Part shown: piece by piece, positions 1 through 64,000 of the stretch
Position numbering within the stretch: position 1 is the first letter of the stretch
How the letters are laid out: every line of letters begins with the position of its first letter
DNA from: a virus
DNA length: 64,000 nucleotides
Virus record (IMG/VR): IMGVR_UViG_3300005537_000002
Coordinates: 62,001-126,000 of that record
Strand: one strand, 5' to 3'
Notes under the pieces: generated by a model
Databases searched by the model: none
What the model saw: only the letters and a program-made list of their open reading frames with translations
Told to the model about the DNA's origin: nothing
Made by a program: the position numbers and the translations under genes

Positions 1-234
1 TACGCACGGACGGTGTACCATAGATACAGATGCGATGATGGGAGTACACCATTCTACCTACAAACTGGTACGATACTGCCAACTACAGAGAATCCGAATG
101 GGGATACAGTTTATACTCTAACCCAACGATATAGAGAGTTGACCGAACGAGTACTAGCGGACGGTGACATGCAGTATGCTAGACCTAGTTGTCAACAGCA
201 TGTACTGATGTACGGCCACAAGAGAGGAATCTGA
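1..234 (+). CDS. queE: 7-carboxy-7-deazaguanine synthase (QueE), C-terminal end only
   Basis: This is the last part of a gene that begins before the window; the reading frame is open from base 1. The visible tail ends in QQHVLMYGHKRGI, which matches the conserved QueE C-terminus (PQxH...WGNKRGV type). QueE is a radical-SAM enzyme that turns 6-carboxy-tetrahydropterin into 7-carboxy-7-deazaguanine, the step before QueC in preQ0 synthesis. Its catalytic N-terminal CxxxCxxC part is outside the window. The next gene, folE, starts 2 bases after the stop, so the two are probably co-transcribed. The folE, dpdA and gat-queC neighbours strongly support the assignment, although only about 77 residues are visible. 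Confidence 0.75.
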   Translation, partial: YARTVYHRYRCDDGSTPFYLQTGTILPTTENPNGDTVYTLTQRYRELTERVLADGDMQYARPSCQQHVLMYGHKRGI

Positions 235-236
235 CA

Positions 237-1028
237 TTGACAACGCAGCGTATGCCGTTCAACTTAAGTGCGGAACTTGTTGCCGGTCTTCGTAAGCAAT
301 CCGTACGAGCTTGTCTGCAGTGTGGCGTAACGGAAGCCCAGTCGTTGGAGTTAACGGGTAGAGGTTTGCAGACACATAGGGTTAAGAGTGGGGAAGTGAC
401 AGAGGACATTGTAATGTGCCACGACTGTCACTTCCGCCAGCATAATGACCCGGAAGTGGACCGAGCACGATATCAAACTGTGCTAGCTTCTACTCGTAAT
501 TGGCTGGAATCCTTAGGGGTAGACCTAACACACGGCGACTTCAGAGAAACTGCTAGGAGAGTGGCTACATACTACTTAGGACACTTTAAGTCTCCGGATT
601 CTGTTGAGTACGAGTTAGAACAACTACGACAGGCGAAGTTCTCGACAGGATATAGTGGTATGGTAGCTGTATCCGGCATTCAAGCGGACGGTCTCTGTCC
701 TCACCATCTGCTACCTGTACGATATACTATTAAAGTAGGGTATCTCCCCTACGAAGGTAGAGCAATCGGCCTGTCTAAGCTGCCGAGGGTAGTTGAGTTA
801 TGTGCCAGCATACCTCGATTACAAGAAGATATCACGATGTGGATAGCGGAAGAGGTTTCGCTAGCTGCAGAAACTCCTCACGTAGCTGTGCAAATTGTGG
901 GGAAGCACAGTTGTATGGAGATTAGGGGCGTCCGTCAACGTAAGTCGGATACTACAACTACAGTGCTTCTAGGTCACTTCCTAGAAGAAACTAATTCTCA
1001 CCGCGAATTCCTAGCGCTCACCGACTAG
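237..1028 (+). CDS. folE: GTP cyclohydrolase I (FolE) with N-terminal zinc-finger-like segment
   Basis: FolE converts GTP to 7,8-dihydroneopterin triphosphate, the entry step to folate and to 7-deazaguanine bases. The C-terminal two thirds carry family signatures: CPHH (zinc Cys and catalytic His region), GLSKLPR, and GKHSCMEIRGV with the second His-x-Cys zinc pair. The N-terminal 60 residues hold an extra CxxC...CxxC pair (CLQC and CHDC), which is not part of standard FolE and may form a zinc ribbon. I chose the TTG at 237 because AGAGAGG lies about 9 bases upstream; a GTG at 189 would overlap queE by 45 bases and has no such site. The product is 263 aa, a little longer than typical FolE. 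The context argues for a role in DNA base modification rather than folate. Confidence 0.93.
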   Translation: MTTQRMPFNLSAELVAGLRKQSVRACLQCGVTEAQSLELTGRGLQTHRVKSGEVTEDIVMCHDCHFRQHNDPEVDRARYQTVLASTRNWLESLGVDLTHGDFRETARRVATYYLGHFKSPDSVEYELEQLRQAKFSTGYSGMVAVSGIQADGLCPHHLLPVRYTIKVGYLPYEGRAIGLSKLPRVVELCASIPRLQEDITMWIAEEVSLAAETPHVAVQIVGKHSCMEIRGVRQRKSDTTTTVLLGHFLEETNSHREFLALTD

Positions 1029-1032
1029 GGAT

Positions 1033-1530
1033 GTGGTAGTGCAAGAAGAAAGGTACACTTTTGTGAATCAACCTAGACCAGCGGGTACGTTTACGTACAC
1101 AGACCACGAGTTTAATGAAGAGTTCCTGCATTTCATGCAGGAGTGTATGGAAACGTATCGAGAACGAGCTCAAGAGTACAATAACGCAGCGGCTAGTACG
1201 TCGATGTTAGAGTACTTTGAGCCGGATGTGGTGATCCCAAACCACTTTGCAGCGTGCTACATGTACGTTAAACATAAGTTCAGTCGGTTCGCAAACTGCC
1301 TGAAGAACTACATCGCAAAGGTAGAACTCGTTGCTGACACTCGAGTTAGTTACGAACGAGCGGAAGATAGCATACGAGACTTAGTCAACTACGCCGCATT
1401 TGAGGCAGTCATTCTACGACTGCACTACAAGTGGGTACAGTCCCAACTACGTACGCCTCAAGCTATCTATGATCAAGCTCCAGAGATTGACGTAGATCAA
1501 CAAGTTCCCGTTGTGAACGGACACCACTAA
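1033..1530 (+). CDS. Possible nucleotide-modification-associated domain 1 (Nmad1/DUF1599-like) protein
   Basis: This 165-residue protein sits between folE and dpdA. The middle and C-terminal parts resemble the Nmad1/DUF1599 pattern as I recall it: an early helix with EFLHFMQECMETY, a central K..R..N stretch (KHKFSRFANCLK) and a late DSIRDLVNYAAFEAV helix. That family is found beside phage base-modification genes and is related to MazG-like all-alpha nucleotide-binding proteins. A role in handling modified or precursor nucleotides would fit, but this is inference. The start is uncertain: GTG at 1033 lies only 4 bases after AGGG, and GTG at 1039 is an alternative. The C-terminal 20 residues are polar and end in GHH. 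Confidence 0.5.
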   Translation: MVVQEERYTFVNQPRPAGTFTYTDHEFNEEFLHFMQECMETYRERAQEYNNAAASTSMLEYFEPDVVIPNHFAACYMYVKHKFSRFANCLKNYIAKVELVADTRVSYERAEDSIRDLVNYAAFEAVILRLHYKWVQSQLRTPQAIYDQAPEIDVDQQVPVVNGHH

Positions 1531-1547
1531 ACGAAAGGTGCAGGCTG

Positions 1548-2351
1548 ATGCAAGCGTCAATCATCAGTCCTGTATCTTTACTAGATGCAGTTTCATTACG
1601 ACAGAAACTGCATCTAGTCTTAGTACAGGAGCTGGAGAGAAGCAAGGCGTATGCAGACTTCTATACGAACGTTATACGGCCTAGAGGTGACTACCTTATT
1701 CTAGATAATGGCGCGTTCGAGCTAGGAGAAGCTGCTAGTGCTGAACTACTCCTCAAATGGGTACGATTGCTGCATCCGGATGAAATTGTGTTACCGGATG
1801 TACGCGAGGATTCCTTTGCTACGCTTAGTCGCACAACCGACTTCATACAGCACGTCTTACCGTTGATAGACTACCCGATTAAGTGTATGGCAGTGCCTCA
1901 AGGGAAAAACTTGCAAGAGTGGATGATGTGCTTGCATATTATGCTGTCTATACCCCAGATTACGTGTATCGGACCTTATGAGGAAAGTGCCGACTGGTTC
2001 CCTTACGGGGGTAGACTTTCGCTACTCGAACGTATCAAGTCCGATGTGCTGGGTAAGGTCGACGTACATCTCTTAGGCATGGATGAAGACCTAGTAGAGT
2101 TGAGGGTAGGTGGACCTACGGTCTGTAGTTGGGTGCGTAGTACGGACTCATCAAAACCAGTGTGCTATGGTCTAGGGGGTGTGAAGTTAGATGCACAGTA
2201 CGGTCCTAGGGGTGTGAAGTATCCTGGTAGATCGAAGGACTTCTTCGAGTGTACTGTATCACCCACACAACGTGAAGCGGTACTGCATAATGTGGATGTA
2301 CTGCACGGGTGGTTAACTGATGAGTCGAGGGTGAAGTGTGTGGTACTGTAG
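1548..2351 (+). CDS. dpdA: DNA 7-deazaguanine transglycosylase (DpdA-like, TGT superfamily)
   Basis: DpdA proteins are tRNA-guanine transglycosylase relatives that exchange guanine in DNA for a 7-deazaguanine base. The protein (267 aa) shows a TGT-like pattern. LILDNGAFE (residues 50-58) corresponds to the TGT DSGGFQ motif, with Asp53 as the candidate general base. STDSSKP places Asp200 as the candidate nucleophile, and HPDEIVLPDV (76-85) is a typical barrel strand. It is short compared with tRNA TGT and lacks an obvious CxCxxC zinc site, as in the compact phage DpdA forms. The ATG at 1548 follows GAAAGG. A perfect 15-bp inverted repeat (1580-1618) lies inside the 5' coding part. Neighbours queE, folE and gat-queC supply the substrate base. 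Confidence 0.82.
   Translation: MQASIISPVSLLDAVSLRQKLHLVLVQELERSKAYADFYTNVIRPRGDYLILDNGAFELGEAASAELLLKWVRLLHPDEIVLPDVREDSFATLSRTTDFIQHVLPLIDYPIKCMAVPQGKNLQEWMMCLHIMLSIPQITCIGPYEESADWFPYGGRLSLLERIKSDVLGKVDVHLLGMDEDLVELRVGGPTVCSWVRSTDSSKPVCYGLGGVKLDAQYGPRGVKYPGRSKDFFECTVSPTQREAVLHNVDVLHGWLTDESRVKCVVL
1580..1618. repeat. 15-bp perfect inverted repeat inside dpdA
   Basis: The arms 1580-1594 and 1604-1618 are exactly complementary, with a 9-base loop. The repeat lies about 30 bases inside the dpdA coding sequence. An mRNA hairpin this close to the start could slow translation or act as an RNase site; that role is inference. Confidence 0.85.
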
Positions 2352-2352
2352 A

Positions 2353-2447
2353 CTCGAGTTCAAACTCGAGGACATGTGGATAGGGGTGTACTGGAGAGAC
2401 ACCCCTAGTCGTATAGACATATGGGTATGCATACTACCATGCATACC
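2353..2447 (+). promoter_or_regulatory. Leader with three successive hairpins before gat-queC
   Basis: Between the dpdA stop and gat-queC lie three perfect hairpins: CTCGAGTT/AACTCGAG at 2353-2370, TAGGGGTGT/ACACCCCTA at 2381-2407 and GGTATGCAT/ATGCATACC at 2424-2447. None is followed by a clear T-run, so they do not look like simple terminators. They may modulate read-through or mRNA stability, or form a structured leader. The short pattern does not match a preQ1 riboswitch that I can recognise. Confidence 0.5.
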
Positions 2448-2473
2448 AATCCATATATGGAGGGAGCAGCACA

Positions 2474-4048
2474 GTGTGTAGTATATCCGGTGTGATTATG
2501 CCCGAGGGTACTTCGTACCTGAGTACGAGGCTACGGCATATCATAGATCAGGCATGTGAGAGAGGTCGTGACAGTTGGGGTACTGTCACGCTGCATACAG
2601 ATCATACATACAGCAGCGTACGCTATACTGGTAGTCCGATCGAGACAGGGGTCGCTGGTACGTATCTACCTAGTAGCGCTAGGATATGTATATCGACATG
2701 TAGGGCGGAGCCAACTACAGAGTGGGTACGGGAGAAAGGTATATACGATATACCACCATTCGTACATGGGAATTGGGCTTGTGCTCATAATGGATGCATA
2801 GCCAACGATAAAGAGTTGGTACAGCGGTATGGACTATCGTTGGGTACGTCTATAGATACAGCGGTTATACCGGCCGTGTTGGACAAGATATGTCCCGACG
2901 AACTCGATCTGGATCGTATACAGGAGTTCCTACGAGACGAGATCGAGGGTTCGTATGCTCTTGCGCTTGTGAATAGACGACATCCGGATACGCTTATCCT
3001 AGCCGTGAACTATCAACAACTATACATCGCGTATGATCAGCAGGCGGGTGCGTTGTTCTTCACCTCTATGGAAGAACACCTGTACGATGATACAGATATA
3101 CACCGCAGACTCGTACAGGGAGGGGTAGTAGAAGTACCTGCATACTCCATGCAGGTAGTACATCTTCCATCCCATAGGGGTAGTACATCTGTCATGGGTA
3201 GCAGTACTACCCTGCATGCAGGGTACAGTACAGATACAGGGCAGGGTAGTAGTACAGCCATGCAGGGTACAGTACAGATACAGGGCAGGTCCTTAAGGCA
3301 GTCCAGGGATGTACATAAGGCCCTGGTGGTCTGTAGTGGTGGACTAGACAGTACAGTAGCTGCTAGGGAGATGCAGGTACGTGGGTACGATGTTACACTG
3401 CTGCACTTCCTGTACAAGTGCAGGGCACAGGAGGGTGAGGTAGAGGCTGTACGTAAGATAGCAGCTGCCATGAACGTACCCTACCTATTCTGGGAGACAG
3501 ACTTCTTCACCAAGGTAGGTGGGTCTAGACTCACTAACACACACGGAGAGATCAACCGAGAAGGTGGTGGAATAGCAGGAGCAGAACTAGCTTGGGAGTG
3601 GTGTCCCGCAAGAAACACTGTCTTTCTAGCTATGGCTGCAGCTATAGCCGAAGTGCACGACTTTGAGTGTATTGTGTTAGGAGCAAATTTAGAAGAGGCC
3701 GGAAGTTATGCAGATAATACTCTCCCATTCATACGTAAGTTGGATGCAGTACTACCGTATGCACTCAATCTACACCACTACGTACGACTGGAGGCACCTC
3801 TCGTCAACCTGATGAAGCACGAAATCGTAGCATTGGGCCTGAAAAATGGTGCGCCGATGGAGCATTCGTACTCGTGCTATGAGTACGGAGAGCACCACTG
3901 TAACAACTGCGGTCCTTGCTTCTTACGTAAGACGGCGTTTAAGATGAACGGGACAGTGGATCCAGTGTTCGAGCATCTGTCTGAGGACGAGTTTTGGAGT
4001 GGGTGCGTTCCCTACTCCAAACGATCGGATCCAGCCATAGTTCGTTAG
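2474..4048 (+). CDS. gat-queC: Glutamine amidotransferase-QueC fusion (GAT-QueC)
   Basis: Residues 1-230 form a class II glutamine amidotransferase that begins MCSISGV, so Cys2 becomes the N-terminal nucleophile; GNWACAHNG is a typical Ntn-GATase segment. Residues about 280-524 are QueC, the ATP-dependent 7-cyano-7-deazaguanine synthase. It has the PP-loop SGGLDS at 288-293 and four zinc cysteines at 468, 476, 479 and 482 (CNNCGPC). In archaea GAT-QueC takes part in archaeosine formation, and phage 9g uses a Gat-QueC to make 2'-deoxyarchaeosine, so ammonia transfer to preQ0 in DNA is the likely job. GGAGGGAG precedes the GTG start. The linker (about 235-280) is low-complexity and contains a 31-bp repeat. 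Codon use in the first 1 kb, rich in GTA, ATA and AGG, differs from the last 500 bases. Confidence 0.9.
   Translation: MCSISGVIMPEGTSYLSTRLRHIIDQACERGRDSWGTVTLHTDHTYSSVRYTGSPIETGVAGTYLPSSARICISTCRAEPTTEWVREKGIYDIPPFVHGNWACAHNGCIANDKELVQRYGLSLGTSIDTAVIPAVLDKICPDELDLDRIQEFLRDEIEGSYALALVNRRHPDTLILAVNYQQLYIAYDQQAGALFFTSMEEHLYDDTDIHRRLVQGGVVEVPAYSMQVVHLPSHRGSTSVMGSSTTLHAGYSTDTGQGSSTAMQGTVQIQGRSLRQSRDVHKALVVCSGGLDSTVAAREMQVRGYDVTLLHFLYKCRAQEGEVEAVRKIAAAMNVPYLFWETDFFTKVGGSRLTNTHGEINREGGGIAGAELAWEWCPARNTVFLAMAAAIAEVHDFECIVLGANLEEAGSYADNTLPFIRKLDAVLPYALNLHHYVRLEAPLVNLMKHEIVALGLKNGAPMEHSYSCYEYGEHHCNNCGPCFLRKTAFKMNGTVDPVFEHLSEDEFWSGCVPYSKRSDPAIVR
3215..3289 (+). repeat. 31-bp direct repeat in the GAT-QueC linker
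   Basis: Bases 3215-3245 and 3259-3289 are identical over 31 bases, with a 44-base period. Because 44 is not a multiple of three, the two copies are read in different frames and give unlike peptides (HAGYSTDTGQG and AMQGTVQIQG). The repeat falls exactly where the amidotransferase and QueC domains are joined. Confidence 0.9.
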
Positions 4049-4064
4049 TGGATCCGATCGTTTG
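4018..4064 (+). terminator. Hairpin overlapping the end of gat-queC
   Basis: A perfect 16-bp stem (4018-4033 with 4049-4064) encloses a 15-base loop that contains the TAG stop. The following bases are TCTGTTGTTGTTT rather than a clean T-run, so termination is probable but not certain. The stem carries GGATCCGATCG, which recurs in partial form in the next 200 bases. Confidence 0.55.
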
Positions 4065-4087
4065 ACTAGGTCTGTTGTTGTTTAGTT

Positions 4088-4270
4088 GCGAGAGTCTTCC
4101 GAAAGGGGAGAAAGGTACGTCTTTCGATATGATCCACTATTCCAAACAATAGTGGATCATATCGAATCGGTGGGCTCTCGCATATTTTCAAGTGTGGAAC
4201 GTGCTAAAGAGAGGTCGAGTAGATCATACCGGGTGGATCCACTATCGATGTGTTGGTGGATCATATCGAA
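4088..4270. repeat. Cluster of GTGGATC-type inverted and direct repeats in a gene-poor spacer
   Basis: This 274-base spacer holds a perfect 19-bp inverted repeat (4123-4141 with 4148-4166, 6-base loop). An outer pair GCGAGAG/CTCTCGC (4088-4094 with about 4175-4181) brackets it. A third copy of GTGGATCATATCGAA lies at 4256-4270, and the related GTGGATCCACTAT is at 4233. A longer open frame runs through here from 4086, but it has no ribosome site and simply encodes the repeats. The cluster could be an operator, a recombination site or a transcription barrier; the sequence does not decide. Confidence 0.65.
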
Positions 4271-4322
4271 AGGTACCCGCATTGCGCTGATACGAGCACC
4301 TTTCATAGAAAGGAATACGCTC

Positions 4323-4928
4323 ATGCGTAAGTTGGATAGTTCAGGCATGCCTAACAATTGGCGAACGAAACTGAGACCTCAAACTGTTCGCCCTTGGGTT
4401 ACGGTAGGGGGTTTAGTACTCGCAGCTATTGGGGTTGGCGAGGCCTTCGGCAAGCAGTACACGTTCGCCACGACGTTACTAGCTGGGTTAGTCGTACTGC
4501 TATTGGTAGCTGATCTTTGGCTCTACAACGCATCTTCATACTTATTAGAAGGTCGTATAGAAGGGCTACTCCAAGACGTTAACGAAGAACAACAACGTTA
4601 CGAGGCTCTGCTGAAACGTAACGATAAGTTGGAGAGGGAGCAGCAGGAGTTTGCTAGTTTGCTAAAGGAGGCGTATACGCAAGATCGGCAGGGAACTAAC
4701 CTACAAGCACGCGTAGTATCACCGGGTAGGTATCAAGTACAGAGCACCTTCGGTAAGTGGTATAACATTCACTGGAACTCTTCGGGACTCGCCTGTGAGT
4801 GTAGATTGTACGCCACCTGCAATGAATGTCCCCACAGTGCGAAGGCTCGCAGAATGCATGAAGTAGTTATCAAGACTGGACAGCAACCTTCCTCGACGAC
4901 AGACAACTTGGGTCCTTGGCTCAGGTAA
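4323..4928 (+). CDS. Membrane protein with coiled coil and SWIM-type zinc finger
   Basis: The 201-residue protein starts at the ATG at 4323, preceded by GAAAGGA about 8 bases upstream. After a basic N-terminus come two adjacent hydrophobic helices (about residues 28-65). A charged coiled-coil stretch follows (EEQQRYEALLKRNDKLERE). The C-terminal 70 residues contain CECRLYATCNECPH, a CxC...CxH arrangement typical of SWIM zinc fingers, which usually bind DNA or protein. The domain is preceded by the usual Y-x-V strand (RYQVQSTFGKWYNIHW). The protein would be anchored in the inner membrane with the SWIM finger in the cytoplasm. A role in tethering DNA or a protein partner to the membrane is speculation. 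Confidence 0.6.
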   Translation: MRKLDSSGMPNNWRTKLRPQTVRPWVTVGGLVLAAIGVGEAFGKQYTFATTLLAGLVVLLLVADLWLYNASSYLLEGRIEGLLQDVNEEQQRYEALLKRNDKLEREQQEFASLLKEAYTQDRQGTNLQARVVSPGRYQVQSTFGKWYNIHWNSSGLACECRLYATCNECPHSAKARRMHEVVIKTGQQPSSTTDNLGPWLR

Positions 4929-4932
4929 CCTC

Positions 4933-4961
4933 TTGTATACTTGAGTATAGTACACTATAAT
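4933..4961 (+). promoter_or_regulatory. Promoter TTGTAT-17-TATAAT
   Basis: TTGTAT at 4933-4938 and TATAAT at 4956-4961 are separated by 17 bases. It belongs to the recurring CCTCTTG...TATAATAT promoter family of this window and lies directly upstream of the methyltransferase-like gene at 5004. It also rules out the upstream TTG at 4941 as that gene's start. Confidence 0.75.
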
Positions 4962-5003
4962 ATATTGTATAAGTATTCAAGCGTATACGAGGTTTTTAGC
5001 ACA

Positions 5004-6089
5004 GTGAGGTACACATTTAGTCCGTTCGTGACTAGGAGACCCAAGTTGCAGGAAGCAGTTGAGTACGCCACACCCATGTGGCGTACTCAGAGGCCTACAG
5101 TATTTCCTAAGTCGACTATGGACGTAATTACGTCATCTCCCCAGTTCGTTGACGTAGCTGTCAATAGTGGGTCGATGGTCTTCTCTCGTGCACTTGCTTC
5201 TCAACCTACTGCAAGCAATGACCAGAACATCTTCGCTATCGAGTCCTTAAAGTCGGTTTTGCAGTGTACTACCGACTTGAACGTGCCTAGAGACGACTGG
5301 TTCGAACGCTTCTGTGCTAACGTCCATCCAGACAACCTCAATTACGAACCCGGCTACATTACGGACCGGTTCGTGTACTCTCCTGCGAAGTCTAGGCCTC
5401 ACATGCTACGAAAGACAGCTGTGTACTTAGACACTCTACTGCAACGATACCCTACTTCACTTATGAGAGCTTGTGTGGGGTACGCTATACTGCGTACGTA
5501 TACTTGGCGAGAAGTGAGTTGGAGTAGACTGTCTAAACAGGGCAAGCTTATACAAGGGAGGAGGCCACACAAACTATGGGAGCCGATTTGTAGACGAGCT
5601 TGGTCTCTACGACTGGCAGCGGAAGAGTTTGCAAAGACTCCCACGAGAAGGCTACATCAAATATCGGAGACTAGCGTTCTACAGGCTATACGAACCTTCG
5701 ACATCTATACGGGTGCAGTCGTGTATGCAAACCCTCTGTGGCCGTGGATGTCCACAGACGACTGGTCCGCGTATAGTCAGTTTACCGCTGACCTGAACTC
5801 CATACTTATGCAATGTCCGGTCAAGACTTCCAACTGGAGTGACAATAGGAGCCTTGATACTATCTACAAGGAGGTGACTAGTTGGATTGAAGAATCCTTT
5901 GCAAGAGGCGCCGGATTCTTCATACTCAACACGCAAAGCTCTAACTTTCCACAACCTGACGACCTATATAGTTGGTTGAGAACTAGATACGGTCGTCATC
6001 TGCTACTTGTCGAAGAAGTAGCTACCCAAATTAGCGCCCAACAGCCGTTTTCTGAGTGGTTTGGAACTATCCGGAATCCGACACTATAA
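5004..6089 (+). CDS. D12-like DNA adenine methyltransferase paralogue with NPLW motif
   Basis: This 361-residue protein is a paralogue of the protein at 14143-15207. The two align through QFVDVAVNSGS versus QFITLSAGNGG (motif I, SAM binding), DWFERF versus EWFERW, YLDTLL in both, and ANPLWPW versus IDPVYPW (motif IV). In D12-class N6-adenine methyltransferases motif IV is (D/N/S)PP(Y/F/W). Here it reads NPLW with Asn243 at the catalytic position, and motif I is degraded (NSGS instead of GNGG), so activity is doubtful. The GTG at 5004 is preferred: it follows GAGG and gives an N-terminus that lines up with the paralogue. A TTG at 4941 lies inside the promoter. It could be a partner or decoy subunit of the other protein. 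Confidence 0.55.
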   Translation: MRYTFSPFVTRRPKLQEAVEYATPMWRTQRPTVFPKSTMDVITSSPQFVDVAVNSGSMVFSRALASQPTASNDQNIFAIESLKSVLQCTTDLNVPRDDWFERFCANVHPDNLNYEPGYITDRFVYSPAKSRPHMLRKTAVYLDTLLQRYPTSLMRACVGYAILRTYTWREVSWSRLSKQGKLIQGRRPHKLWEPICRRAWSLRLAAEEFAKTPTRRLHQISETSVLQAIRTFDIYTGAVVYANPLWPWMSTDDWSAYSQFTADLNSILMQCPVKTSNWSDNRSLDTIYKEVTSWIEESFARGAGFFILNTQSSNFPQPDDLYSWLRTRYGRHLLLVEEVATQISAQQPFSEWFGTIRNPTL

Positions 6090-6105
6090 CCGAGAAAGGG
6101 TGTTA

Positions 6106-6396
6106 ATGTTGTCGACAATCCCCCCAGTGACAGCAGAGTCACTTAAAGCACTAGCCGCTGTGCTAGTACGTCTGCGATACCCATTAGCCAACTTAAATGG
6201 AGAAGCTGTCGCTATTCAAATAACCCTCACTGATATACCTCCACATCAAATGCAGGAGGTCCGCAACGTATACGGAGAAAAAGCTGTAGACTTCGAGTGG
6301 TGGACCGTTACGTGGTTCCGCTTTATAGTAACTATCGCTCGACTTGCGGATGCAAAAGCTACTATGTGGGTGACCTTCGTATACCCTGTTCAGTGA
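6106..6396 (+). CDS. Hypothetical protein, 96 aa
   Basis: The start at ATG 6106 follows GAGAAAGGG. I do not recognise the family. The protein is a small soluble alpha/beta-looking sequence with an aromatic patch (FEWWTVTWFRF) near residues 64-75. It follows the methyltransferase paralogue by 16 bases and ends just before the promoter at 6411, so it is probably the last gene of that operon. Confidence 0.55.
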   Translation: MLSTIPPVTAESLKALAAVLVRLRYPLANLNGEAVAIQITLTDIPPHQMQEVRNVYGEKAVDFEWWTVTWFRFIVTIARLADAKATMWVTFVYPVQ

Positions 6397-6410
6397 CAGG
6401 AGAGGCCCTC

Positions 6411-6439
6411 TTGTAATATCGTAGAGCGTCACATATAAT
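6411..6439 (+). promoter_or_regulatory. Promoter TTGTAA-17-TATAAT
   Basis: TTGTAA at 6411-6416 and TATAAT at 6434-6439 are 17 bases apart, in the CCTCTTG...TATAATATAA context shared by the other promoters. It would drive the small membrane genes and the surface-glycan cassette downstream (6482 to about 12167). Confidence 0.75.
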
Positions 6440-6481
6440 ATAACTATAAGTGGTCTTGTAGGAAATCAGCAGTTCAGTCCC

Positions 6482-6730
6482 GTGCGGTCGTACGACGTAG
6501 TGCAAATCACGGTGACAAGCACACGTGAGAGGGTGCTTGTGACGTTTTACGATACTAAGACAGCGATTGTACTCTCGTGCGAAGAAGCAGTACGAGAGTA
6601 CGACGAACAAGTACCGGTCGTCTGCAGCTACAAGGTGTGGATTATGGTACTTGTTTTCGTGTCCGGGCTATTACTTATTAACATAGTACTTATCACTGTC
6701 ATACTCTTCCTCCTACTTCACCACAAATAA
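6482..6730 (+). CDS. Small tail-anchored membrane protein
   Basis: The protein has a polar N-terminal part and one strongly hydrophobic C-terminal helix (residues about 53-79) ending LLLHHK, so it should sit in the membrane with its N-terminus in the cytoplasm. The start is uncertain. GTG 6482 gives 82 aa but has no clear ribosome site. GTG 6539 gives 63 aa and follows GAGAGG by 7 bases. It is the first gene after the promoter at 6411. Confidence 0.5.
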   Translation: MRSYDVVQITVTSTRERVLVTFYDTKTAIVLSCEEAVREYDEQVPVVCSYKVWIMVLVFVSGLLLINIVLITVILFLLLHHK

Positions 6731-6748
6731 CTCAAAAGGTAACTTTAT

Positions 6749-6964
6749 ATGGATGTAAAATCAACCCTTCGCATAGCTTTCCTACTTATTGGTAGGCAAA
6801 TCGCGGCTGAGTTTCTGTCACAGGCAGTTTGTAAGAGACTCGAGCGAGAAGATATACCAGATGACTCGTGGATGTCTGAGAGCCACGAGTATCCATTTCA
6901 CACTATCGTAGCTCAAGCTATGTGCGACGCTTTATTCGATATACAGAGTACCTCGCACGACTAG
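6749..6964 (+). CDS. Hypothetical protein, 71 aa
   Basis: The ATG at 6749 is preceded by AAAAGGTAA. The sequence is acidic in its second half (EREDIPDDSW) and has no membrane helix or motif I can name. It lies between two membrane-protein genes in the operon that starts at 6411. Confidence 0.5.
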   Translation: MDVKSTLRIAFLLIGRQIAAEFLSQAVCKRLEREDIPDDSWMSESHEYPFHTIVAQAMCDALFDIQSTSHD

Positions 6965-6978
6965 AACGGAGCTTGTGT

Positions 6979-8184
6979 TTGAGCGAAAAAAGGAGGGTAC
7001 GACTTTTAGGTATTAGTCTCATAGTAGTGATGGTGCTGTTCATAGTGGTGATGTCGCTACTATTATGGAACTTACTACTCAAACCTACGGAGGTAAAACA
7101 TCATATGACTCTTAATACTATGGGTGGCTATGTATTTCCGGACGACGCAGTTTGCGACGCACCTAGTCAGTACTCCGACGGAAGGGTTATCAATACTCTT
7201 AACGTCGAGTATCTACATGTTGATTCTGGTGGAGCACTTGTAACCCTGACTAGTGGGTGTAACGCGTATAACGACTCGAATGTAGCTTCTGTCAAAGCAC
7301 ACAGCAACAGGCAGTTCGTAACTGTCAGTGGGGATAGTGGTGGGTTTCAAGTACTCATAAGCGATACTCAGCTTACAAACACCTTTATCAGTACGGTACA
7401 AGCATTTCTCTCGAAGATAGGGTTTACCGGAGTTGAGTTGGACTTTGAGGACTTCGGTTCTTGGACTTCCTCTCAGTATGCCAGTTATGTAGCGTTCGTC
7501 AAACGTCTTAGTACTGAGTTGCATAGCACAGGGCACTTACTAGCTATCGACTGCCCAGCGATATCCGACCAAACCTATCAGAGCTACTATCCTCACTGGT
7601 CATATAAAGACTTCGACGGGGTTCAAGTAGAGTTACGCGTGATGGCGTACGACTACGAATACGACCAGGGTGCAGGTAATCCGATAGCGCCTATAGACTG
7701 GATCACCAACATTTGTAAGTGGACTAGGTCTCAAATCACTGATCCTAGTAGGATCACTATCATACTCAACTCTTACGGGTACCACGGAGTGAGAAATAAG
7801 TACGCCGCTAATCGAGATACATACAGCCAGTCAAAAGCCTACTACGGTTTTAATACAGCTTCAAGGGATGCTTCTTCTGGTGAGATGACTTGGTCTGTAG
7901 GGGGCGAGGTCTACTACTATACGGACAGCGAAACGTTGAACCAGAAAGTGACCGCTGTGCTAAACTCTGGTACGGGTATCAACAACATTGCCATCTTCCA
8001 CTTAGGTGGAGGAAACAAGTGGCCAACGGTTACTCCTCCACCTACACCGGTGTCCACACCAACAGTTACGAGTGACGTGTCTCCAGCACTCTCTTCTCTA
8101 CTGAAGTGGATGGAAGCCGAACTACCGAGTTGGTACGCAGCTAACTTCGACTCGACTGGAAAGTATATTGGAGGTAGTCACTAG
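6979..8184 (+). CDS. Membrane-anchored GH18-like glycoside hydrolase domain protein
   Basis: The TTG at 6979 follows GGAG by 8 bases and gives a short basic N-terminus (MSEKRRVR), one signal-anchor helix (about 9-33) and an extracellular domain. This domain has the GH18 chitinase-fold signature GVELDFEDF with Asp155 and Glu157, and a later VMAYDY strand. The pattern resembles YaaH-type spore proteins and the GH18-related half of PgaB. A proline/threonine linker (TPPPTPVSTPT) leads to a final 45-residue segment. It would act on an amino-sugar polymer outside the cell. The next genes are a two-helix membrane protein and a processive GT2 synthase, so a joint role in a GlcNAc-type polysaccharide is likely. 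It ends on the G of the next start codon (GTG 8184). Confidence 0.72.
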   Translation: MSEKRRVRLLGISLIVVMVLFIVVMSLLLWNLLLKPTEVKHHMTLNTMGGYVFPDDAVCDAPSQYSDGRVINTLNVEYLHVDSGGALVTLTSGCNAYNDSNVASVKAHSNRQFVTVSGDSGGFQVLISDTQLTNTFISTVQAFLSKIGFTGVELDFEDFGSWTSSQYASYVAFVKRLSTELHSTGHLLAIDCPAISDQTYQSYYPHWSYKDFDGVQVELRVMAYDYEYDQGAGNPIAPIDWITNICKWTRSQITDPSRITIILNSYGYHGVRNKYAANRDTYSQSKAYYGFNTASRDASSGEMTWSVGGEVYYYTDSETLNQKVTAVLNSGTGINNIAIFHLGGGNKWPTVTPPPTPVSTPTVTSDVSPALSSLLKWMEAELPSWYAANFDSTGKYIGGSH

Positions 8185-8651
8185 TGCCATCAACGTATTA
8201 CGAGGACTATGTAATACCTCCACCATTTACATTACCAGCTAAACAGGTTGGACAGATGACTCTACCGGAAGCGTTATCGATGGCACAGTGTGTAAGCGAC
8301 CCGTACGCTAAGAGGCGTAGGAAGGGGTATAGCATGATCACTGTGCTATATCTGCTGACGTATAGCGTGGTTGCGTTCGACATAGATAGTATAGTTTACT
8401 GGAACATCGAAACGTGGACCTTTCGAGTCGTGCTGTGGATAGCAGTTATGATAGTATGGGCTAACTTCGTTAGCGGAACCCTACGTATACGGCCGACTAG
8501 ACGGCAGGTTGTAGAGATGGCTACGACACTAAGTATGAAAGCAGTCTCGATCTCTAAGCTGGCACGCGGTCGGAAAATCTCTTTCCCAAAGGTTATACCA
8601 AACGAGGATACCACTACCTACTTAAGAGCCATTAAGCGGAAGCTAACGTGA
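8184..8651 (+). CDS. Two-helix membrane protein, PgaD-like in size and position
   Basis: The GTG at 8184 overlaps the preceding TAG by one base. The 155-residue protein has a proline-rich cytoplasmic N-terminus, two membrane helices (about residues 51-68 and 79-97) and a basic C-terminal tail. I see no named family motif. Its size, its topology and its place between a GH18-type protein and a processive GT2 synthase match PgaD, the small subunit that works with PgaC in poly-N-acetylglucosamine synthesis. The functional link is inference from layout. Confidence 0.5.
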   Translation: MPSTYYEDYVIPPPFTLPAKQVGQMTLPEALSMAQCVSDPYAKRRRKGYSMITVLYLLTYSVVAFDIDSIVYWNIETWTFRVVLWIAVMIVWANFVSGTLRIRPTRRQVVEMATTLSMKAVSISKLARGRKISFPKVIPNEDTTTYLRAIKRKLT

Positions 8652-9994
8652 GATCTGTTTATAAAAGTATTACGTATAGTGCATTGTGGATGGTTACGGC
8701 TGCTATAGCAGCTTCAACTAGGTTTATACAACCGCATCCATTCGATACGCCGTTTCTCGATACGATGAGACACGTTATAGTCTTCTTTGCGTCTATACTA
8801 CTAGCGAAATACTTCTTCTATATGGTAGTAGCTCCATTCTACGACGTAATAGAGAGTCGCAGAGTCGTTACTACGCTTATGGCGGACTACTACCCGTTAG
8901 TGTCAGTGATGATACCTGCCTGGAACGAAGAGGTAGGTCTACTAGGTACGGTCAAGACGCTACTAGACTCCACCTACAGACATGTGGAGCTCGTCATTGT
9001 GAACGATGGTAGCACAGATGGCTCGCACGCAATGATGCTCAACTTCGTCAGTAAGTATAACGAGCAGATGACTGACGTACCCGAGTACAAGCGCATACGT
9101 ATACTCTACCACTACCAACCAAACGGAGGCAAGGGAAGCGCACTAAACACAGCGATCCAACTGTCTCACGGAGCTATACTACTGTCCATTGACGCTGACT
9201 GTCACGTTCACGCCCGCTGTATTGAGGAGTTCGTGAACGCATTCCGTAACCCTAAAGTTATGGCTGCCGTCGGTAACGTGAGGGTAGGCAATACAAAGTC
9301 ACTCGTGGGTACAATCCAGTACCTAGAATATATCTTCGGATTCTACTTTAAGAAAGCGGACAGCTTGCTCAACACCATCTATATTATCGGTGGAGCGGCT
9401 GGTGCATTCCGGCGGGAAGTGTTTCAAGTGATTGGTGGGTATAATACCAAGAACATTACGGAAGACATTGAGCTATCCGTCCGAATACAGGAACAAGGTT
9501 GGAAAATCGTTTACTGTCCTGGAGCACTCGTACTAACTGAGGGAGCGTCTACACTCACAGGCTTGAAGAAGCAACGCTACCGTTGGAAGTACGGTCGGTT
9601 CCAAACGTTTATGCAGCATCGCAACTTGTTCTTCTCGACTGAGCGTAGGCATAACAAGTTGCTGTGCTGGGTGATACTACCGCTAGCGATATTTGGGGAG
9701 GTGCAACTCGGACTTGAGTTACTATTTATCACTATGCTATACGTATTCGCACTCCTATCGGGTGACTTCTCGGCATTTCTGAGTGGTGTATTTGTAGTCT
9801 CTCTCATGTTCGGCGTACAAGCACACGACAGTGGAGAGTTCAACATCAGCACTCTACTGCTAGCACCTATAGGGTGGCTACTATTCTACGTCACCACCTA
9901 CGTCGAGGTGTACGCACTTATCCGGAGTATATGGAATCTAATCCGCAAACGCGACGTACAGTGGCAGAAGTGGAAACGAACCGGTGTACAATGA
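8648..9994 (+). CDS. Processive membrane glycosyltransferase, GT2 (PgaC/NodC/HasA type)
   Basis: The protein is 448 aa. It has two N-terminal helices, then a GT-A domain: MIPAWNEEVGL, VNDGSTDGS, NGGKGSALN (UDP-sugar binding), SIDADCHV (DxD-like), TEDIEL (catalytic acidic pair) and QRYRW, the QxxRW motif that marks processive synthases. Two or more helices follow. Such enzymes polymerise UDP-GlcNAc or UDP-GlcA and extrude the chain. All key residues are present, so activity is expected. The GTG start overlaps the previous stop (GTGA). With the GH18-like and two-helix neighbours it forms a polysaccharide synthase cassette. A virus-encoded hyaluronan or chitin synthase, as in chloroviruses, is the nearest known parallel. 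Confidence 0.9.
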   Translation: MRSVYKSITYSALWMVTAAIAASTRFIQPHPFDTPFLDTMRHVIVFFASILLAKYFFYMVVAPFYDVIESRRVVTTLMADYYPLVSVMIPAWNEEVGLLGTVKTLLDSTYRHVELVIVNDGSTDGSHAMMLNFVSKYNEQMTDVPEYKRIRILYHYQPNGGKGSALNTAIQLSHGAILLSIDADCHVHARCIEEFVNAFRNPKVMAAVGNVRVGNTKSLVGTIQYLEYIFGFYFKKADSLLNTIYIIGGAAGAFRREVFQVIGGYNTKNITEDIELSVRIQEQGWKIVYCPGALVLTEGASTLTGLKKQRYRWKYGRFQTFMQHRNLFFSTERRHNKLLCWVILPLAIFGEVQLGLELLFITMLYVFALLSGDFSAFLSGVFVVSLMFGVQAHDSGEFNISTLLLAPIGWLLFYVTTYVEVYALIRSIWNLIRKRDVQWQKWKRTGVQ

Positions 9995-10017
9995 CAAACA
10001 AAGAAAAAGGGTTCACT

Positions 10018-10893
10018 ATGGCGGTGTGTATAAATTGTGGAAAAGGACTTTCTCTATGGAACAGACTTGTGAGACAGACCATATGCAGTGAATGTGGTGA
10101 ATACTTTCAGAACGAACGTTATAGGTGGCTGTCTGCGATCGAGAGGGACTTTTCTAGAGGAGGTGTATCCTTAGAGTTGGAGACCCAAATGTATCAACAC
10201 TTCCAAAGTATACATATGCCTGAGTATGAAGGCATCCCTGTCATAGAAAAGATGAGATACTTTAGAGAACTTTCGGAAGTGCAGTGGGGTAATGTACCAA
10301 CCATTCGTATAGATAGGCATCTAGACTCAGATGAGTACGCCTACTTCTCGTTCGAGACTACGTACTATAATAAACAGCTAAGACCCGTCGAGGGTATATT
10401 GGTAGGTACTAACAAGAAGTGCTACTTCCACCCCATATCTGGCGTAGGTGGAGTACATATCAATTGGGGTAATATAAGCCAAGTGAAGGAGGAGTCCGTA
10501 CGAGTATACACCCATCCCAGACCTCTACGAGGTGTTACAGAACAGTTGGTAGTCAAGAGGGTTTTAAGAATCTCCGTATCTGCCAGTTCCGGTGGAGGGG
10601 ATTACTACGTAAGAGACCCGTTTAAGGCTTGTATCTACATCGACACTCTTGTACGTATTTGGAAGAGACAACTAATCATTCGTAGAGAGTTAGGCACATA
10701 CGGAGACGTACCTAATCACGTAAAGTCTGATGTGTATAAACGAGATAAGGGATGCTGTCAACAATGCGGCTACAGTGGGGACTACATCGAGTATGACCAC
10801 ATCATACCTCGGAGTAAGGGAGGGTCGAATACGGTAGATAATATACAACTTCTTTGTAGGAGATGTAATTTGCAAAAGGGAGATAGGCTGTAA
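10018..10893 (+). CDS. HNH endonuclease with N-terminal zinc ribbon
   Basis: The ATG at 10018 follows AAAAAGG by about 7 bases; an ATG at 9991 overlapping the previous stop is the alternative. The N-terminus carries CINC...CSEC, a four-cysteine zinc ribbon. The middle 150 residues are unlike anything I know. The C-terminal 60 residues are a classical HNH nuclease: CCQQCG, EYDHIIPRSKGG and LLCRRCN. HNH proteins nick or cut DNA and in phages often act as homing endonucleases. The gene sits between two glycosyltransferase genes without disturbing them, as expected for a free-standing mobile gene. Confidence 0.85.
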   Translation: MAVCINCGKGLSLWNRLVRQTICSECGEYFQNERYRWLSAIERDFSRGGVSLELETQMYQHFQSIHMPEYEGIPVIEKMRYFRELSEVQWGNVPTIRIDRHLDSDEYAYFSFETTYYNKQLRPVEGILVGTNKKCYFHPISGVGGVHINWGNISQVKEESVRVYTHPRPLRGVTEQLVVKRVLRISVSASSGGGDYYVRDPFKACIYIDTLVRIWKRQLIIRRELGTYGDVPNHVKSDVYKRDKGCCQQCGYSGDYIEYDHIIPRSKGGSNTVDNIQLLCRRCNLQKGDRL

Positions 10894-10919
10894 CAACCAA
10901 AAAAAAGGAGGCATACGGA

Positions 10920-12167
10920 TTGAGTCCGTATACAGCAACCGTCAAGAAGAGACGGTCACGCAAACTATATACTAAGTACGATGCTATAGTACGGTGGGTA
11001 GTCGTGGCATGTGCTAGCATGTTGTTGAATGCAGCATTATTAGATGTCGCATTATGGATATACCCCTTACAGAGTCTGAGTCAGCTAGTAGTGTGGAATA
11101 CGCTGGTGTCAGCTATCGCTTCGATATGCGGCATGGTAGGGTATCGATTGTGGGTATTGGGGAGATACCGTATGCTAACAGCAGAGGAGTTCGGTAAATG
11201 TCTATCTATACTCACTTTCGAGTCTTTGGTGGACACGATGTTAGCTGTACTAAGCCAGTTCGCTAGTATTATGCTAGTGGGAGACTTATTACCCACTACT
11301 ACTATGAAACTAATTGCGGTTATAGGGACGTTCATCCTGTCCACTGTGCTACTTAAACAATGGATGGGTAAGAAGCCTGTATATGAGTGCATCATGAAAC
11401 CTTCTCGAGCGTCTATACGTAGACAACACTACACGTTGTCAGTCGTAATGGTAGCACAGGACAATGCGGATTATATTCAGCATACTGTACATCAAATGTA
11501 CGAGTCCCTAACGTACATGGTCGATGACTTCGAAGTCATCGTAGTCAACGACGGTAGTGCCGATCATACAGGTGTGCTGTTAGAGGCTATATCTATCATG
11601 ACCCCGCGAGTTAGGGTAGTGAATTACGCCAAACCTCGAGGATACTCTACAGCTTTAGCGACCGGACTCAAACTAGCGTGTAAGGAACTGACATTCATTA
11701 CCTCTTCAGACGACCAGTTCGACATACAGGATCTAGCGTTCTTCCTTCCGTATATGTGTGAGTACGACGCGGTTTTCGGTTACCCCTTCGGCGAGACTGG
11801 CAGTCGTTTCGAGAGATTCTGTACGTGGAGTTGGAGTACGTTAGTCAGTCGGACGTTCGGACTTAACGTAAGAGACGTCGACTGCGAATTCAAACTATTT
11901 AGAACTGACTTCTTTACGGACTATGAACTGACTGTCACTGACTCTCGCTTAGTGTATGTAGACATGTTGTATCAGTTAGCACAGTCGGATAGGTCGTATA
12001 CCGAAATGGGCGTACTACAAACACCAACTGTACTAGAACGTAAGAGAGACACAAGCCTGCTGAGCTTGGTTAAGAACGCGTCTGCACTACGAAAGTATGT
12101 TAAGGAACGGAAAATCAGTAGTTACGGGCACCACCTACACTCGAACGCTGCGATACGTACCTCTTGA
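10920..12167 (+). CDS. GtrA-like membrane domain fused to GT2 polyprenyl-phosphate glycosyltransferase
   Basis: The TTG at 10920 is preceded by AAAGGAGG. Residues 20-145 have four hydrophobic helices with the spacing of GtrA-type flippases. Residues 170-330 are a GT2 domain of the DPM1/GtrB type: LSVVMVAQDNADYI, VIVVNDGSADHT, RGYSTALATGL and SSDDQFDI (acidic pair). GtrB moves a sugar from a nucleotide donor to undecaprenyl phosphate, and GtrA flips it outward. Both functions appear joined in one protein here, in an order (membrane part first) that suits a lipid-linked donor maker. It may supply side-group sugars to the polymer made by the GT2 synthase upstream, or alter host surface glycans to block superinfection. 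Confidence 0.75.
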   Translation: MSPYTATVKKRRSRKLYTKYDAIVRWVVVACASMLLNAALLDVALWIYPLQSLSQLVVWNTLVSAIASICGMVGYRLWVLGRYRMLTAEEFGKCLSILTFESLVDTMLAVLSQFASIMLVGDLLPTTTMKLIAVIGTFILSTVLLKQWMGKKPVYECIMKPSRASIRRQHYTLSVVMVAQDNADYIQHTVHQMYESLTYMVDDFEVIVVNDGSADHTGVLLEAISIMTPRVRVVNYAKPRGYSTALATGLKLACKELTFITSSDDQFDIQDLAFFLPYMCEYDAVFGYPFGETGSRFERFCTWSWSTLVSRTFGLNVRDVDCEFKLFRTDFFTDYELTVTDSRLVYVDMLYQLAQSDRSYTEMGVLQTPTVLERKRDTSLLSLVKNASALRKYVKERKISSYGHHLHSNAAIRTS

Positions 12168-12193
12168 TTTCAACCGACTGGAACAATTATAAT
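12164..12193 (+). promoter_or_regulatory. Promoter TTGATT-18-TATAAT
   Basis: TTGATT at 12164-12169 overlaps the stop of the GtrA-GT2 gene. TATAAT is at 12188-12193 with an 18-base spacer, and the CCTCTTG and TATAATATAAATA flanks match the family. Confidence 0.8.
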
Positions 12194-12220
12194 ATAAATA
12201 ATGTATATCACAAAAACAAA

Positions 12221-12239
12221 TCGAGGGATAATCCCTCGA
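12221..12239 (+). promoter_or_regulatory. Hairpin in the 5' leader of the 12268 operon
   Basis: TCGAGGGAT (12221-12229) pairs with ATCCCTCGA (12231-12239) just after the expected transcript start. It lies between the promoter and the ribosome site. A 5' end hairpin may protect the mRNA from decay. Confidence 0.5.
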
Positions 12240-12267
12240 GCGTCCAGTAGTAAAGGAGCAGTCAGCA

Positions 12268-12651
12268 GTGTCAGATTTAGACTTGGACTATGCATACGAC
12301 AGAGAAAGTGACCCACAAACTGATACTTGTAACAAGTACAGAGTATCCGGTGTGGATCCGAACCATAGAGTAAAGGTACACGCAGGTCAGGGAGACAACC
12401 GCACCCCAGTTAGTACGGAACGTGTAGCTGGTGCGGAGCCTCAGTGGTCGAGTGATAGGGTACGAGAGGATGCAATCTACTTCGATATCACTCACTCCCA
12501 AAAAGATACTCCGTTCGACATCGAGATTGAGAGTAAGTCGGATGGAAAGAGAGTTGGCAGACTCGATGCCGTGGTCCATGACGGTGTTACGTGGATCGCA
12601 GACGAAACTGGTGAGTGTAGGGGTATGGGGAATGGATTCAGACGACCGTAA
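12268..12651 (+). CDS. Hypothetical acidic protein, 127 aa
   Basis: The GTG at 12268 is preceded by AAAGGAG at about 9 bases. The protein is rich in Asp and Glu, begins MSDLDLDYAYD and has no cysteine pair that forms an evident motif. It is the first gene after the promoter at 12164. I do not recognise it. Confidence 0.6.
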   Translation: MSDLDLDYAYDRESDPQTDTCNKYRVSGVDPNHRVKVHAGQGDNRTPVSTERVAGAEPQWSSDRVREDAIYFDITHSQKDTPFDIEIESKSDGKRVGRLDAVVHDGVTWIADETGECRGMGNGFRRP

Positions 12652-12678
12652 TAATCTAGCCCGAAAGGAGCGCCCTTA

Positions 12679-13185
12679 GTGGAAAGCACAGTTACGTACA
12701 CAGTCGAAATCAGGCCGCCAGCAAAGGGAATGGTAAATCCAGTAAAAGTGTTGCTGGCAGCAGTCAATGGTGGTAACCCTACGAAAGTGGAGCTACCGCC
12801 GAACTCTAGAATCGGTATCGACTGGGGCAGAACCTCAGACGGTATGATATCCGACGGTACGACCCTGCTAGGTATGATGATACTAGCGCACTTGTTTGAG
12901 GAGACCGAACAGGTCGTCTCGAACGTTAAGACCGGACAGAAGTTTACCTGTTACGATAAAGCCTATGGGACAGGTAAGTATCTAGGTAACCGCTCGAAAT
13001 CGAAGCGATACCTAGAATACTTCGTTAGGGAGTATCTATCCAGACGAACAAGAACGAGCGGGTTCAGCGTCACCAAAACTGAAATTCTGCGAATGGCTAA
13101 CTCACAAGAAGCCGCTATTCGCAAGTCGATTGCAGATGCCGGTGTCAAAGTACCTGCAGGCGCGAGAAAGGTTGCTACTGCATGA
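12679..13185 (+). CDS. Hypothetical protein, 168 aa
   Basis: The GTG at 12679 follows GAAAGGAG. The first half is beta-rich with Gly/Pro turns. The second half is basic and helical (RSKSKRYLEYFVREYLSRRTR, then SQEAAIRKSIADAG), which could suit nucleic-acid binding. No family is recognised. It overlaps the following DUF4031 gene by 4 bases (ATGA), suggesting translational coupling. Confidence 0.65.
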   Translation: MESTVTYTVEIRPPAKGMVNPVKVLLAAVNGGNPTKVELPPNSRIGIDWGRTSDGMISDGTTLLGMMILAHLFEETEQVVSNVKTGQKFTCYDKAYGTGKYLGNRSKSKRYLEYFVREYLSRRTRTSGFSVTKTEILRMANSQEAAIRKSIADAGVKVPAGARKVATA

Positions 13186-13505
13186 TCTACGTCGACTTCC
13201 TCATCAACCGTAGTACAGCAGGCGGAGGAAAACCACCAACTAAAAGCTGTAACATGTGGTCGAGCGAGCTAAACACTCCAGAAGGCTTGTTGGAGTTGCA
13301 TGAAGTAGCAGGACTACTAAGGGTACGTCAGTACTTTAGAGACCGACCCTACTTCCCACATTACGACCTCAACGAGAGCCAGCGTAAGCGGGCTCTCGCA
13401 CTGAGAAGGCCAGATGGTACTCCTTACGTCGAGGAAACGAGTTTGATCAACTTCTTCCGACCAAAAGCTCAATCAGTCGAGGAGGCTGTAAGCGTTCAAA
13501 GTTGA
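13182..13505 (+). CDS. DUF4031-like protein
   Basis: This 107-residue protein begins MIYVDF and carries MWSSELNTPEGLLELHEVAGLLRV followed by PYFPHYDLNESQRKRALAL. That corresponds to the DUF4031 layout, with an N-terminal D, a central W/H..L..A segment and HYDLTPSKRALA near the C-terminus. The family is common in phages and bacteria, and its biochemical role is unknown to me. The 3' end is inside the hairpin at 13488-13513. Confidence 0.7.
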   Translation: MIYVDFLINRSTAGGGKPPTKSCNMWSSELNTPEGLLELHEVAGLLRVRQYFRDRPYFPHYDLNESQRKRALALRRPDGTPYVEETSLINFFRPKAQSVEEAVSVQS

Positions 13506-13513
13506 ACGCTTAC
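13488..13513 (+). terminator. Perfect hairpin at the end of the DUF4031 gene
   Basis: GTAAGCGTTCAA (13488-13499) pairs with TTGAACGCTTAC (13502-13513), a 12-bp stem that spans the stop codon. The following bases (ATATTTG) are only weakly T-rich, so efficiency is uncertain. Confidence 0.55.
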
Positions 13514-13521
13514 ATATTTGT

Positions 13522-14127
13522 ATGATAGACAGTCACGCTAAGCTCGTAGTGAAGCATAAACACTCGAAGACTCATTTGGGTCCGGAAAAAGGATGGCACG
13601 AACACGTGCTACCGATAGCAACCATATACAGTGGACTGCAGGATAGTGACATAGTGAGTTGGTCTGTTCAAGTGTTCAAATCCCTCGTCGGAGAACCTCC
13701 TCCCGCTCCAAACGCTCAGTATGATAAGAAGTACTTACGGCTGCTTATGCCCCTAGTAAGCTGGGAGAAGCTAAACAGGGTCGTGTACGACCCTGTACTC
13801 CAACCCTGTGTGGAAATACAGGTAGGAAATCTGTCACTTATCTGCAGCGACGATCAAGAGTTCATCACTCCGGACATAGGTTGGATACCCCTAGACCAGC
13901 TGAAGCCCCGACAGTACATTATGATGAACACTGTACGCGGTAGAGCACAGTACGCTCGTATCTCTCAGATCAAGAGAGTCTCGTCTCGTACGGGCTATAA
14001 CTTAGACTGTAGAAACTTTGTAAGCAACGACTTTATTAGCAGGTCGCCACAATTCGTAGCCGGTTATCCCATACCGAAGCGAATAGCTATGGCTGAGATA
14101 CTCGACTCGCCCACAGACATTCTATAG
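13522..14127 (+). CDS. Hint-domain (intein-like) protein without splice residues
   Basis: Residues about 95-185 look like a Hint fold. Block B corresponds to ICSDDQEFITPDIGWIPLDQL, with the ITP-D-GW-L pattern and KPRQYIMM following. The C-terminal block resembles YNLDCRNFVSNDFISRS, where an intein would end in HN before the extein. The His-Asn pair is replaced by Ser-Arg and no N-terminal catalytic Cys starts the domain, so protein splicing is not expected. The first 90 residues are unrelated. The start is uncertain: ATG 13522 follows the 13488 hairpin and lacks a Shine-Dalgarno site. The active-looking methyltransferase gene begins 15 bases after its stop. Confidence 0.55.
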   Translation: MIDSHAKLVVKHKHSKTHLGPEKGWHEHVLPIATIYSGLQDSDIVSWSVQVFKSLVGEPPPAPNAQYDKKYLRLLMPLVSWEKLNRVVYDPVLQPCVEIQVGNLSLICSDDQEFITPDIGWIPLDQLKPRQYIMMNTVRGRAQYARISQIKRVSSRTGYNLDCRNFVSNDFISRSPQFVAGYPIPKRIAMAEILDSPTDIL

Positions 14128-14142
14128 AGGAGATGCACTGTC

Positions 14143-15207
14143 GTGTTAAAGCCATTCAGTCAAATCGTTAGAGTACCCTCTACGGTAGGGTCTCTACCCT
14201 ACATCACATCATACTACCAATCCCCCTCTTGTAAGACCCTACATACTAAGTTCTGGCCCCTAGTCGAACAGCACACACAGTTTATAACGCTCTCTGCTGG
14301 AAACGGTGGAGTTGCATACGAGGCTGCGAGTAAAGGACTTAAGGTTGCGGCATACGACCGTTCGGTGTACACGATACTCTCGCTAGACGACGTACTCAAC
14401 CGAGATACGCTACCTCAACTATCCTATGACCTGCCTACCAACGAGTGGTTCGAACGTTGGTGTTCTCCTATTACACCTAGTACCACCAACGTAGCACAAG
14501 AAGGCGTACTAGTTGCCAGACATACGACACAGTTAGCTCCACACCTTTCGCTCGAGACTGCTAAGTACCTAGACACCTTACTCATCTGCAAGAACTACTG
14601 GCCTCTATTGATGAGTTCGATTGGCAGAACGCTACTACAACTGTGCTCCAATCGGGGTGTACGCTGGTCGAACTTAATGCCAGACGGTAGATCGACTAGG
14701 GAACTTACACCGGAAGAAGCCTTTCACTCGATAGCTAGGAGCACCTGGCGTACGAAGATGTTCTCAGACAGTTTGGATCACCACCTCGAGCATAACCTGT
14801 TCCAGCACAGCCTATTTGATGACCTACTGTCAGACTTCAGAGACTCTATATACCCAAACACACTCGTACACATTGATCCGGTGTATCCTTGGGAGACCTC
14901 ACTATATGAACGCTCTCATCACTACTTCTGTATGTCAGCTATCGACAGTATCCTAGTGCAGTCGGAATCAGCGTCAGTTCGGTCACCTTCGTACTGGCCC
15001 TCTACTATCTCAACCGACCTGACACTTTGGTTAGCTTGGTTTGGTGAGAGGCTACGTCGACTAAAGGATCGTACGGAAGCTACAATCGTAGTGACGTTTG
15101 GGTATCCCACTCCGACTGTACTTGAGACTGCTAGGTATCTTACGTCGTTGCTCCCTACTGCTAGTTGGGAGCAGTCGATTGCTGGTTGCATGCTTGTTAT
15201 CCATTAG
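14143..15207 (+). CDS. D12-like DNA adenine methyltransferase
   Basis: The GTG at 14143 is preceded by AGAGGAG. In this 354-residue protein, residues 50-56 (LSAGNGG) followed by EAASKGLKVAAYDRS form a SAM-binding motif I with its acidic strand end. IDPVYPW at 244-250 (Asp245) is a motif IV of the D-P-P-Y type, which points to N6-adenine methylation. The overall sequence is divergent from textbook Dam. It is paralogous to the protein at 5004-6089 but keeps the better motifs, so it is the likely active copy. It could protect phage DNA alongside the 7-deazaguanine system. An HNH endonuclease gene follows 9 bases downstream, and the pair might be a homing or restriction-type unit. Confidence 0.62.
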   Translation: MLKPFSQIVRVPSTVGSLPYITSYYQSPSCKTLHTKFWPLVEQHTQFITLSAGNGGVAYEAASKGLKVAAYDRSVYTILSLDDVLNRDTLPQLSYDLPTNEWFERWCSPITPSTTNVAQEGVLVARHTTQLAPHLSLETAKYLDTLLICKNYWPLLMSSIGRTLLQLCSNRGVRWSNLMPDGRSTRELTPEEAFHSIARSTWRTKMFSDSLDHHLEHNLFQHSLFDDLLSDFRDSIYPNTLVHIDPVYPWETSLYERSHHYFCMSAIDSILVQSESASVRSPSYWPSTISTDLTLWLAWFGERLRRLKDRTEATIVVTFGYPTPTVLETARYLTSLLPTASWEQSIAGCMLVIH

Positions 15208-15216
15208 GAGCTGCCT

Positions 15217-15750
15217 ATGACGACTAAGTATTGTTGCGGATGTCAAAAATGGCTGTCGCTACATGAGTTTGGTAAAGACAAGTCGACTAAGGATGGTCTC
15301 AACGCTAAGTGTAAGGCTTGCATCAATGCTAGAGCCGCAATCAGCCGTGCGAAGCAGACTAGCGAGCAGTATGAGAGAGCGTCAGAGTACCAGAAGCAGT
15401 ACTATCGAGACCACCGAGAGCTGTTAGTAGCACAGGCTGCTATGCGTCGGGAGACACAGCGAGAGCATATACGGGCGATTGACAAGAGGTCTCGCTTAAA
15501 GCATAGGGCGAGCACGCAAGCTAGTACGTCTGCGTACCAGGCACGTCTGAGAGGTCAGTACGTAGCTCCGGTCTCATTGGACGTACTGTACGCTAGAGAC
15601 AAAGGAGTCTGTGCTTTATGTGGGGAGCCAGTCAACCGGTCAGAAGCCTCTATCGACCACATCGTACCCCTGTCGGAAGGTGGCTTACACGGTCCAGATA
15701 ACGTACAACTCGCCCATCGCAGTTGTAATTCTCGAAAGCAAAACGGTTAA
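15217..15750 (+). CDS. HNH endonuclease with N-terminal zinc finger
   Basis: The protein starts MTTKYCCGCQKWL, and its first 35 residues hold CCGC...CKAC, a treble-clef-like zinc finger followed by a basic helical region. The C-terminal 55 residues are a complete HNH motif: VCALCGEPV, SIDHIVPLSEGG and LAHRSCNSRKQ. It is most likely a homing endonuclease, though a methyltransferase-linked nuclease is possible given the gene just upstream. The ATG follows AGGAGC. Promoter 15783 begins after its stop. Confidence 0.85.
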   Translation: MTTKYCCGCQKWLSLHEFGKDKSTKDGLNAKCKACINARAAISRAKQTSEQYERASEYQKQYYRDHRELLVAQAAMRRETQREHIRAIDKRSRLKHRASTQASTSAYQARLRGQYVAPVSLDVLYARDKGVCALCGEPVNRSEASIDHIVPLSEGGLHGPDNVQLAHRSCNSRKQNG

Positions 15751-15782
15751 ATATGTATTAGTGGGCACCCATTTTTGTGCTC

Positions 15783-15812
15783 TTGTAAAACACCATGTCG
15801 AACATTTATAAT
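15783..15812 (+). promoter_or_regulatory. Promoter TTGTAA-18-TATAAT
   Basis: TTGTAA at 15783-15788 and TATAAT at 15807-15812, with the family CTCTTG flank. It is expected to drive the zinc-ribbon gene and the polymerase locus. Confidence 0.8.
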
Positions 15813-15864
15813 ATATAATAAGAAGTAAATACTACTTCTTATGCGAACAGACCTTGGAGGTTAT

Positions 15865-16068
15865 ATGCATAGATGTGTAAAGTGCGGTGCAGGGGATGCA
15901 AAGTGGAATACGAAGAGAGGCTGGTGGTGTGAAGATTGCGTACTAGCCTACCAAGGCCCACTCGCAGACTTAGTTGAGGGCATCCACGTAGCTATCGAGC
16001 TACTAGAACCAGCTATCGAACGGGCTAAACGGAAGCTTACTTCTACGAGACGTCCGTACTTGAACTAA
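15865..16068 (+). CDS. Small zinc-ribbon protein, 67 aa
   Basis: The CVKCG...WWCEDC pattern in the first 25 residues makes a four-cysteine zinc ribbon, and the rest is a helical tail with basic residues at the end. The ATG at 15865 is chosen because TTGGAGG lies just upstream, though spacing is short. An in-frame ATG at 15841 has no ribosome site and lies very near the expected transcript start. Confidence 0.6.
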   Translation: MHRCVKCGAGDAKWNTKRGWWCEDCVLAYQGPLADLVEGIHVAIELLEPAIERAKRKLTSTRRPYLN

Positions 16069-16127
16069 GACCCTCACATACAACTGCATATTGCACCCCA
16101 GAAGTGCAGACAGAAAGGTGAACACCG

Positions 16128-16289
16128 ATGACTGTTACTGCAGACACTTCACAAAGGCACTCGCTGCTTATGCTGGCGAAGTGCTCCACTTGCGGACTCT
16201 GCGACCAAAACGACTTCAAACCCGTACATGGGTACGGCAACCCCAACGCAAGGGTCATTTCTAGATATAGAGGTGATCATGTTCTCTAA
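16128..16289 (+). pseudogene. Truncated duplicate of the 5' end of the UDG-polymerase gene
   Basis: ATG 16128, preceded by GAAAGGTG, opens a 53-codon frame. Residues 18-44 (AKCSTCGLCDQNDFKPV..GYGNPNARVI) match residues 20-46 of the polymerase at 16982 (KCSTCGLCNQNDFKPV..GYGNSGARVI). The match stops at ATTT near 16260. The frame then runs into the start of the HNH gene and ends at 16289. The DNA copies differ by roughly a quarter to a third of bases, so this is not a recent duplication. The best reading is that the original gene start was cut off when the HNH gene arrived with a replacement 5' end. Confidence 0.8.
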
Positions 16290-16988
16290 ACCTTGTACGA
16301 AGTGTAGCGCTCCCGAAAGGCAGAAGGGCCAGTCTCTATGCGTAACCTGTCAACGTGAGTACGAGAGGCTGTGGCGAGAGAAAAATAGAGAGAAGATTAA
16401 CCACCAATACAAACAGTGGCGTGCGAATATGACAGAAGGTCAGCGCGAACGTGAAAGAGAATCCGGTAGAAGAGGAGAAGCAAAAGTTCGACAGAAGTTA
16501 CTCGAATACAGACTAGAACACCCGTGCATCGATTGTGGAGAGACTAATCCTATATGTCTACACTTCGATCATGTAACCGGTGAAAAACGTATGGATATCA
16601 CCCACTTACGAACGTACGGGTGGCCAAGCGTAGAAAAGGAACTTCAAAAATGTGTAGTGCGATGTGGGAACTGTCACGTCAAAAGACACTTCCTAACTAA
16701 AGGTACTACAAAGTACGGACCTAGTAAACATCTCTCGAAAGCAGCGAACGCTAGGAGAGATGTGTTTAGGCGCTATCTCCAACTGTGGGGGTGTATAGAC
16801 TGCGGTTTACAAGATGTAGACTGTTTGGAGTTCGATCACGTCTTCGGAGAGAAGTTAGCAGACGTAAGTATACTAATCGACAACGATACCAAAACTGGGA
16901 GGCTACAGTCGACGAAATCGCTAAGTGCGAAGTAGTCTGCGTAAACTGCCACGCTAAACGTACTGAGAGTAGGGGGTATCAATGGTAG
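16279..16988 (+). pseudogene. Tandem-HNH endonuclease gene with a frameshift in the second HNH
   Basis: The ATG at 16279 follows AGAGGTG. The protein begins with a zinc finger (CTKC...CVTC) and a basic coiled region. A first HNH domain follows (HPCIDCG, LHFDHVTGEKR, VVRCGNCHVKR). A second homologous HNH starts WGCIDCG and LEFDHVFGEK. Near 16890 the frame changes: the original frame ends at 16935. The rest of the second HNH (WEATVDEIAKCEVVCVNCHAKR) continues one frame back and stops at 16988, overlapping the polymerase ATG by 7 bases. No good slippery heptamer is in frame, so I treat it as a real frameshift or a sequence error. The first HNH alone (218 aa) could still be active. Confidence 0.78.
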
Positions 16989-19900
16989 TAGAAACTTCAT
17001 GGGTGGGTTCAGCAGACAGAAGTCTGCTAGCACTATGCAAGTGCTCAACTTGTGGTCTATGCAATCAGAATGACTTCAAACCAGTAATGGGTTACGGAAA
17101 TAGTGGAGCTAGAGTTATATTCGTAGGGGAAGCAGCCGGCCGTAATGAACATATCCAGGGTATCCCGTTTGTAGGAGAGTCCGGTAGGCTCTTGACAGCT
17201 GTGCTCCAAAGGGTACAGCTGTCAGATGGAAGTTACCTGCAAAGAGATGACGTCTACCTTACGAACGCTTGTCTGTGTCGACCAGAAGACAATCGTACAC
17301 CGTCAGCTGCAGAAATCGTGGCTTGCAACGAGCGTTTGAAGGCGGAGATCAAATCTCTTCCTAACCGACACTTGATTGTAGTGTTGGGTAGTAGTGCGAT
17401 CAAGGCTGTAACTGGCAAGCACCAGAGTATGAACGCCATGCACGGTAAGATTGAGTGGAGTGCTGAGTTTCAGTGCTTCATTACGTATACGTGGCACCCA
17501 GCGTACATATTGAGGACTCCGAATGACTTTCCTGACCTTGACTACGTCATGAGTCAGATACCGAGCATTCTGGATACGCCTAAAGGGCCTATCCAATTTC
17601 AGCCGCCGAAGTATATCGTAGAAGACTCCATCGATATGGCGATTAAGCGATTGCTACACTTGCTTGATCACGTCGAAGGTGATGTCGCTTGTGACATCGA
17701 AACGACCAACTTGGAGTTAGCACAGCCAACTAACTTCATTCTCGAGATCGGCTTCTCTTGGGAGGATGGAAAGGCGTACATCTTACCTCACCACATCTTC
17801 AACGACAGTCAAGTGAAGGTAGTACTGATACGCTTCCTGGAAAAGAAGAGTGTGCGGTTTGTATACCACAACGGGATGTTCGACATTGCGTGGTTGCGCT
17901 ACAAGTTGGGAGCTAAACAGGCTTGGATTGGTGCGGACACGATGTTGATGTCTTCACTCTATGATCCAAGAGGTAGAGGCGGTGGAGAAGGAGATGAAGT
18001 GCAGGGGGTTGGAACGACACACGGCCTAAAGCCATTAAGCCGCAAACACTGTCAAGCACCAGCTTGGGAAGATGACATTCATGCGTACCTTCCGAATAAA
18101 GAAGCGAGCTTCGAACTCATACCGGCAGATGTCCGACAGAGGTATATGAGCTTCGACTTGGTGTACACGTTACGGCTCTTTAGGAGACTAACAGAGCTGT
18201 TAGAAAAGGAAGATCCCTCCGCTGAAGGTTACCCAACTCCACTTGAGTGCCACTACAATCTGCTCATACCCGCGGCTAACATGCTAGCGGACATTGAGTC
18301 TCACGGTATCCTCATCGACCGTAAGTACGTGGAGGAACTGAGAGACAAGATGGAAGAGCAGATGCGGGTCTCTAACGAGAAGATCCGAGAGGCCACTAAA
18401 GAATTCTTCAGACGAGACGGTCAAGAGATTACGTTACGTAAGTCGAGAGACGAAGAAGTAACCGAGCGTAAACGTAAGCTCGTAGGTACAGAAGTCCGGT
18501 GGAAAGCACGTAAGCGATATGACAAGTCAGCTAAGGCTTGGGTGCCGGACACTCCTGTACCGGACGGAGTGAGACAGCTGTACGAATACGAGTACATAAC
18601 TAGGGTAGTTAAGAGGTACTATGACGTTGTGCTTAGGGGTGAAGAAGCCGTTGAACACCTAGCGAACGAGTTCAACGTACGCTCTGCTTTACACTTACGA
18701 CACATTCTCTACGACCACTTAGGCTTACCGCCAGTTGAAGGTAAAGAAGTCACTGACAAAGATCAACTAGAACGATACAAGCATGCTCACCTCATTATTC
18801 CACTCATAATGGAATACAAGAACGTGAACCGGCTATATGGCATCTTCATCAAAGGGATGCTAGCTAGATTAGATCCGTATGACCGGTGTCACCCACGATT
18901 TAACATTCATGCAACTCGTACAGGACGATTGTCGAGTTCTAATCCTAATAGTCAGAACATCCCAAGGGATGGACTCATCAAACGTATGTTTACCGTTCCA
19001 AAGGGATACGTTTTTGTCGAAAGTGACTATAGCGGACTTGAGTTCACTGTCATTGCGTGGTACTGTAACGCTCACGTCAATCCAGCATTCCACGATCCGA
19101 CTTTAGCACAGGACGTAGCTGGCGATATCCACCAAGCCTTTGCTGAAGAAGCGTTCGCAGAGCTACTAGCGAAGATCCGAGCGAACAAACGTAGTCTATC
19201 GGCGCTCGAACAGATCATGCGTGAAGAAGTTATCATGACGGAGAAGCGCATCGAGCAGGAGCGAGATAAGCGAACCGATCCGGAGGAAGTAGCTTCACTA
19301 ATGCTGAAGCACGCACGCTTTATGGCAAAATTCTGTACCTTCGGCATTTTGTACGGACGTTCGGCTCACTCGCTAGCGTTTGATGATGATGGTATGCACG
19401 TCTCTCTCGAACAGGCTGAGGAGTACTTACGTAAGTTCTTCGCTAAGTATAATGGCTTGTACAGATTCTTGCAACAACAAACAAAGTACGCACTCGAACG
19501 TGGTTGGCAAGAGATGCCTAGCGGTAGACGAGCGAAGTATCCGTTCATCACTAGAGACAATCGGTCCCAAATTGAACGTCAGAGTTGGAACTCGCCTATT
19601 CAGGGAGGTGCAAGTGACATTTGCTTAGGGGCCTGTATAGACCTACAGAAAGAGCTAGTTGCTAGAGGTTGGGGTTACGTGCTCTTCATTGTACACGACG
19701 CTATCATGATGCAACTAAAAGAGGAGCATATGCATGAAGGTATTGCTCTTATGAAGTCGATCATGGAAGGAGTCACACAGAAACTAAAGTCGCCAGTTGA
19801 CTTTAGGGTTGAGACTAAAGTCGGTAAGAATTGGGGTGACGCAGTCGACATAGAAGTGGAGCACGAACTAGTACACCACCATACTAAAACTGCACACCAC

Positions 19901-20032
19901 GAGATTTCCAGTGACTGTTTCCAGTACGTGTTGTACACGTACACTGACAGCGAAACAGGCTTACCCAAAACGAAACGAGTCCCGCTATGTTCAGTACCGG
20001 TTGAAGACAGACAGGCAACTGTGCTAGCGTAA
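16982..20032 (+). CDS. Family-4 uracil-DNA glycosylase fused to family A DNA polymerase
   Basis: Residues 15-210 form a family-4 uracil-DNA glycosylase with four candidate Fe-S cysteines: the C24/C27 pair in CSTCGLC, one in CLCRP and one in VACNE. GEAAGRNE and a TWHPAYIL motif are also present. Residues 230-400 form a DEDD 3'-5' exonuclease starting CDIETTN (Asp238, Glu240), with FDLVYTLRL near its end. Residues 430-985 are a PolA polymerase: TGRLSSSNPNSQNIP, motif A ESDYSGLE (Asp682), motif B with Lys783 and YG, and motif C VHDA (His905, Asp906). It should be the replicative polymerase. SPO1-type phages have a similar UDG-like/PolA fusion. The ATG at 16982 follows TAGGGGG. The 5' end probably came with the HNH gene immediately upstream. 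Confidence 0.95.
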   Translation: MVVETSWVGSADRSLLALCKCSTCGLCNQNDFKPVMGYGNSGARVIFVGEAAGRNEHIQGIPFVGESGRLLTAVLQRVQLSDGSYLQRDDVYLTNACLCRPEDNRTPSAAEIVACNERLKAEIKSLPNRHLIVVLGSSAIKAVTGKHQSMNAMHGKIEWSAEFQCFITYTWHPAYILRTPNDFPDLDYVMSQIPSILDTPKGPIQFQPPKYIVEDSIDMAIKRLLHLLDHVEGDVACDIETTNLELAQPTNFILEIGFSWEDGKAYILPHHIFNDSQVKVVLIRFLEKKSVRFVYHNGMFDIAWLRYKLGAKQAWIGADTMLMSSLYDPRGRGGGEGDEVQGVGTTHGLKPLSRKHCQAPAWEDDIHAYLPNKEASFELIPADVRQRYMSFDLVYTLRLFRRLTELLEKEDPSAEGYPTPLECHYNLLIPAANMLADIESHGILIDRKYVEELRDKMEEQMRVSNEKIREATKEFFRRDGQEITLRKSRDEEVTERKRKLVGTEVRWKARKRYDKSAKAWVPDTPVPDGVRQLYEYEYITRVVKRYYDVVLRGEEAVEHLANEFNVRSALHLRHILYDHLGLPPVEGKEVTDKDQLERYKHAHLIIPLIMEYKNVNRLYGIFIKGMLARLDPYDRCHPRFNIHATRTGRLSSSNPNSQNIPRDGLIKRMFTVPKGYVFVESDYSGLEFTVIAWYCNAHVNPAFHDPTLAQDVAGDIHQAFAEEAFAELLAKIRANKRSLSALEQIMREEVIMTEKRIEQERDKRTDPEEVASLMLKHARFMAKFCTFGILYGRSAHSLAFDDDGMHVSLEQAEEYLRKFFAKYNGLYRFLQQQTKYALERGWQEMPSGRRAKYPFITRDNRSQIERQSWNSPIQGGASDICLGACIDLQKELVARGWGYVLFIVHDAIMMQLKEEHMHEGIALMKSIMEGVTQKLKSPVDFRVETKVGKNWGDAVDIEVEHELVHHHTKTAHHEISSDCFQYVLYTYTDSETGLPKTKRVPLCSVPVEDRQATVLA
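17193..17224. repeat. 10-bp perfect inverted repeat inside the polymerase gene
   Basis: TGACAGCTGT at 17193-17202 pairs with ACAGCTGTCA at 17215-17224 across a 12-base loop. It is one of the shorter members of the set of coding-region hairpins described in the findings. Confidence 0.7.
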
Positions 20033-20034
20033 TT

Positions 20035-20078
20035 CAAGTGGGCACCTAGTTTATAAACTAGGTGCCCACTTGTTTTTT
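20035..20078 (+). terminator. Strong terminator after the polymerase gene
   Basis: The sequence is a perfect 38-base palindrome (20035-20053 with 20054-20072) containing GTGGGCACCTAG. It is followed by TTTTTT at 20073-20078. The last three stem bases (TTG) and the T-run also form the -35 region of the next promoter. Confidence 0.9.
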
Positions 20079-20099
20079 GGTTATTAATTCATATATAAT
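20070..20099 (+). promoter_or_regulatory. Promoter TTGTTT-18-TATAAT, overlapping the terminator
   Basis: TTGTTT at 20070-20075 lies on the terminator stem end and T-run. TATAAT is at 20094-20099. Confidence 0.8.
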
Positions 20100-20148
20100 A
20101 TTATTAGAGGTAGAAAGTCATTTATATCGAGAAAGGTCAACAAAGACA

Positions 20149-20583
20149 GTGAATGCACGAGAATTTAGGGAGTCAGTTGAGGACCGCTTAGCGCGTTTGG
20201 AGAGAGCCGTGTATCAAGACGACATCGGAGCTCCGTTAGAGACAGATACACCAGCTTCAGAGTTAGAGCAGCGTGTAAAGGAGTTTATGGAGAGTTGTAC
20301 TGTTCGGTATCGACGTAATCCGGAGGAGCATAGTAAACGTCGGAGTGACACCATCATCCGACAGGATGGTTGGAGAGCGTTTATACAGTGGGCAACAGAG
20401 AACAATCATGACATCGTTACGACACTAGGCAAGAACACGTTCTATAAAGCCGTCGTGGCGTTGTATCACCTGCCGTTGATGACAACGTATAACAAAGACG
20501 CTTGGGCCGGTCGGCGCTTTAACCTCGAGGGTAAGAGTCTACTCGACCGGTCGCTCGCATCAACAGAAGGTGTGAGTGAGTAA
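20149..20583 (+). CDS. Protein with a primase-C-terminal-like winged helix
   Basis: The GTG at 20149 follows GAGAAAGG and lies downstream of the promoter; an earlier in-frame start at 20062 falls inside it. The 144-residue protein has a short N-terminal helical part and then VKEFMESC, IIRQDGWRAFIQWATENN, LGKNTFYKAVVAL and WAGRRFNL. This order resembles the C-terminal winged helix of D5-type phage primase-helicases, where it binds DNA. No ATPase or primase domain is present, so this is a free-standing version or a relic. The assignment is by pattern only. Confidence 0.5.
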   Translation: MNAREFRESVEDRLARLERAVYQDDIGAPLETDTPASELEQRVKEFMESCTVRYRRNPEEHSKRRSDTIIRQDGWRAFIQWATENNHDIVTTLGKNTFYKAVVALYHLPLMTTYNKDAWAGRRFNLEGKSLLDRSLASTEGVSE

Positions 20584-20585
20584 AC

Positions 20586-21074
20586 ATGGCAGAGTGGAAA
20601 ATTGCGTTCTCCGGTGGGGCTTCGCTACTACCATATCAAGAAGCGAGTGTAAGGGAGATCACTACGGAGATCTTAACTAAATTCCAATCTAAACTCCCGC
20701 CTGGCGTAGAAGTTCGGGTCATTACTGGAGCCTGTGTTGGCGTAGACGCTATCGTCGCTGAAATAGCGCACGGGGCCGGCTTCTACGTACACACTTTCCT
20801 ACCTGCTAACCGATCGAAAGTAGACCCTTACTGGAACCTACACTGTACGGAGCACACAGAAGTGGGTGACGGTCCTGAGCCGTACAGGCTACGTAACCAA
20901 GCTATGGTTGACGCTGCTGACTCGCTCATCGCCTTTCCATGCACCCCCGAACGTTGGCCTGGCGGTACACTAAGTCGAGAGGGGACTTGGATGACCGTTC
21001 GAATGGCAGACAAAGCAAACAAGATCGACCGCAAAGCATGCATATTCCCACTATGGAATATGCCTCAACAATAG
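20586..21074 (+). CDS. SLOG/YspA-like (DUF2493-type) nucleotide-binding protein
   Basis: The protein (162 aa) is a Rossmann-like SLOG domain. It starts KIAFSGG, then has VITGACVGVDAIVAEIA, VHTFLPANRSK, RNQAMVDAADSLIAFPC and PGGT. These match the YspA group of the DprA/LOG-related superfamily, which binds nucleotides or nucleotide-derived signals. Members occur widely in phages, with suggested roles in nucleotide signalling, but no fixed function. It follows the previous gene by two bases. Confidence 0.78.
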   Translation: MAEWKIAFSGGASLLPYQEASVREITTEILTKFQSKLPPGVEVRVITGACVGVDAIVAEIAHGAGFYVHTFLPANRSKVDPYWNLHCTEHTEVGDGPEPYRLRNQAMVDAADSLIAFPCTPERWPGGTLSREGTWMTVRMADKANKIDRKACIFPLWNMPQQ

Positions 21075-21090
21075 TAGAAAGGACTCAACA

Positions 21091-21585
21091 ATGCCCCTAA
21101 ACTTTAGGGATAAGGATACGGATATGTTGTACGTTCAAGTACCATCGCTAATCTTTTCCAACGACGGAAAGGGATATGAACATGCGAACATCCAATGGAG
21201 GGCCTTCGCAGTAGTAGTAAACTGCGAGAGTCGTCGCAGACTAGACTGGGTCAAAAAGAACATTTGTCAGTGGATTGCAGACAGTCTCACAAGAAACGAT
21301 GTCGTAATGACTTTCTGGCACGGAGAAGAGATACTCTTTGAAACGATCCTCCAAGCTTTCAGTACTCAGAGCCAACTCGAAGAGGGTAACGAAGCATCAT
21401 TCGACCCTGACACGGGTATATACAACGATCAGTGGGAAGATAGCTGGCACGTCTTTCAGTATCATATTCACGGTACAGAAACTCTTACCATAACTTTCGC
21501 TCCTCATTGGAGAGCGCCGAACTACCCATACGAAAGGCCCAAACGTGGAGATAGGACTATATACGACTGGTATACTCGATCTTAA
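21091..21585 (+). CDS. Hypothetical protein, 164 aa
   Basis: The ATG at 21091 is preceded by GAAAGG. The sequence is acidic and aromatic, with segments such as YEHANIQWRAFAVVVNCES and WHVFQYHIHGTETLTITF that suggest a compact alpha/beta fold. I do not recognise a family. It belongs to the operon from the promoter at 20070. Confidence 0.6.
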   Translation: MPLNFRDKDTDMLYVQVPSLIFSNDGKGYEHANIQWRAFAVVVNCESRRRLDWVKKNICQWIADSLTRNDVVMTFWHGEEILFETILQAFSTQSQLEEGNEASFDPDTGIYNDQWEDSWHVFQYHIHGTETLTITFAPHWRAPNYPYERPKRGDRTIYDWYTRS

Positions 21586-21595
21586 GGAGGTTCAC

Positions 21596-21874
21596 TTGAC
21601 TAGTGTCAAAAAGGTACGTAGACAGATTCGGGAGGACATGCTCTACGGTCTAGAACGTCTTTACGATAACAAACAGGTCTCGTATGAGGGTGACGACTTT
21701 GTGGTAGAACAGGGTACAGTTGACGGGGTAACAGGTAAGCCTAACATAGTATATTACAGTGGACCGTACGGAGCTTGGACGTGTAGACTAAACGATGGGA
21801 GGTTAGGCAAACTTATGCCATGTGACTCTATAGCGACGGCACTCGCTATGAAACCTCAGAAAGACGAAGTATGA
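21596..21874 (+). CDS. Hypothetical protein, 92 aa
   Basis: The TTG at 21596 sits 5 bases after AAGGAGG, a strong ribosome site. The start is basic (TSVKKVRRQIRED), the middle is beta-rich with glycine turns and the end is short and charged. No motif is recognised. Confidence 0.65.
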   Translation: MTSVKKVRRQIREDMLYGLERLYDNKQVSYEGDDFVVEQGTVDGVTGKPNIVYYSGPYGAWTCRLNDGRLGKLMPCDSIATALAMKPQKDEV

Positions 21875-21875
21875 C

Positions 21876-22451
21876 ATGCTAGAATCGATAGAGACAACAC
21901 ACAACGGTTTCAGATTTCGTTCCCGAAAGGAGGCCCGTTGGGCTGTGTTTTTCGACACAGCCCAAATACCTTTCCTCTATGAACCGGAGGGCTTCAAGCT
22001 ATCATTCGATGCTTCGCAGAAAGACTACAGTTTCACTGACTCTGACGACATAGAGGAAACTCTATGGTACTTACCCGACTTTTGGCTGCCGCAACAAGAC
22101 TGCTATTGGGAAGTAAAGGGGGTAGAACCCGCAAGAATGGAAAACATTCGTGCGAAGAGACTAGCTTACGGGTCAGGTAAAGATGTATTCATCAGCTTCG
22201 GTGACATATGGCTCCCAGAAGAAGGTACAAATACAGACTATTGTAGCGCTCACGTCTTCTTCGGTAGTGGAGGTTGGGACCTAGCATACTGGTGGTGCCA
22301 ATGCGACTATTGTGGCAAACTCCAACTACAGTTTGAGGGTCGAGTAGAGCGCTGCTCTTGTAAACAGACTGAACGTAGGCTTAAAGGAGGAGGTACAAAC
22401 TCCGATCGATTAGTAAGGGCCTATAAAGCAGCTCGTAGTGCTAGATTTTGA
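21876..22451 (+). CDS. Probable PD-(D/E)XK nuclease with C-terminal zinc site
   Basis: The 191-residue protein begins with FRSRKEARWAVFF (an early Arg/Glu helix common in phage PD-(D/E)XK proteins). It then has WYLPDFWLP and CYWEVKG: the Pro-Asp and Glu-x-Lys elements of the nuclease core, around residues 68-86. Near residues 145-170 four cysteines (CQCDYC...RCSC) could bind zinc. The family includes many phage restriction-fold proteins of unknown target. The intein-like LAGLIDADG gene follows and overlaps its end. Confidence 0.65.
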   Translation: MLESIETTHNGFRFRSRKEARWAVFFDTAQIPFLYEPEGFKLSFDASQKDYSFTDSDDIEETLWYLPDFWLPQQDCYWEVKGVEPARMENIRAKRLAYGSGKDVFISFGDIWLPEEGTNTDYCSAHVFFGSGGWDLAYWWCQCDYCGKLQLQFEGRVERCSCKQTERRLKGGGTNSDRLVRAYKAARSARF

Positions 22452-22462
22452 GGAGTTGGTTC

Positions 22463-23476
22463 GTGATTGCTACAAACACGTTAGTGTGGACGGATGCTAG
22501 CGTGAAAACGTTAGCGCAGTTGAGCGTTGGAGACAAGGTCGTTTCCAACGCTCAACTTAAGCAGGTTCGAACGGTCGAACGGACTGAAGTAGATAGGACG
22601 CTTACTATACGTGCAGCAGGTGTGCAGGATGTGTGTATGTCACTCGACCAGCAAGTGTATAGTCGTAAGCCTAAAGATGTCGAATGTACGTGGCGTATAG
22701 CGGCTGAGCTAGATACGGAAGATTTTATTTGGGTTCCTCGTCTGACAGCCACGTCTTGGAACACTGACTATCGAAGTGTTGCACTAACTCGAGAGCTTGC
22801 CAACGTTATTGGCTGGTACTTAGCTGTAGGAAATGCTATACCTAGCACAGGTATGGTGTACTGGAACTTTACTCGAGCAGAGGAGGAATACGCCGCACAA
22901 CTCATGTCAGACCTGCTAGTCGTGCGTGCATTCTTCGTTACGGAATCATCGCACAATAGAATCGGTATGCCTCGTATGCAGCACACGGGCATCAATGGCA
23001 TACTGGTTAAGTTCGGGAGTAAGCGTATGTCTGACTGGCTGAAACTGAACTTCGGCAACGCTTCGGCTAACAAACACATTCCTCCGTGGGTGTATAGAAC
23101 GTCTCCTAAGTTTATTGACCAACTGCTAGCCTCGTATTCGCATGCCGACGGTATTGCGGGTCGTGAGTGGCTAGTTAGCACAGTGTCAATTGACCTAGCT
23201 TACGGCTTGCAACGCTTGCTCAATAAACTTGGGAAGTGCATACGGGTCATCACTAAAGATAACACGTACGGGTACCCCACACTCCATCAATGGGAGTACG
23301 TACTGTACTACGGGTGGCATAGAAGGCAGTCTCAGAAATTCGTCGGCGCTTATAAAGACCACTTCGAGTGTGCTATAGAACGGATTACGCCCTCGAATAA
23401 ACGTATGGAGGTAGGGACTATCCACACTGTAGGCTCGCTACCCTACGCAGTTCCGTACTTAGTGATGCCTACTTGA
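22463..23476 (+). CDS. Splice-dead intein-like LAGLIDADG homing endonuclease
   Basis: The GTG at 22463 follows GAGGAG. Residues 1-90 look like the N-terminal Hint half of an intein (TNTLVWTDASVKTLAQLSVGDKV), but the first residue is not the splicing Cys and block B reads SLDQQVY without its His. Residues 100-250 carry two LAGLIDADG-like helices, ELANVIGWYLAVGNAI and QLLASYSHADGIAG. The C-terminus (TVGSLPYAVPYLVMPT) lacks the His-Asn end. It therefore looks like an intein whose endonuclease survives as a free-standing gene. A 14-bp perfect hairpin (22518-22557) lies inside the gene. The TVGSLPY string also occurs at the N-terminus of the methyltransferase at 14143. Confidence 0.68.
   Translation: MIATNTLVWTDASVKTLAQLSVGDKVVSNAQLKQVRTVERTEVDRTLTIRAAGVQDVCMSLDQQVYSRKPKDVECTWRIAAELDTEDFIWVPRLTATSWNTDYRSVALTRELANVIGWYLAVGNAIPSTGMVYWNFTRAEEEYAAQLMSDLLVVRAFFVTESSHNRIGMPRMQHTGINGILVKFGSKRMSDWLKLNFGNASANKHIPPWVYRTSPKFIDQLLASYSHADGIAGREWLVSTVSIDLAYGLQRLLNKLGKCIRVITKDNTYGYPTLHQWEYVLYYGWHRRQSQKFVGAYKDHFECAIERITPSNKRMEVGTIHTVGSLPYAVPYLVMPT
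22518..22557. repeat. 14-bp perfect inverted repeat inside the LAGLIDADG gene
   Basis: Arms 22518-22531 and 22544-22557 pair perfectly around a 12-base loop. The stem contains GAGCGTTGGA and its complement. Confidence 0.85.
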
Positions 23477-23501
23477 TTTTCCAAGCGCCATATATTATAA
23501 T
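23473..23501 (+). promoter_or_regulatory. Promoter TTGATT-17-TATAAT
   Basis: TTGATT at 23473-23478 overlaps the end of the LAGLIDADG gene and TATAAT is at 23496-23501. The leader to the GTG at 23549 is about 40 bases. Confidence 0.75.
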
Positions 23502-23548
23502 TAGTTTATATATAGTAGAAGGTTAGCACGCCTTCTGAAAGGAGCCAC

Positions 23549-24127
23549 GTGAGAACTGAGGACATACTACTGGACCTCCGACTTTCCATTTCGCCAACAA
23601 CGTTCGGGTTGAGTGCTGACGAAAAGCGACTACTAAAGTACGCTTTCACCATCAGTAGGAACTTCTTCCACGAGAGCGACCTACTACCTCTAAAAGAGTG
23701 GCAGAAATACTTCGCGGAAGAACTTTCAGAGTCCCAAGCAGCCGAAGAAGAGGGTAGACGTATTGTAGCAGATCCGAACGCAACTGAGGACCAAAAGATA
23801 CGGGCTTGGCTGAACGTCTATCTAGAGGGTTCAGACTTACTGTACGATGCCGTATGCTGTTACTATAGAGGTAGTAAAGATGAACTACGTTTCGCAAAGG
23901 ACTGTTTTGCGAACTCAGGTTGCACCTATGACGGTTTCTTGGCAGCGGCACTCATTAAGTACGAACTACGGCAGCGAGATAAAAACCCAGACGTAGAACT
24001 CGCGCGTATCGGAGCGCACTTCAGCTACGCTCTTATTAATGGGAAGTGGTCCGCTGACCCCAATGACTTACCGAAGTCAGAGGCGATGTCAGTCATCGGT
24101 AGAAGCGTAGAGTACCGCTTCGACTAG
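23549..24127 (+). CDS. Hypothetical acidic helical protein, 192 aa
   Basis: The GTG at 23549 follows AAAGGAG. The sequence is predicted to be mostly helical and acidic (EELSESQAAEEEGRRIV), with three cysteines in the middle that form no clear zinc motif. I do not recognise it. It is the first gene of an operon that continues with two small membrane proteins. Confidence 0.6.
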   Translation: MRTEDILLDLRLSISPTTFGLSADEKRLLKYAFTISRNFFHESDLLPLKEWQKYFAEELSESQAAEEEGRRIVADPNATEDQKIRAWLNVYLEGSDLLYDAVCCYYRGSKDELRFAKDCFANSGCTYDGFLAAALIKYELRQRDKNPDVELARIGAHFSYALINGKWSADPNDLPKSEAMSVIGRSVEYRFD

Positions 24128-24136
24128 GAGGTAGCA

Positions 24137-24238
24137 ATGTCAGTAGCCCTGTGTCAAGACATACTACTATACCTCGCTATCGCTGGTAGCTCGCTTGGAG
24201 GCATCTACTTCGTTGTGCTATCTCTAGCGAGAGGATGA
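24137..24238 (+). CDS. Small single-helix membrane protein, 33 aa
   Basis: ATG 24137 is preceded by AGGAGG at a good distance. The 33-residue product has one hydrophobic helix (residues about 9-30) with the sequence LLYLAIAGSSLGG. Its stop at 24238 is 3 bases before the next ATG. The ribosome site and tight packing argue that it is translated. Confidence 0.6.
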   Translation: MSVALCQDILLYLAIAGSSLGGIYFVVLSLARG

Positions 24239-24241
24239 GTA

Positions 24242-24526
24242 ATGGCGGCAGTTACGTCTGCGGCGATACTTTCTGTGGCGCTATTAGTAATACTATCCGG
24301 TAGGTACAGAAAACGTAGAAGCAGGTGGAAAAGCAACCATCTCATCTTCAGTATCGGATGTGGATCGTTCTTTCTAGTGCTATTGTTAGCACTAGTTGCT
24401 AGTGCATTCACTGTACTGTACAGTGCAGAGCATGCGTTCTTTGTAGACGCAGTTGCAACTTGGATCGTTGCATTCTGCTGTGCTTGTATATGCCTCGGAA
24501 GTCTTTTTGCGTACTTCCGAGGCTAG
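24242..24526 (+). CDS. Membrane protein with three helices, 94 aa
   Basis: Three hydrophobic stretches (about residues 3-19, 34-58 and 68-90) with a basic loop RYRKRRSRWK between the first two, which should face the cytoplasm. No family is recognised. The 3' end forms a hairpin (24492-24523). Confidence 0.65.
   Translation: MAAVTSAAILSVALLVILSGRYRKRRSRWKSNHLIFSIGCGSFFLVLLLALVASAFTVLYSAEHAFFVDAVATWIVAFCCACICLGSLFAYFRG
24492..24523 (+). terminator. Hairpin at the end of the 24242 gene
   Basis: GCCTCGGAAGT (24492-24502) pairs with ACTTCCGAGGC (24513-24523). The T-run lies in the loop and not after the stem, so it is a weak terminator at best or an mRNA 3' end structure. Confidence 0.45.
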
Positions 24527-24544
24527 CTACTTATATGGAGTCTT

Positions 24545-25108
24545 ATGTCAGCAGATACACCTATTGTAGATCAGCCTACGTCAGAGTTACCAGTAGTGCG
24601 ACCAACTCATACTTGGAGGGTAGTAGCAGATCCGAAGGGGGATCGGAAGCTACTGTCAGTTGGAACGAGCGTACTTGAAGCTATTCAAAGCTTCGCTCGT
24701 GGAGTACAGGATAACCAGCCGATTGGCATCTATTTAGATGATGTACCCGTCGCCGGAGTACACATCCAAGCAAACCAACCGCCGCTATGCTTACATATCC
24801 TAACGGATATGTCAGCGGCAGATATTGATTGGCACAGCGGACCTACTTCTGTTTGCACGATCGACGAGACGACGGTTATCGACTTGTTGAAAGTCGCATG
24901 TAACGGAGGTAGGATAACGTCCAAACTTCGATTGCCCCTCCCAGTTGTCAGTCGCACCTCAGATGTAAGTTCACTCACACTCGTGAAACTACTACTCTCC
25001 GCACTGTCCAACGAGACACAACCCCATGTGCTAACTGAGCAATGCCAAGCAATCGTCGTACAAGTTGACAAGACGTCGTGTAAATATCTACACGTCAAAC
25101 GTAGTTAA
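24545..25108 (+). CDS. Hypothetical protein, 187 aa
   Basis: The ATG at 24545 follows TATGGAG. The protein is a soluble alpha/beta-looking sequence with hydrophobic strands (IGIYLDDVPVAGVHI, LCLHILTDM) and two late cysteines. I do not recognise the family. It precedes the conserved phage protein at 25130. Confidence 0.55.
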   Translation: MSADTPIVDQPTSELPVVRPTHTWRVVADPKGDRKLLSVGTSVLEAIQSFARGVQDNQPIGIYLDDVPVAGVHIQANQPPLCLHILTDMSAADIDWHSGPTSVCTIDETTVIDLLKVACNGGRITSKLRLPLPVVSRTSDVSSLTLVKLLLSALSNETQPHVLTEQCQAIVVQVDKTSCKYLHVKRS

Positions 25109-25129
25109 GTAGAAGGGAATACCACGAAT

Positions 25130-25693
25130 ATGGCTGCAGTTATCATCGTCTCCATTACGGGGATGACCCCACTTATTATGAACCGCTTCCACGAGGAAGC
25201 ACAGGCAGAAGCTACCTCCCGCGTACACTCACGTAAGGAAACGCTCTCTCCGGAAGACGACGCCAAAGGTAGACTCTACCAAAACGAAGAACTCGGAGTC
25301 TACATGCCGGCCGAGTGGGTCCGTCAGTCTGTTATTGAAGCAGCTAAGAGACACAAAATTGGTAGACGGGCCGCTACTACAGACATTGCTGCCGCTGTGT
25401 ACATCGAACCGTTCGCTATGAAGCTCGAAGGTGAGTGGCACGTAGACACTCGTCCAGTCGTTATACCTGCCACTCAAGGACGTATTCTCAGACACAGGCC
25501 GATGTTCGAAACCTGGTCCGTGAAGGGTTTTCGATTGCAAGTCGAAACTGACCTCGTCGACGAAAAGCTAGTACGAGCTGTGCTAGACGACAGCGGTAGA
25601 TTCGTAGGGGTAGGAGACTTCAGACCCACTAAGAAAGGCCCCTACGGCAGATTCCGTGTAGACAGTTGGGAACGTTTAAGCAACCACTCATAA
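25130..25693 (+). CDS. Conserved phage protein with TPLIM...GVGDFRP...YGRF signature
   Basis: The 187-residue protein has ITGMTPLIMNRF at the N-terminus, YMPAEWVRQSVIEAAKR in the middle, and RPMFETW then VGVGDFRPTKKGPYGRFRV at the end. I recall this arrangement (TPLLMH..., GxGDWRP...GRF) from many uncharacterised phage proteins. The ferredoxin-like look brings RAMP/Cas7-type RNA-binding proteins to mind, but I cannot establish that. The N-terminal segment after PLIM contains many acidic residues. It is the last gene before the 1.2-kb non-coding tract. Confidence 0.6.
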   Translation: MAAVIIVSITGMTPLIMNRFHEEAQAEATSRVHSRKETLSPEDDAKGRLYQNEELGVYMPAEWVRQSVIEAAKRHKIGRRAATTDIAAAVYIEPFAMKLEGEWHVDTRPVVIPATQGRILRHRPMFETWSVKGFRLQVETDLVDEKLVRAVLDDSGRFVGVGDFRPTKKGPYGRFRVDSWERLSNHS

Positions 25694-26885
25694 AGGTTTG
25701 GTTTGTCAAGTTAGGCTATGGTGGGTCACGGCAAGGTAAGGACGCTTCGGCTCGGATTGGTGAGCTATAGTAAGTCACGGTAGGGTGTTGTAGGGTAAGG
25801 ATGGCGTGGTTTGGACTAGTGCGACTTGGAGCCGTGGGGTAAGTCACGTTCCGGTATCGCGCGGTGTGGATGCCCAGGTACGGATCGGTTTGCTAGTGCG
25901 AGGTTGACACTGGTAGAGTTTGGTTTGTCTAGCTGGCGTCAGGTGAGGAAGCTATGGTGAGGTCGAGCATGGCAGAGTTTGCTCGGGTACTGCTAGGCGG
26001 GTTAAGGTACGGTCCGGAAGCTTTGGTCAGGTTAGGTATGCTCGAGTTTGTTACGGTGTGTTAAGGTTCTGTTTGGCTTGCTACGTTATGTATAGGTTGG
26101 CTATGCTGAGATATGGTAAGGACGCTTTGGTTTGGACTGGTCGGGACAGTTAAGGGGTGGTCCGGTATAGCTTGCTACGGATTGGTTTCGTTCGGCTCGG
26201 TTAGGAAGCTTCGGTACGGTGAGTTGAGGCTAGGATTGCAATGGTCGGGTATGTTTTTATAGGGTTCGGTTAGATCAGTAGTGGTAAGGCGCCGTAGGGA
26301 CAGGTCTGAGAGGCGAGGTTGCATGCGGCTAGGAGTGGTGTCGTATGGTACGGATGCTAAGGAGAGGTTAGGACTGCAATGGTCTGTCGCGGTAATGACA
26401 GGCGTGTCGATGTGTGGTATGTTCAGGTGAGGATGCTTCGGTATGGATCGGCGCTGTTTGGAAAGGTTTGCTAGGGTAAGTCGAGGCTCACAGAGGTATG
26501 GTAGGTCGTGGTACAGAACGGTTCGGAAGCCTAGGTATGGTACGTAATGGCATGCTTTGGTAGTCTTTTGTCTGGCACGCTAAGTCGAGGTGGAGTTCGG
26601 TAAGCTGCGGAGAGGAAGCTAAGGTCTGGAACGTCGAGGTATGGTATGGGAAGCCATTGTACGGTGAGTCGGTGTGAGCGAAGGTTTGTTAGGCTGGGGT
26701 ATGGAAGTCCAGGAAAGGTGAGGTGCAGTTTGGCAGTGCGTGGTGAGGTAGGGCTGTGTCCCGGTAACGTGAGGTAAGGTACTGCAACGCGCGGTGAGGT
26801 TCGGATGCTAAGAACAGGCGTGGTACGGTATAGTGGGGAAATGCTAGGTAAGGCATGTCAAGTTGCGCTTGCGTAAGGTACGGTT
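25694..26885. other. 1.2-kb non-coding G-rich tract with quasi-periodic GGT units
   Basis: No rightward open frame of any size runs through this tract, in a genome that is otherwise packed. The + strand is strongly G-rich and C-poor; for example 26701-26760 has 27 G and 7 C. GG dinucleotides recur every 5-6 or about 10 bases (GGTATGGTA, GGTAAGG, GGTTTGG). A degenerate larger unit like GGAAGCTWNGGTNNGG appears at about 25947, 26015, 26204, 26525 and 26614. No exact tandem repeat is present. It lies between two convergent genes. Possible roles are a long Rho-loading region for leftward transcripts, which would be C-rich and G-poor, a G-quadruplex region, a replication or packaging site, or a non-coding RNA. 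Confidence 0.75.
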
Positions 26886-27167
26886 TTACAGCGCGTGATA
26901 GTATGCGGAACCGTTGTCGAAGCATACTATCACGCGTTCGTAGTGGTTTCGGTACGCTCTATCATAGTTTGGGGTTCCGATGAGATGTAGAGCCATCTCA
27001 ATTGTAGAGTCTGACGTGTATAGCACAGTGCCATCATTAGAGGCCTTTGCTAGGTAATAGCGTACTAGGCTACCCCTTCGGACTAGCACAGTTGCATTGT
27101 AGGTCGGTTCGTTTGTCCGAGCTCTCAACAGAGAAAACGGACGTTCATTGGCTTTCCCCTCTGACAT
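26886..27167 (-). CDS. Hypothetical protein, the only leftward gene
   Basis: On the minus strand, the ATG at 27167 is preceded by AAGGAG about 11 bases upstream, and a promoter with TTGTTT and TATAAT reads leftward from about 27255-27226. The 93-residue protein starts MSEGKANERPFSLLR and has mixed alpha/beta character (ATVLVRRGSLVRYYLAK). It ends in FDNGSAYYHAL. The last codons are within a 15-bp inverted repeat (26892-26936). I do not recognise it. A gene pointing against all others in a phage may be a regulator or a moron-type gene; this is inference. Confidence 0.55.
   Translation of the reverse strand: MSEGKANERPFSLLRARTNEPTYNATVLVRRGSLVRYYLAKASNDGTVLYTSDSTIEMALHLIGTPNYDRAYRNHYERVIVCFDNGSAYYHAL
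26892..26936. repeat. 15-bp perfect inverted repeat at the border of the G-rich tract
   Basis: CGCGTGATAGTATGC (26892-26906) pairs with 26922-26936 across a 15-base loop. It covers the end of the leftward gene and could act as a terminator stem for leftward transcription, although no T-run follows on that strand. It marks the exact boundary of the G-rich tract. Confidence 0.75.
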
Positions 27168-27203
27168 GGATACCTGTTCTCCTTCGTAGTAAACACAGCC
27201 CTC

Positions 27204-27255
27204 TTGAATTTAGTTTATGTAATTTATTATAATATAAATAGAAGAGTAAAAACAA
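27204..27255. promoter_or_regulatory. Overlapping divergent promoters sharing the -10 region
   Basis: Rightward: TTGAAT 27204-27209, 18-base spacer, TATAAT 27228-27233, driving the gene at 27295. Leftward: TTGTTT on the minus strand (27255-27250), 18-base spacer, TATAAT (27231-27226), driving the gene at 27167. The two -10 boxes share ATTATAAT, so RNA polymerase can use only one direction at a time. Confidence 0.65.
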
Positions 27256-27294
27256 GGATCGCTGTATCTTTGGTACGAGCAACGGAGGACGCAA

Positions 27295-27777
27295 TTGAGC
27301 TATGACAACAATGTAGCGGAATACCCTCGCCCTAAGAGCAGGAGGGCGCAACGGGTTATGGAGGAGCGTATCGCAGCATTAGACTGCGATATCGTAAGTC
27401 GGACAGAGGATACGATAAGCGTCTCCTATCCCGACGACCTCACTAAATTTCAACTGGATCAAGTACTAATGCACGCGTATGAGTACCAACTGTTCACGTT
27501 GTGGGATGCCTTAGATGTAGGCATCGGAGCATCAACGTGTGGAGCGACGTCGAAAGGTTTGACCCTCATAGGTGTCACTCGAGTAAGGGGGAGAGCGTAC
27601 TGTTTACGTATCTCCTACAGCGTCTTAAGGTCAACTGAACAGGGAGTAGTCTGCATTTGGAAAGCAAATGAGAGCAACCAACTGGAACTAGCTATGAGAG
27701 CGATGTTCGGCCTAGAACTTTCTGATGCAGTCTGGTTTCCCTACTGGGAAGAGAGTTCCAACGGAGGAGGACAATGA
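27295..27777 (+). CDS. Hypothetical protein, 160 aa
   Basis: The TTG at 27295 follows CGGAGG at about 8 bases. The protein has a basic N-terminus (RPKSRRAQRVMEER), a central region with hydrophobic strands (GLTLIGVTRVRGRAYCLRISY) and an acidic C-terminus rich in Trp. No family is recognised. It overlaps the next gene by 4 bases (ATGA). Confidence 0.6.
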   Translation: MSYDNNVAEYPRPKSRRAQRVMEERIAALDCDIVSRTEDTISVSYPDDLTKFQLDQVLMHAYEYQLFTLWDALDVGIGASTCGATSKGLTLIGVTRVRGRAYCLRISYSVLRSTEQGVVCIWKANESNQLELAMRAMFGLELSDAVWFPYWEESSNGGGQ

Positions 27778-28040
27778 GAAAAGGTCAGGCTAAAATGCGC
27801 GAGCTGCAGGAGCACGTACATGCAAGTACAGACAACTTATGTCACTTTTGTAATACAAGGCCTGCTATAGGTGACTATACATACAAGCCGGGTAAAACGT
27901 CTATTATCGGTCGTCTGTGTACAGACTGCGTGCTAGAGTTGAATGGCAAACCGACAACTGCGACTGCTAAAGAGGGGCCTTGTATGATATTGTTTGTTAA
28001 CAAACTATTCCAGGAGGGTAGCAGTAATGTCACAGACTGA
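27774..28040 (+). CDS. Small zinc-binding protein, 88 aa
   Basis: A CHFCNTRPAIGDYTYKPG...RLCTDC arrangement gives two CxxC pairs separated by about 24 residues, a treble-clef or ribbon-like zinc site. The N-terminus is basic. It is translationally coupled to the genes on both sides (ATGA start; the next ATG lies 11 codons before its end is completed). Confidence 0.6.
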   Translation: MRKGQAKMRELQEHVHASTDNLCHFCNTRPAIGDYTYKPGKTSIIGRLCTDCVLELNGKPTTATAKEGPCMILFVNKLFQEGSSNVTD

Positions 28041-28443
28041 TGACAAGTTTAGCGCGTCGCTTACAGTAGACTTTAGTCAGTCTCCTAACGCAACGCTGGA
28101 GGTGTTTACACAGGGACCTTTGTGGACTCGACTGAACAACTACGATCCGGAGGTGTACTTCGAATGGTACGGTCGCGAGGTCCGAATGGAGCCCACGAGA
28201 GAGTACCCGGACTGTGTCAGGTTCGACTTCGAACTCATATCACTAGGAGGCTCGAGAGCTGAAGTGATGTGTCTTCGTATTATCGAACCCAAACGAAGTA
28301 TGGGAAATGAGTCGACGAAGTTCCATCAACAGTTCGCAAAGGTTATGATAGCTCTCGATGGCGAAGTTGTCTATGTACAACTAACCGGATCGGAGTACGA
28401 CATAGATGTGGAGGTTATCGGTGCAACGCGGGGAGAGTATTGA
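28027..28443 (+). CDS. Hypothetical protein, 138 aa
   Basis: The ATG at 28027 is preceded by AGGAGGG, which fixes the start. The protein is beta-rich, acidic and without cysteine pairs. Strands such as ALDGEVVYVQLTGSEYDIDVEV suggest a beta-sandwich. It overlaps both neighbours by short stretches. Function is unknown. Confidence 0.6.
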   Translation: MSQTDDKFSASLTVDFSQSPNATLEVFTQGPLWTRLNNYDPEVYFEWYGREVRMEPTREYPDCVRFDFELISLGGSRAEVMCLRIIEPKRSMGNESTKFHQQFAKVMIALDGEVVYVQLTGSEYDIDVEVIGATRGEY

Positions 28444-28633
28444 ACTCACAACAGATGAGTTCGCGGAGATTTTACAGTTGCTGTTCACGAGTACAGACCC
28501 GAATATACAACGACTGCTCTCCGTACACCAAGTCGGTATATCCAGCGAGAGCTGTTCAGGTAACTCGACTCTATGGGTACATACCGGTCTAGGTTCGTTT
28601 ACACTAACTATTACGAAGGACGGGCGACAATAG
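28421..28633 (+). CDS. Hypothetical protein, 70 aa
   Basis: GTG 28421 follows GGAGG by about 6 bases. The small soluble protein begins with an acidic helix (ELTTDEFAEILQLL), followed by strands. It overlaps the previous gene by 23 bases and its TAG stop overlaps the next GTG. Confidence 0.5.
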   Translation: MQRGESIELTTDEFAEILQLLFTSTDPNIQRLLSVHQVGISSESCSGNSTLWVHTGLGSFTLTITKDGRQ

Positions 28634-28860
28634 TGTCTATCCGTATTGCGCTAGAGTACTTAGCGGTCATACTGACGACTTCAGGATTATATAGCACAGT
28701 TGTATGCCTCATCTGCCTATACTTCGGGAGCGGATGCCTTTCGAGTTGGATACCTTCCCCCAAGACTCGGGAGGATGCGTTTTGGACAATGTTGTTAGGA
28801 GCAGCATCCGTCGCTGTTGGAGTCTCGTTGCTACGCTTAGTCGCTATAGGCAACTTGTAA
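28633..28860 (+). CDS. Membrane protein with two helices, 75 aa
   Basis: The GTG at 28633 overlaps the previous stop. Two or three hydrophobic segments (about residues 5-33 and 48-70) surround a short loop SWIPSPKTRED. It is the last gene of this operon; the promoter at 28855 begins at its stop codon. Confidence 0.55.
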   Translation: MSIRIALEYLAVILTTSGLYSTVVCLICLYFGSGCLSSWIPSPKTREDAFWTMLLGAASVAVGVSLLRLVAIGNL

Positions 28861-28914
28861 ACAATCGGTCGTTTATATTATAATTAAATTATAAAAACAA
28901 CGTCGTAACGACCG
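28855..28914 (+). promoter_or_regulatory. Promoter TTGTAA-18-TATAAT with flanking inverted repeat
   Basis: TTGTAA at 28855-28860 and TATAAT at 28879-28884. CGGTCGTT (28866-28873, in the spacer) and AACGACCG (28907-28914) are complementary and bracket the -10 and start site. Such a repeat could be an operator or a leader hairpin. Confidence 0.65.
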
Positions 28915-28935
28915 AAGTGAACAGGAGAAGCTTTT

Positions 28936-29301
28936 TTGACACAACTAACTGACAAAGACAAACAACTAGAAAGGGTGGCGATATGCATCTCATATACGTT
29001 ATCCGAGCTACTCAAACCAATGGACGTACATATTGCCGACGGAAGCGTGTATACGGATGTAGGACAGTCACTGTCACTCAATAATGACGAGTGGTCAGTG
29101 ACTGTAGAAGGTTGGCGGATGCAGGGGGATCCGAAGTCAGATCTATACCCGTGTGAGACTCAGACAGTGTACCGAGGGAATAGTCCCCTCGATGCGGTAC
29201 GTAGTATGATAGCTTGGATACTCAACGCCAGTGATTTCAACGAGCTATCGGATACGCAGCAGCAAGTCATCGTTCGAGCATTAGCACACTGGTTTGCGTA
29301 G
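28936..29301 (+). CDS. Hypothetical protein, 121 aa
   Basis: TTG 28936 follows AGGAGAAG. The sequence is acidic with an N-terminal helix (DKDKQLERVAICISYTL) and a C-terminal helical part. No recognisable motif. It is the only gene between the promoter at 28855 and the terminator at 29327. Confidence 0.55.
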   Translation: MTQLTDKDKQLERVAICISYTLSELLKPMDVHIADGSVYTDVGQSLSLNNDEWSVTVEGWRMQGDPKSDLYPCETQTVYRGNSPLDAVRSMIAWILNASDFNELSDTQQQVIVRALAHWFA

Positions 29302-29326
29302 CAGGGACACCAACCCAAAGTTGTCG

Positions 29327-29357
29327 AGGGTGGTCGAAAGGCCACCCTTTATTTTTT
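29327..29357 (+). terminator. Terminator after the 28936 gene
   Basis: AGGGTGG (29327-29333) pairs with CCACCCT (29342-29348), with a GAAA-type loop, followed by TTATTTTTT. Confidence 0.85.
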
Positions 29358-29377
29358 GTCTTATAATACGTTATAAT
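29348..29377 (+). promoter_or_regulatory. Weak promoter candidate in the terminator tail
   Basis: TATAAT at 29372-29377 has TTTATT 18 bases upstream (29348-29353), inside the terminator T-run. A TTGTCT at 29356 is too close to pair with it. The -35 is a poor match to the family, so this promoter is less certain than the others. Confidence 0.45.
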
Positions 29378-29419
29378 ATTAATAAAGGCGTCGTATACTA
29401 CACAGAAGGAGGGCAACTA

Positions 29420-30022
29420 TTGAAAAAACACCCGGCAGTTGTATTCGTACTAGAGTGGTTCCTGACTTGTGCGGGCTTGAGCTTGAGTCTACTACTCTAC
29501 AACTGGTTAGACTGGGTCATTAACCACATTGTAGACCGCGACATCAGAGGTAAGTACCCGCTAGAGCACTGGTTGCTAGTCGGTATGATTATCGCTGGAG
29601 GCTTCATCATCACGTACCTGATCTTCAAAGTAAAGTCATTCCGGATGCAAAAGAGACCAACACCCGGTGTGCCGAAGTTTGGTTACGGTGGACCTAACCT
29701 ACCAACCGTTAAGGACAGTAGAGTACCCAACCAGCAGACGATCCCACGCCCGAGAGATGACCGCCCTAGTCAGCAGCAACCATCTAAAAAGGATCGTCAG
29801 CAGGGAGCAGCATATGCTAGCAACCCAATGAACTCTCCCGTCATTAACGGACCTCGGGGGGACCAGAAAATGTTACCCCCGGGTAACAAGCAGCAAGCAC
29901 GTCGGCTAGACGAACTGTTCGACGACGAATACGAAGACCCACGTACGTTACAAGCACAGCGGGCTCGTGGATACCAACAACAGCAACAGCAACCCCGTTG
30001 GGTAGACGGAGATGACCAATGA
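29420..30022 (+). CDS. Membrane protein with long glutamine-rich tail
   Basis: The TTG at 29420 follows AAGGAGGG. The protein (200 aa) has two membrane helices (about residues 6-27 and 50-71) with a charged loop between, then a 125-residue cytoplasmic tail rich in Gln, Pro, Arg and Asp. The tail ends in a run of glutamines and PRWVDGDDQ. The tail is low-complexity and probably disordered. It overlaps the next gene by 4 bases. A scaffolding or membrane-tethering role is possible, but nothing more specific can be said. Confidence 0.65.
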   Translation: MKKHPAVVFVLEWFLTCAGLSLSLLLYNWLDWVINHIVDRDIRGKYPLEHWLLVGMIIAGGFIITYLIFKVKSFRMQKRPTPGVPKFGYGGPNLPTVKDSRVPNQQTIPRPRDDRPSQQQPSKKDRQQGAAYASNPMNSPVINGPRGDQKMLPPGNKQQARRLDELFDDEYEDPRTLQAQRARGYQQQQQQPRWVDGDDQ

Positions 30023-30303
30023 GTCCACTCGAACAAGCAGCTCAATCAGTGCAAAGGTTGCACAGCGTACTTACTCTCTTACCTACTGAGGACTTGCTTA
30101 GACCTGCACTGGAGTCTCGTTTAGCACAGCTGGACTTGCTGTTCACCATAGCTCGAGACGGGAAGGACCCAATAGCGTTTCGTGCTGTGCAGTTACTAGC
30201 AGACCTCACTATGCTAGCACTCTCTAAGAAGCAACCTCTAGATCTACTGTCACAAAGCTACCACGCTATGGACGAACTGCTGTCATCGATAACACAGTGG
30301 TAG
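30019..30303 (+). CDS. Small helical protein, 94 aa
   Basis: The ATG overlaps the previous stop (ATGA). The product is a Leu/Ala-rich helical protein (ALESRLAQLDLLFTIARDG, RAVQLLADLTMLAL), consistent with a helical bundle or dimer. It lies at the end of its operon, just before a strong terminator. Confidence 0.6.
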   Translation: MSPLEQAAQSVQRLHSVLTLLPTEDLLRPALESRLAQLDLLFTIARDGKDPIAFRAVQLLADLTMLALSKKQPLDLLSQSYHAMDELLSSITQW

Positions 30304-30316
30304 TGTAACCTCTCTC

Positions 30317-30355
30317 AAAAACGCTTGTGTGAATGCATTCACACAAGCGTTTTTT
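30317..30355 (+). terminator. Strong bidirectional terminator
   Basis: Bases 30317-30335 and 30336-30354 form a perfect 19-bp palindrome (core CGCTTGTGTGAATG) bounded by A-rich and T-rich runs, so it can stop transcription from either side. Confidence 0.9.
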
Positions 30356-30830
30356 ATACGCTAAAAATATACCCCTTAAATTATATATTATTTAACGCTA
30401 TAGTTAGTTTTTACCCGGACTAAAATAAATAATATAGAAATATATTGCCCACAAAAAATTTCAATATAAAACGCGATGAAACACATGTATTAGTACTATA
30501 CAAGTATACGGTAGGCCCGTATACATCCTGCAGCCCTGCTGCTGCTGGCCGAAAAATATACGGTATACGGGTACAGGGTATGTTTTGCACGCACTTTAGA
30601 AATCATGAGTGTTTTCTGGATTTGCTTTCGAAATCCCTAGCACTTATACATGTTTGGTACGTATTTCTAAGGTAGAGATCGATAGCACCTATAATTTTTT
30701 AGTACCGCCGCGGTTATAATATATATAGGGGGGAGCTTAAAAAAAAATCCGAGTTCTCTCAGCTCTCGAGGATAATTAGTCGTTAGAGTACTCTTACTCG
30801 CTAATAGGGTATACAAGTATACGGCGTAAC
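30356..30830. other. AT-rich intergenic region with GTATAC repeats
   Basis: About 500 bases between the terminator and the next promoter have a base composition unlike the genes: long A/T stretches and several TATA-like words. The 15-mer TATACAAGTATACGG occurs twice (30497-30511 and 30810-30824) and related GTATAC palindromes occur near 30519 and 30560. A 76-codon frame (TTG 30445 to 30675) has no ribosome site and is probably not a gene. A run of nine A (near 30741) follows GGGGGGAGC. The region could hold an operator set or an origin; nothing here proves either. Confidence 0.55.
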
Positions 30831-30838
30831 GTTACCTC

Positions 30839-30868
30839 TTGTTTTCAACCGGTGGAATTTATTATAAT
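30839..30868 (+). promoter_or_regulatory. Promoter TTGTTT-18-TATAAT
   Basis: TTGTTT at 30839-30844 and TATAAT at 30863-30868. The 45 bases 30831-30875 are identical to those of the promoter at 36067-36111 as far as ATAAATA, including the CAACCGGTGGAATT spacer. Confidence 0.9.
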
Positions 30869-30911
30869 ATAAATAGAGTTCACAATTAATAAACAAGGGA
30901 GGGTACAAGGC

Positions 30912-31289
30912 ATGATACGACCGTGGAGAAGCGAGCTACTGTGTTTCAAGCGGTTGCACACCGACGAGTTAGAGTATGCCGTCAAGATCGCAGGAGTGAA
31001 CTGTATAGAAGACCTAACTACCGGTAGTTGGGAGCTCGTTGCCCAACGTCAGTTTCGGGACGCCGTAGGTAGGTCGTACTGGTTAGAAGGCCCTAAGATT
31101 ACTGGTCTCATTATCGATTGGGAGACTTTAAGACTTATACGTACACTTTGGACTCGTATGGAACGGGAAGCACTAGCAGCTGTGCTCCAAGACACCAACG
31201 CACTAGATGTCGGTAACCTCGAACCCGAAGACAACTTACTAGATCTTAACGCAGCTTTGTTTAGCGAAGAACGTCTGTTCCACTTTTAG
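30912..31289 (+). CDS. Hypothetical protein, member of a tandem paralogue pair
   Basis: This 125-residue protein is clearly related to the next one (31298). Both have an early SELLCF/TELLCF, YAVKIAGV/YAVKLTGV, a Trp-rich helix, a helix ending LWTR/AWTR and the shared string VLQDTNAL, and both end in an F-x-F tail. The family is unknown to me. The ATG follows GGGAGGG. It is the first gene after the promoter at 30839. Confidence 0.7.
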   Translation: MIRPWRSELLCFKRLHTDELEYAVKIAGVNCIEDLTTGSWELVAQRQFRDAVGRSYWLEGPKITGLIIDWETLRLIRTLWTRMEREALAAVLQDTNALDVGNLEPEDNLLDLNAALFSEERLFHF

Positions 31290-31297
31290 GAGGTAAC

Positions 31298-31678
31298 ATG
31301 CTAACGCCACAACATACAGAACTGTTATGTTTTGCATCACTCACACGAATGCAAGTCTACGCAGTTAAACTGACTGGCGTAGACTTCGTCACACTACTAG
31401 TCAGTACTGATAACTGGCGACTAATTAGAGAGCCCGAGTTCGCAGCGAATGTAAGGATGCACTTTCTGCGACAACGTCGTATTACGGACTTAGTCATAAG
31501 TGAAGAGGTGCTCTACTACCTTAAGCACGCTTGGACTCGAGAACTGAGAGAAGCTCTTGCGGTTGTATTGCAAGACACTAACGCTTTAGGTTTGGGGGAC
31601 TTAACTGAGCCTCAAAACTTGCAGGCACTTAACGAACTGCTGTTCGATGCGACAGAAGGACCGATGTTTCAGTTCTAA
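31298..31678 (+). CDS. Hypothetical protein, second member of the tandem pair
   Basis: Paralogue of the 30912 gene (see the shared VLQDTNAL and TELLCF motifs). AGGAGG precedes the ATG by 5 bases. The pair arose by tandem duplication followed by strong divergence, since only about a third of residues match by eye. Function is unknown. Confidence 0.7.
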   Translation: MLTPQHTELLCFASLTRMQVYAVKLTGVDFVTLLVSTDNWRLIREPEFAANVRMHFLRQRRITDLVISEEVLYYLKHAWTRELREALAVVLQDTNALGLGDLTEPQNLQALNELLFDATEGPMFQF

Positions 31679-31688
31679 AGGAGGAACT

Positions 31689-32093
31689 ATGCACACACAC
31701 CTGTGCTTTAGGGAGTTGGATGCTAGTTGCGACTACAATGGACAGTTGGAGTGGCTGGATGACTTTTGCATCCTTGGGTTCTCCTTACAAGAACATGACA
31801 ATCCCGAACTGTTGTTGATGCTGTCCAGTCGGATATGGGTGTTAGTTAAGGATGAAGTGTTGTGGAGGGCTCTAGATGAAGATGACCGACATCCAGATAG
31901 GGGGAAACTAACTGTACACGCTAGCACTAACGCACTACGTATCATTGGCGGTAGCGGTACTTGGTACCACGAATACCGGCTACTGCTAGCCCACAAGTTG
32001 TGGACTCAGGAAGTAGATAAGAGTCCGAGTAACGTAGCTGCGTTTTGGGAGTCGATGCGCAAGACTTTGTTTGTAGATGACCCGAGAGGATAG
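31689..32093 (+). CDS. Hypothetical protein, 134 aa
   Basis: The ATG at 31689 is preceded by AAAGGAGG, which fixes the start inside a longer frame. The protein is acidic, with Trp-rich helices (KLWTQEVDKSPSNVAAFWESM). It is not recognised. Confidence 0.6.
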   Translation: MHTHLCFRELDASCDYNGQLEWLDDFCILGFSLQEHDNPELLLMLSSRIWVLVKDEVLWRALDEDDRHPDRGKLTVHASTNALRIIGGSGTWYHEYRLLLAHKLWTQEVDKSPSNVAAFWESMRKTLFVDDPRG

Positions 32094-32097
32094 TGCT

Positions 32098-32322
32098 ATG
32101 TCGATGGAAGATTACGCGGCGTATAAAGGACGTTTGCAGTTTTTATATAACGTGCTACTAGCTCAGACCGTAGACCCCAGGAATCTGTTCTACGGTTGCC
32201 TTATCGGTGTACTCGTAGAACAAAATCGAACTGTTGGTTGGATACTATACAACCCAACTAACGACAAAGAGGTGATGAGAGCTCAGTTACCTCACCCAGG
32301 AAGGGGACAGCATGAACGATAG
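32098..32322 (+). CDS. Hypothetical protein, 74 aa
   Basis: ATG 32098 follows GAGAGGA. The protein has one moderately hydrophobic segment (NLFYGCLIGVLVEQ) and no recognisable motif. It overlaps a small downstream frame at 32312. Confidence 0.5.
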   Translation: MSMEDYAAYKGRLQFLYNVLLAQTVDPRNLFYGCLIGVLVEQNRTVGWILYNPTNDKEVMRAQLPHPGRGQHER

Positions 32323-32389
32323 GGTCACCGCAAGTATAATAGCGGAGCTAAACGCTCCAAAGCAGCTCTCTCTTGATTTAGTTATGTAA
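32312..32389 (+). CDS. Possible 25-residue peptide
   Basis: ATG 32312 follows AGGAAGGGG at a usable distance and opens 25 codons that end in TAA at 32389. The 3' part overlaps the -35 element of the promoter at 32373. Translation is plausible but unproven. Confidence 0.35.
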   Translation: MNDRVTASIIAELNAPKQLSLDLVM

Positions 32390-32401
32390 ACACATTATAA
32401 T
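32373..32401 (+). promoter_or_regulatory. Promoter TTGATT-17-TATAAT
   Basis: TTGATT 32373-32378 and TATAAT 32396-32401, with the CTCTTG and TATAATATAAATA flanks of the family. Confidence 0.8.
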
Positions 32402-32463
32402 ATAAATATAGGAGGTGAACAGTTCACACCTACAGCAGTTCCATTACGGAAAGGATTTGAGAT

Positions 32464-32739
32464 ATGACTCGAGAGGAAGCTGCAAGAGCGGCTAAACACT
32501 ACGCAATCGATGTGTTCGAAAAGGTGTTGGAGGAGACAACACTTCCTGAGTGGGAAGTACTGGCTGCCAAATACGGAGTACCTGCCGGTGAGGGTGCTCG
32601 ATTTGCCTCTGGCGTGCGTCAGTTGCAGACGCAGATTGCCAATCAACTCGAACAGGCAAAAAAGATGACCGGAATCAAACGCGGTCAGAAAGCTCCGGCT
32701 GCTCAGGCTGAGCCCGAGGCAGTGACTGCTGACAGTTAA
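32464..32739 (+). CDS. Small helical protein with acidic/alanine-rich tail
   Basis: ATG 32464 follows AAAGGAT. The 91-residue protein is helical throughout (EEAARAAKHYAIDVFEKV, RQLQTQIANQLEQAKKM) and ends in a low-complexity PAAQAEPEAV tail. It is a single-gene unit bounded by its own promoter and a perfect palindromic terminator. Confidence 0.6.
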   Translation: MTREEAARAAKHYAIDVFEKVLEETTLPEWEVLAAKYGVPAGEGARFASGVRQLQTQIANQLEQAKKMTGIKRGQKAPAAQAEPEAVTADS

Positions 32740-32756
32740 GCTTTCCTGCCTACATG

Positions 32757-32790
32757 TATATGGCGTTGAGTTCGAACTCAACGCCATATA
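32757..32790 (+). terminator. 34-base perfect palindrome, terminator
   Basis: Bases 32757-32790 are a perfect palindrome centred at 32773/32774 (core GAGTTCGAACTC), followed by GTTTT. It ends the one-gene unit at 32464. Confidence 0.75.
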
Positions 32791-32814
32791 GTTTTGGTGG
32801 TTGTCGCAATAATT

Positions 32815-32850
32815 ACCCTCTTGATTTACATATGAGGGTTCACTTATAAT
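32815..32850 (+). promoter_or_regulatory. Promoter TTGATT-18-TATAAT, -35 inside an inverted repeat
   Basis: TTGATT 32821-32826 and TATAAT 32845-32850. ACCCTC (32815-32820) and GAGGGT (32834-32839) are complementary and enclose the -35 box. Confidence 0.75.
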
Positions 32851-32887
32851 ATAAACAGTGTATAAAATACTAAGGAGGTTCCCCAAG

Positions 32888-33151
32888 ATGGACCTTGACA
32901 TAGTGGTACAGATAACCCGTCCAAGTGGGTTTACACCCGCAGACGTACTTATAGAGTTGTTGTTGGAAGCCCTCAACAAGCAACACGTCTTTTCAGACGT
33001 AGGCCCTATGATCCACTCAGAGTCGAGTGCGCAGATTATAGTATCCCTAGGTGGGGAGGACTTTCGGGTCGAGGTCTCTCGAGTGGAACGAGACACACCT
33101 GTGCTAAACTCTGACAGGGAACCTCTAGAGCTGTTGGTAGATGAGGTGTAA
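32888..33151 (+). CDS. Hypothetical protein, 87 aa
   Basis: The ATG at 32888 follows AAGGAGG. The small acidic protein alternates strands and helices (MDLDIVVQITRPSG, VLIELLLEALNKQ). No family is recognised. It is followed closely by a membrane protein gene. Confidence 0.6.
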   Translation: MDLDIVVQITRPSGFTPADVLIELLLEALNKQHVFSDVGPMIHSESSAQIIVSLGGEDFRVEVSRVERDTPVLNSDREPLELLVDEV

Positions 33152-33155
33152 CTGT

Positions 33156-33368
33156 ATGCACCCTCACATACCAACATACATAGCAGTTGTAGCTTTTAAT
33201 GTCGCTCTGCAACTGTTCGTACTACGTCTAGCACTATGGAGTCACACTGACTCGGACCCGGTAAAGGGTTCGCAGTTGGCTGAACTCGTATTAACTGTTC
33301 AAGCGACGATGTTACCGGTGTGGGCGATCTATCTACTCTCACTGTACACGCACCATATCCCACTTTGA
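33156..33368 (+). CDS. Membrane protein with two helices, 70 aa
   Basis: ATG 33156 is preceded by GAGGTG. Two hydrophobic helices (about residues 6-27 and 42-62) are separated by a polar loop with HTDSDPVKG. Not recognised. Confidence 0.55.
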   Translation: MHPHIPTYIAVVAFNVALQLFVLRLALWSHTDSDPVKGSQLAELVLTVQATMLPVWAIYLLSLYTHHIPL

Positions 33369-33424
33369 TTGAGAGATGGTGCATGTTAAGTAATATGTAG
33401 TGCGAAAGGAGTATATCGATTTGG

Positions 33425-33446
33425 ACGGCTAGCGAGTGCTAGCCGT
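33425..33446 (+). terminator. Hairpin between the 33156 and 33502 genes
   Basis: ACGGCTAGC (33425-33433) pairs with GCTAGCCGT (33438-33446), followed by ATTTCT. Just before it, AAAGGAG is followed by TTGGACGGCTAG, a three-codon frame that may be only a relic. Confidence 0.5.
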
Positions 33447-33501
33447 ATTTCTCGAGTAACTGCTAACATTTGCGATGAGCCGCAGGGAAGGAACCGAAAC
33501 A

Positions 33502-33765
33502 GTGTCGTCATTCAACTACAGCCGAGATCCGAAAGCACGCCGGATCAGGGATTGGATGTGGGAGGAGCTGTTTCAGAATTGGAGAGACTATATGGACGGA
33601 GTCGAGCTAGACCTAACAAAGCTAGCTGAAGAGGCTTTTAAGGCGTTACAGCATGAGTTACAGGTCCCTCACGACGATCCTGAGGGGTTGCCAGACTTGT
33701 ACTTAGAGGTATCTATGGATACCGTCGAGAAATTTTTTCGGGATCCGGACTGTCCAATGCAGTAG
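33502..33765 (+). CDS. Hypothetical acidic protein, 87 aa
   Basis: I prefer the GTG at 33502, which follows GGAAGGAA; the ATG at 33475 has no ribosome site. The protein is helical with many Trp and Asp (RIRDWMWEELFQNWRDYMDG), and has a short acidic C-terminus. No family is recognised. Confidence 0.5.
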   Translation: MSSFNYSRDPKARRIRDWMWEELFQNWRDYMDGVELDLTKLAEEAFKALQHELQVPHDDPEGLPDLYLEVSMDTVEKFFRDPDCPMQ

Positions 33766-33789
33766 TAGTTAAAAGGAGTTGACCCCCTT

Positions 33790-34569
33790 ATGCACGTAGA
33801 CACTGAGATGCAACAGTTATTAACTCCACTCCAATGGCTGGAGTGGAAGTATAGGACTGCTGTCACTATCCAAAGCGAGTACTTTCCTTGGGACTACCGT
33901 ATCACTAAGGCGGTAGGTTCAGTGACAGTCTTCCAAAGGAGGACTCATGCCTCACTAACTCGTCTGTTCCCCCACGAGATTGATGAGTCAGGTGCAGCAG
34001 AACGCGCCCTACGAACAGTCCGAAGCTTACTCGCCGACGAAATCGAGTTCTTGCAGAAAGGCTGTCGGGTCGAGCAGGACCTAAGATCAGGCAAGACCGT
34101 TAAACGTCTTATACATCAGTTGGATTGTATCGAGAGTATAGAAGAAGCAGAGGGAATAGATAGTACGTTCGTACAAGACGTACTAGAGGAGTTGACGATT
34201 GCCGACTTTAGCACGCAGTGTACGACGTACGTGAGTTCGCTCACGCCGGATGTGGAGTATGACTTTACTATGTCCCTAGAGACTCACACGCCGATGCTGG
34301 TCTTTCTGTCGACAAGTACGGAAGAACGTATTCCCCTGGGGATGTTGAAAGTGCGTAGACACGATAGGCTACCGGAAGACCGTCTAGCACAGCTGGGCGC
34401 GTACTTGGAGCTGTTCCGTCGGGACGAGCTCGCCTTTGTTAGGCGAGCTCGTTTAATTGGACAGCCTAACCTACCTGAAGAGGTACAGTTAAGGTGTAAA
34501 AGAACGTGGGAAGAGGTGCTTGCACCGTTCTTTTACGAAGAGGGAGAAGAGCAAGCACAAGTAGTATAG
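33790..34569 (+). CDS. Hypothetical protein, 259 aa, related to the next gene
   Basis: AAAGGAG lies about 11 bases before the ATG. The C-terminal half shares a pattern with the protein at 34587: PDVEYDFTMSL versus PDIEYAIGGDV, then a strand-rich part, then LGMLKVRRHDRLPEDRL versus IGFLCIQPEDCYLPPIDM. The N-terminal half is helical. The family is unknown. Two perfect inverted repeats lie in its 3' end (34424-34452 and 34496-34536). Confidence 0.65.
   Translation: MHVDTEMQQLLTPLQWLEWKYRTAVTIQSEYFPWDYRITKAVGSVTVFQRRTHASLTRLFPHEIDESGAAERALRTVRSLLADEIEFLQKGCRVEQDLRSGKTVKRLIHQLDCIESIEEAEGIDSTFVQDVLEELTIADFSTQCTTYVSSLTPDVEYDFTMSLETHTPMLVFLSTSTEERIPLGMLKVRRHDRLPEDRLAQLGAYLELFRRDELAFVRRARLIGQPNLPEEVQLRCKRTWEEVLAPFFYEEGEEQAQVV
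34424..34452. repeat. 12-bp perfect inverted repeat inside the 33790 gene
   Basis: ACGAGCTCGCCT pairs with AGGCGAGCTCGT around a 5-base loop. A second pair, GTAAAAGAACG (34496-34506) with CGTTCTTTTAC (34526-34536), lies 45 bases downstream. Confidence 0.8.
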
Positions 34570-34586
34570 TTTTGGAGGTTGTCACT

Positions 34587-35588
34587 TTGGACGACAATGT
34601 ATTCATGAGCGGTACCTTCAGTGTCGGTGGTTGGGTCGTGACGACTCTTTCGAACGGCACGGTAGCGTATGTAAGTTCCGGGGTATCAACGGTGTATGTT
34701 ACACATAATGCAGTAGCTAGTACCTATACCCTCGAGTATAGAGACCCAACTAGGTTTCAGTCGAACCGACCACCGGACTTGCCGACATGCAAGTGTGCTA
34801 GATCAGATGGTTGGGAGAATGACCTTACGTTAGACCGACCATCGGTATTGAATGAACATCAGTGGCAGCTATTCAAGGCAACTGGGTCCTTACGTGTGAA
34901 TAGCAAGTTTACGGATGAACTACAACTACAAGTCCTAAAAGGGGAGCCTTGGATCCGACTCATCTCACGAGACGTAGCTGACCGTTACGAGGGTCACTAC
35001 CGAACCCTGTACGTCTGGAAGGACGAGTGGGTGTCCCGACTGTATAGCGAATATGAGCTAGCGTCAGTGATATTCGAGGCACTCGAGGACGAAGTTACGT
35101 TGATGACTGGAGACATTCGTACTACCGGTTGGAGTACTTCGGAGATTGACGGATATATGCCTTTGATGAGGTCGTTGCTGTTAGCACAGGAGACGCTGCC
35201 AGCTTCGGTGTCTCAAAAGCTGTTCGATGACTTACAGCGAGAGGATAGACATACGTTTGAGATAGTGATACCCAGTACGATCTGGCCTGACATTGAGTAT
35301 GCTATCGGTGGAGATGTGCTGCAGCATGCGTTTTCGGTCCGAGTACGCGAGCGAGGTATCATTGGGTTCCTCTGCATACAGCCGGAGGACTGTTACTTAC
35401 CACCTATCGATATGGTTGTGCTTCACTATGTGAGCCTAGCGACCGACGAACTGCGGCACGTATCTACGGGGGTATTCAGTACACATCATAGATATCCACT
35501 TGCAGAACACTACTGGAATAGTCTACTAAACGGCAACCTCAACGCTCCATTTCTGCTCATAGATCGGAAGGACTATTATGAGGAGTAA
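34587..35588 (+). CDS. Hypothetical protein, 333 aa
   Basis: The TTG at 34587 follows TGGAGG and fixes the start. The first 65 residues are beta-rich and Gly/Ser/Thr/Val-rich (SVGGWVVTTLSNGTVAYVSSG), followed by a CKCA pair and a mixed helical part. The C-terminal 120 residues resemble the C-terminus of the preceding protein. It overlaps the next gene by 11 bases. I cannot name a function. Confidence 0.65.
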   Translation: MDDNVFMSGTFSVGGWVVTTLSNGTVAYVSSGVSTVYVTHNAVASTYTLEYRDPTRFQSNRPPDLPTCKCARSDGWENDLTLDRPSVLNEHQWQLFKATGSLRVNSKFTDELQLQVLKGEPWIRLISRDVADRYEGHYRTLYVWKDEWVSRLYSEYELASVIFEALEDEVTLMTGDIRTTGWSTSEIDGYMPLMRSLLLAQETLPASVSQKLFDDLQREDRHTFEIVIPSTIWPDIEYAIGGDVLQHAFSVRVRERGIIGFLCIQPEDCYLPPIDMVVLHYVSLATDELRHVSTGVFSTHHRYPLAEHYWNSLLNGNLNAPFLLIDRKDYYEE

Positions 35589-36036
35589 GCGAGCGACTTG
35601 CAGAGACTGTAGGAAACCACTAGACTCCGAGAACACCACCTACTGTAGAGAATGCGCTGCGAAACGAGCCGTAGAGCGACGTAGGAAAGGCCCCTTTGCT
35701 GAGCGGTGGCATGAAATACTCTACGTTATGGAGGATGTGTTACGTAGGGAGCAGTATAGTACGGGTTTAGTCTCTGGAGTTCGCTTCGTAAGATTGAGTC
35801 AGGTTAAGCGTATCGCACTTCTAAGTAGCGTAGCCCTACACTTATGGCCTAGGTCAAAATATGAAAGTCTGCTAGCAGAACTAGTAGATGCTCCAGTAGA
35901 CGGACTGTTGGGAGTCTATAACCATCGAGGACTCTCACGGGAGAGTATAGCTACTTACAGTGTAGGGTTCGAGCGGGACTTGAAGCGTGTCACTCGAGAC
36001 CGGTTAGGTTTCATCATAGTCGATGATACCGACTAG
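35578..36036 (+). CDS. Zinc-ribbon protein, 152 aa
   Basis: The protein begins with CRDC...CREC, a four-cysteine zinc ribbon, followed by a basic linker (KRAVERRRKG). The remaining 110 residues are alpha/beta and not recognised. Such small ribbons often bind nucleic acid or the host RNA polymerase; that is only a possibility here. It ends the operon before the promoter at 36073. Confidence 0.6.
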   Translation: MRSKRATCRDCRKPLDSENTTYCRECAAKRAVERRRKGPFAERWHEILYVMEDVLRREQYSTGLVSGVRFVRLSQVKRIALLSSVALHLWPRSKYESLLAELVDAPVDGLLGVYNHRGLSRESIATYSVGFERDLKRVTRDRLGFIIVDDTD

Positions 36037-36072
36037 GCGGGCGAGTGCGCTTGTTTTTGAGATAGTTACCTC

Positions 36073-36102
36073 TTGTTTTCAACCGGTGGAATTTATTATA
36101 AT
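36073..36102 (+). promoter_or_regulatory. Promoter TTGTTT-18-TATAAT driving the TIR-like pair
   Basis: TTGTTT 36073-36078 and TATAAT 36097-36102. The surrounding 45 bases are identical to the promoter at 30839. Confidence 0.9.
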
Positions 36103-36144
36103 ATAAATAATAAATAAAATACTACACCACTAAAGGGAGGGAAA

Positions 36145-36678
36145 GTGCTTACTATTACTCAGTTGGGTGTGGAGACTGACAAACTCTACCTTAGGGAGTT
36201 CGAGACTCACGCTGTCCACTTGAGGAGGAAGTTTGCCGGAAGGGTACTACTTCGTACCGTAAACCTACTAGATCCGGTCGACGTAATAGATGCGTGGTCG
36301 AACGTGCAGAGTGCTGATATCGTCATAGCACACGTGAGTGCGGACTTTCTGTACGTGTTGGACTCATTGACCGATTATCAGTCCGGGCGTAACTTAGTCC
36401 GGGATGAGATTGTGAACAAGCGTAGTACGGGTGCTATGGTGATACTAGTAGCGCTTTCTCACTGCTCTTGGGATGAGGAAGCAGCCTTCGAAGGTTTGTA
36501 TCCCGTACCCAATCTTGCGGGAGTGAAGAAGTTCCCCGGTGGAAGGGATTCTGCTTGGAGAGCTGTCGTGACTGAAGTTGAGCGTACTATCAAGCACTAC
36601 TTGAGGATTTGCTCTAGGTGTGGTACTGATGTACCGACTGGCTTCAAATATTGCTCCGATTGTGGGGCTGAAGTCTAA
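36145..36678 (+). CDS. TIR-like domain protein with C-terminal zinc ribbon
   Basis: Residues 1-150 follow the order of TIR-type domains. The segment SADIVIAHVSADFLYVL is the strand that usually reads I-x-L-x-S-x-x-F, and LVRDEIVNKR has Glu88 at the place of the catalytic Glu. VILVALSHCSW corresponds to the V-P-V-x-L-x-x-x-x-W strand, and GVKKFPGGRDSAWRAVVTEV to the closing DEAW segment. The last 25 residues are a zinc ribbon, CSRCG...YCSDCG. TIR domains in bacteria and phages cleave NAD or make cyclic-ADP-ribose signals. A phage copy might block host defence, sense it, or exclude other phages. GGGAGGG precedes the GTG start. Confidence 0.6.
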   Translation: MLTITQLGVETDKLYLREFETHAVHLRRKFAGRVLLRTVNLLDPVDVIDAWSNVQSADIVIAHVSADFLYVLDSLTDYQSGRNLVRDEIVNKRSTGAMVILVALSHCSWDEEAAFEGLYPVPNLAGVKKFPGGRDSAWRAVVTEVERTIKHYLRICSRCGTDVPTGFKYCSDCGAEV

Positions 36679-36694
36679 AAGAAGGGGGTTACAT

Positions 36695-37156
36695 ATGCCA
36701 AAAATTGTGTCAGTGTTCTGTGCTGAGAAGCAGAAGGCAGACCGTAAACTAGCTGATGAGTTGGGGGTTAGTCTAGAGTTGTGTGGTATTCCGTATTACG
36801 ATATGAGTACGTCACTCATAGCAGGTACCGAGTTGCGGACGGAACTGGATCGCTTCTGGAAGGAGTCGACGTTAGGAATACTGATCATGTCAAGTAGCTT
36901 ACTCTCAGAGGCTTCCAGGGAGAGTACTGTCATTGGGAGAATGGTACGGAAGTGCTTTGCAGAGGCTATGCCTAGTGAGAAGGCTAGTGGGAGCTACGCT
37001 GTGATGGCGAGTGACTGTCTCCTGGACTTCTCGGAGCTTTCTTACCTGAGACGGGAACTTACCGCCAGCGGTGACTTTTGGTTGAATGCTAATACTCAAG
37101 AACGGGATGTGTCGTGGAACCTCTTTATGAGAAAGTTGCTATCCGATCTGAGGTAA
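36695..37156 (+). CDS. Second TIR-like domain protein
   Basis: The ATG at 36695 follows AGGGGG and fixes the start. The 153 residues again show a TIR-like layout: VSVFCAEKQKADRKLADEL (first strand and helix), GIPYYDMS, GTELRTELDRFWKESTLGILIMSSSLLSEASRE (with Glu76 a candidate catalytic residue), then a closing helix. The match is weaker than in the upstream neighbour, so this may be a partner or an inactive paralogue. The two genes are 16 bases apart and share one promoter. Confidence 0.5.
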   Translation: MPKIVSVFCAEKQKADRKLADELGVSLELCGIPYYDMSTSLIAGTELRTELDRFWKESTLGILIMSSSLLSEASRESTVIGRMVRKCFAEAMPSEKASGSYAVMASDCLLDFSELSYLRRELTASGDFWLNANTQERDVSWNLFMRKLLSDLR

Positions 37157-37159
37157 TAT

Positions 37160-37501
37160 ATGTGTAACAATGGGGTAACTAATACTCACCCAACAGCAGG
37201 ACTAACGACAACCGGTTGGTTGTTTCAGTTCGGCCCTATCGATGTAGACTTGACAGAAAGGCCGTTTCTACATGAGGTTATGTGGCTATACGCGGTCAAG
37301 TCAAGAGACCGTAGACTGCCGGAAGACGTAAGACTGGCATGTTGCGAAGTTGTAGCTGTCTGTCAGTCAAAAACTATGCAGAATCACGGCCATCACAGAC
37401 GACGTGCTTTTACAGACAGAATGGTACGACCTGAGCTAACGCAAGCACAGTTAGCAGTGTTTACTGAGGCGAACGAGTGGATGCAACTAGTACGAAACTA
37501 A
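37160..37501 (+). CDS. Hypothetical protein, 113 aa
   Basis: ATG 37160 follows GAGGTAAT and starts 3 bases after the second TIR-like gene, so it is in the same operon. The middle has helical segments with cysteines (LACCEVVAVCQSK) and a His/Arg cluster (NHGHHRRRAF). Not recognised. Confidence 0.55.
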   Translation: MCNNGVTNTHPTAGLTTTGWLFQFGPIDVDLTERPFLHEVMWLYAVKSRDRRLPEDVRLACCEVVAVCQSKTMQNHGHHRRRAFTDRMVRPELTQAQLAVFTEANEWMQLVRN

Positions 37502-37511
37502 GGAGAAATAT

Positions 37512-38270
37512 ATGTCGGATAACCCTACTAGCGCGACATTTAGACGACTTAAAGCGTTAATGGCTTTAAGAGACCACCCGGGTACGCCAGAAGAAGCTGC
37601 ATCCGCCGCAGCTAAAGTACAGGAGTTACTAGCTAAGTACAATCTAGAGGTAGCACAGGTGGAGCAGTTCGGTTCTACGGATGACTACACAGAAACACCC
37701 GTAGACCTGGGTGTTCCTTTCGGTGTACCTACCGCTTGGCGTAGACAGCTACTAGCCGAGATAGCCGGCTGTAACTTCTGCCAGACTGTCGGTATTAAGT
37801 ACGCTGCTAGTGCTATGCATCAACCTGCGACTAAGCAACCCCCACAGATCTCTATGCTAGTAGGTCAACCTCATAACATAGAGGTCGTTAAGTACCTCTT
37901 TACGTACTTAACTGGAGCTATCTCCTCTTTGGGGGAAGCGAGTTGGTTAGGCAATAGATATCGTGTCCGCATGCCGAAAATGCAGTACATGGACAGCTTC
38001 TACAAAGGAGCTGTATTAACTGTTGCGCGTCGGTTGAGGAGTCAGCAGTCAGTTACTAGCTCTGCTGACAGAAACATGCAAGCGTTGATGGTCGTGAAGG
38101 ACCAAGCTCTTGCGACCGCAGTCAAAAAGTTTCACCCGAAATTGGTTGCTGGACCAATAACTAATGCAACCAGTGCGGACGCTTTCAATGCCGGTGTACA
38201 GGCCGGCAACCGTATACAGATTAACAAAGGCCTAAGCGGAGCTACTCCGAAACCAAAGCAACTGAATTAA
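37512..38270 (+). CDS. DUF2786-type protein
   Basis: Residues 8-60 match the DUF2786 pattern (FRRLKALMALRDHPGTPEEAASAAAKVQELLAKYNL). Residues 60-240 resemble the domain usually attached to it, with VGQPHNIEVVKYLFTYL, FYKGAVLTVARRL, ALMVVKDQA and SADAFNAGVQAGNRIQ. The family is common in phages and mobile elements. Its function is unknown to me, though the C-terminal layout suggests a peptidase-like or nucleic-acid-binding fold. AAGGAG precedes the ATG. Confidence 0.75.
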   Translation: MSDNPTSATFRRLKALMALRDHPGTPEEAASAAAKVQELLAKYNLEVAQVEQFGSTDDYTETPVDLGVPFGVPTAWRRQLLAEIAGCNFCQTVGIKYAASAMHQPATKQPPQISMLVGQPHNIEVVKYLFTYLTGAISSLGEASWLGNRYRVRMPKMQYMDSFYKGAVLTVARRLRSQQSVTSSADRNMQALMVVKDQALATAVKKFHPKLVAGPITNATSADAFNAGVQAGNRIQINKGLSGATPKPKQLN

Positions 38271-38284
38271 GGAGTGGGTAAAGT

Positions 38285-38485
38285 ATGAAGTGGCAGTACT
38301 GGGTCGGCCAACTCGTAATAGGTGTAGCATCTGCGTCTGCAGGAGGTTTGCTAGGTTGGACGTTCTGGTACATCGGTATAGATTGGGTGATGTTACTAGT
38401 AGTAGCCGTTTGTACCATACTGGTATCTGCCAGTAACATCGTTTGGATAGAACTTTGCAAGCGAAAGGGGTGGTATAGTGTTTAA
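38285..38485 (+). CDS. Membrane protein with two helices, 66 aa
   Basis: AAGGAG lies 11 bases upstream. Two long hydrophobic helices cover most of the protein, ending with a short basic tail (CKRKGWYSV). It overlaps the next gene by 8 bases. Confidence 0.6.
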   Translation: MKWQYWVGQLVIGVASASAGGLLGWTFWYIGIDWVMLLVVAVCTILVSASNIVWIELCKRKGWYSV

Positions 38486-38705
38486 GGGTAGGCATTTGCC
38501 TAAGAACTGGCGTTTTTGGTTAGGAGTTGTAGTTCTTACAACGCTAGTAGTATGGCTTACGTATACTAGTAGAGACCTCCTAACGGTGGGTTTGTACCCA
38601 GCGACGTGGCACACTTTTTTACGCTGTGCTTGTCGGTGTACTTGTATGATGTGTGGTCTTCGTGTGCTGGACTATCGTTTGTGGATTGATGAGGTGGTAT
38701 CGTGA
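38478..38705 (+). CDS. Small membrane protein with Cys cluster, 75 aa
   Basis: The GTG start at 38478 is preceded by AAAGGGG. One membrane helix (about residues 11-27) is followed by a second half containing CACRCTCMMC, a dense cysteine cluster that could bind metal. Not recognised. It overlaps the next GTG by 4 bases. Confidence 0.5.
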   Translation: MFKGRHLPKNWRFWLGVVVLTTLVVWLTYTSRDLLTVGLYPATWHTFLRCACRCTCMMCGLRVLDYRLWIDEVVS

Positions 38706-39115
38706 CTAAAGACCCTATCGGTAGTAGGCTGGTTGGAGATGGTGCGTCCTCGGTCAGGACGTATACGCCGCCAGACGAGAGTAGGAAGACCGAACGTGAG
38801 TTATTGGAAGACGTTATTGAGTCGACCGGTGCAAAGTCAGCGGTTGCTGACAATCATTCAGGACATGGTTTGGTATGGGATACAGGCTATACGATGTCAC
38901 CCGCTCCTAAGTCTGGGGTAGGAACGTTAGCGTTTCGGCTGTACTACCACGGTCTAGGAGAAACTGAACGTCTCGCTTGGTTCTATCAAGTGCAAGCGGA
39001 GCTAGAGCGAGTAGGCTACTGTGCTAAACTAGTCGCAAATACGCGGGCGAATGCCGAGCTCGGTAGTCAAGAGTTGTTGGTGTGGATACCAACAAGAAAG
39101 AAGGAGAACGTATGA
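38702..39115 (+). CDS. Hypothetical protein, 137 aa
   Basis: GTG 38702 follows GAGGTGG. The protein is soluble and charged, with a helical part (SRKTERELLEDVIES) and a C-terminal alpha/beta segment. It overlaps the following membrane gene by 4 bases. Confidence 0.55.
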   Translation: MTKDPIGSRLVGDGASSVRTYTPPDESRKTERELLEDVIESTGAKSAVADNHSGHGLVWDTGYTMSPAPKSGVGTLAFRLYYHGLGETERLAWFYQVQAELERVGYCAKLVANTRANAELGSQELLVWIPTRKKENV

Positions 39116-39360
39116 GTCTACTAATAGTTGGTCTAGTCTGCTTAACTACAGTACTTATAACGTACATGACACTTTTGGCCACAAAGTTGGTGGCAGAAGC
39201 CTTTGTAAGCGTAAGTCAGGAACGTACTAAACAGCTGCCGTACGCAGTACAAATAGCGGATGCTCTAGCTCGAAAGGCAGAGTACGAGTACGGTGAAGAA
39301 GACGAGGAAGAGTCAGAAGACGATGACGAGGGTCCCTTTAAGGATATGGGTATGCGTTAG
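39112..39360 (+). CDS. Membrane-anchored protein with acidic tail
   Basis: The ATG at 39112 follows AAGGAG. One N-terminal helix (about residues 2-28) is followed by a charged helix and a very acidic C-terminus (GEEDEEESEDDDEG). This is a typical single-pass membrane anchor with a cytoplasmic acidic tail. Confidence 0.6.
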   Translation: MSLLIVGLVCLTTVLITYMTLLATKLVAEAFVSVSQERTKQLPYAVQIADALARKAEYEYGEEDEEESEDDDEGPFKDMGMR

Positions 39361-39385
39361 GTTTCAAGACTAGAAAGGGTTGATG

Positions 39386-39619
39386 ATGTCTCCGTACTAC
39401 ATCGATACATTTGTAGGGTTAATTATTGTTGTTGCTACTTTCACGATACCGTCTATCATCTCCCAACTTAAGAGTTGGCGAGTTGACATCGAGGTAGAGC
39501 ACACTAAACAGGAGGAGCTACGTCTAAAGCAACTCGAGTTAGAGGTGCAACTAAAGGGTCAGCCTAAAGAAGCCGTAGAAGAACAGGGTTGGCAGTACCT
39601 TCCCCCACAAGGGAGGTAG
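39386..39619 (+). CDS. Single-pass membrane protein with coiled coil
   Basis: Start codons at 39380 (TTG), 39383 and 39386 are all possible; 39386 has the best distance from GAAAGGG. One helix (about residues 6-25) is followed by a coiled coil (EHTKQEELRLKQLELEVQL). Not recognised. Confidence 0.55.
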   Translation: MSPYYIDTFVGLIIVVATFTIPSIISQLKSWRVDIEVEHTKQEELRLKQLELEVQLKGQPKEAVEEQGWQYLPPQGR

Positions 39620-39622
39620 AGT

Positions 39623-40000
39623 ATGTCAGAAGGGGAGTCTGTACCAGTAGATGAAGAACTGTTAGATAAGCTGTGCGAGAACTTTCGGTTCTACCTTATT
39701 AGGGTAGCAGATATGTGGTGGAGAGCTCATAAGGATGCGTGGCCGGAGGATCCTAACCAGTTCAAGATACCCGAAGCTCTTGCGGAGGTGTTGCACTCTT
39801 CTATGGAAGGTTGGGTGGTAGCACACTGGGACGAGTGGAGAGCTGTAGTGGGTTCGGGTAGTGTACTAGTAGGTCACGACGTAAAGAAAGAGTACGTTCT
39901 TCAGGTAATGGGGGAAGACCTGAGAATGTTGCGTAATGAGGGCTACGTTAGCTCACCACATTGGGTGAGTACGGGACCTAGTGAAGATCAACCGGAGTAG
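39623..40000 (+). CDS. Hypothetical Trp-rich protein, 125 aa
   Basis: The ATG follows GGGAGG by 6 bases. The first half is acidic and helical with several Trp (VADMWWRAHKDAW, MEGWVVAHWDEW). No motif is known to me. It is the last gene before the terminator/promoter module at 40012. Confidence 0.55.
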   Translation: MSEGESVPVDEELLDKLCENFRFYLIRVADMWWRAHKDAWPEDPNQFKIPEALAEVLHSSMEGWVVAHWDEWRAVVGSGSVLVGHDVKKEYVLQVMGEDLRMLRNEGYVSSPHWVSTGPSEDQPE

Positions 40001-40011
40001 TTACGTAGTAG

Positions 40012-40041
40012 AGTAGGCGAATATGTTCGCCTACTTGTTTT
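40012..40041 (+). terminator. Terminator whose T-run is the next -35
   Basis: AGTAGGCGAA (40012-40021) pairs with TTCGCCTACT (40026-40035), and the following TGTTTTC belongs to the next promoter. Confidence 0.85.
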
Positions 40042-40064
40042 CAAACGTTTGTATATATTATAAT
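40035..40064 (+). promoter_or_regulatory. Promoter TTGTTT-18-TATAAT
   Basis: TTGTTT 40035-40040 begins on the last base of the terminator stem. TATAAT is at 40059-40064. Confidence 0.85.
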
Positions 40065-40103
40065 ATAAACGACCACAATTTATAAACAAAGGAGGTTACG
40101 GAC

Positions 40104-40427
40104 ATGTTGCTAGACAACTCTAATAGCACACCGTCAGCTGTGTACGCTCGTGCAGTGTCAGAAGCATTCGGCGAGATTGAGGAGATTTGTAATACGTATG
40201 TAGTAGGCCCGCGTATGTTAGGCATGATTGAAGTCGTATTACAGGATCTAATTGACAGAGTCGGTAGGGACATTGAGAGTAGGTGGCTAGATATGCGGTT
40301 GCGAGAGACGCAAGAGGCTCATAATACAATGATGCAAGCCTTATTCGCTGGCCTTGGTATGAGAGAACCCGTAGACGCTGTCGTTGTGCCAGTAGAGTAC
40401 GAAACTGCGGAGAACGGAGACGAGTGA
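40104..40427 (+). CDS. Hypothetical helical protein, 107 aa
   Basis: ATG 40104 follows AAAGGAGG. The sequence is helical (SEAFGEIEEICNTYV, MIEVVLQDLIDRVGRDIESRWL) with a short acidic C-terminus. Not recognised. First gene of the operon from 40035. Confidence 0.6.
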   Translation: MLLDNSNSTPSAVYARAVSEAFGEIEEICNTYVVGPRMLGMIEVVLQDLIDRVGRDIESRWLDMRLRETQEAHNTMMQALFAGLGMREPVDAVVVPVEYETAENGDE

Positions 40428-40717
40428 TGTCGGTCAAGCATGTTTCACATACAAGGGAGGAGTTACTAGAACTGATACCACTGAAGCTGAAGACGTATCC
40501 CGCTCTAGCGGCAGGACTTTTACTAAAGTTGTTTCAGGGTACACCAGCAGATAATGTCCACTATGCTTTAGAGCGACTTAGAGCGGATGGTATAGTTTTA
40601 CGGGCTGCTATACCAACTGGTAAGGATATCGTCGCAGTATACTACCATAGAACCTCTACTGTGTTTATAGAAGCGTTTTATAATGCCCAGTTCGGAGACC
40701 GATGGAGTAGATACTAG
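40427..40717 (+). CDS. Winged-helix-like protein, paralogue of 43246
   Basis: GTG 40424 and ATG 40427 are both possible starts. The protein has the layout of a small winged helix: TREELLELIPLKLKTYPALAAGLLLKLF, then NVHYALERLRADGIVLRAAI and a beta hairpin KDIVAVYYHR. The protein at 43246 follows the same plan (VRFVLNHLVSIGLLKAALI-like segment, LELVFYRIESS) and a shared C-terminal YGQSW/FGDRW. A DNA-binding role is an inference. Confidence 0.55.
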   Translation: MSVKHVSHTREELLELIPLKLKTYPALAAGLLLKLFQGTPADNVHYALERLRADGIVLRAAIPTGKDIVAVYYHRTSTVFIEAFYNAQFGDRWSRY

Positions 40718-41255
40718 AAGGGGTGTTGCTATAAAAATATGGACGCTTGACCGTAACTGGTGGGAGTGTTTTCGTGCGTTAGACACCCAACGGTTGCTGG
40801 CGCAACATTTTGAGCATCATACGATACTGTCGATGGTAGCTAGGGGTAGACGTTGGAAAGGCTGGGAGGAGCCTCAGTATAGGTTTGAGTTGGTAAGCTT
40901 GCATGATATGATAGTCGAGGAGCTACGAGTACGTAAGATGCCTTCTGGACTTAAGCATCTGACACCAGTCGAGCATGAAGTGTGCGTAGATGAGCAGCGA
41001 ACGTATCCTATCACCGATGACATGTTAGAGGACGAACGTTGGGCCTTAACATGTCGTTGGAATGGGGTGTATAAAGGTAGAGACGAACCTCCGTTTTGGT
41101 GGTTGGGGTATGAAGAGCGTTATCAAGCACAGGGAGGTGTCTGCCTTCATAACGGTGACGTAGAACGTATCGACAGCGACACCTACCTGTGCTTACTCTG
41201 CAAGCAGTTCACACGAGAAGCTGGAACTAAGTTATGGGAGCCAAAAAGAAAGTGA
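40683..41255 (+). CDS. Hypothetical protein with C-terminal Cys/His cluster
   Basis: The start is uncertain; ATG 40683 overlaps the previous gene by 35 bases and has a weak ribosome site, but no better in-frame codon exists. The 190 residues are Trp-rich in the middle (EEPQYRFEL, FWWLGYEERY). The C-terminus holds CLHNGDVERIDSDTYLCLLC, a CxH...CxxC pattern that may bind zinc. Not recognised. Confidence 0.5.
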   Translation: MPSSETDGVDTRRGVAIKIWTLDRNWWECFRALDTQRLLAQHFEHHTILSMVARGRRWKGWEEPQYRFELVSLHDMIVEELRVRKMPSGLKHLTPVEHEVCVDEQRTYPITDDMLEDERWALTCRWNGVYKGRDEPPFWWLGYEERYQAQGGVCLHNGDVERIDSDTYLCLLCKQFTREAGTKLWEPKRK

Positions 41256-41617
41256 GTAAGCAGATGTTGACGACGTTGCAAAACTTCATTTGGGAACGAG
41301 TTCCTCCTGGCAGGATTGCTGCTAGATTCAAACATGAGTTGAGAGTACAGTTAGGGGTAAAGCCCTTTATGTCGGTCTCGTTAGATGAGGACGGTGTTAA
41401 GCAGTACGAAACGCTGCTGTCATCAGTGGTAGTAGCAGACTTTATACAACACATGCAAGAGCATGAAGCTGCTTACTGGTCGTCTTTAGGTTACGATCCA
41501 CCGCTAGTAACAGCGGCGACAGCATACGCGATAGCACTAGGCATACCGACTGTGCTATCAGAGATCTTCCAGAACAGCGTGTTGATGAGAGCCTGGACAA
41601 AGGAGACAGAAGAATGA
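41252..41617 (+). CDS. Hypothetical protein, tandem paralogue of 41614
   Basis: The GTG at 41252 overlaps the previous stop (GTGA) and gives an N-terminus that aligns with the next protein: MLTTLQNFIWERVPP versus MMTLQEFIQQFVPS, then a shared LRVQLGVK versus LKSEWGIK. Both have a helix with the pattern VVADFIQHMQEHEAAYW versus IAHEYVRVMQGADENYW. The pair looks like a tandem duplication. Function is unknown. Confidence 0.6.
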   Translation: MSKQMLTTLQNFIWERVPPGRIAARFKHELRVQLGVKPFMSVSLDEDGVKQYETLLSSVVVADFIQHMQEHEAAYWSSLGYDPPLVTAATAYAIALGIPTVLSEIFQNSVLMRAWTKETEE

Positions 41618-41952
41618 TGACGCTACAAGAGTTTATACAGCAGTTTGTACCTTCGTTGTCTCTTCAACTTCGGTTTCTACACTCGTTGAAGTCCGAGTGG
41701 GGTATTAAGTCCGATCTTAACCTACAGCACACGTTGAACGCAGCTGACCTAGACGAGTGTAAAGATGTACTAGCTCAAGAGATAGCACACGAGTACGTAC
41801 GTGTTATGCAGGGAGCTGACGAGAACTATTGGAATAGTGTGAAGGACGATGAACTTCGAGGGATAGCTATTCAGCACATACTTGATGGCGTCGTAGGCGA
41901 TCTAGCGGAAGTAGTTTTCGGTAAGAGTAAGATCTTTAGCGATGAGGAGTAG
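41614..41952 (+). CDS. Hypothetical protein, tandem paralogue of 41252
   Basis: It starts with ATGATG overlapping the previous stop. It is 112 residues, helical and acidic at the end. Its similarity to the upstream gene runs across most of the length. Confidence 0.6.
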   Translation: MMTLQEFIQQFVPSLSLQLRFLHSLKSEWGIKSDLNLQHTLNAADLDECKDVLAQEIAHEYVRVMQGADENYWNSVKDDELRGIAIQHILDGVVGDLAEVVFGKSKIFSDEE

Positions 41953-41954
41953 GG

Positions 41955-42287
41955 ATGGCTATGACTCTAGGGAATGAATTGGAACGTATGATTCACGACG
42001 TCTTGTTGAAGGGGGGGTTCAGCGACTTTGTGACCCGACAGGTGTACGGTCGTAGGGGTGTGATAGTGTTCTATTCCGACCCTACCGGCGTGCAGATGTC
42101 TTCGCTCGAGAGAAAGCACAAGGTCGGTGGGATCTGTGACAGACTCATCAAATATGGGTTACCTGCTGAATACGACTGGTACCTCGGGTCGTACGTCTGT
42201 GTAGTATCTTTTAGGGAGGAGATTCCACCGTATGTAACTGCAGCAGAGGAAGATTGCGAGGAAGAGCAGTATGAAGAGACTGCCTGA
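41955..42287 (+). CDS. Hypothetical protein, 110 aa
   Basis: ATG 41955 follows GAGGAGTAGGG. The protein is alpha/beta with a hydrophobic core (GRRGVIVFYSDPTGVQ, DWYLGSYVCVVSF) and a very acidic tail (EEDCEEEQYEE). No family is recognised. Last gene before the promoter at 42320. Confidence 0.55.
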   Translation: MAMTLGNELERMIHDVLLKGGFSDFVTRQVYGRRGVIVFYSDPTGVQMSSLERKHKVGGICDRLIKYGLPAEYDWYLGSYVCVVSFREEIPPYVTAAEEDCEEEQYEETA

Positions 42288-42312
42288 CGAGTAAGTGAGG
42301 TTAGCCTAGGGG

Positions 42313-42349
42313 TAGCCTCTTGTAAAAGCAGGAGGCTATATTTTATAAT
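42313..42349 (+). promoter_or_regulatory. Promoter TTGTAA-18-TATAAT, -35 inside an inverted repeat
   Basis: TTGTAA 42320-42325 and TATAAT 42344-42349. TAGCCTC (42313-42319) and GAGGCTA (42332-42338) are complementary and place the -35 in a loop. Confidence 0.75.
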
Positions 42350-42389
42350 TATAGTATAAACATCGTTGGCACGCGATAGGAGCACAGGT

Positions 42390-42992
42390 ATGCAGACCGG
42401 TATCCCCGACTACGACCGTTGGTACGTGGAACAAGCCCCTTACATTCAGGTAAGCTGGGCACAGATCATCGACGCTGTGCTATGCCGGCTTAGGACTGGA
42501 GTAACAGCGACTGACTTAGCGGGTATTAGATGGAGTGTCGCAGTAGACTTTGTGACACTGACTAAATCTCCTGATCCGATTAAGTACGCAATAGCGTACG
42601 CAGCAGTAGAAGGGGAGGAGTTCCACGACAACCGGGGAGAGTTTCCACAAGCTACATGGAAGAAGTTACTATGGGATATAAGGGTATCCCATATGGAAGG
42701 TTGCGCGGTAGGAGAGCTGTATGAACGTCATTATACGTCTTGGAGGTATTTTGAGGAGCTTTGGTTCCTCGACCCTATTAAGTACTCTTACTTGCATGAC
42801 GGTATGCAGTTGGAGAACCCCTCAGACAGTCAGTTGCTTGAAATCACGCACTATTGGGCTAGTGCGATCATGACTCGAGTAGACTACGTCAGCTTTCCGG
42901 ATAGAGCGTATGACCAGTGGCTGACAGCTAAACTAAGGCAACCCGGAGCTATAAGTAGACTACAGGAGAAACTGTTGGAGTTTTTAGCATAA
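42390..42992 (+). CDS. Hypothetical protein, 200 aa
   Basis: ATG 42390 follows TAGGAG. The protein is helical with Trp-rich segments (IPDYDRWYVEQAP, TSWRYFEELWFLDPIKY). No motif is recognised. Its stop overlaps the next ATG. Confidence 0.6.
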   Translation: MQTGIPDYDRWYVEQAPYIQVSWAQIIDAVLCRLRTGVTATDLAGIRWSVAVDFVTLTKSPDPIKYAIAYAAVEGEEFHDNRGEFPQATWKKLLWDIRVSHMEGCAVGELYERHYTSWRYFEELWFLDPIKYSYLHDGMQLENPSDSQLLEITHYWASAIMTRVDYVSFPDRAYDQWLTAKLRQPGAISRLQEKLLEFLA

Positions 42993-43249
42993 TGGTACTA
43001 GTATCCGGTAGGGACGTAGACAGTATCTGTAGGTCGATCGACTTCATATGCGACGGGGTGCATAGCAACTGGTCGTTTTCAGCTAGTTTCCTGCTACCGT
43101 TTTCGTATGAACAGGTGGTAGCTATTCAGGAGTTTGTAGCTACCTTCTTACGTATACCGTCTGCGGCTACTGCAGGGCTTATCCAGATAGAGGTGAGGAT
43201 GCCGGGTAATCCTCATACAGTGACAGCGTATATAGGTAGAGTTGAGTGA
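42992..43249 (+). CDS. Hypothetical protein, 85 aa
   Basis: The ATG begins on the last base of the previous TAA. The small protein has a hydrophobic centre (FSASFLLPFSYEQVVAIQEFVATF) but is not clearly a membrane protein. It overlaps the next GTG by 4 bases. Confidence 0.5.
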   Translation: MVLVSGRDVDSICRSIDFICDGVHSNWSFSASFLLPFSYEQVVAIQEFVATFLRIPSAATAGLIQIEVRMPGNPHTVTAYIGRVE

Positions 43250-43560
43250 AGAAGAGCTACACGACAGACGACTTGAAGGTCGCCATACCAAAAACGTTGA
43301 AGATGCTACTAACTGCGACCGTTGGCAGCCTACGATCTCGTATGCCAAAGTCCAAAGTAGCTGATATAAGGTTTGTACTAAACCACTTAGTAAGTATAGG
43401 ACTTCTAAAGGCGGCACTTATACCTGCGGAGACGCATACAGGGTTAGAACTCGTCTTTTACCGTATAGAGTCCTCGGATGAAGTAGAAGCACTATACAAC
43501 TACTACTACGGTCAGTCTTGGGTCCCTTACAGGCTAGCAAGTATGGAGGAGGTAACGTAG
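43246..43560 (+). CDS. Winged-helix-like protein, paralogue of 40427
   Basis: The GTGA start overlaps the previous stop. The 104-residue protein shares the plan of the 40427 product: basic start, helical part, VLNHLVSIGLLKAALIPAE, a beta hairpin and YGQSW near the end. The putative recognition helix is basic (RSRMPKSKVADIR), so DNA binding is possible. Confidence 0.55.
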   Translation: MKKSYTTDDLKVAIPKTLKMLLTATVGSLRSRMPKSKVADIRFVLNHLVSIGLLKAALIPAETHTGLELVFYRIESSDEVEALYNYYYGQSWVPYRLASMEEVT

Positions 43561-44013
43561 TTGGCAAGTCAAACAGCACCTCGTTTAGCGGATACGGAGT
43601 TTGCAAATCGGTTACATCACGAGCTCTGGCCCTTTCACGGACATCCTAACGGTCCTAGGATGGCACAGATGGGTAACATTATGCAGGACCTGTCTAACTT
43701 AGCACAGGAGGGTGTGTACGTAGAACCCTCTTCCGTACGAGAGTACGTCTCGCTGAACCATCCTGAACTGAGTACGGGTAAGGATGTGGAGGAGTATGCA
43801 AAACTAGTGATGAAGGCTCACGTATTCTATCACCGGGAGATGCGAGACGTTGGTGAGACTCTAGCTAGGTCTAGCAAGCAGGAAGCTGTCAATGACAACG
43901 TTGCTACTACCAGGCCTAAGCTGCCTGTTAAGTCTATTGTACTGCATACGACTTGGATAGTTGTGTTTGTAGTCTGCATCGCAGTGATAGTGTTATACAT
44001 GCTACAGTCATAA
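43561..44013 (+). CDS. Tail-anchored membrane protein, 150 aa
   Basis: TTG 43561 follows GGAGG. The first 120 residues are soluble and helical, and the last 24 form one membrane helix (VLHTTWIVVFVVCIAVIVLYML). It is therefore likely a C-terminally anchored cytoplasmic protein. Not recognised. Confidence 0.6.
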   Translation: MASQTAPRLADTEFANRLHHELWPFHGHPNGPRMAQMGNIMQDLSNLAQEGVYVEPSSVREYVSLNHPELSTGKDVEEYAKLVMKAHVFYHREMRDVGETLARSSKQEAVNDNVATTRPKLPVKSIVLHTTWIVVFVVCIAVIVLYMLQS

Positions 44014-44023
44014 GGGAGGTTTC

Positions 44024-44389
44024 GTGGACCACACACCATACGCACAGGAAGAGCTTCCGTATAGAGTCCCCAAACACGTGTGGGACAGAGCTAAGGAATT
44101 GTCGTACAAACTGCACGCTTTCGACTTAGAATCCGAGATGGATGCTGAAGATTGGTATCAGTGGGGCTTCATGTGGGCATGGGACTGCGTCCGTAGAGCA
44201 TACGCCGACTACTTACTAGAGGTCTGTACAGAGTCACTGGTCCAACTAATGCGAGGGCAACTCCAGTACGCTGTGCTATTCGACTCGCTGTTTAAGTCCG
44301 GCAACGATACACTATTCCCACTCGACATGGACGTCGGACTCGAACTCGCTAATTACGTGTGGTGTGAGCTGAAAGACTTGCCAAAGTAG
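44024..44389 (+). CDS. Hypothetical protein, paralogue of 58511
   Basis: GTG 44024 follows GGGAGG. The 121-residue protein resembles the product of 58511. Both have ELSYKLHAFDLE versus TVYAQQLTGTHFD, a WYQWGFMWAWDCVRRAYADYLLE versus WREWAYDAMLVGIRRAFCEELIE helix, and GNDTLFPLDMDVGLEL versus GNDNLFPDNLGVDLDR. Each gene is followed by the same terminator/promoter module, so the gene and module were copied together. Confidence 0.65.
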   Translation: MDHTPYAQEELPYRVPKHVWDRAKELSYKLHAFDLESEMDAEDWYQWGFMWAWDCVRRAYADYLLEVCTESLVQLMRGQLQYAVLFDSLFKSGNDTLFPLDMDVGLELANYVWCELKDLPK

Positions 44390-44392
44390 GCT

Positions 44393-44432
44393 AACAAGAG
44401 GCCGAAAGCTATTATACTTTCGGCCTCTTGTT
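44393..44432 (+). terminator. Terminator of the duplicated module
   Basis: The 16-bp stem 44393-44408 with 44417-44432 (core AAGAGGCCGAAAG) ends in the TTGTT of the next -35. The same structure occurs at 58911. Confidence 0.9.
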
Positions 44433-44457
44433 TTCGATTGGGTGAATATTTTATAAT
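44428..44457 (+). promoter_or_regulatory. Promoter TTGTTT-18-TATAAT
   Basis: TTGTTT 44428-44433 and TATAAT 44452-44457; nearly identical to the promoter at 58945. Confidence 0.9.
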
Positions 44458-44498
44458 ATAAATAGAAAATAAAATACTAGTTCCACAAGGAGGATACA

Positions 44499-44873
44499 TT
44501 GTCTAGGGAAGACCTTATTAGCAAACTACAACGTGCTTTAGAGTTTGCTATAGCAAACGATGCCGAAATCGCACAGTCTCTTGCTAACGTCCGTATATTG
44601 GGTGAGGCTTCTGAACCTGACTCTGCGGATGAGGGAATCATTACGCTACTAGAAAAAGTGGACCTTACGGAAGAGGCTCAAGAGATAGTCAACAAACACC
44701 CGTTGACTGACTCTATCGAGAGTGGGTACTTATACGACTTAGTCCTTAAGTACTACGGCAATCCGTATCAAAGGTCTGCCGGTGGTATGGTACGAGTATA
44801 CGGACTTGTACCGGGATCTGAAATACACTATCAAGTTTGGGACTATCCACCAGCTACAACAGAGGAGAACTAA
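44499..44873 (+). CDS. Hypothetical acidic protein, 124 aa
   Basis: TTG 44499 follows AAGGAGG. The protein starts with a helix (REDLISKLQRALEFAIAND) and is acidic throughout. Not recognised. First gene of the operon from 44428. Confidence 0.6.
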   Translation: MSREDLISKLQRALEFAIANDAEIAQSLANVRILGEASEPDSADEGIITLLEKVDLTEEAQEIVNKHPLTDSIESGYLYDLVLKYYGNPYQRSAGGMVRVYGLVPGSEIHYQVWDYPPATTEEN

Positions 44874-44877
44874 CACA

Positions 44878-45237
44878 ATGACAACAGTAGACGACCTGAT
44901 CGACCAGTTACTGTCACTGCAAGAGGACGGGTACGGAGCTCAAGAAGTGAAGATTGTGTACCAACCGAGCTACCCGGTGATGACTCACCTTCGACAGGTA
45001 GTTAGCGAGGAGGAGTATACGGTCGCACTCATACAAAGAGACACTGAGGAGGAGATAGAGCACGTAGAGGGGGGTAAAGAAGAGGAAGCGATGAAGTATG
45101 AAGGTGACTCGGAGTTGGTGGCTACGCTCAAACGCTTACGAGCGATGGAGTTCGAGAGAGGTGATTGTGTCTATATTCTAGCCGGTGATGGTGGAGGATA
45201 TGCACCATCTCACATCTACGACTCTACGGGTTGGTAG
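44878..45237 (+). CDS. Hypothetical protein, 119 aa
   Basis: The ATG at 44878 follows GAGGAG, fixing the start inside a longer frame. The product begins TTVDDLIDQLLSLQEDGYGAQEVKIVYQPSYP, a plan I recall from small proteins encoded by other phages, but I cannot name the family. The end is rich in Gly (AGDGGGYAPSH). Confidence 0.55.
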   Translation: MTTVDDLIDQLLSLQEDGYGAQEVKIVYQPSYPVMTHLRQVVSEEEYTVALIQRDTEEEIEHVEGGKEEEAMKYEGDSELVATLKRLRAMEFERGDCVYILAGDGGGYAPSHIYDSTGW

Positions 45238-45252
45238 AAAGGAATCTGTCCA

Positions 45253-45519
45253 ATGGATGAGATAAAAGAACTGCCAGCGTTCGAAGCTAGCATACACAGT
45301 ATACTGGTGAGAACTGGTCATAGACGTTTTGTAACGCTAGTACATAAGACGTTTGTAGCAGTCCTCTACTACAACATCGAGCATCTCGGTGACTATGATC
45401 GGGATGAGTATGTAGAGGGGCTTGAGCAGTATAGAGCCGTACTCGAAGCTAATGGATATAGAGTCATACTACAGGACTCTCCTCGGTCGAAACCGTGGCT
45501 GATGGTTGCTACCCTCTGA
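45253..45519 (+). CDS. Hypothetical protein, 88 aa
   Basis: ATG 45253 is preceded by GAAAGGA. A small alpha/beta protein with a hydrophobic strand (FVAVLYYNIEHL). Not recognised. Confidence 0.5.
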   Translation: MDEIKELPAFEASIHSILVRTGHRRFVTLVHKTFVAVLYYNIEHLGDYDRDEYVEGLEQYRAVLEANGYRVILQDSPRSKPWLMVATL

Positions 45520-45571
45520 GCTTAGTGAAGACGAAGTATATCGCAGTGATGACGCAGAGCCTTGATTGAGT

Positions 45572-45616
45572 ATAAAGTATACCATCTTGTTTTCACCGGA
45601 TGGTATACTTTATAAT
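45572..45616 (+). promoter_or_regulatory. Promoter TTGTTT-18-TATAAT inside a 14-bp inverted repeat
   Basis: TTGTTT 45587-45592 and TATAAT 45611-45616. ATAAAGTATACCAT (45572-45585) and its exact complement (45600-45613) enclose the -35 and reach into the -10. Confidence 0.8.
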
Positions 45617-45664
45617 ATATTATATAAATATAAAAATTCTTACACACCCAAAGGAGGTCCCCAT

Positions 45665-46321
45665 ATGTCACAACTTCAATTCCAACCAGATACGATACCA
45701 ACGAATCCAGACGACCTGACCTACGAAGCTAAGGGAGATGTGTTCCTTTTAGGTGAGGTGAAGAAAATGTCAACCTATTACGGTGGCGAATGCTTCAAGT
45801 GCGGTCGTAGCTTCAAGAAGGGGGATGAGATAGCGTTTGTGCCTAGGGGAAATGGTAGGGAAAGAGGTAGAGCGTATTGTCCAACGTTACTGTGCTTCTC
45901 TAACCCGGATACAGTACCGGAGACTCAGGAAGCACCGCTAACTGTGCCAGACGGGTACTACACAGTCGTCTTGAATGGTGATGAAACTGACTACGTTACC
46001 ATACGCATTTGGACCGGACTGTGGGGAGGAGATATACGTACAGTGTTGTCCCACTTGGTAGGACCGGATAACCAAGACCACTACTGCGGCTTTGCGTCTC
46101 TGGTCAATGGTAAAGTACGTATGTGGGCCAAATTTAAGGATAGCACGCGGCTACGCACCGCTGCTGAGTTCTTAATAGCAACGGACTCTCGTAAGGAAGC
46201 TAGTAAAACGTATGCTATGCAGTCTGGTCGTTGTGCTAGATGCAACCTGCCGCTGACAGTTCCGGCTAGCCTTCACGCAGGCTACGGTCCGATCTGCGCA
46301 GCAAAAGTAGGAGTATTGTAA
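45665..46321 (+). CDS. Double zinc-finger protein with DUF6011-like C-terminus
   Basis: The ATG at 45665 follows AAAGGAGG. Residues about 35-70 hold CFKCGRSFKKGDEI...RAYC, a zinc-finger-like pair. The C-terminal 40 residues have CARCNLPLTVPASLHAGYGPIC, which matches the DUF6011 pattern (CxxCxxxL..P.S...GxGPxC). The middle is an alpha/beta region with WTGLWGGD. Proteins of this kind are common in phages and their function is unknown. It is first in the operon after 45587. Confidence 0.65.
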   Translation: MSQLQFQPDTIPTNPDDLTYEAKGDVFLLGEVKKMSTYYGGECFKCGRSFKKGDEIAFVPRGNGRERGRAYCPTLLCFSNPDTVPETQEAPLTVPDGYYTVVLNGDETDYVTIRIWTGLWGGDIRTVLSHLVGPDNQDHYCGFASLVNGKVRMWAKFKDSTRLRTAAEFLIATDSRKEASKTYAMQSGRCARCNLPLTVPASLHAGYGPICAAKVGVL

Positions 46322-46645
46322 ATGAGGATGACTAAGTCGCGTCAAGCAGCTCAAACTGCTTGGGAGAAGTTAAAAGACCTAGCACGTGCTAGGTCTTATA
46401 CACAGACGTGGGAAGATAGGGCGTTCGTATTCGTGAGTGTGGGTCTTTACAACTTCCACATGTTTGACCTAACGTTTGCGGACCAGCAAATCTTGCAAAG
46501 CGACGCTGAGTTTGTAGAACTGGAAGATCAGCGACACGCGACATTGTATTGGGAGAGTGTAGACGACCGCAAGGCTATGGCAACCATATTGGGAGTTCTT
46601 ACACTGCCAGAGAAAGAGCTACCTAAAGAATGGCAGGTGGTATAA
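46322..46645 (+). CDS. Hypothetical protein, 107 aa
   Basis: The ATG directly follows the previous TAA. The basic N-terminus (RMTKSRQAAQTAWEKLKD) is followed by an acidic C-terminal half. A 24-base perfect palindrome (46374-46397) lies within its coding sequence. Not recognised. Confidence 0.55.
   Translation: MRMTKSRQAAQTAWEKLKDLARARSYTQTWEDRAFVFVSVGLYNFHMFDLTFADQQILQSDAEFVELEDQRHATLYWESVDDRKAMATILGVLTLPEKELPKEWQVV
46374..46397. repeat. 24-base perfect palindrome inside the 46322 gene
   Basis: Each 12-base half is the complement of the other, with no loop. The centre is TAGCACGTGCTA, which combines half-copies of the TAGCACAG octamer on both strands. Confidence 0.85.
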
Positions 46646-46646
46646 A

Positions 46647-46928
46647 ATGACTAGATACCTTTGGAAAGATGTCCGACGGGTGGTGATCTCCGACTGGGTG
46701 GAAGTCGACCAAGGACAACTTGAAGCGTTCGTAGAGAAGTGGAAGGAGGATCACCCGGAAGATCATAAGTACGCAGTTTACGCAGACAGACATTGGAAGT
46801 TACGTAGAGACGCGGTTAAGGCGTTCGTACAAGCACAGTTTGACGTGACGCACACGTTACCGGATTGGGTGATTGCTCAGGAAGAGTGGATAGTCATACA
46901 AGAAGTACTTATGGAAAGGGAGTTGTAA
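46647..46928 (+). CDS. Acidic small protein, family shared with 48066 and 48374
   Basis: Three proteins (46647, 48066, 48374) share a pattern: an acidic E-x-x-x-F-V-E/A segment (EAFVEKW / EDFLAQY / EAFVAEY), an A-x-x-x-F-I/V stretch (VKAFVQAQFD / VEAFIEEWL / IADFVEENF) and PDW/PNW near the C-terminus (LPDWVI, VPNWLD, LPDWAY). They look like paralogues. The function is unknown. This copy begins 2 bases after the previous gene. Confidence 0.65.
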   Translation: MTRYLWKDVRRVVISDWVEVDQGQLEAFVEKWKEDHPEDHKYAVYADRHWKLRRDAVKAFVQAQFDVTHTLPDWVIAQEEWIVIQEVLMEREL

Positions 46929-47402
46929 ATGACTTCCATATTCGACGATCGTGGAGGTAGTACTCCCATGTGGCCTACATTTAGGGGTGTAGACTTGAGC
47001 GAGGACGTAAAGGATGCAGTAGCTAGGGCGGTTAAGGGGTACATGTTTTTGACCGAAGGGATACAGGTCGGTAGTCACATGTTCGGTCTATCACATCACA
47101 AGTCCGTAATGTCGTTTGAGCTCTCTAAGATGTGCCGTCGGGCACATCTTAGCAGCGTAGGTCCGCTATACGTACTAGTAGCACTGTGTGAGTACGGTAA
47201 CGGACCTACGATTGGTATTGTACCTCATCTCTACCCTCAGTACCCACACGTACTGAGATTTGATGCTGTAGCGGTAGAACGCATCATGTTTGTATGCTAC
47301 CGACAGGTAGCATTAGCCGTATACGAAGCTAGTTCTTGTCCTACGCCAACGGAAGTGCTCAGCTTCCTACGCAAGGGGCAAGAGTTATATGGTACGAGGT
47401 GA
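46929..47402 (+). CDS. Hypothetical protein, 157 aa
   Basis: Its ATG follows the previous stop directly. The protein has a helical, partly hydrophobic middle (LSSVGPLYVLVALCEYG) and no recognisable motif. A 12-bp hairpin (47125-47152) lies inside. Confidence 0.55.
   Translation: MTSIFDDRGGSTPMWPTFRGVDLSEDVKDAVARAVKGYMFLTEGIQVGSHMFGLSHHKSVMSFELSKMCRRAHLSSVGPLYVLVALCEYGNGPTIGIVPHLYPQYPHVLRFDAVAVERIMFVCYRQVALAVYEASSCPTPTEVLSFLRKGQELYGTR
47125..47152. repeat. 12-bp perfect inverted repeat inside the 46929 gene
   Basis: CTAAGATGTGCC (47125-47136) pairs with GGCACATCTTAG (47141-47152) across a 4-base loop. Confidence 0.8.
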
Positions 47403-47404
47403 GT

Positions 47405-47743
47405 ATGAAGAAAGTCGAAGTCACGCGTCAGCAGGTAGCGGAGTTTAGCACACTACTGTCGATGCGGATCCTGTACGGAATCGGAGATACTATGCGAGCG
47501 TATCACCGAGATATGGATGAGATGCCCCAAGAACTCCGCGAGTTGCTAGAGTACTTGTTGAGAGACGGGGATGCTCCACTCTCTCAACACTTCATCAATA
47601 AGAACATTGCTTCTGCCATCGAAGAAGCAATTCGGGAAGACATATACTTACACTGCGGTTTCGAGCACCACAACATCGAACTCGTCGGTGAAGAACCCGA
47701 CGACGTATTCTACGACCTAGAACAGAAAGGTAAGATGGCATGA
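47405..47743 (+). CDS. Hypothetical protein, 112 aa
   Basis: The ATG at 47405 is preceded by GAGGTGAG. The protein is acidic and helical (RQQVAEFSTLLSM, SAIEEAIRED). It overlaps the next gene by 4 bases (ATGA). Confidence 0.55.
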   Translation: MKKVEVTRQQVAEFSTLLSMRILYGIGDTMRAYHRDMDEMPQELRELLEYLLRDGDAPLSQHFINKNIASAIEEAIREDIYLHCGFEHHNIELVGEEPDDVFYDLEQKGKMA

Positions 47744-48063
47744 CTAACCAACGACCTAAAATCAAGCATGAAGGGAAACCTTCGGAACAACAAGAAGCCG
47801 TGTACGAAGCTATAGACGCTCACCTAGCAGACGAATGTAGGTATGAGTGGAGTCTACCTCTCTACAAACTGGATGGAACAGTACTCGTAGTACTCCATCC
47901 AGAACTGAACGCTCACGCGTACGAGTCCAAAGAACTAGTGTACTGCCTCGAGGGTCGCGTTATTAAGGTAATGGTTATAGACCTGGGTTCGATATCGCTA
48001 GAGGACGAGCGTAGAGTCCGTAGACAGCACGAGTTTGGCGATTGCGAAGACGAGGAGAACTAA
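47740..48063 (+). CDS. Hypothetical protein, 107 aa
   Basis: An ATGA start overlaps the previous stop. The sequence has acidic ends and alternating strands (LYKLDGTVLVVLHPEL). Not recognised. A 9-bp inverted repeat (CTGGATGGA with TCCATCCAG, near 47870-47903) lies in the middle of the gene. Confidence 0.5.
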   Translation: MTNQRPKIKHEGKPSEQQEAVYEAIDAHLADECRYEWSLPLYKLDGTVLVVLHPELNAHAYESKELVYCLEGRVIKVMVIDLGSISLEDERRVRRQHEFGDCEDEEN

Positions 48064-48065
48064 CA

Positions 48066-48374
48066 ATGGCTGATAGGAAGTTATGGTTTGGCTACTACGC
48101 AAAAGTGGAGGGGACGATAGCTGATGAGTTCGTAGTAGACGAGACCGAGTTCGAGGACTTCTTAGCACAGTACAAAGCTCGCTCACGAGACGAGTGGCAG
48201 AGTCAGAATCCAACGGATGCCGAACTGAGAGAAGAAGCAGTCGAAGCGTTCATTGAAGAGTGGCTTAGAAAGAACCATGGAGCTGATACCGTACCGAATT
48301 GGCTTGACATCGACCTCACAACAGATGAGGAGTTCACGACTGCAGTCGTTGACGAAGATAAGGAGAACCAATAA
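48066..48374 (+). CDS. Acidic small protein, family of 46647/48374
   Basis: ATG 48066 follows GAGGAG. The 102-residue product shares the EFEDFLAQY ... VEAFIEEWL ... VPNWLD plan with its neighbours and is even more acidic. Its last base overlaps the next ATG, and the two paralogues are adjacent, as in a tandem duplication. Confidence 0.65.
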   Translation: MADRKLWFGYYAKVEGTIADEFVVDETEFEDFLAQYKARSRDEWQSQNPTDAELREEAVEAFIEEWLRKNHGADTVPNWLDIDLTTDEEFTTAVVDEDKENQ

Positions 48375-48655
48375 TGAGTGGTAAGACGTTAAGGTTTAGC
48401 TACAGTGCGAGTATCGCAGTGGCAGTAGAGGATGAAGTAGAAGTCGATGAGGATGAATTGGAAGCCTTCGTTGCAGAGTATATAGAACAAAACAAACTTC
48501 GGCTAGAGGACGACACTGAGGAAGAGCTTAGAGACGAGGCGATAGCAGATTTCGTGGAGGAGAATTTCAAGGAAACCCACTACCTACCGGATTGGGCGTA
48601 CGAGTACGAGCAGAACGAGCGTACAGCAGAGCTTATCGAAGACGAAGGTGACTAA
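48374..48655 (+). CDS. Acidic small protein, family of 46647/48066
   Basis: This paralogue is 93 residues with VEVDEDELEAFVAEY, IADFVEENF and LPDWAY. Acidic residues make up an unusually large share. Such proteins in phages can mimic DNA or bind host polymerase or nucleases, but nothing in the sequence proves that. Confidence 0.65.
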   Translation: MSGKTLRFSYSASIAVAVEDEVEVDEDELEAFVAEYIEQNKLRLEDDTEEELRDEAIADFVEENFKETHYLPDWAYEYEQNERTAELIEDEGD

Positions 48656-48660
48656 TCACT

Positions 48661-48930
48661 ATGCCGGAATACCTATTAGAAGCCCTTAAACAGTTGCTAG
48701 AGAGGCGGATTGAGTTTACGGAGAACTACTTAGGTGGAGGTGGAGGTGCTGAGTTAGCAAGGGACCTCTGTCGAATGGATCGACAGTTAGAGGTTGTGAA
48801 AGAACTTTTAGCAGACTACCCGAGCTTCGAATGGCTCAAGCAGATATGGAACGAGAACTTCTACGGTGGATACGACTCCTTAGAGGCGTACAAACTCGAC
48901 AACCCAGAAGAGAGGAGAACTAATGAGTAG
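48661..48930 (+). CDS. Hypothetical protein, 89 aa
   Basis: Start at ATG 48661 with no strong Shine-Dalgarno site close by, so coupling to the upstream gene is likely. Helical and acidic (LEALKQLLERRIEF), with a Gly run (YLGGGGGAEL). Overlaps the next gene by 8 bases. Confidence 0.5.
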   Translation: MPEYLLEALKQLLERRIEFTENYLGGGGGAELARDLCRMDRQLEVVKELLADYPSFEWLKQIWNENFYGGYDSLEAYKLDNPEERRTNE

Positions 48931-49204
48931 CAAACTCGACACGGCTATGAACCGGGGTATGGCAATGGTTGTTAGGATGGACACTCAAGCTATGCTTGAA
49001 CGGGCTAGGCAACTGGAAGCACAGTACCCCGCGTACTGCTGGGTGTCAGATATCAGTTCAGAAAGGGACCCGTTGAACAGACCCCTGTTGCGACCGACCT
49101 TTTACTACTTTACCCAAAGAGGTGCTTATTGGGTAAATGAGGATTGGATACAGACCGGAAGGGGAACCCCTACTATAGACAGTAGCTTAAAAGAGGAGAT
49201 CTAA
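48923..49204 (+). CDS. Hypothetical protein, 93 aa
   Basis: GAGGAG precedes the ATG at a short distance. The N-terminal part is helical and the rest mixed, with aromatic residues (FYYFTQRGAYWVNEDW). Overlaps the next ATG by one base. Not recognised. Confidence 0.5.
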   Translation: MSSKLDTAMNRGMAMVVRMDTQAMLERARQLEAQYPAYCWVSDISSERDPLNRPLLRPTFYYFTQRGAYWVNEDWIQTGRGTPTIDSSLKEEI

Positions 49205-49794
49205 TGTCGTATAAACACCCAACCTTTTACCTTGGTACGTCGGAGAGGATCGAGCGTCGCGTATGGGATGCTATTGTAGATACCGTTATACACTTGCTAG
49301 AGTCCGGTATGACGACGTCTCAAGCCGACGAGGCGTTACCGACAGCTGAACTATACACGACAGACACTGAAGTACGTGAGGCTCACCGACAACTACAAGC
49401 TAAAGTTAGGCAGTCTTTTGGTACACGTTGGTGGACTTATACCGATGAGGACCCTATATGGTGGGCTGTTGACATACTGACCGATCGACTAGCACAGGAG
49501 GGTATCGTCACCCCACGAATAATCGATGACCGACCAGCGGATGATTGCGTTTGCTGGATGAACACCATTATAGAGAAGGGTGTAGAAAACGATAACTCCG
49601 GTTGGAAGATGTCGGTTGACCTGAAAGAGATACAAGAGTCTGCTTTGTGGGGCCGTAAGTGTGATACCTTACCAGAGTGGAACGGCGACAGCTCATACTA
49701 CGTTATGGGTAGTGAAAAGCGTATTATACGCGTGACCGTAGAGGATCTCGGCTGCATGCCAAGAGACTTCGCCGAAGACTACGATGAGGACTAA
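49204..49794 (+). CDS. Hypothetical protein, 196 aa
   Basis: Start at ATG 49204 after GAGGAG. Helical N-terminal half (RIERRVWDAIVDTVIHLLESG) and a Trp-rich middle (WWTYTDEDPIWWAVDIL). A DDCVCWM segment lies near residue 114. No family recognised. Confidence 0.55.
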   Translation: MSYKHPTFYLGTSERIERRVWDAIVDTVIHLLESGMTTSQADEALPTAELYTTDTEVREAHRQLQAKVRQSFGTRWWTYTDEDPIWWAVDILTDRLAQEGIVTPRIIDDRPADDCVCWMNTIIEKGVENDNSGWKMSVDLKEIQESALWGRKCDTLPEWNGDSSYYVMGSEKRIIRVTVEDLGCMPRDFAEDYDED

Positions 49795-49796
49795 GT

Positions 49797-50000
49797 ATGC
49801 AACGTTGGTGTATTAAGGACGAACGTGTCGTAGTACTGTTGCTCCTGAACGGATTCGTCGTACAGGATTTGGTGGGTGTTACAGATGGTACGAATTGGAT
49901 GTACACTGACCTCCCTATAGAGGTGAACTGTCAGTACCTACTACCAGACGGACACGTTATCAGATCGGTTGGTACAGAACTAAAACTAGTAGGAGAGTAG
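49797..50000 (+). CDS. Hypothetical protein, 67 aa
   Basis: A small beta-rich protein (ERVVVLLLLNGFVVQDLVGV) beginning 3 bases after the previous stop. Not a clear membrane protein. Unknown. Confidence 0.5.
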   Translation: MQRWCIKDERVVVLLLLNGFVVQDLVGVTDGTNWMYTDLPIEVNCQYLLPDGHVIRSVGTELKLVGE

Positions 50001-50003
50001 GCG

Positions 50004-50381
50004 ATGAGTCGGGGTGAAGGTTACTTGCTAGCTAGGGATTATGAGTTTGCCGAGATAGTACGGAGTATTGGGGAGGATTGGTTAGGAGTGAGTATAAAGC
50101 CTCAGTACTCCGGTGGGATACGAGGGCCGATAATACGATATGCTATCGGTGCTAGGGGCAATGGTATGTGGTTTCTCGGAGCTGACTGTGCTCGAACGTA
50201 CTTGCAATGGAGTAGATTTGGTAGCTACTACGGACCAAACGGTACGATGACGTTGCGAAAGCGTATTCTGAGTAATCCTAACTGCCGTAGACTAGCGAAA
50301 ACACTACTAGTTGAGGTGTATTACTCGCACGTGTCCGAAGATATAGTAGCGGAAGCACACAGTCTAGTCGGAGGTAATTAA
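50004..50381 (+). CDS. Hypothetical protein, possibly related to 55435
   Basis: This 125-residue protein and the product of 55435 share a middle segment GARGNGMWFLGADCAR versus GAHGNGVWLVVASREF and a preceding I/V-x-Y pattern, so a distant relation is likely. The function is unknown. Confidence 0.5.
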   Translation: MSRGEGYLLARDYEFAEIVRSIGEDWLGVSIKPQYSGGIRGPIIRYAIGARGNGMWFLGADCARTYLQWSRFGSYYGPNGTMTLRKRILSNPNCRRLAKTLLVEVYYSHVSEDIVAEAHSLVGGN

Positions 50382-50383
50382 CA

Positions 50384-50827
50384 ATGACAGGCACCGATTA
50401 CAGCCAGGTGTTCAATCCTGTGCTAGATGGAGACGGTCTGGAAGTAGAAGGTCATAGACACGACCTTTATTGGGAGGTTGAACGTCGCACCGAAAATTGG
50501 TGGCAGTGGTATTGGATTGTACCAGTTCGACGTAGCGAGTTTGTCTACAAGGTGAGTATAGATAACTGCATGGGTAGGTTCATCGCACTCAGACGAGGTT
50601 TAACTGAGGAGTTGGTTGACAGCACTCGCCTGCGGAAGAAAGAAGACCTAGCGAACTCACTCAAACTGACTGTAGAAGCCTATGAGGGTGACTACATTGT
50701 ACTCACTGACGGTTGGCATCTAGCAGGCAGGTGGCAAGTCGAGCACGGCAAGCTCGTAGCAGTTAGCGTTCCGGATGACGTTAAGTGGAGGCAAGGACCA
50801 CCGAGACTGTACGGAATGGCCTCATAG
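50384..50827 (+). CDS. Hypothetical protein, 147 aa
   Basis: Start at ATG 50384 after GGAGG. The sequence is aromatic and acidic with paired Trp (ERRTENWWQWYWIVPVRR). No motif recognised. Confidence 0.5.
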   Translation: MTGTDYSQVFNPVLDGDGLEVEGHRHDLYWEVERRTENWWQWYWIVPVRRSEFVYKVSIDNCMGRFIALRRGLTEELVDSTRLRKKEDLANSLKLTVEAYEGDYIVLTDGWHLAGRWQVEHGKLVAVSVPDDVKWRQGPPRLYGMAS

Positions 50828-50842
50828 AAAAGGACTAAGCAA

Positions 50843-51076
50843 ATGACTTTAGACCCACACGGTCGCAGTGACATTGAGACCGCGATACTGTACTACACCG
50901 AACTGCTGCGACGTATACCTGAGCTACAGGAGAACACCCTCCGTATACAGCAGATTTCGTTTAAGATTGCTGTGCTGAACTCTATACCGAGTATGGACAG
51001 TATACGAGACCAGCTAGCGTATTGGGAGCAGTTCGGAGCACCCAAAGAGGGCCTACTTGGAGATGAGCCTGAATGA
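50843..51076 (+). CDS. Small helical protein, 77 aa
   Basis: ATG 50843 lies about 9 bases after AAAGGA. Helical (IETAILYYTELLRRIPELQENTL). Overlaps the next gene by 4 bases. Unknown. Confidence 0.5.
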   Translation: MTLDPHGRSDIETAILYYTELLRRIPELQENTLRIQQISFKIAVLNSIPSMDSIRDQLAYWEQFGAPKEGLLGDEPE

Positions 51077-51540
51077 GTCGTAGGACGCATATGCTGTCAC
51101 TGGTGTTCGTCGGCATGGCATTGTGTACTGTGCTAATATTATTATGGCAAGCTATTACTAATCCTACCAACTACTTCCATGTCAGTTTTGATGCCTCAAC
51201 TCCGGTAGTGATGTACGACTTGCCCCCGGGTTCTCCTCATAGTTTCGAACGCTTTAGAGCACAGTACAAAGTGGTAGTACCCTACTGTGCTATGCCTCAA
51301 ATCGAACCTTGGCTTAACAACCGGCAGGGTACAGTTACTGCCAGTGATCAGAACGGCAACGGCTGTTTAGTAAGTGTGAACTCGAAACCCGTATGGATGC
51401 CGCCTACACAGTCGCAGTACTGGATTTGGTACGGATACACCTCGTGGAGAGACTGCAACCTCAGAACTCCAATTAGAGCGGCGTGCGACTTTTGGAATGC
51501 AAACGGTACCGAGTTGCTCGCTCGGTACAACAAATTATAG
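51073..51540 (+). CDS. Secreted or membrane-anchored protein with signal-anchor
   Basis: ATGA overlaps the previous stop. A basic N-terminus (MSRRTH) and one hydrophobic helix (residues 7-26) are followed by a 125-residue domain that would face outside. Four cysteines (CAMP, GCLV, RDCNL, RAACD) could form two disulfides. The domain is rich in Pro, Trp and Tyr. It is a candidate cell-surface or superinfection-exclusion protein, but that is inference. Confidence 0.6.
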   Translation: MSRRTHMLSLVFVGMALCTVLILLWQAITNPTNYFHVSFDASTPVVMYDLPPGSPHSFERFRAQYKVVVPYCAMPQIEPWLNNRQGTVTASDQNGNGCLVSVNSKPVWMPPTQSQYWIWYGYTSWRDCNLRTPIRAACDFWNANGTELLARYNKL

Positions 51541-51550
51541 GTTTGCCATC

Positions 51551-51580
51551 TTGTAAAACACCCGTAAGATTTATTATAAT
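51551..51580 (+). promoter_or_regulatory. Promoter TTGTAA-18-TATAAT
   Basis: TTGTAA 51551-51556 and TATAAT 51575-51580, with the TATAATATAAATA context. Confidence 0.85.
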
Positions 51581-51630
51581 ATAAATAGTAATAAATTATT
51601 ACTACATACCACCACTTAGGAGGTTAACGC

Positions 51631-52284
51631 ATGTCAGACGACGTAACACTCACGCAGGTAGAGTTGGAAAAAGCTAATGCATACATGTACTCACGGAAGA
51701 CCATTATGCACGACGATGGAGAGTTCTACTTCTATCACGGACTAAAAGGTGCACTACATCATGCTTTGCGTGTGGCAATTAACGATTACCACGAAGAGCA
51801 CAGGATGGACTACGAACGCTTTATGAGTATGCCAACAGCTAAGGAAGGCCGGCGTAAGACTATTCTGTACGCCGAACTAGACTCGGAAGGGCTTATGCCT
51901 ATCTGTGCTGACTGGCAGACGACTCACCAGGAGTTGGAAGACGTAGTTAGACGATGTCTAGAGACAAAGCCTTTCACTGACGATGACTTAGCAGACGCTC
52001 TCGTTTGGGGACTTCGCGCTCGTATGGTACTAGCTGTGCAGAGAGTGATAGCCGAATGGAGACCAAAGCTAGAGGCGTTGACGTATACTGTTTGGCTTGC
52101 TAACCAGATTGACCTAGCTTGCCAACACATACCGACAGACAGCGAACGGACGTTGGACATCGAGATCGTTGTAGAATGGATGCTATCGCAAGACAAGGCC
52201 AAAGTAATGGACCACTGTCTGCGTGGAGTACAGCCATACTACGACACAGACGTTTGCGATCTGTGGTTTGCCTATTACAACTAA
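51631..52284 (+). CDS. Hypothetical protein, 217 aa
   Basis: ATG 51631 follows AGGAGG at about 6 bases. The protein is helical, with acidic and basic stretches mixed and paired histidines (GALHHALRVA). First gene after the promoter at 51551. Not recognised. Confidence 0.6.
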   Translation: MSDDVTLTQVELEKANAYMYSRKTIMHDDGEFYFYHGLKGALHHALRVAINDYHEEHRMDYERFMSMPTAKEGRRKTILYAELDSEGLMPICADWQTTHQELEDVVRRCLETKPFTDDDLADALVWGLRARMVLAVQRVIAEWRPKLEALTYTVWLANQIDLACQHIPTDSERTLDIEIVVEWMLSQDKAKVMDHCLRGVQPYYDTDVCDLWFAYYN

Positions 52285-52297
52285 GTACAGTTAGTTT

Positions 52298-52330
52298 ACA
52301 GTGTAGAGTACGTAAAGTACTCTACACTGT
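52298..52330 (+). repeat. 14-bp perfect hairpin between genes
   Basis: ACAGTGTAGAGTAC (52298-52311) pairs with 52317-52330 across a 5-base loop. No T-run follows, so it is more likely an mRNA processing or stability element than a terminator. Its right arm runs into a CTGTGCTA octamer (52327-52334). Confidence 0.75.
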
Positions 52331-52350
52331 GCTATGAAGGGGGTATAAAC

Positions 52351-52572
52351 ATGCCTTTATGGAAAGTCTCTGATTTCAAGTTGTATCGTGGGACATTTAC
52401 AGACTCTGAAGGGTTTCACGCGGTTGTGTTCCATGCGCTTGACGAGCTCAACGAGGTATATGTTCTTGGGGATGAGTACACTGACGCCAAGGATATAGAG
52501 GTCGAGTTGCATAAACAGCCTTCACTCTACGCCGACCTGGAAATCGGTATCATTATTAAGGAGAGGGAGTAA
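52351..52572 (+). CDS. Hypothetical protein, 73 aa
   Basis: ATG 52351 follows AAGGGGG. Mixed alpha/beta, acidic (HALDELNEVYVLGDEYTD). Unknown. Confidence 0.5.
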   Translation: MPLWKVSDFKLYRGTFTDSEGFHAVVFHALDELNEVYVLGDEYTDAKDIEVELHKQPSLYADLEIGIIIKERE

Positions 52573-52574
52573 TT

Positions 52575-52868
52575 ATGCCGAATACAGCACTAGGCAATGA
52601 GTATTGGGATAAAGCTATCCCCTTTCCAGATGCAAGTCCGGAAGTGGACGTGTACACCAATATCCGAGGTATTGCGGACATGCACAACGGAGACGTAACC
52701 AAAGTTGTAGAGCACCTGAAAGTGCATATACTTGACCGGTGGCGAAAAGTGGCAAAGATTCCAGGCTTTGACCAGCAGTATTACGACAACTGGAACCGTC
52801 GAGTACAGTTGTTAGAGACTGAGATACAACATCTCGAACAGCGACAGAAAGGGCACGCGAATGCCTAA
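52575..52868 (+). CDS. Hypothetical protein, 97 aa
   Basis: Begins 2 bases after the previous stop, with GAGAGGGAG upstream. The C-terminal half is a helix (NRRVQLLETEIQHLEQRQKG). It overlaps the next gene by 8 bases. Unknown. Confidence 0.5.
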   Translation: MPNTALGNEYWDKAIPFPDASPEVDVYTNIRGIADMHNGDVTKVVEHLKVHILDRWRKVAKIPGFDQQYYDNWNRRVQLLETEIQHLEQRQKGHANA

Positions 52869-53316
52869 AACCGTAGAGCAGTTAGCGTTGGAGTTGGATG
52901 ACGAAGAAGTACTGGCTGCGTATGCGTACTTGCAGTTCAACTCAGCCGTAGACAACGACTGTTGGTTGAGAGTCATTCTATCATGCGGTAACGAAGAGGA
53001 CCGTACTTCGATTGAAGCCTATCTAGCGAAGCTATGGCCTAGCATACGACTGCCTTCAACTGACGACATGAGAGAGTTCGTCAAGCAGCAGTGGACTAAG
53101 TACCCACCGAAGGTACGGGAGACTCCTAGGTTCGTGCAAGCACAGTTGTATGTGGAGCTTATCAAAGAGGCTCAACAAGGTATCAAGATAGAACGTAACC
53201 TCAAACCTAACCCAAATCTAGAGCGCACGACACAACAGTATACGGATGCCATTGATAGATACCTGTGGTGGTTACGAGTCAATGGCTATGAAGTGGCTGA
53301 CAGAGCTCATACTTAG
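52861..53316 (+). CDS. Hypothetical protein, 151 aa
   Basis: Helical protein with an acidic first half (EQLALELDDEEVLAAYAYLQF) and a basic, Pro-rich middle (QWTKYPPKVRETPRF). Coupled to the previous gene by overlap. Unknown. Confidence 0.5.
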   Translation: MPKTVEQLALELDDEEVLAAYAYLQFNSAVDNDCWLRVILSCGNEEDRTSIEAYLAKLWPSIRLPSTDDMREFVKQQWTKYPPKVRETPRFVQAQLYVELIKEAQQGIKIERNLKPNPNLERTTQQYTDAIDRYLWWLRVNGYEVADRAHT

Positions 53317-53346
53317 GACTCTGTCAGTAAGAAATGGAGGTCAACT

Positions 53347-53682
53347 ATGGGAGCGCTATTTGAGCGCCGACCGGAAAACGCTATTCCGAGGCACGTGAGA
53401 ACTATGCTGCAAATGTTGTTAGACAACCAGCCGGAGTTTGCTGGTCGAACGTATCCTGGTATGCCAGATGAGATGTTAGGACCTCACTCGGCAAGCTTCG
53501 TAATGGAGTACCATGGACAGGCACTAGTTGTTACTGTCACTGACGTGGACTCTGTCGCACTAGCGAGGGAGGACGAAAGTGACATGCCCGAGTTTGTGGA
53601 GGCTCAGTTGTATCGTATGTGGGAGAACGGACCAACCGACGAACCCGTCGTACAACCACCACTCTGGTATGAGGAGGACTAA
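53347..53682 (+). CDS. Hypothetical protein, 111 aa
   Basis: TGGAGG lies about 8 bases before the ATG. The protein has a strand-rich centre (FVMEYHGQALVVTVTDVD) and an acidic end. Unknown. Confidence 0.5.
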   Translation: MGALFERRPENAIPRHVRTMLQMLLDNQPEFAGRTYPGMPDEMLGPHSASFVMEYHGQALVVTVTDVDSVALAREDESDMPEFVEAQLYRMWENGPTDEPVVQPPLWYEED

Positions 53683-53685
53683 ACT

Positions 53686-54078
53686 ATGTCTAAGATCTCT
53701 TGGTACACACTACTAAGCCGTCTGAACGAATCTTGGTTAGAAGAGAATGACATGTTAGGAGAAGTAACTGAGATATACTTGCAAGAACCCGAACACAAGG
53801 TAGGAGATATGGTAGCACTCTTCTACCACCTACTCGACTGTGGTGATGACTTTTTCTGCCACTCGGATAGACATAACCCAGCTTATGCTGCTGAGAACGC
53901 TCTTACCAGCGACGGAGACGAAGTTATCCGATTCACATTCCCCAACGGTAGCGAGTTTTACCTGACAGTAAGTAAAACTCCACCGGAAGGAGTCTCTACT
54001 GCATTCGAAAACACGTTCGACAGAGGTTCTAGCTACCGTACCGAGGAGTTGCTAGAACGACTCGGTTGGGAGGACTAA
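53686..54078 (+). CDS. Hypothetical acidic protein, 130 aa
   Basis: Begins 3 bases after the previous stop with GAGGAGG upstream. Acidic and aromatic; one strand-rich part (DEVIRFTFPNGSEFYLTV). Unknown. Confidence 0.55.
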   Translation: MSKISWYTLLSRLNESWLEENDMLGEVTEIYLQEPEHKVGDMVALFYHLLDCGDDFFCHSDRHNPAYAAENALTSDGDEVIRFTFPNGSEFYLTVSKTPPEGVSTAFENTFDRGSSYRTEELLERLGWED

Positions 54079-54081
54079 GCT

Positions 54082-54357
54082 ATGTCTAGACGAAGTTGGA
54101 AACGTATACCACTCCGACAACGCTTGGAGGAAGCTTGGCAGTCGAACCCATGGTACGAACAATCGCTGTACACGTACAGGCTGTATACGAGTGAGGACGA
54201 TACTTGGAGCTTCCAACAGCACCCGTTGCCGGAACGTTGCGGTCAGTGTCAGGAACTCTCCGGTTGGTGGGATCCGAGAATCGGTACATACCACTGTGCT
54301 AATTGCGGGTCGTACCGAACTCAACTTGCTATACAGGGCATCGTTTGGGTGCTATAG
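54082..54357 (+). CDS. Zinc-ribbon protein, 91 aa
   Basis: The C-terminal half carries CGQCQELSGWWDPRIGTYHCANCG, two CxxC pairs in the spacing of a zinc ribbon. The N-terminus is basic (SRRSWKRIPLRQR). Starts 3 bases after the previous stop. Nucleic-acid binding is possible. Confidence 0.6.
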   Translation: MSRRSWKRIPLRQRLEEAWQSNPWYEQSLYTYRLYTSEDDTWSFQQHPLPERCGQCQELSGWWDPRIGTYHCANCGSYRTQLAIQGIVWVL

Positions 54358-54367
54358 TATAGGCCTC

Positions 54368-54397
54368 TTGTTTTCAGTGGGAGGTTTATATTATAAT
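54368..54397 (+). promoter_or_regulatory. Promoter TTGTTT-18-TATAAT
   Basis: TTGTTT 54368-54373 and TATAAT 54392-54397 in the usual GCCTCTTGTTTTC context. Confidence 0.85.
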
Positions 54398-54437
54398 ATA
54401 ATATATAAATGAACTTACAATACACGAAGGAGGGATC

Positions 54438-55088
54438 ATGCTACTACTACGCATACACGTACCAAGTAAAGAGGAGGGGGATCGGTTTCACCATACGGGG
54501 CCTACTGACAAGATGGTGGAAGGTGTACGACTATATGGCACGTTTGGTGTCATTACTAGAGAAGACAAACCCACTTCAGTGGGGTATCGCGGTGGTGGGA
54601 GTTACGAGTCTGACGATAGTTATGTAGGATCTGCAGACATCACTTGCGACGACGACCAGATAGAGGCTACCTTCCAGTGGTTGCACTCCAACGGCTTTTG
54701 GAACGTAACGATAGAAGATGCTGGCTTCTATGTCGAACATGATCAACGAGAGGCCGACCGGAAAGCACAATTGCAATGGAAGAAGGACCACGCAACTGAA
54801 CTGTTGGACCAGATCGTTACGATAGCCGTAGCAGAAGAACACCAAGCAGTATACAGACTTCCTTACCGGTGCATCTACGAAGTTATGTTGAGAGCATCAG
54901 TTAACTTCTCGATTCCAGACGATGAGGACGATCCGAACAGTTCAACACACCCACTTACTCCCGCGGAGTTCTTTGAGATGCTCGACGAAGTCGGTTTGTG
55001 TAACCGGTGGTTCCGACTAAGTAACGCATTGTACGAAGCCGACTGGCAACAGTATAAAGTAGCTGACATTAACCACTGGGTTGTATAG
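54438..55088 (+). CDS. Hypothetical protein, 216 aa
   Basis: The ATG at 54438 follows AAGGAGG. The protein has a beta-rich N-terminal third, a charged helix (EHDQREADRKAQLQWKKDH) and an acidic helical C-terminus. An overlapping frame from 54409 lacks a ribosome site and was rejected. Unknown. Confidence 0.6.
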   Translation: MLLLRIHVPSKEEGDRFHHTGPTDKMVEGVRLYGTFGVITREDKPTSVGYRGGGSYESDDSYVGSADITCDDDQIEATFQWLHSNGFWNVTIEDAGFYVEHDQREADRKAQLQWKKDHATELLDQIVTIAVAEEHQAVYRLPYRCIYEVMLRASVNFSIPDDEDDPNSSTHPLTPAEFFEMLDEVGLCNRWFRLSNALYEADWQQYKVADINHWVV

Positions 55089-55106
55089 ATATGGAGTCTA
55101 GCCGTG

Positions 55107-55445
55107 ATGAGTGAACGCGAAGATGCCCGATCAGAGGAGTACGTAGAGTTACCCCTACCGAAGCGTATCTACTATCAAATGTTGGATGCTGTTTCTCGTG
55201 TTTTGAAAAGAGATATGACTGACACCGAGTGGTATGCAGCCGGTAGACCTATGCTTGCAGCAGAAGTCCCACCCAGACGTACTCGCAAGGTGTATAACAC
55301 ATCGTACTGCAGACATTGCAACCGAAATAAAGTTGCAAGTTGGTCAAAGACCAAACTCTGTAGGTCTTGTAGGCAGCTACACTACACCCGGGGTTGGCCT
55401 ACCGAAGCTCCGAATACTGTAGAGGAGTCCAACGATGTTCAGTAG
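55107..55445 (+). CDS. Zinc-ribbon protein, 112 aa
   Basis: YCRHCNRNKVASWSKTKLCRSC near residues 72-93 gives two CxxC pairs with basic residues between, typical of a nucleic-acid-binding ribbon. GTG 55104 and ATG 55107 are both possible starts. Overlaps the next ATG by 11 bases. Confidence 0.6.
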   Translation: MSEREDARSEEYVELPLPKRIYYQMLDAVSRVLKRDMTDTEWYAAGRPMLAAEVPPRRTRKVYNTSYCRHCNRNKVASWSKTKLCRSCRQLHYTRGWPTEAPNTVEESNDVQ

Positions 55446-55842
55446 TAGGGATAACCGGTTGCACGCACGTTATATCAACGGTATACCCGTGGGTGAGTGG
55501 TTGATGCAACAGCCAGAGTGGGTAGAGGTGTTTGAGCGTATTAAGCCGACCTACTTAGGTATGACAGTGACTTGCCGCTATAATGGGTACGACGAGTCGA
55601 CAAGTACTTACTACACTCGTAGGTCTACTGTCGTGGATGTGGATATGGGGGCTCACGGTAATGGAGTCTGGTTGGTCGTTGCAAGTAGGGAGTTTGGTAA
55701 GTTAGTACGATTGCCGGGATATGCAATCGTCGTAAGGAATAGACTTATTAAGACTTACCTCGACGATTTGGATCGAGAGCGTAGAGCTAGGTACTTACTA
55801 CGTTCGCAATTACATGTAGCTGTCGATGTACCAATGGACTAG
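55435..55842 (+). CDS. Hypothetical protein, possibly related to 50004
   Basis: Shares GAHGNGVWLV and the following pattern with the product of 50004. It has a helical basic C-terminus (DDLDRERRARYLLRSQ). The function is unknown. Confidence 0.5.
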   Translation: MFSSRDNRLHARYINGIPVGEWLMQQPEWVEVFERIKPTYLGMTVTCRYNGYDESTSTYYTRRSTVVDVDMGAHGNGVWLVVASREFGKLVRLPGYAIVVRNRLIKTYLDDLDRERRARYLLRSQLHVAVDVPMD

Positions 55843-55866
55843 TCACTGTGCTAGAGGAGGTCAACT

Positions 55867-56271
55867 ATGACACTGGAAGAACTGAACGAACGGTTACCGG
55901 AAGAGTTGAGAAGCCGTACGTTAGAGGGAATCAACGAACGCATCATCAACCATCCAGCGTTGGGGGTTACATATTGTATCTCGCAAGGGCAATTGGACCG
56001 TACAATTGCGGGAGATGAGTGGTCAGAGTACGCGAGTAACTTAGTCTTAGCCGACATTCAGCAGGAGGTTGTGGCAGCTCGAATGCGTCTGTTCTTAGGA
56101 GACATCTTCTCGAAGATGGTTGAGTTCGGTGCCGAACTTATCGAACTGGAAGCTGATAGATGGCGTCGGCTACTAGACTACAACGGAGACTGGACGAGTT
56201 CTCTCAACTATGATAACGATTGGTTTGCTGTGAGACTTAGTAAAGAGCTTGAAAAGAAGGGGTTACTATGA
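55867..56271 (+). CDS. Hypothetical protein, 134 aa
   Basis: ATG 55867 follows AGAGGAGG. Acidic helical protein (LEELNERLPEELRSR, EFGAELIELEADRWRRLL). Overlaps the next gene by 4 bases. Unknown. Confidence 0.55.
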   Translation: MTLEELNERLPEELRSRTLEGINERIINHPALGVTYCISQGQLDRTIAGDEWSEYASNLVLADIQQEVVAARMRLFLGDIFSKMVEFGAELIELEADRWRRLLDYNGDWTSSLNYDNDWFAVRLSKELEKKGLL

Positions 56272-56600
56272 GTGACAATCCGTATGAGTTGCGTAGTTTT
56301 GATCGAGAAGCACTGATAAAGGCAGTGCAACCCGAACATCCGGATGAGTTTAGCGCGTATTACTACTTGATGGAGCAGGCAGGCTTGTTCCGATGGCTGG
56401 CATTCGAGACAGATGAAATGTCTACCGCAGCTCAGGAGCAGGTCGCGGAGACATTTGAGAGCGTTGCCGCAGCAAAAATCTGCTGCTTTGACTTTGACTC
56501 TGTGTCAACAGACTGCAACCTGCTACTAGTTTATACTGACACCCAGTTACATAGCGTACTAACGCACGCGTGTCAGTACTACGAAGAGGAGGTCGAGTAG
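56268..56600 (+). CDS. Hypothetical protein, 110 aa
   Basis: ATGA start overlapping the previous stop. Acidic protein with two adjacent cysteines (AAKICCFDFD). Unknown. Confidence 0.5.
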   Translation: MSDNPYELRSFDREALIKAVQPEHPDEFSAYYYLMEQAGLFRWLAFETDEMSTAAQEQVAETFESVAAAKICCFDFDSVSTDCNLLLVYTDTQLHSVLTHACQYYEEEVE

Positions 56601-56606
56601 ACTACT

Positions 56607-56930
56607 ATGCAGACCGGCGGATATGAAGGGTACACGCTACGCAAGTTCGATTACGTCGACGTACGTGAGATCACTGGCAGATACGAGATGAGCCTTGAGG
56701 ATTGCCAAGCATATGTACAAGGGCATATACAAGTAGACGTCACCATACCTTTTAGTGCAGAAGTCGTAGGTAAGGTAGGGGTAGTAAGAAAGGTTGCAGA
56801 AGTAATAGAGTACCTAAGGCCGGACCTTATATGCTTTCAGTACGTCGTAGTAGGAGGTGCCTTGTTAGTAATCGCCCATCGCAACGGATCGTTCGCTAGA
56901 CAACTGCTACAAAGGTGTACGTATGAGTGA
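56607..56930 (+). CDS. Hypothetical protein, 107 aa
   Basis: GAGGAGG lies upstream at a long distance. Strand-rich C-terminus (LICFQYVVVGGALLVIAHR). It overlaps the next gene by 8 bases. Unknown. Confidence 0.5.
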   Translation: MQTGGYEGYTLRKFDYVDVREITGRYEMSLEDCQAYVQGHIQVDVTIPFSAEVVGKVGVVRKVAEVIEYLRPDLICFQYVVVGGALLVIAHRNGSFARQLLQRCTYE

Positions 56931-57318
56931 CAGGCTAGACGACGAGTATGCTAAGGCTGTAGAAGACCTAGCCCGATCGGAGTTGCGAGGAGAGGTTACT
57001 GCAGAGGAGTTGGTGTGGCTGTACTCTAACCTACAGTGGTGGCGAGATGCTCTCCAACGCATTTACGAAGACCAAATGAGGTTTATCGAGTCGATGGCTC
57101 GATCGATGGAGTCCATCGGCAAGATAAAGAAGGGAAGTGACACGCAACGGACGTCACAGGAAGCTAGAGAACGGAAGTCTGCTCTCTTCAACCGTATTAA
57201 AAGTCGTAAGCGTTACCTGGAGTGTATCAAAGCACGTAAGTTGACGGTAGACAACTACATCTACATACGAAACCGACAAGCACAGATCTCGGACGCAGAA
57301 GGGGACGACAATGGGTAG
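56923..57318 (+). CDS. Helical charged protein, 131 aa
   Basis: Highly charged helices throughout (DDEYAKAVEDLARSELRGE, then SQEARERKSALFNRIKSRKRYLECIKARK), consistent with a helical hairpin or coiled coil. Overlaps the next gene by 8 bases. Unknown. Confidence 0.55.
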   Translation: MSDRLDDEYAKAVEDLARSELRGEVTAEELVWLYSNLQWWRDALQRIYEDQMRFIESMARSMESIGKIKKGSDTQRTSQEARERKSALFNRIKSRKRYLECIKARKLTVDNYIYIRNRQAQISDAEGDDNG

Positions 57319-57631
57319 AGAAGACCCTAGAACAGATCCTTATGAATCATATTATGGAGAAGAACCGTTTGACAAGACTCCCTATACTCGATCAGAGGAG
57401 TTTCAGTCGGCTCTGGATAGCTCTGACTGTAAGGGGGTTGAAGAGGCACACGCTTTAGGTTTAGCACAGTTGTATGAGCTGCAGGACGAAGTTAACGACG
57501 CTATTAGGATAGCTATTGCAAAGAAGGTGATGAAAGTACTCGGTCGTATGTTGACTGAGGACGAGCAGGAAGATCTTAGAGACTGGTACGTGTCCGAGAC
57601 TAGATGGCTGATAGGAGTTATAGAAAGCTAG
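57311..57631 (+). CDS. Hypothetical protein, tandem paralogue of 57646
   Basis: Both this and the following protein begin MGRE/MGRD followed by an acidic Tyr-rich stretch (PYESYYGEEP / DPDEYEYERP). They share EEAHALGLAQLYELQDEVNDAIRIAI versus EEVAFGRLAEAAGVADEYIRDVIV, then MLTEDEQEDLRDWY versus TLSREEVDDVMEWV. They are therefore tandem duplicates. The function is unknown. Confidence 0.65.
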   Translation: MGREDPRTDPYESYYGEEPFDKTPYTRSEEFQSALDSSDCKGVEEAHALGLAQLYELQDEVNDAIRIAIAKKVMKVLGRMLTEDEQEDLRDWYVSETRWLIGVIES

Positions 57632-57645
57632 GAGGGAAATCGACA

Positions 57646-57945
57646 ATGGGTAGAGACATTGATCCGGACGAGTATGAGTACGAGCGACCTACGGATTTGG
57701 ATGAGGCGTTAAAGACCGTAGGAGATCTACCGACAGTTAAGGATGCTGAAGAAGTGGCATTCGGTCGCCTAGCGGAAGCAGCTGGAGTAGCAGATGAGTA
57801 TATAAGGGACGTAATAGTACGCGAACTGTCCGCCATGTTGCAACGTACACTGAGTAGGGAGGAGGTTGACGACGTAATGGAGTGGGTGCAGTCTAGTCTC
57901 CCGTCAGTTGGTTGGAGCATAGTTAGCAGAAGAGACGGAGTATAG
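57646..57945 (+). CDS. Hypothetical protein, tandem paralogue of 57311
   Basis: ATG 57646 follows TAGGAGGG, fixing the start within a longer frame. 99 residues; see the paralogue for shared segments. Confidence 0.65.
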   Translation: MGRDIDPDEYEYERPTDLDEALKTVGDLPTVKDAEEVAFGRLAEAAGVADEYIRDVIVRELSAMLQRTLSREEVDDVMEWVQSSLPSVGWSIVSRRDGV

Positions 57946-57947
57946 CC

Positions 57948-58475
57948 ATGATGAGGGTGAGTGAGTTGTTACACTCACTACAAGCTCTAAAAGAGGACGA
58001 ACAGTTCTCTACGCTATATCCACTTATGTTAGGTATTAGCGGACCGTATAGCTTCCAGACTAGAAGAGGGCGACGACAGTACTACACGACACTGCAGGGC
58101 ATAGCTGACATAGCAGACGACGACACTGTGCTAGGCCACAAAACTGGAGATTTCTTTAGCGAGGCAGATAGAGAGTCCGCCGGCGAGTACGAGATCGGCA
58201 TCGAGCGGTTGGTGTATATTATAGGTAATATGGTACCCAACGCTGAAGATGCTATGACCGTGTCTGAAGCCGAGCGTAAGTTAGCACAGCTGTGTAAGTA
58301 CGGTTTAGGGAACGCTGGCGTGGTATTGATACTGGACTGTGACGAGGACGTACCTTGTACGGAGGTTGCGTCAGTGGCAGTAAGTAATGGTCGAGTAGAG
58401 CTAGTTTCGACTGGAGCTACCAGTTGGTGTCACATCGGCTTACAGAACTGGTCGAGGTTTCAGAGGAGGATGTAA
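57948..58475 (+). CDS. Hypothetical protein, 175 aa
   Basis: ATGATG at 57948 begins two bases after the previous stop. A helical N-terminus (VSELLHSLQALKEDEQF) leads to a mixed middle and a strand-rich C-terminus (GVVLILDCDEDVPCTEVASVAVS). The plan resembles that of the 44878 protein (short acidic helical start, then strands), but I cannot confirm a relation. Confidence 0.55.
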   Translation: MMRVSELLHSLQALKEDEQFSTLYPLMLGISGPYSFQTRRGRRQYYTTLQGIADIADDDTVLGHKTGDFFSEADRESAGEYEIGIERLVYIIGNMVPNAEDAMTVSEAERKLAQLCKYGLGNAGVVLILDCDEDVPCTEVASVAVSNGRVELVSTGATSWCHIGLQNWSRFQRRM

Positions 58476-58510
58476 GAGTATATGTCACACTACGATGATT
58501 AAGGAGAAGT

Positions 58511-58906
58511 ATGTCGTATAATAACAGTCGAGGACCTAGGAGAATACCTCTGACATGGTTTGAGTTGAAATCAATCACTCCTCAACCTCTATTACATAAG
58601 GGTACAGTATATGCACAACAGTTAACTGGTACACACTTCGATCCTGAGAGATGCTCAACTCAAGCATGGCGTGAGTGGGCTTATGATGCCATGCTTGTCG
58701 GCATTCGAAGAGCCTTTTGCGAGGAGCTGATTGAACGCTTACAGAAAGTTGCACTAGAGTACACTACTCAAACACACCAGCACATTAGTGCTTTCCAAGT
58801 ACTGTATAGTGTCGGGAACGACAACTTGTTCCCGGATAACTTAGGAGTCGACCTAGATAGGGACATTGGCGACAACATCTGGCGTCGAGTATCCCGACCT
58901 GACTAG
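58511..58906 (+). CDS. Hypothetical protein, paralogue of 44024
   Basis: AAGGAG lies upstream of ATG 58511. The 131 residues share GNDNLFPDNLGVDLD and the W-x-x-W...RRAF helix with the 44024 product. As at 44024, the gene is the last before the duplicated terminator/promoter module. Confidence 0.65.
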   Translation: MSYNNSRGPRRIPLTWFELKSITPQPLLHKGTVYAQQLTGTHFDPERCSTQAWREWAYDAMLVGIRRAFCEELIERLQKVALEYTTQTHQHISAFQVLYSVGNDNLFPDNLGVDLDRDIGDNIWRRVSRPD

Positions 58907-58910
58907 GTCC

Positions 58911-58948
58911 ACAAGAGGCCGAAAGCTATTATACTTTCGGCCTCTTGT
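58911..58948 (+). terminator. Terminator of the duplicated module (second copy)
   Basis: The 15-bp stem 58911-58925 with 58934-58948 is the same as that at 44393, and again its end provides the TTGT of the next -35. Confidence 0.9.
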
Positions 58949-58974
58949 TTTCGATTGGGTGAATATTTTATAAT
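58945..58974 (+). promoter_or_regulatory. Promoter TTGTTT-18-TATAAT (second copy)
   Basis: TTGTTT 58945-58950 and TATAAT 58969-58974; the spacer CGATTGGGTGAATATT is the same as in the 44428 copy. Confidence 0.9.
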
Positions 58975-59021
58975 ATATTATATAAATATAATTCTTTCAC
59001 ACCTAACGAAAGGGGTAGCTA

Positions 59022-59333
59022 ATGAATACACTAGTTGGTACAGTTACGGACATCTCTCCGCGGAGGCTTAGGCTTTCACTCATTCGCGGCGGTGGACCTA
59101 TCGGTACGCCATTGGTTGTAGTCGAGATGTCCGTAGAGGACCCCTACCGATCTTACTTTGGAGTGAGTTCACGGCAGGAGTTCTGGGGTAGCCGATGGGA
59201 TGAGATTGCAGCCCCACAAGATATTCAGGTCGGTACGCGAGTGCGTATCGGTCTCAACCCCATCGGTATCCCGATGGACATTCGAAAGGAGGCACTGAGT
59301 GAGACAAACACCATCGACCCCCGAGTTCTTTGA
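59022..59333 (+). CDS. Hypothetical protein, 103 aa
   Basis: ATG 59022 follows GAAAGGGG. The protein is strand-rich and Arg/Pro/Gly-rich (DISPRRLRLSLIRGGGPIG), with no cysteine. It overlaps the next gene by 35 bases. Unknown. Confidence 0.55.
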   Translation: MNTLVGTVTDISPRRLRLSLIRGGGPIGTPLVVVEMSVEDPYRSYFGVSSRQEFWGSRWDEIAAPQDIQVGTRVRIGLNPIGIPMDIRKEALSETNTIDPRVL

Positions 59334-59664
59334 TCAGTGGGTACAGAGCTTTGCTAGGCGTGGAGAGCGGCCACGACACTGGAACGTTCCACCGGAGCAT
59401 CCGCGTCTAGTAGAGTTATGCACTCTGCTCGGAACAGAGGTGAGTGATATAGCGGTCATTCACAGTATACAGTCAGAACCACCGGAGGAGTGTCGCACAT
59501 CAAAAAGTGGGCGGAGGTACTCAATGCAAATTGGGTCTCGTGTGACATGGAAGATGGGGTATGACTTCCGAACGGCTGCTCCATACGCCTTCGTATGGCT
59601 TGATGGAGAGCAGGTCGTCTACAGATGGCCACAACAAGGCCAGTCATCACACTGGCTAGATTAA
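59299..59664 (+). CDS. Hypothetical protein, 121 aa
   Basis: The GTG at 59299 follows GGAGG by about 7 bases, which supports the 35-base overlap with the previous gene. A basic middle (PEECRTSKSGRRYS) and Trp-rich segments are seen. Unknown. Confidence 0.5.
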   Translation: MRQTPSTPEFFDQWVQSFARRGERPRHWNVPPEHPRLVELCTLLGTEVSDIAVIHSIQSEPPEECRTSKSGRRYSMQIGSRVTWKMGYDFRTAAPYAFVWLDGEQVVYRWPQQGQSSHWLD

Positions 59665-59699
59665 ATGCTAGTTTATGTTGTTTAGTAGGGAGAACCAAC

Positions 59700-60293
59700 T
59701 TGAGAGAGGACGAGCTAAAAGCTCTATACGACGAACTGGTAGGCGTCGCTAAGTTCTCAGTCATGAGAGCGTTGCTAGACGTAGCGGATAACAACGGAAG
59801 TAGATGGAGTGAGGACCTAGCAGACACCTGCTACTCGATGACGGAGCAAGAGGCTGAAGGATTAGCACAGGTGTTTGTCGAGGATCCGGTTGGTGACATG
59901 CTAGTCTACTTCACGGACGAGCTTAGACACCTGATAAGGAAATATACCCACAAACCAGTCGAGGTAGTTGAGCGTGAAGGCTTTACTATCGGAGACCACA
60001 TGGCAGTGGACGGTAGCGTAGAGGTACGCTACTATACCATTGCTGGACCAGGGGTGTACACGAAGTCTTCAGCTGGTTTACAGCACTGCCTCGACGTGTT
60101 ACGAGCACAGCCAGACCTCACTGTGCTACCAAACCGAAATGGGATTTATCAGGCCTATGTCAGTTGCAGTCTGATACAACGACCCTCACTAGACGCCCTG
60201 CGGAGCTATATCGGAGGCATACTTGTTGAGGCGGGCATCCAGCCACTACAGACAAGTATCGTCTTGCAGTTTGGAGGAGAGCCGTATGAATAA
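59700..60293 (+). CDS. Hypothetical protein, 197 aa
   Basis: TTG 59700 follows AGTAGGGAG; an upstream in-frame ATG at 59625 would overlap the previous gene by 40 bases. Acidic helical start (REDELKALYDELVG) and mixed C-terminus. Unknown. Confidence 0.5.
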   Translation: MREDELKALYDELVGVAKFSVMRALLDVADNNGSRWSEDLADTCYSMTEQEAEGLAQVFVEDPVGDMLVYFTDELRHLIRKYTHKPVEVVEREGFTIGDHMAVDGSVEVRYYTIAGPGVYTKSSAGLQHCLDVLRAQPDLTVLPNRNGIYQAYVSCSLIQRPSLDALRSYIGGILVEAGIQPLQTSIVLQFGGEPYE

Positions 60294-60765
60294 AGACCAG
60301 TTTACAGCATACGTTGAGTCGTTACCTGGGAAGTTTGTACTCGCAGTTGCAGAGCGTATTACAAACGGCGAGTGCGGTCTTTATGAGAGATTCGAGGTGC
60401 ACAAGACGCTAACGTACGCCATCGTGTGTAATGACTTACCTCATTGGGTGGATAAGTATATATTGGACTCCGAGCATCCCATCGAGTTTCCATACACTGG
60501 CGTCCACGAAGACTGGTGGTTGGTGCTCTACAACGCCTTTAACCGAGAGGCTCAAGTAGTTATAGCGGACAAAGCGATAGAGCACATGGGAGATGTGCTT
60601 AAGGAGTTCATGGAGGCTGTGCGTAACAATCTAGCGCCTCACTTCGAAGGGGAGTTCTACGAAGACCCGAACGATTTCTACAACATACTAGAGAAGTCGA
60701 TGGATAGTAAAGCGTTCCAAGTGTACATGCCGAACATCGCGGCTAAGAAGGAATTCACGATATGA
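60286..60765 (+). CDS. Hypothetical protein, 159 aa
   Basis: ATG 60286 follows TGGAGGAG. Acidic helical protein with several Trp (NDLPHWVDKYILDSE, EDWWLVLYNAFNREAQ). Overlaps the next gene by 4 bases. Unknown. Confidence 0.55.
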   Translation: MNKDQFTAYVESLPGKFVLAVAERITNGECGLYERFEVHKTLTYAIVCNDLPHWVDKYILDSEHPIEFPYTGVHEDWWLVLYNAFNREAQVVIADKAIEHMGDVLKEFMEAVRNNLAPHFEGEFYEDPNDFYNILEKSMDSKAFQVYMPNIAAKKEFTI

Positions 60766-61568
60766 GTACGTGGTCTGGACTAACGGTACTCGATGAGGAG
60801 ACGCAATACCTCATCGAGTACGTAGAAGCGTTACTAGGGGAGCTGCGGTATACTCGTAGTCAGGTTGAGTACGTAACTGAAGCTGGTTTCTCAGTCCGTA
60901 GGGTACTATTAGAAGGGGAGCACTACCCTAGAGGCTCTTGGTGCTATGAGATACGGTACGAGATTCCTGAAGCGGACGTAGTAGCACACCCCAGCCGTAT
61001 TGGATTCCGTCGAGGTACTAAGTTGTGGAAAGTCCAGTTGGATCATCACACCGACCAGCAAATGATCAAGCAGCATTATGTCAGTCGGTATGCGAGAACC
61101 ATTAACCTATGGCTCTCTCACTATAAAGCGTATGAGTTCGTCGCCATAGACGACGTTAGTAGCTTACCAGAACCCGTATGTAGAGTTGAGTTCGTGGACG
61201 ACTACCCAAAACTGGAGACGTATTGGGGGGTTACTAACGAACGTCTGAAGTCTTACTGGCTGCGGTTCGCATTTAGTCATTGGAAGCTCATTAGAACACA
61301 GTTACATGAGTCCGAGGGGTTTACCATTTGCAAGACGCTAGTCGGTACTGTACCCGGATACGTTATTGGAGTAGATTATCCATCGTCCGCTAAGGATACT
61401 AGCATCTCTCTATACTATTATGATCCGAACGCGGACGTAGACGAGATTCAAGCGGAATCTGCTAAGTTAGCCAGAAGTTTACACGAGGTAGGAGAGGGTA
61501 TCTACGTCCGTACGAACTTGATGGGCATATCTCCGTATGCCCATATTCGAGTCTTCTTAACCGACTGA
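60762..61568 (+). CDS. Hypothetical protein, 268 aa
   Basis: ATGA start overlaps the previous stop. The largest protein of this part, with strand-rich segments (SWCYEIRYEIPEAD, TKLWKVQLDHHTDQQ) and a helical end. A 13-bp perfect hairpin (60786-60821) lies at the 5' end of the gene. Unknown. Confidence 0.55.
   Translation: MSTWSGLTVLDEETQYLIEYVEALLGELRYTRSQVEYVTEAGFSVRRVLLEGEHYPRGSWCYEIRYEIPEADVVAHPSRIGFRRGTKLWKVQLDHHTDQQMIKQHYVSRYARTINLWLSHYKAYEFVAIDDVSSLPEPVCRVEFVDDYPKLETYWGVTNERLKSYWLRFAFSHWKLIRTQLHESEGFTICKTLVGTVPGYVIGVDYPSSAKDTSISLYYYDPNADVDEIQAESAKLARSLHEVGEGIYVRTNLMGISPYAHIRVFLTD
60786..60821. repeat. 13-bp perfect inverted repeat inside the 60762 gene
   Basis: GTACTCGATGAGG (60786-60798) pairs with CCTCATCGAGTAC (60809-60821) around a 10-base loop, about 25 bases after the start codon. 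Confidence 0.85.
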
Positions 61569-61580
61569 CAAGGAGGATCT

Positions 61581-61958
61581 ATGACAGTAGACCCAGATCG
61601 AGAGTGGGACGACGAGTTCGATCCACGCAACCTACATCAAGTACGAGAGGTGATCTTAGACGCACTGTCGTTTAGAGTCACTCAGAACTCTGCCCGTAAG
61701 TTATACCCTAATGTATACAACTGGCTGTGTACGTATGCTTCGTCCATGAGTAACGTCCAGCACTCACCCGACGATAGGATTCAGTCCTTTGACTTGTACA
61801 ACAGAGTCCGTTGGTACGGAGAGGAAGATTTGAGCTCTCCGACGCGGGCTGTCACTGACAACGGACTACAACCTGTGCTACCTGGATTCGAACCTCCACA
61901 GTCAAGCCCAAGACGTTATCATATTACTATCGAAGTATTAGACAACTGGAAGGATTAG
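61581..61958 (+). CDS. Hypothetical protein, 125 aa
   Basis: ATG 61581 follows AAGGAGG. Acidic N-terminus (DPDREWDDEFDPRN) and Pro/Ser-rich later part. Unknown. Confidence 0.55.
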   Translation: MTVDPDREWDDEFDPRNLHQVREVILDALSFRVTQNSARKLYPNVYNWLCTYASSMSNVQHSPDDRIQSFDLYNRVRWYGEEDLSSPTRAVTDNGLQPVLPGFEPPQSSPRRYHITIEVLDNWKD

Positions 61959-61962
61959 GTAT

Positions 61963-62193
61963 ATGTATAGAGCAGAGTGGGATAGGAGACTGCGAGAGAG
62001 CAAACGTCAGTTGGAGGAGATAGCTGAAGAGTTCTATCCGACGTGGCTCACAGAACTCGCCTCACTAACTGGAGAGAGTGTAGAGACGATAGACCGTAAG
62101 GTGATGTACATTGCAGAGCACACGACGTTAGGAGACAAGTACATAGTCATCAATACCTTGCTTATGTACTACCGACTCCCGTGGAAAGGCTAA
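61963..62193 (+). CDS. Hypothetical helical protein, 76 aa
   Basis: Charged helices at the start (DRRLRESKRQLEEIAEEF). Begins 4 bases after the previous stop and is the last gene before the terminator at 62210. Unknown. Confidence 0.5.
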   Translation: MYRAEWDRRLRESKRQLEEIAEEFYPTWLTELASLTGESVETIDRKVMYIAEHTTLGDKYIVINTLLMYYRLPWKG

Positions 62194-62209
62194 ACGAGCA
62201 ACTACAAGT

Positions 62210-62241
62210 AGAGGTGCAAACGTAGTTTGCACCTCTTGTTT
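62210..62241 (+). terminator. Terminator overlapping the next -35
   Basis: AGAGGTGCAAAC (62210-62221) pairs with GTTTGCACCTCT (62225-62236), followed by TGTTTTC, which belongs to the next promoter. Confidence 0.9.
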
Positions 62242-62265
62242 TCAACCGGTAGAATTATTTATAAT
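62236..62265 (+). promoter_or_regulatory. Promoter TTGTTT-18-TATAAT
   Basis: TTGTTT 62236-62241 and TATAAT 62260-62265. The spacer begins TCAACCGGT, as in the promoters at 30839 and 36073. Confidence 0.9.
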
Positions 62266-62309
62266 ATATTATATAAATATAATCTTACACACCACATGGA
62301 GGACTAGTC

Positions 62310-62621
62310 ATGGATATGCGTACTTGGACCCGAACGATGTCCTTACAGGAGTACATCGCGTATGAGTGGAATGAGGGTGATTTGAAACTGGTTACAGATT
62401 TCATGCGTAAGTATACAGAAAAGTCGTGGACTGAAGTGTGCAGGCTCCGATTCGTCACGTTCTTTGCAGACCCTACGATGGAACTCCCCATACAACCGAA
62501 TGGGGAGTGCACTTTAATGGCGTACCAGTTCGGTATTTGGCATGAGGAAAGGCGGCCAACTCTAACCGTAGGCAACGATGTGTACATTTGTTGGGATATA
62601 GAAGAAGGTAAGGAGAACTAA
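62310..62621 (+). CDS. Hypothetical protein, 103 aa
   Basis: ATG 62310 follows TGGAGG at 9 bases. Acidic and aromatic; a 9-bp hairpin (ACTCCCCAT with ATGGGGAGT, about 62482-62508) lies in the gene. Unknown. Confidence 0.55.
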   Translation: MDMRTWTRTMSLQEYIAYEWNEGDLKLVTDFMRKYTEKSWTEVCRLRFVTFFADPTMELPIQPNGECTLMAYQFGIWHEERRPTLTVGNDVYICWDIEEGKEN

Positions 62622-62622
62622 T

Positions 62623-62946
62623 ATGACGCTAGAAGAGTTACGAGCAAGAGTCGGAGAACGAGACTGGGAAGCGTTCGAGTCAGTGTATGACGTAGCTAGC
62701 ATGCTTGCAGACGACGAGTTCGAGCTAGATTGGATTGACACCTGGGTCCGAGGTATGAACGACATGCACTGTGCTAGAGCTTTGCCTCGAGTACTAGCTA
62801 TGTGGACTATCGACTATATTCGCCGTTGCGATGCGAATATAGAAGTTGTACTCTCGGCAACTTCTTTTGCTAACCAAGCGTCGCCGAATTTCGGTGATGC
62901 CTTTATAGCGGCGGTACGACAGGAACTTCACAAAGAGGAGTCGTAA
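62623..62946 (+). CDS. Hypothetical protein, first half of a duplicated gene pair
   Basis: 107 residues starting MTLEELRARVGERDWEAF, matching the start of the 63385 protein (MTLERVRELVGEKHWEAF). Both continue with an acidic part that contains L-x-x-x-D/W (WIDTW / FLDAW) and a helix ending VDYILGC or IDYIRRC. The next gene is also duplicated in the same order (62951 and 63722), so a two-gene unit was copied in tandem. AAGGAG lies just before the ATG. Confidence 0.7.
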   Translation: MTLEELRARVGERDWEAFESVYDVASMLADDEFELDWIDTWVRGMNDMHCARALPRVLAMWTIDYIRRCDANIEVVLSATSFANQASPNFGDAFIAAVRQELHKEES

Positions 62947-62950
62947 GCAC

Positions 62951-63388
62951 ATGTCAAACGTCATTGTGCTACGTCACCAAAAGACGTATATCGTGATAGG
63001 AACTCCGCTCGACGACTTAGACAAAATTCGAGCGGAGATACCAAATCTAAAACAGGGTGAGTGGAAGCTGTCCAGTCTAGACGACCTCTATCGAGCGTAT
63101 CAGGCACCGAGGGTGGGTCAAGTCTATGTAGGCGTAGAACTAGCGAAGGAGTTGCGTAGACTGACCGGCTGGATCGAACATGAGTACAGTGACGACACCG
63201 AGTACAAGCTCGTCACTAACGGTGAGGTCGGTAGAGTACTCATGTTCTACGCCTGTCACTTACGTAAGTGGAAGCACAGGTACTGGCCCATCAACCGTAA
63301 TACACTAGGTCAATGTGCTACGTGCTACAACTATGCACAAGCTGTTGGTGTACGTCCAGTTAAACTTAAGAAGGAGACAAGCAAATGA
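62951..63388 (+). CDS. Hypothetical protein, second half of a duplicated gene pair
   Basis: The 145-residue protein starts with VIVLRHQKTYIVIG and has WKLSSLDDLYRAYQ and VGQVYVGVELAKELRRLTGW. The protein beginning at 63722 shows LILRHWKHAKYIVLG, WILSGLDELAYEFG and VASVYVGSVVAAECIERVGW at the same places. The late part has CATCYNYAQAVG, a single CxxC. Unknown function. Confidence 0.65.
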   Translation: MSNVIVLRHQKTYIVIGTPLDDLDKIRAEIPNLKQGEWKLSSLDDLYRAYQAPRVGQVYVGVELAKELRRLTGWIEHEYSDDTEYKLVTNGEVGRVLMFYACHLRKWKHRYWPINRNTLGQCATCYNYAQAVGVRPVKLKKETSK

Positions 63389-63705
63389 TGACACTCGAAC
63401 GTGTACGTGAACTCGTCGGAGAGAAGCACTGGGAGGCTTTTCAGCAAGAGATGGATATGTCCGTGGTGCTCGAGTCTGAAGAGGAAGAACTCTCGTTTTT
63501 GGATGCGTGGAAGTACCAACGCGACACTGCTGCGTGCGCAAGTGACATCTACGAGCAACTCGCTAAGTATGCGGTAGACTACATACTAGGTTGTGGAGTC
63601 TCCGTAGAGGACTACCTCGACTTCACTGACATGATCTATCGACCAGACTTCGCAGAACAAATGCTAGTAGCTATAGACAAAGAGGGCAGCTCTCGTAAAC
63701 AGTAA
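63385..63705 (+). CDS. Hypothetical protein, paralogue of 62623
   Basis: ATGATG overlaps the previous stop. It matches the 62623 protein along most of its length, though the acidic centre differs (SEEEELSF). Confidence 0.7.
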   Translation: MMTLERVRELVGEKHWEAFQQEMDMSVVLESEEEELSFLDAWKYQRDTAACASDIYEQLAKYAVDYILGCGVSVEDYLDFTDMIYRPDFAEQMLVAIDKEGSSRKQ

Positions 63706-63721
63706 GACTAAAGGAGGAACT

Positions 63722-64000
63722 ATGCCAATCACACTCATATTAAGACATTGGAAGCACGCTAAATATATCGTGCTTGGGGTAGCAGAGACAGCTAACGAGG
63801 ATGGGCTAGCTGAATACGACTCGATAGATGCCATCATGAACGAGTCTAAGTATCTAGACTCACATAGATGGATTCTATCAGGCTTAGACGAACTTGCCTA
63901 CGAGTTCGGGGAACAAGCTGTAGCAAGTGTGTATGTAGGCTCCGTTGTAGCAGCTGAGTGTATAGAACGTGTCGGTTGGCCGTACTACCAACTGAGAATG
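63722..64000 (+). CDS. Hypothetical protein, paralogue of 62951, cut by the window end
   Basis: ATG 63722 follows AAGGAGG. The 93 visible residues match the N-terminal half of the 62951 protein (see that entry). The gene continues past the end of the window. Confidence 0.65.
   Translation, partial: MPITLILRHWKHAKYIVLGVAETANEDGLAEYDSIDAIMNESKYLDSHRWILSGLDELAYEFGEQAVASVYVGSVVAAECIERVGWPYYQLRM

Follow-up and report, generated by a model that had tools for sequence, protein, structure and literature searches.

A predicted deoxyarchaeosine cluster in an uncultured phage combines a Gat-QueC of archaeal type with a CP220-type DpdA

Which modified base does this phage locus make, and which enzyme would place it in the DNA? 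Phage DNA carrying deazaguanines is known in two kinds, partly substituted, as in Enterobacteria phage 9g, and fully substituted, as in Campylobacter phage CP220. The genes considered here lie at the left edge of a 64,000-nucleotide stretch of DNA (the window), which comprises bases 62,001–126,000 of a virus record of 177,637 bases (~178 kb) from an uncultured phage. The original prediction had read them, after the example of 9g, as an operon that puts deoxyarchaeosine or a related 7-deazaguanine into DNA. Genes for a terminase, a portal protein and a full-length DNA polymerase I of bacterial type, also present in the record, show that it is a tailed phage, whose host is most likely a bacterium. 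A megablast search of the first 20 kb of the window against phages returned no match. Anaerolinea MAG contigs with a Gat-QueC were considered as a clue to the host and rejected; their DpdA1 is 9g-like, and they appear to be phage sequence binned in error.

The gene cluster and its predicted product

As had been described, the end of queE, folE, dpdA and a GAT-QueC fusion lie together in one direction; with orf1033, all five genes were located on the + strand of the window (Table 1). A search upstream for queD and the rest of queE found both, so that the left edge of the window cuts through a six-gene cluster, queD-queE-folE-orf1033-dpdA-gatqueC (record 60,995–66,048), in which the intergenic gaps are at most 49 bases, with the exception of 122 bases ahead of gat-queC. 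The whole QueE protein matched its NCBIfam model with an E-value of 5.6e-68, above the curated cut-off, and is 56% identical to the homologue on a second contig, L049. The radical-SAM motif of this QueE is C-x4-C-x2-C (CDYQHCSWC); all five of the homologues aligned have the usual C-x3-C-x2-C. The folE gene has a TTG start and overlaps queE, and its product contains an additional Cys-rich N-terminal stretch and retains the Zn ligands LCPHH and HSCM.

Table 1. Genes of the predicted deoxyarchaeosine cluster
Gene and predicted product	Window position	Record position	Strand	Evidence
queD (upstream of the window)		60,995–61,405		score above NCBIfam curated cut-off
queE, 7-carboxy-7-deazaguanine synthase	1–234 (3' end)	61,455–62,234 (whole gene)	+	NCBIfam TIGR03365
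folE, GTP cyclohydrolase I	189–1028		+	Pfam PF01227, E 2.8e-43
orf1033, putative DpdA partner, PHROG 1485/DUF1599-like	1033–1530		+	PHROG 1485, E 5.7e-5
dpdA, predicted compact TGT-fold guanine transglycosylase, CP220/immuto clade	1548–2351		+	alignment, AlphaFold, Foldseek, profile, tree
gat-queC, predicted glutamine amidotransferase domain + preQ0 synthase	2474–4048		+	Pfam, phrog_10428, 9g alignment, tree

The last gene of the cluster encodes a full-length Gat-QueC, which scored against QueC (E 2.3e-50) and GATase_7 (E 9.4e-9) in Pfam and against phrog_10428 (E 8e-109), and which is 36–39% identical to the Gat-QueCs of 9g and related phages. When aligned with the 9g protein, it was found to keep Cys2, Asn106-Gly107, the PP-loop SGGLDS and four Zn-type Cys residues, and it has the make-up of its class, namely an N-terminal-Cys class II amidotransferase fused to a QueC with a PP-loop and four Cys. 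Its best cellular matches are archaeal, with identities of up to 43%, and the tree placed the proteins of the window and L049 with archaeal enzymes (94/90), separate from those of the 9g-like phages (97/97).

Judged by its sequence, the cluster holds a complete predicted gene set for making the archaeosine base from GTP. FolE, QueD and QueE would lead from GTP to 7-carboxy-7-deazaguanine, from which the QueC half of Gat-QueC would form preQ0; the amidotransferase half would turn the nitrile into the archaeosine amidine. The compact DpdA would then exchange guanine for the modified base, with a covalent intermediate at Asp200 and with Asp53 as acid/base, and the resulting deoxyarchaeosine (dG+) would block host nucleases. 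The pathway is complete, has one direction of transcription and is kept in the diverged relative L049. Because that relative, with a DpdA only 43% identical to the one in the window, has the identical gene order, a partner gene standing in the place of orf1033, the cluster appears to have been maintained and not to be a chance arrangement. Plasmid DNA in E. coli has been shown to acquire dG+ through the Gat-QueC and DpdA of 9g (PMC6884629). We regard it as very probable that a 7-deazaguanine base is produced by this cluster and takes the place of guanine in the phage DNA, as dG+; this is the best-supported reading, and from it we infer the product, DNA as the final target, and protection.

A different product, dPreQ0 or dADG, would be expected if the amidotransferase half were inactive or if hydrolysis dominated. 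CP220 carries dADG, which in CP220 and CPt10 replaces 100% of dG (PMC8306585), and there are phages, e.g. Dp-1, that have been placed in the dG+ group yet make no dG+. However, Cys2, the RAEPT motif and HNG in the amidotransferase half are invariant with 9g, a dG+ maker, and we consider such a product distinctly improbable.

Several features near the cluster, or in its relative, are recorded here in their own right. Window positions 6922–8184 code for a protein of glycosyl hydrolase family 18 and 8648–9994 for one of glycosyltransferase family 2; such cargo is unusual near DNA modification genes. Related proteins (29% identity, E 6e-53), neither of which had a match in Pfam, are encoded at window 4941–6089 and at record 55,877–56,953; in the latter copy, DLTAGGG and DPAWPW recall motifs of adenine methyltransferases, whereas both are lost in the copy beside the dpd cluster, which may be an inactive paralogue. 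On L049, an ORF resembling a LAGLIDADG-type homing endonuclease (8080–9090) overlaps the end of gat-queC.

The compact transglycosylase

The 267-amino acid product of the gene at 1548 had no match in Pfam or NCBIfam, and matched phrog_20335 (function unknown) as well as phage proteins that carry the annotation DNA guanine transglycosylase. Its AlphaFold model was confident (pLDDT 92.6), and the structural comparison with DpdA gave a clear outcome: in Foldseek the top 50 PDB matches of the model were all tRNA-guanine transglycosylases (TGTs) or DpdA, the DpdA structure 7ui4 among them (best E 4.9e-7). In agreement, a sequence profile of the family matched 7ui4 with an E-value of 3.7e-6, with the His and the final Asp aligned, and no alignment to another family arose. 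Sequence and model together thus identify the protein, as had been proposed, as a predicted TGT/DpdA-fold enzyme.

The catalytic pair expected for this enzyme, Asp53 and Asp200, is present. Neither residue varies across 22 aligned sequences of the family, and the same holds for Asp84, His174 and the motifs LDNGAFE, PD and H-x-LG. In a profile comparison with DpdA1, Asp53 and Asp200 aligned with Asp72 and Asp215 of 9g, and His174 with 9g His196. By established TGT chemistry, Asp53 is presumably the acid/base and Asp200 the nucleophile.

The protein does not group with the 9g enzyme. DpdA1, the 9g type, split from the compact family of the window with a support of 99/97; the DpdA1 profile scored the window protein at E 2.1, and the family profile scored 9g DpdA at E 0.14, versus E 4.3e-40 for CP220 DpdA, which had been left out of that profile. 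Likewise, hhalign gave 99.7% for the window family against CP220 and 82% against DpdA1, a distant relationship to the experimentally tested DpdA1. The window DpdA fell into the same clade as CP220 and immuto (91/90), along with BSP7, Youna2 and MA9V-3; the backbone inside this clade was poorly resolved, and the sole well-supported sister of the window protein is that of L049. DpdA2, the nt-1 type, is recognized by loss of the conserved His at DpdA1 position 196; the corresponding His174 is invariant in the window family. The sequence thus assigns this DpdA to the compact CP220-type clade, outside the DpdA1 clade of 9g, a membership that is no proof of full replacement. In the nomenclature we take the compact clade to be DpdA3, a name reportedly given by Cui and colleagues in 2023 to the full-replacement subfamily. 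Net charge, tried as an indicator of DNA binding, failed to separate the DpdA clades.

The prediction of deoxyarchaeosine or a related 7-deazaguanine in DNA therefore fared unevenly. The pathway and its product are well supported by genes, residues and fold, and the enzymes are those of 9g; as a close match 9g had to be given up, with a DpdA from another clade and a Gat-QueC that groups with archaeal cellular enzymes. The system appears to join an archaeal-type Gat-QueC to a CP220-type DpdA, and is not of the 9g type.

The identity of the transglycosylase also bears on whether the genes might serve modification of host tRNA, with queuosine or archaeosine, and not of DNA. For phages with preQ0 genes that lack DpdA, a boost to tRNA Q has been suggested (PMC6884629). 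Against this, the cluster contains a TGT-fold gene from a clade seen here in phages only, which falls together with CP220, a phage with modified DNA; at 267 amino acids its product is far shorter than tRNA TGTs, which have 355–577 in the structures that matched; and a search of the window yielded no tRNA gene. A search for bacterial genomes encoding the compact DpdA, made with one 8-residue pattern and hence a weak test, found none. We hold a tRNA target to be highly implausible, and keep dG+ in phage DNA as the favoured reading.

A possible further TGT-like gene lies outside the window at record 7,512–8,675. It encodes a 387-amino acid protein with a Cys-rich N-terminus and the TGT-like motifs LLDSGAF and STDSAGP. 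This was the only place in the record to be matched by phrog_1279 (queuine tRNA-ribosyltransferase), and the match was weak (E 3.6e-4 for the genome). This protein is a possible second transglycosylase, and could share or complicate the task of DpdA.

The gene ahead of dpdA and the timing of replacement

It had been suggested that the gene at 1033 adds a further step or controls precursor pools. When a profile of orf1033 and its L049 counterpart was run against all ORFs of the loci, the matches were mostly the gene immediately upstream of dpdA, and PHROG 1485 matched, in addition to orf1033, four homologues sited in that position elsewhere. These matches mark orf1033 as a conserved dpdA partner, with distant homologues often directly upstream of dpdA in this clade. 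DUF1599 (Pfam nucleotide modification associated domain 1) gave weak matches in the homologues of orf1033 only, all below the curated cut-off. Because the homologues match PHROG 1485 and, weakly, this domain, it is reasonable to suppose that orf1033 acts on precursor pools. On the other side, the protein, which is predicted to be all-helical, lacks the ExxE...ExxD metal motif of all-alpha NTP pyrophosphatases, which is present in the MazG neighbours of relatives, and its structure model was of low confidence (pLDDT 64.9) with no PDB match, so that we assign it no fold. A match to Glyco_transf_61 (E 0.0095) was below the Pfam cut-off and was judged to be due to chance.

The neighbours of dpdA were counted across clades. 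In a profile search, a pyrophosphatase-like or kinase-like gene was found within 2.2 kb of dpdA at 25 of 36 loci of the compact clade versus 2 of 47 DpdA1 loci (Fisher p 1e-10, not corrected for shared ancestry), a count that favours the compact clade, from whose loci the profiles were built. Two compact-clade phages were scored as negative in it despite a PRA-PH gene (immuto) and HD and kinase genes (CP220). An independent Pfam tally of 128 compact-clade neighbours gave MazG 7, dUTPase 4, DUF1599 4 and Thymidylate_kin 3, and is not a random sample, since four partner ORFs were added by hand (L054, L061 and two at L079) and long ORFs and que/fol ORFs were excluded. These four families were absent among the 25 families listed for 112 DpdA1 neighbours, where singletons may be hidden. 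The pattern resembles that of phages which rebuild the dNTP pool before replication.

Such a resemblance raises the possibility of a pre-replicative route, in which the compact DpdA would swap the base on a deoxynucleotide (e.g. dGMP), the product would be phosphorylated and inserted by the polymerase, and partner enzymes would remove dGTP; near-complete replacement would follow, as in T4, SPO1 or S-2L type systems. Consistent with this, relatives of the window DpdA cluster with MazG, DUF1599-like, dUTPase, HD and dNMP-kinase-like genes, in which DpdA1 loci differ, and the dpdA of the fully substituted CP220 has an HD+P-loop gene and a thymidylate-kinase-like gene as its flanking neighbours. 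For the Campylobacter phages, an earlier proposal is a modified-dGTP route (PMC6884629), and MazZ of S-2L is a MazG-like dGTP diphosphohydrolase that feeds a full-replacement pathway (PMC8342488). Because a search of the rest of this record turned up no gene for MazG, an HD protein or thymidylate kinase, however, we rate the nucleotide-level route as unlikely; orf1033 with its missing motif, low-confidence model and lack of a fold match speaks in the same direction, and the part of pool enzymes in this phage is therefore put forward as a hypothesis. Insertion was reportedly argued by Cui and colleagues in 2023 to be post-replicative in all such phages, which also counts against this route. Somewhat less likely still is the extended proposal that the clade, aided by partners resembling pyrophosphatases, HD proteins or kinases, swaps guanine on nucleotides and that, with the archaeal-type Gat-QueC, essentially every guanine in this phage becomes dG+.

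At other loci (L013, L014, L016, L026, L034 and others), DNA polymerase-sized genes lie directly downstream of the compact dpdA. They start with a Cys-rich segment resembling uracil-DNA glycosylase (CxxCPL...FVGEAPG...KPFVGxSG), and one neighbour scores as a UDG.

Comparison with known systems

The pairing of a compact DpdA with a Gat-QueC seems new among the matches listed in the annotated phage collection, where none of the records listed with a full-length Gat-QueC was a compact-DpdA record. Erwinia phage Ep032 has a diverged Gat-QueC, without a compact DpdA in the stretch examined. The archaeal cellular Gat-QueCs (Nitrososphaerota, Marsarchaeota) have the same fusion, an identity of 39–43% and a place in the same tree group as the window protein; unlike in the phage cluster, their genomes have queE adjoining gat-queC, yet no dpdA of either tested type nearby.

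With 9g (FolE, QueD, QueE, Gat-QueC, DpdA1) the window shares the enzymes, the predicted product and the active-site residues of Gat-QueC, but its DpdA is of another clade and shorter (267 versus 317 amino acids), the gene order differs, its Gat-QueC is on another branch and the orf1033 partner is added. The fully substituted Campylobacter phages CP220 and CPt10 have their DpdA in the clade of the window, but match Gat-QueC over the QueC half only, and the HD and kinase neighbours of CP220 dpdA differ from those here. Flavobacterium phage immuto, Bacillus phage BSP7 and Weizmannia phage Youna2 have a same-clade DpdA, FolE, QueD, QueE and a nucleotide-enzyme-like gene near dpdA; no Gat-QueC was present in the stretches examined, BSP7 and Youna2 have a plain QueC and immuto, unlike the window, has QueF and a formyltransferase gene near dpdA. 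The likeness to datZ-mazZ-purZ of cyanophage S-2L is in logic only, nucleotide-pool enzymes lying beside a base-replacement gene; the base is another, there is no transglycosylase, and the activity of mazZ has been shown, whereas the role of orf1033 is putative.

Published accounts leave open or dispute whether full replacement of guanine takes place before or after replication, and the link between the compact clade and nucleotide-pool genes offers a testable handle on this question. Were a genome to contain much dG+, a positively charged base, it would be of interest both for DNA chemistry and for evasion of defence. The cluster described here would pair the base chemistry of the 9g kind with an inserting enzyme from the clade of the CP220 kind.
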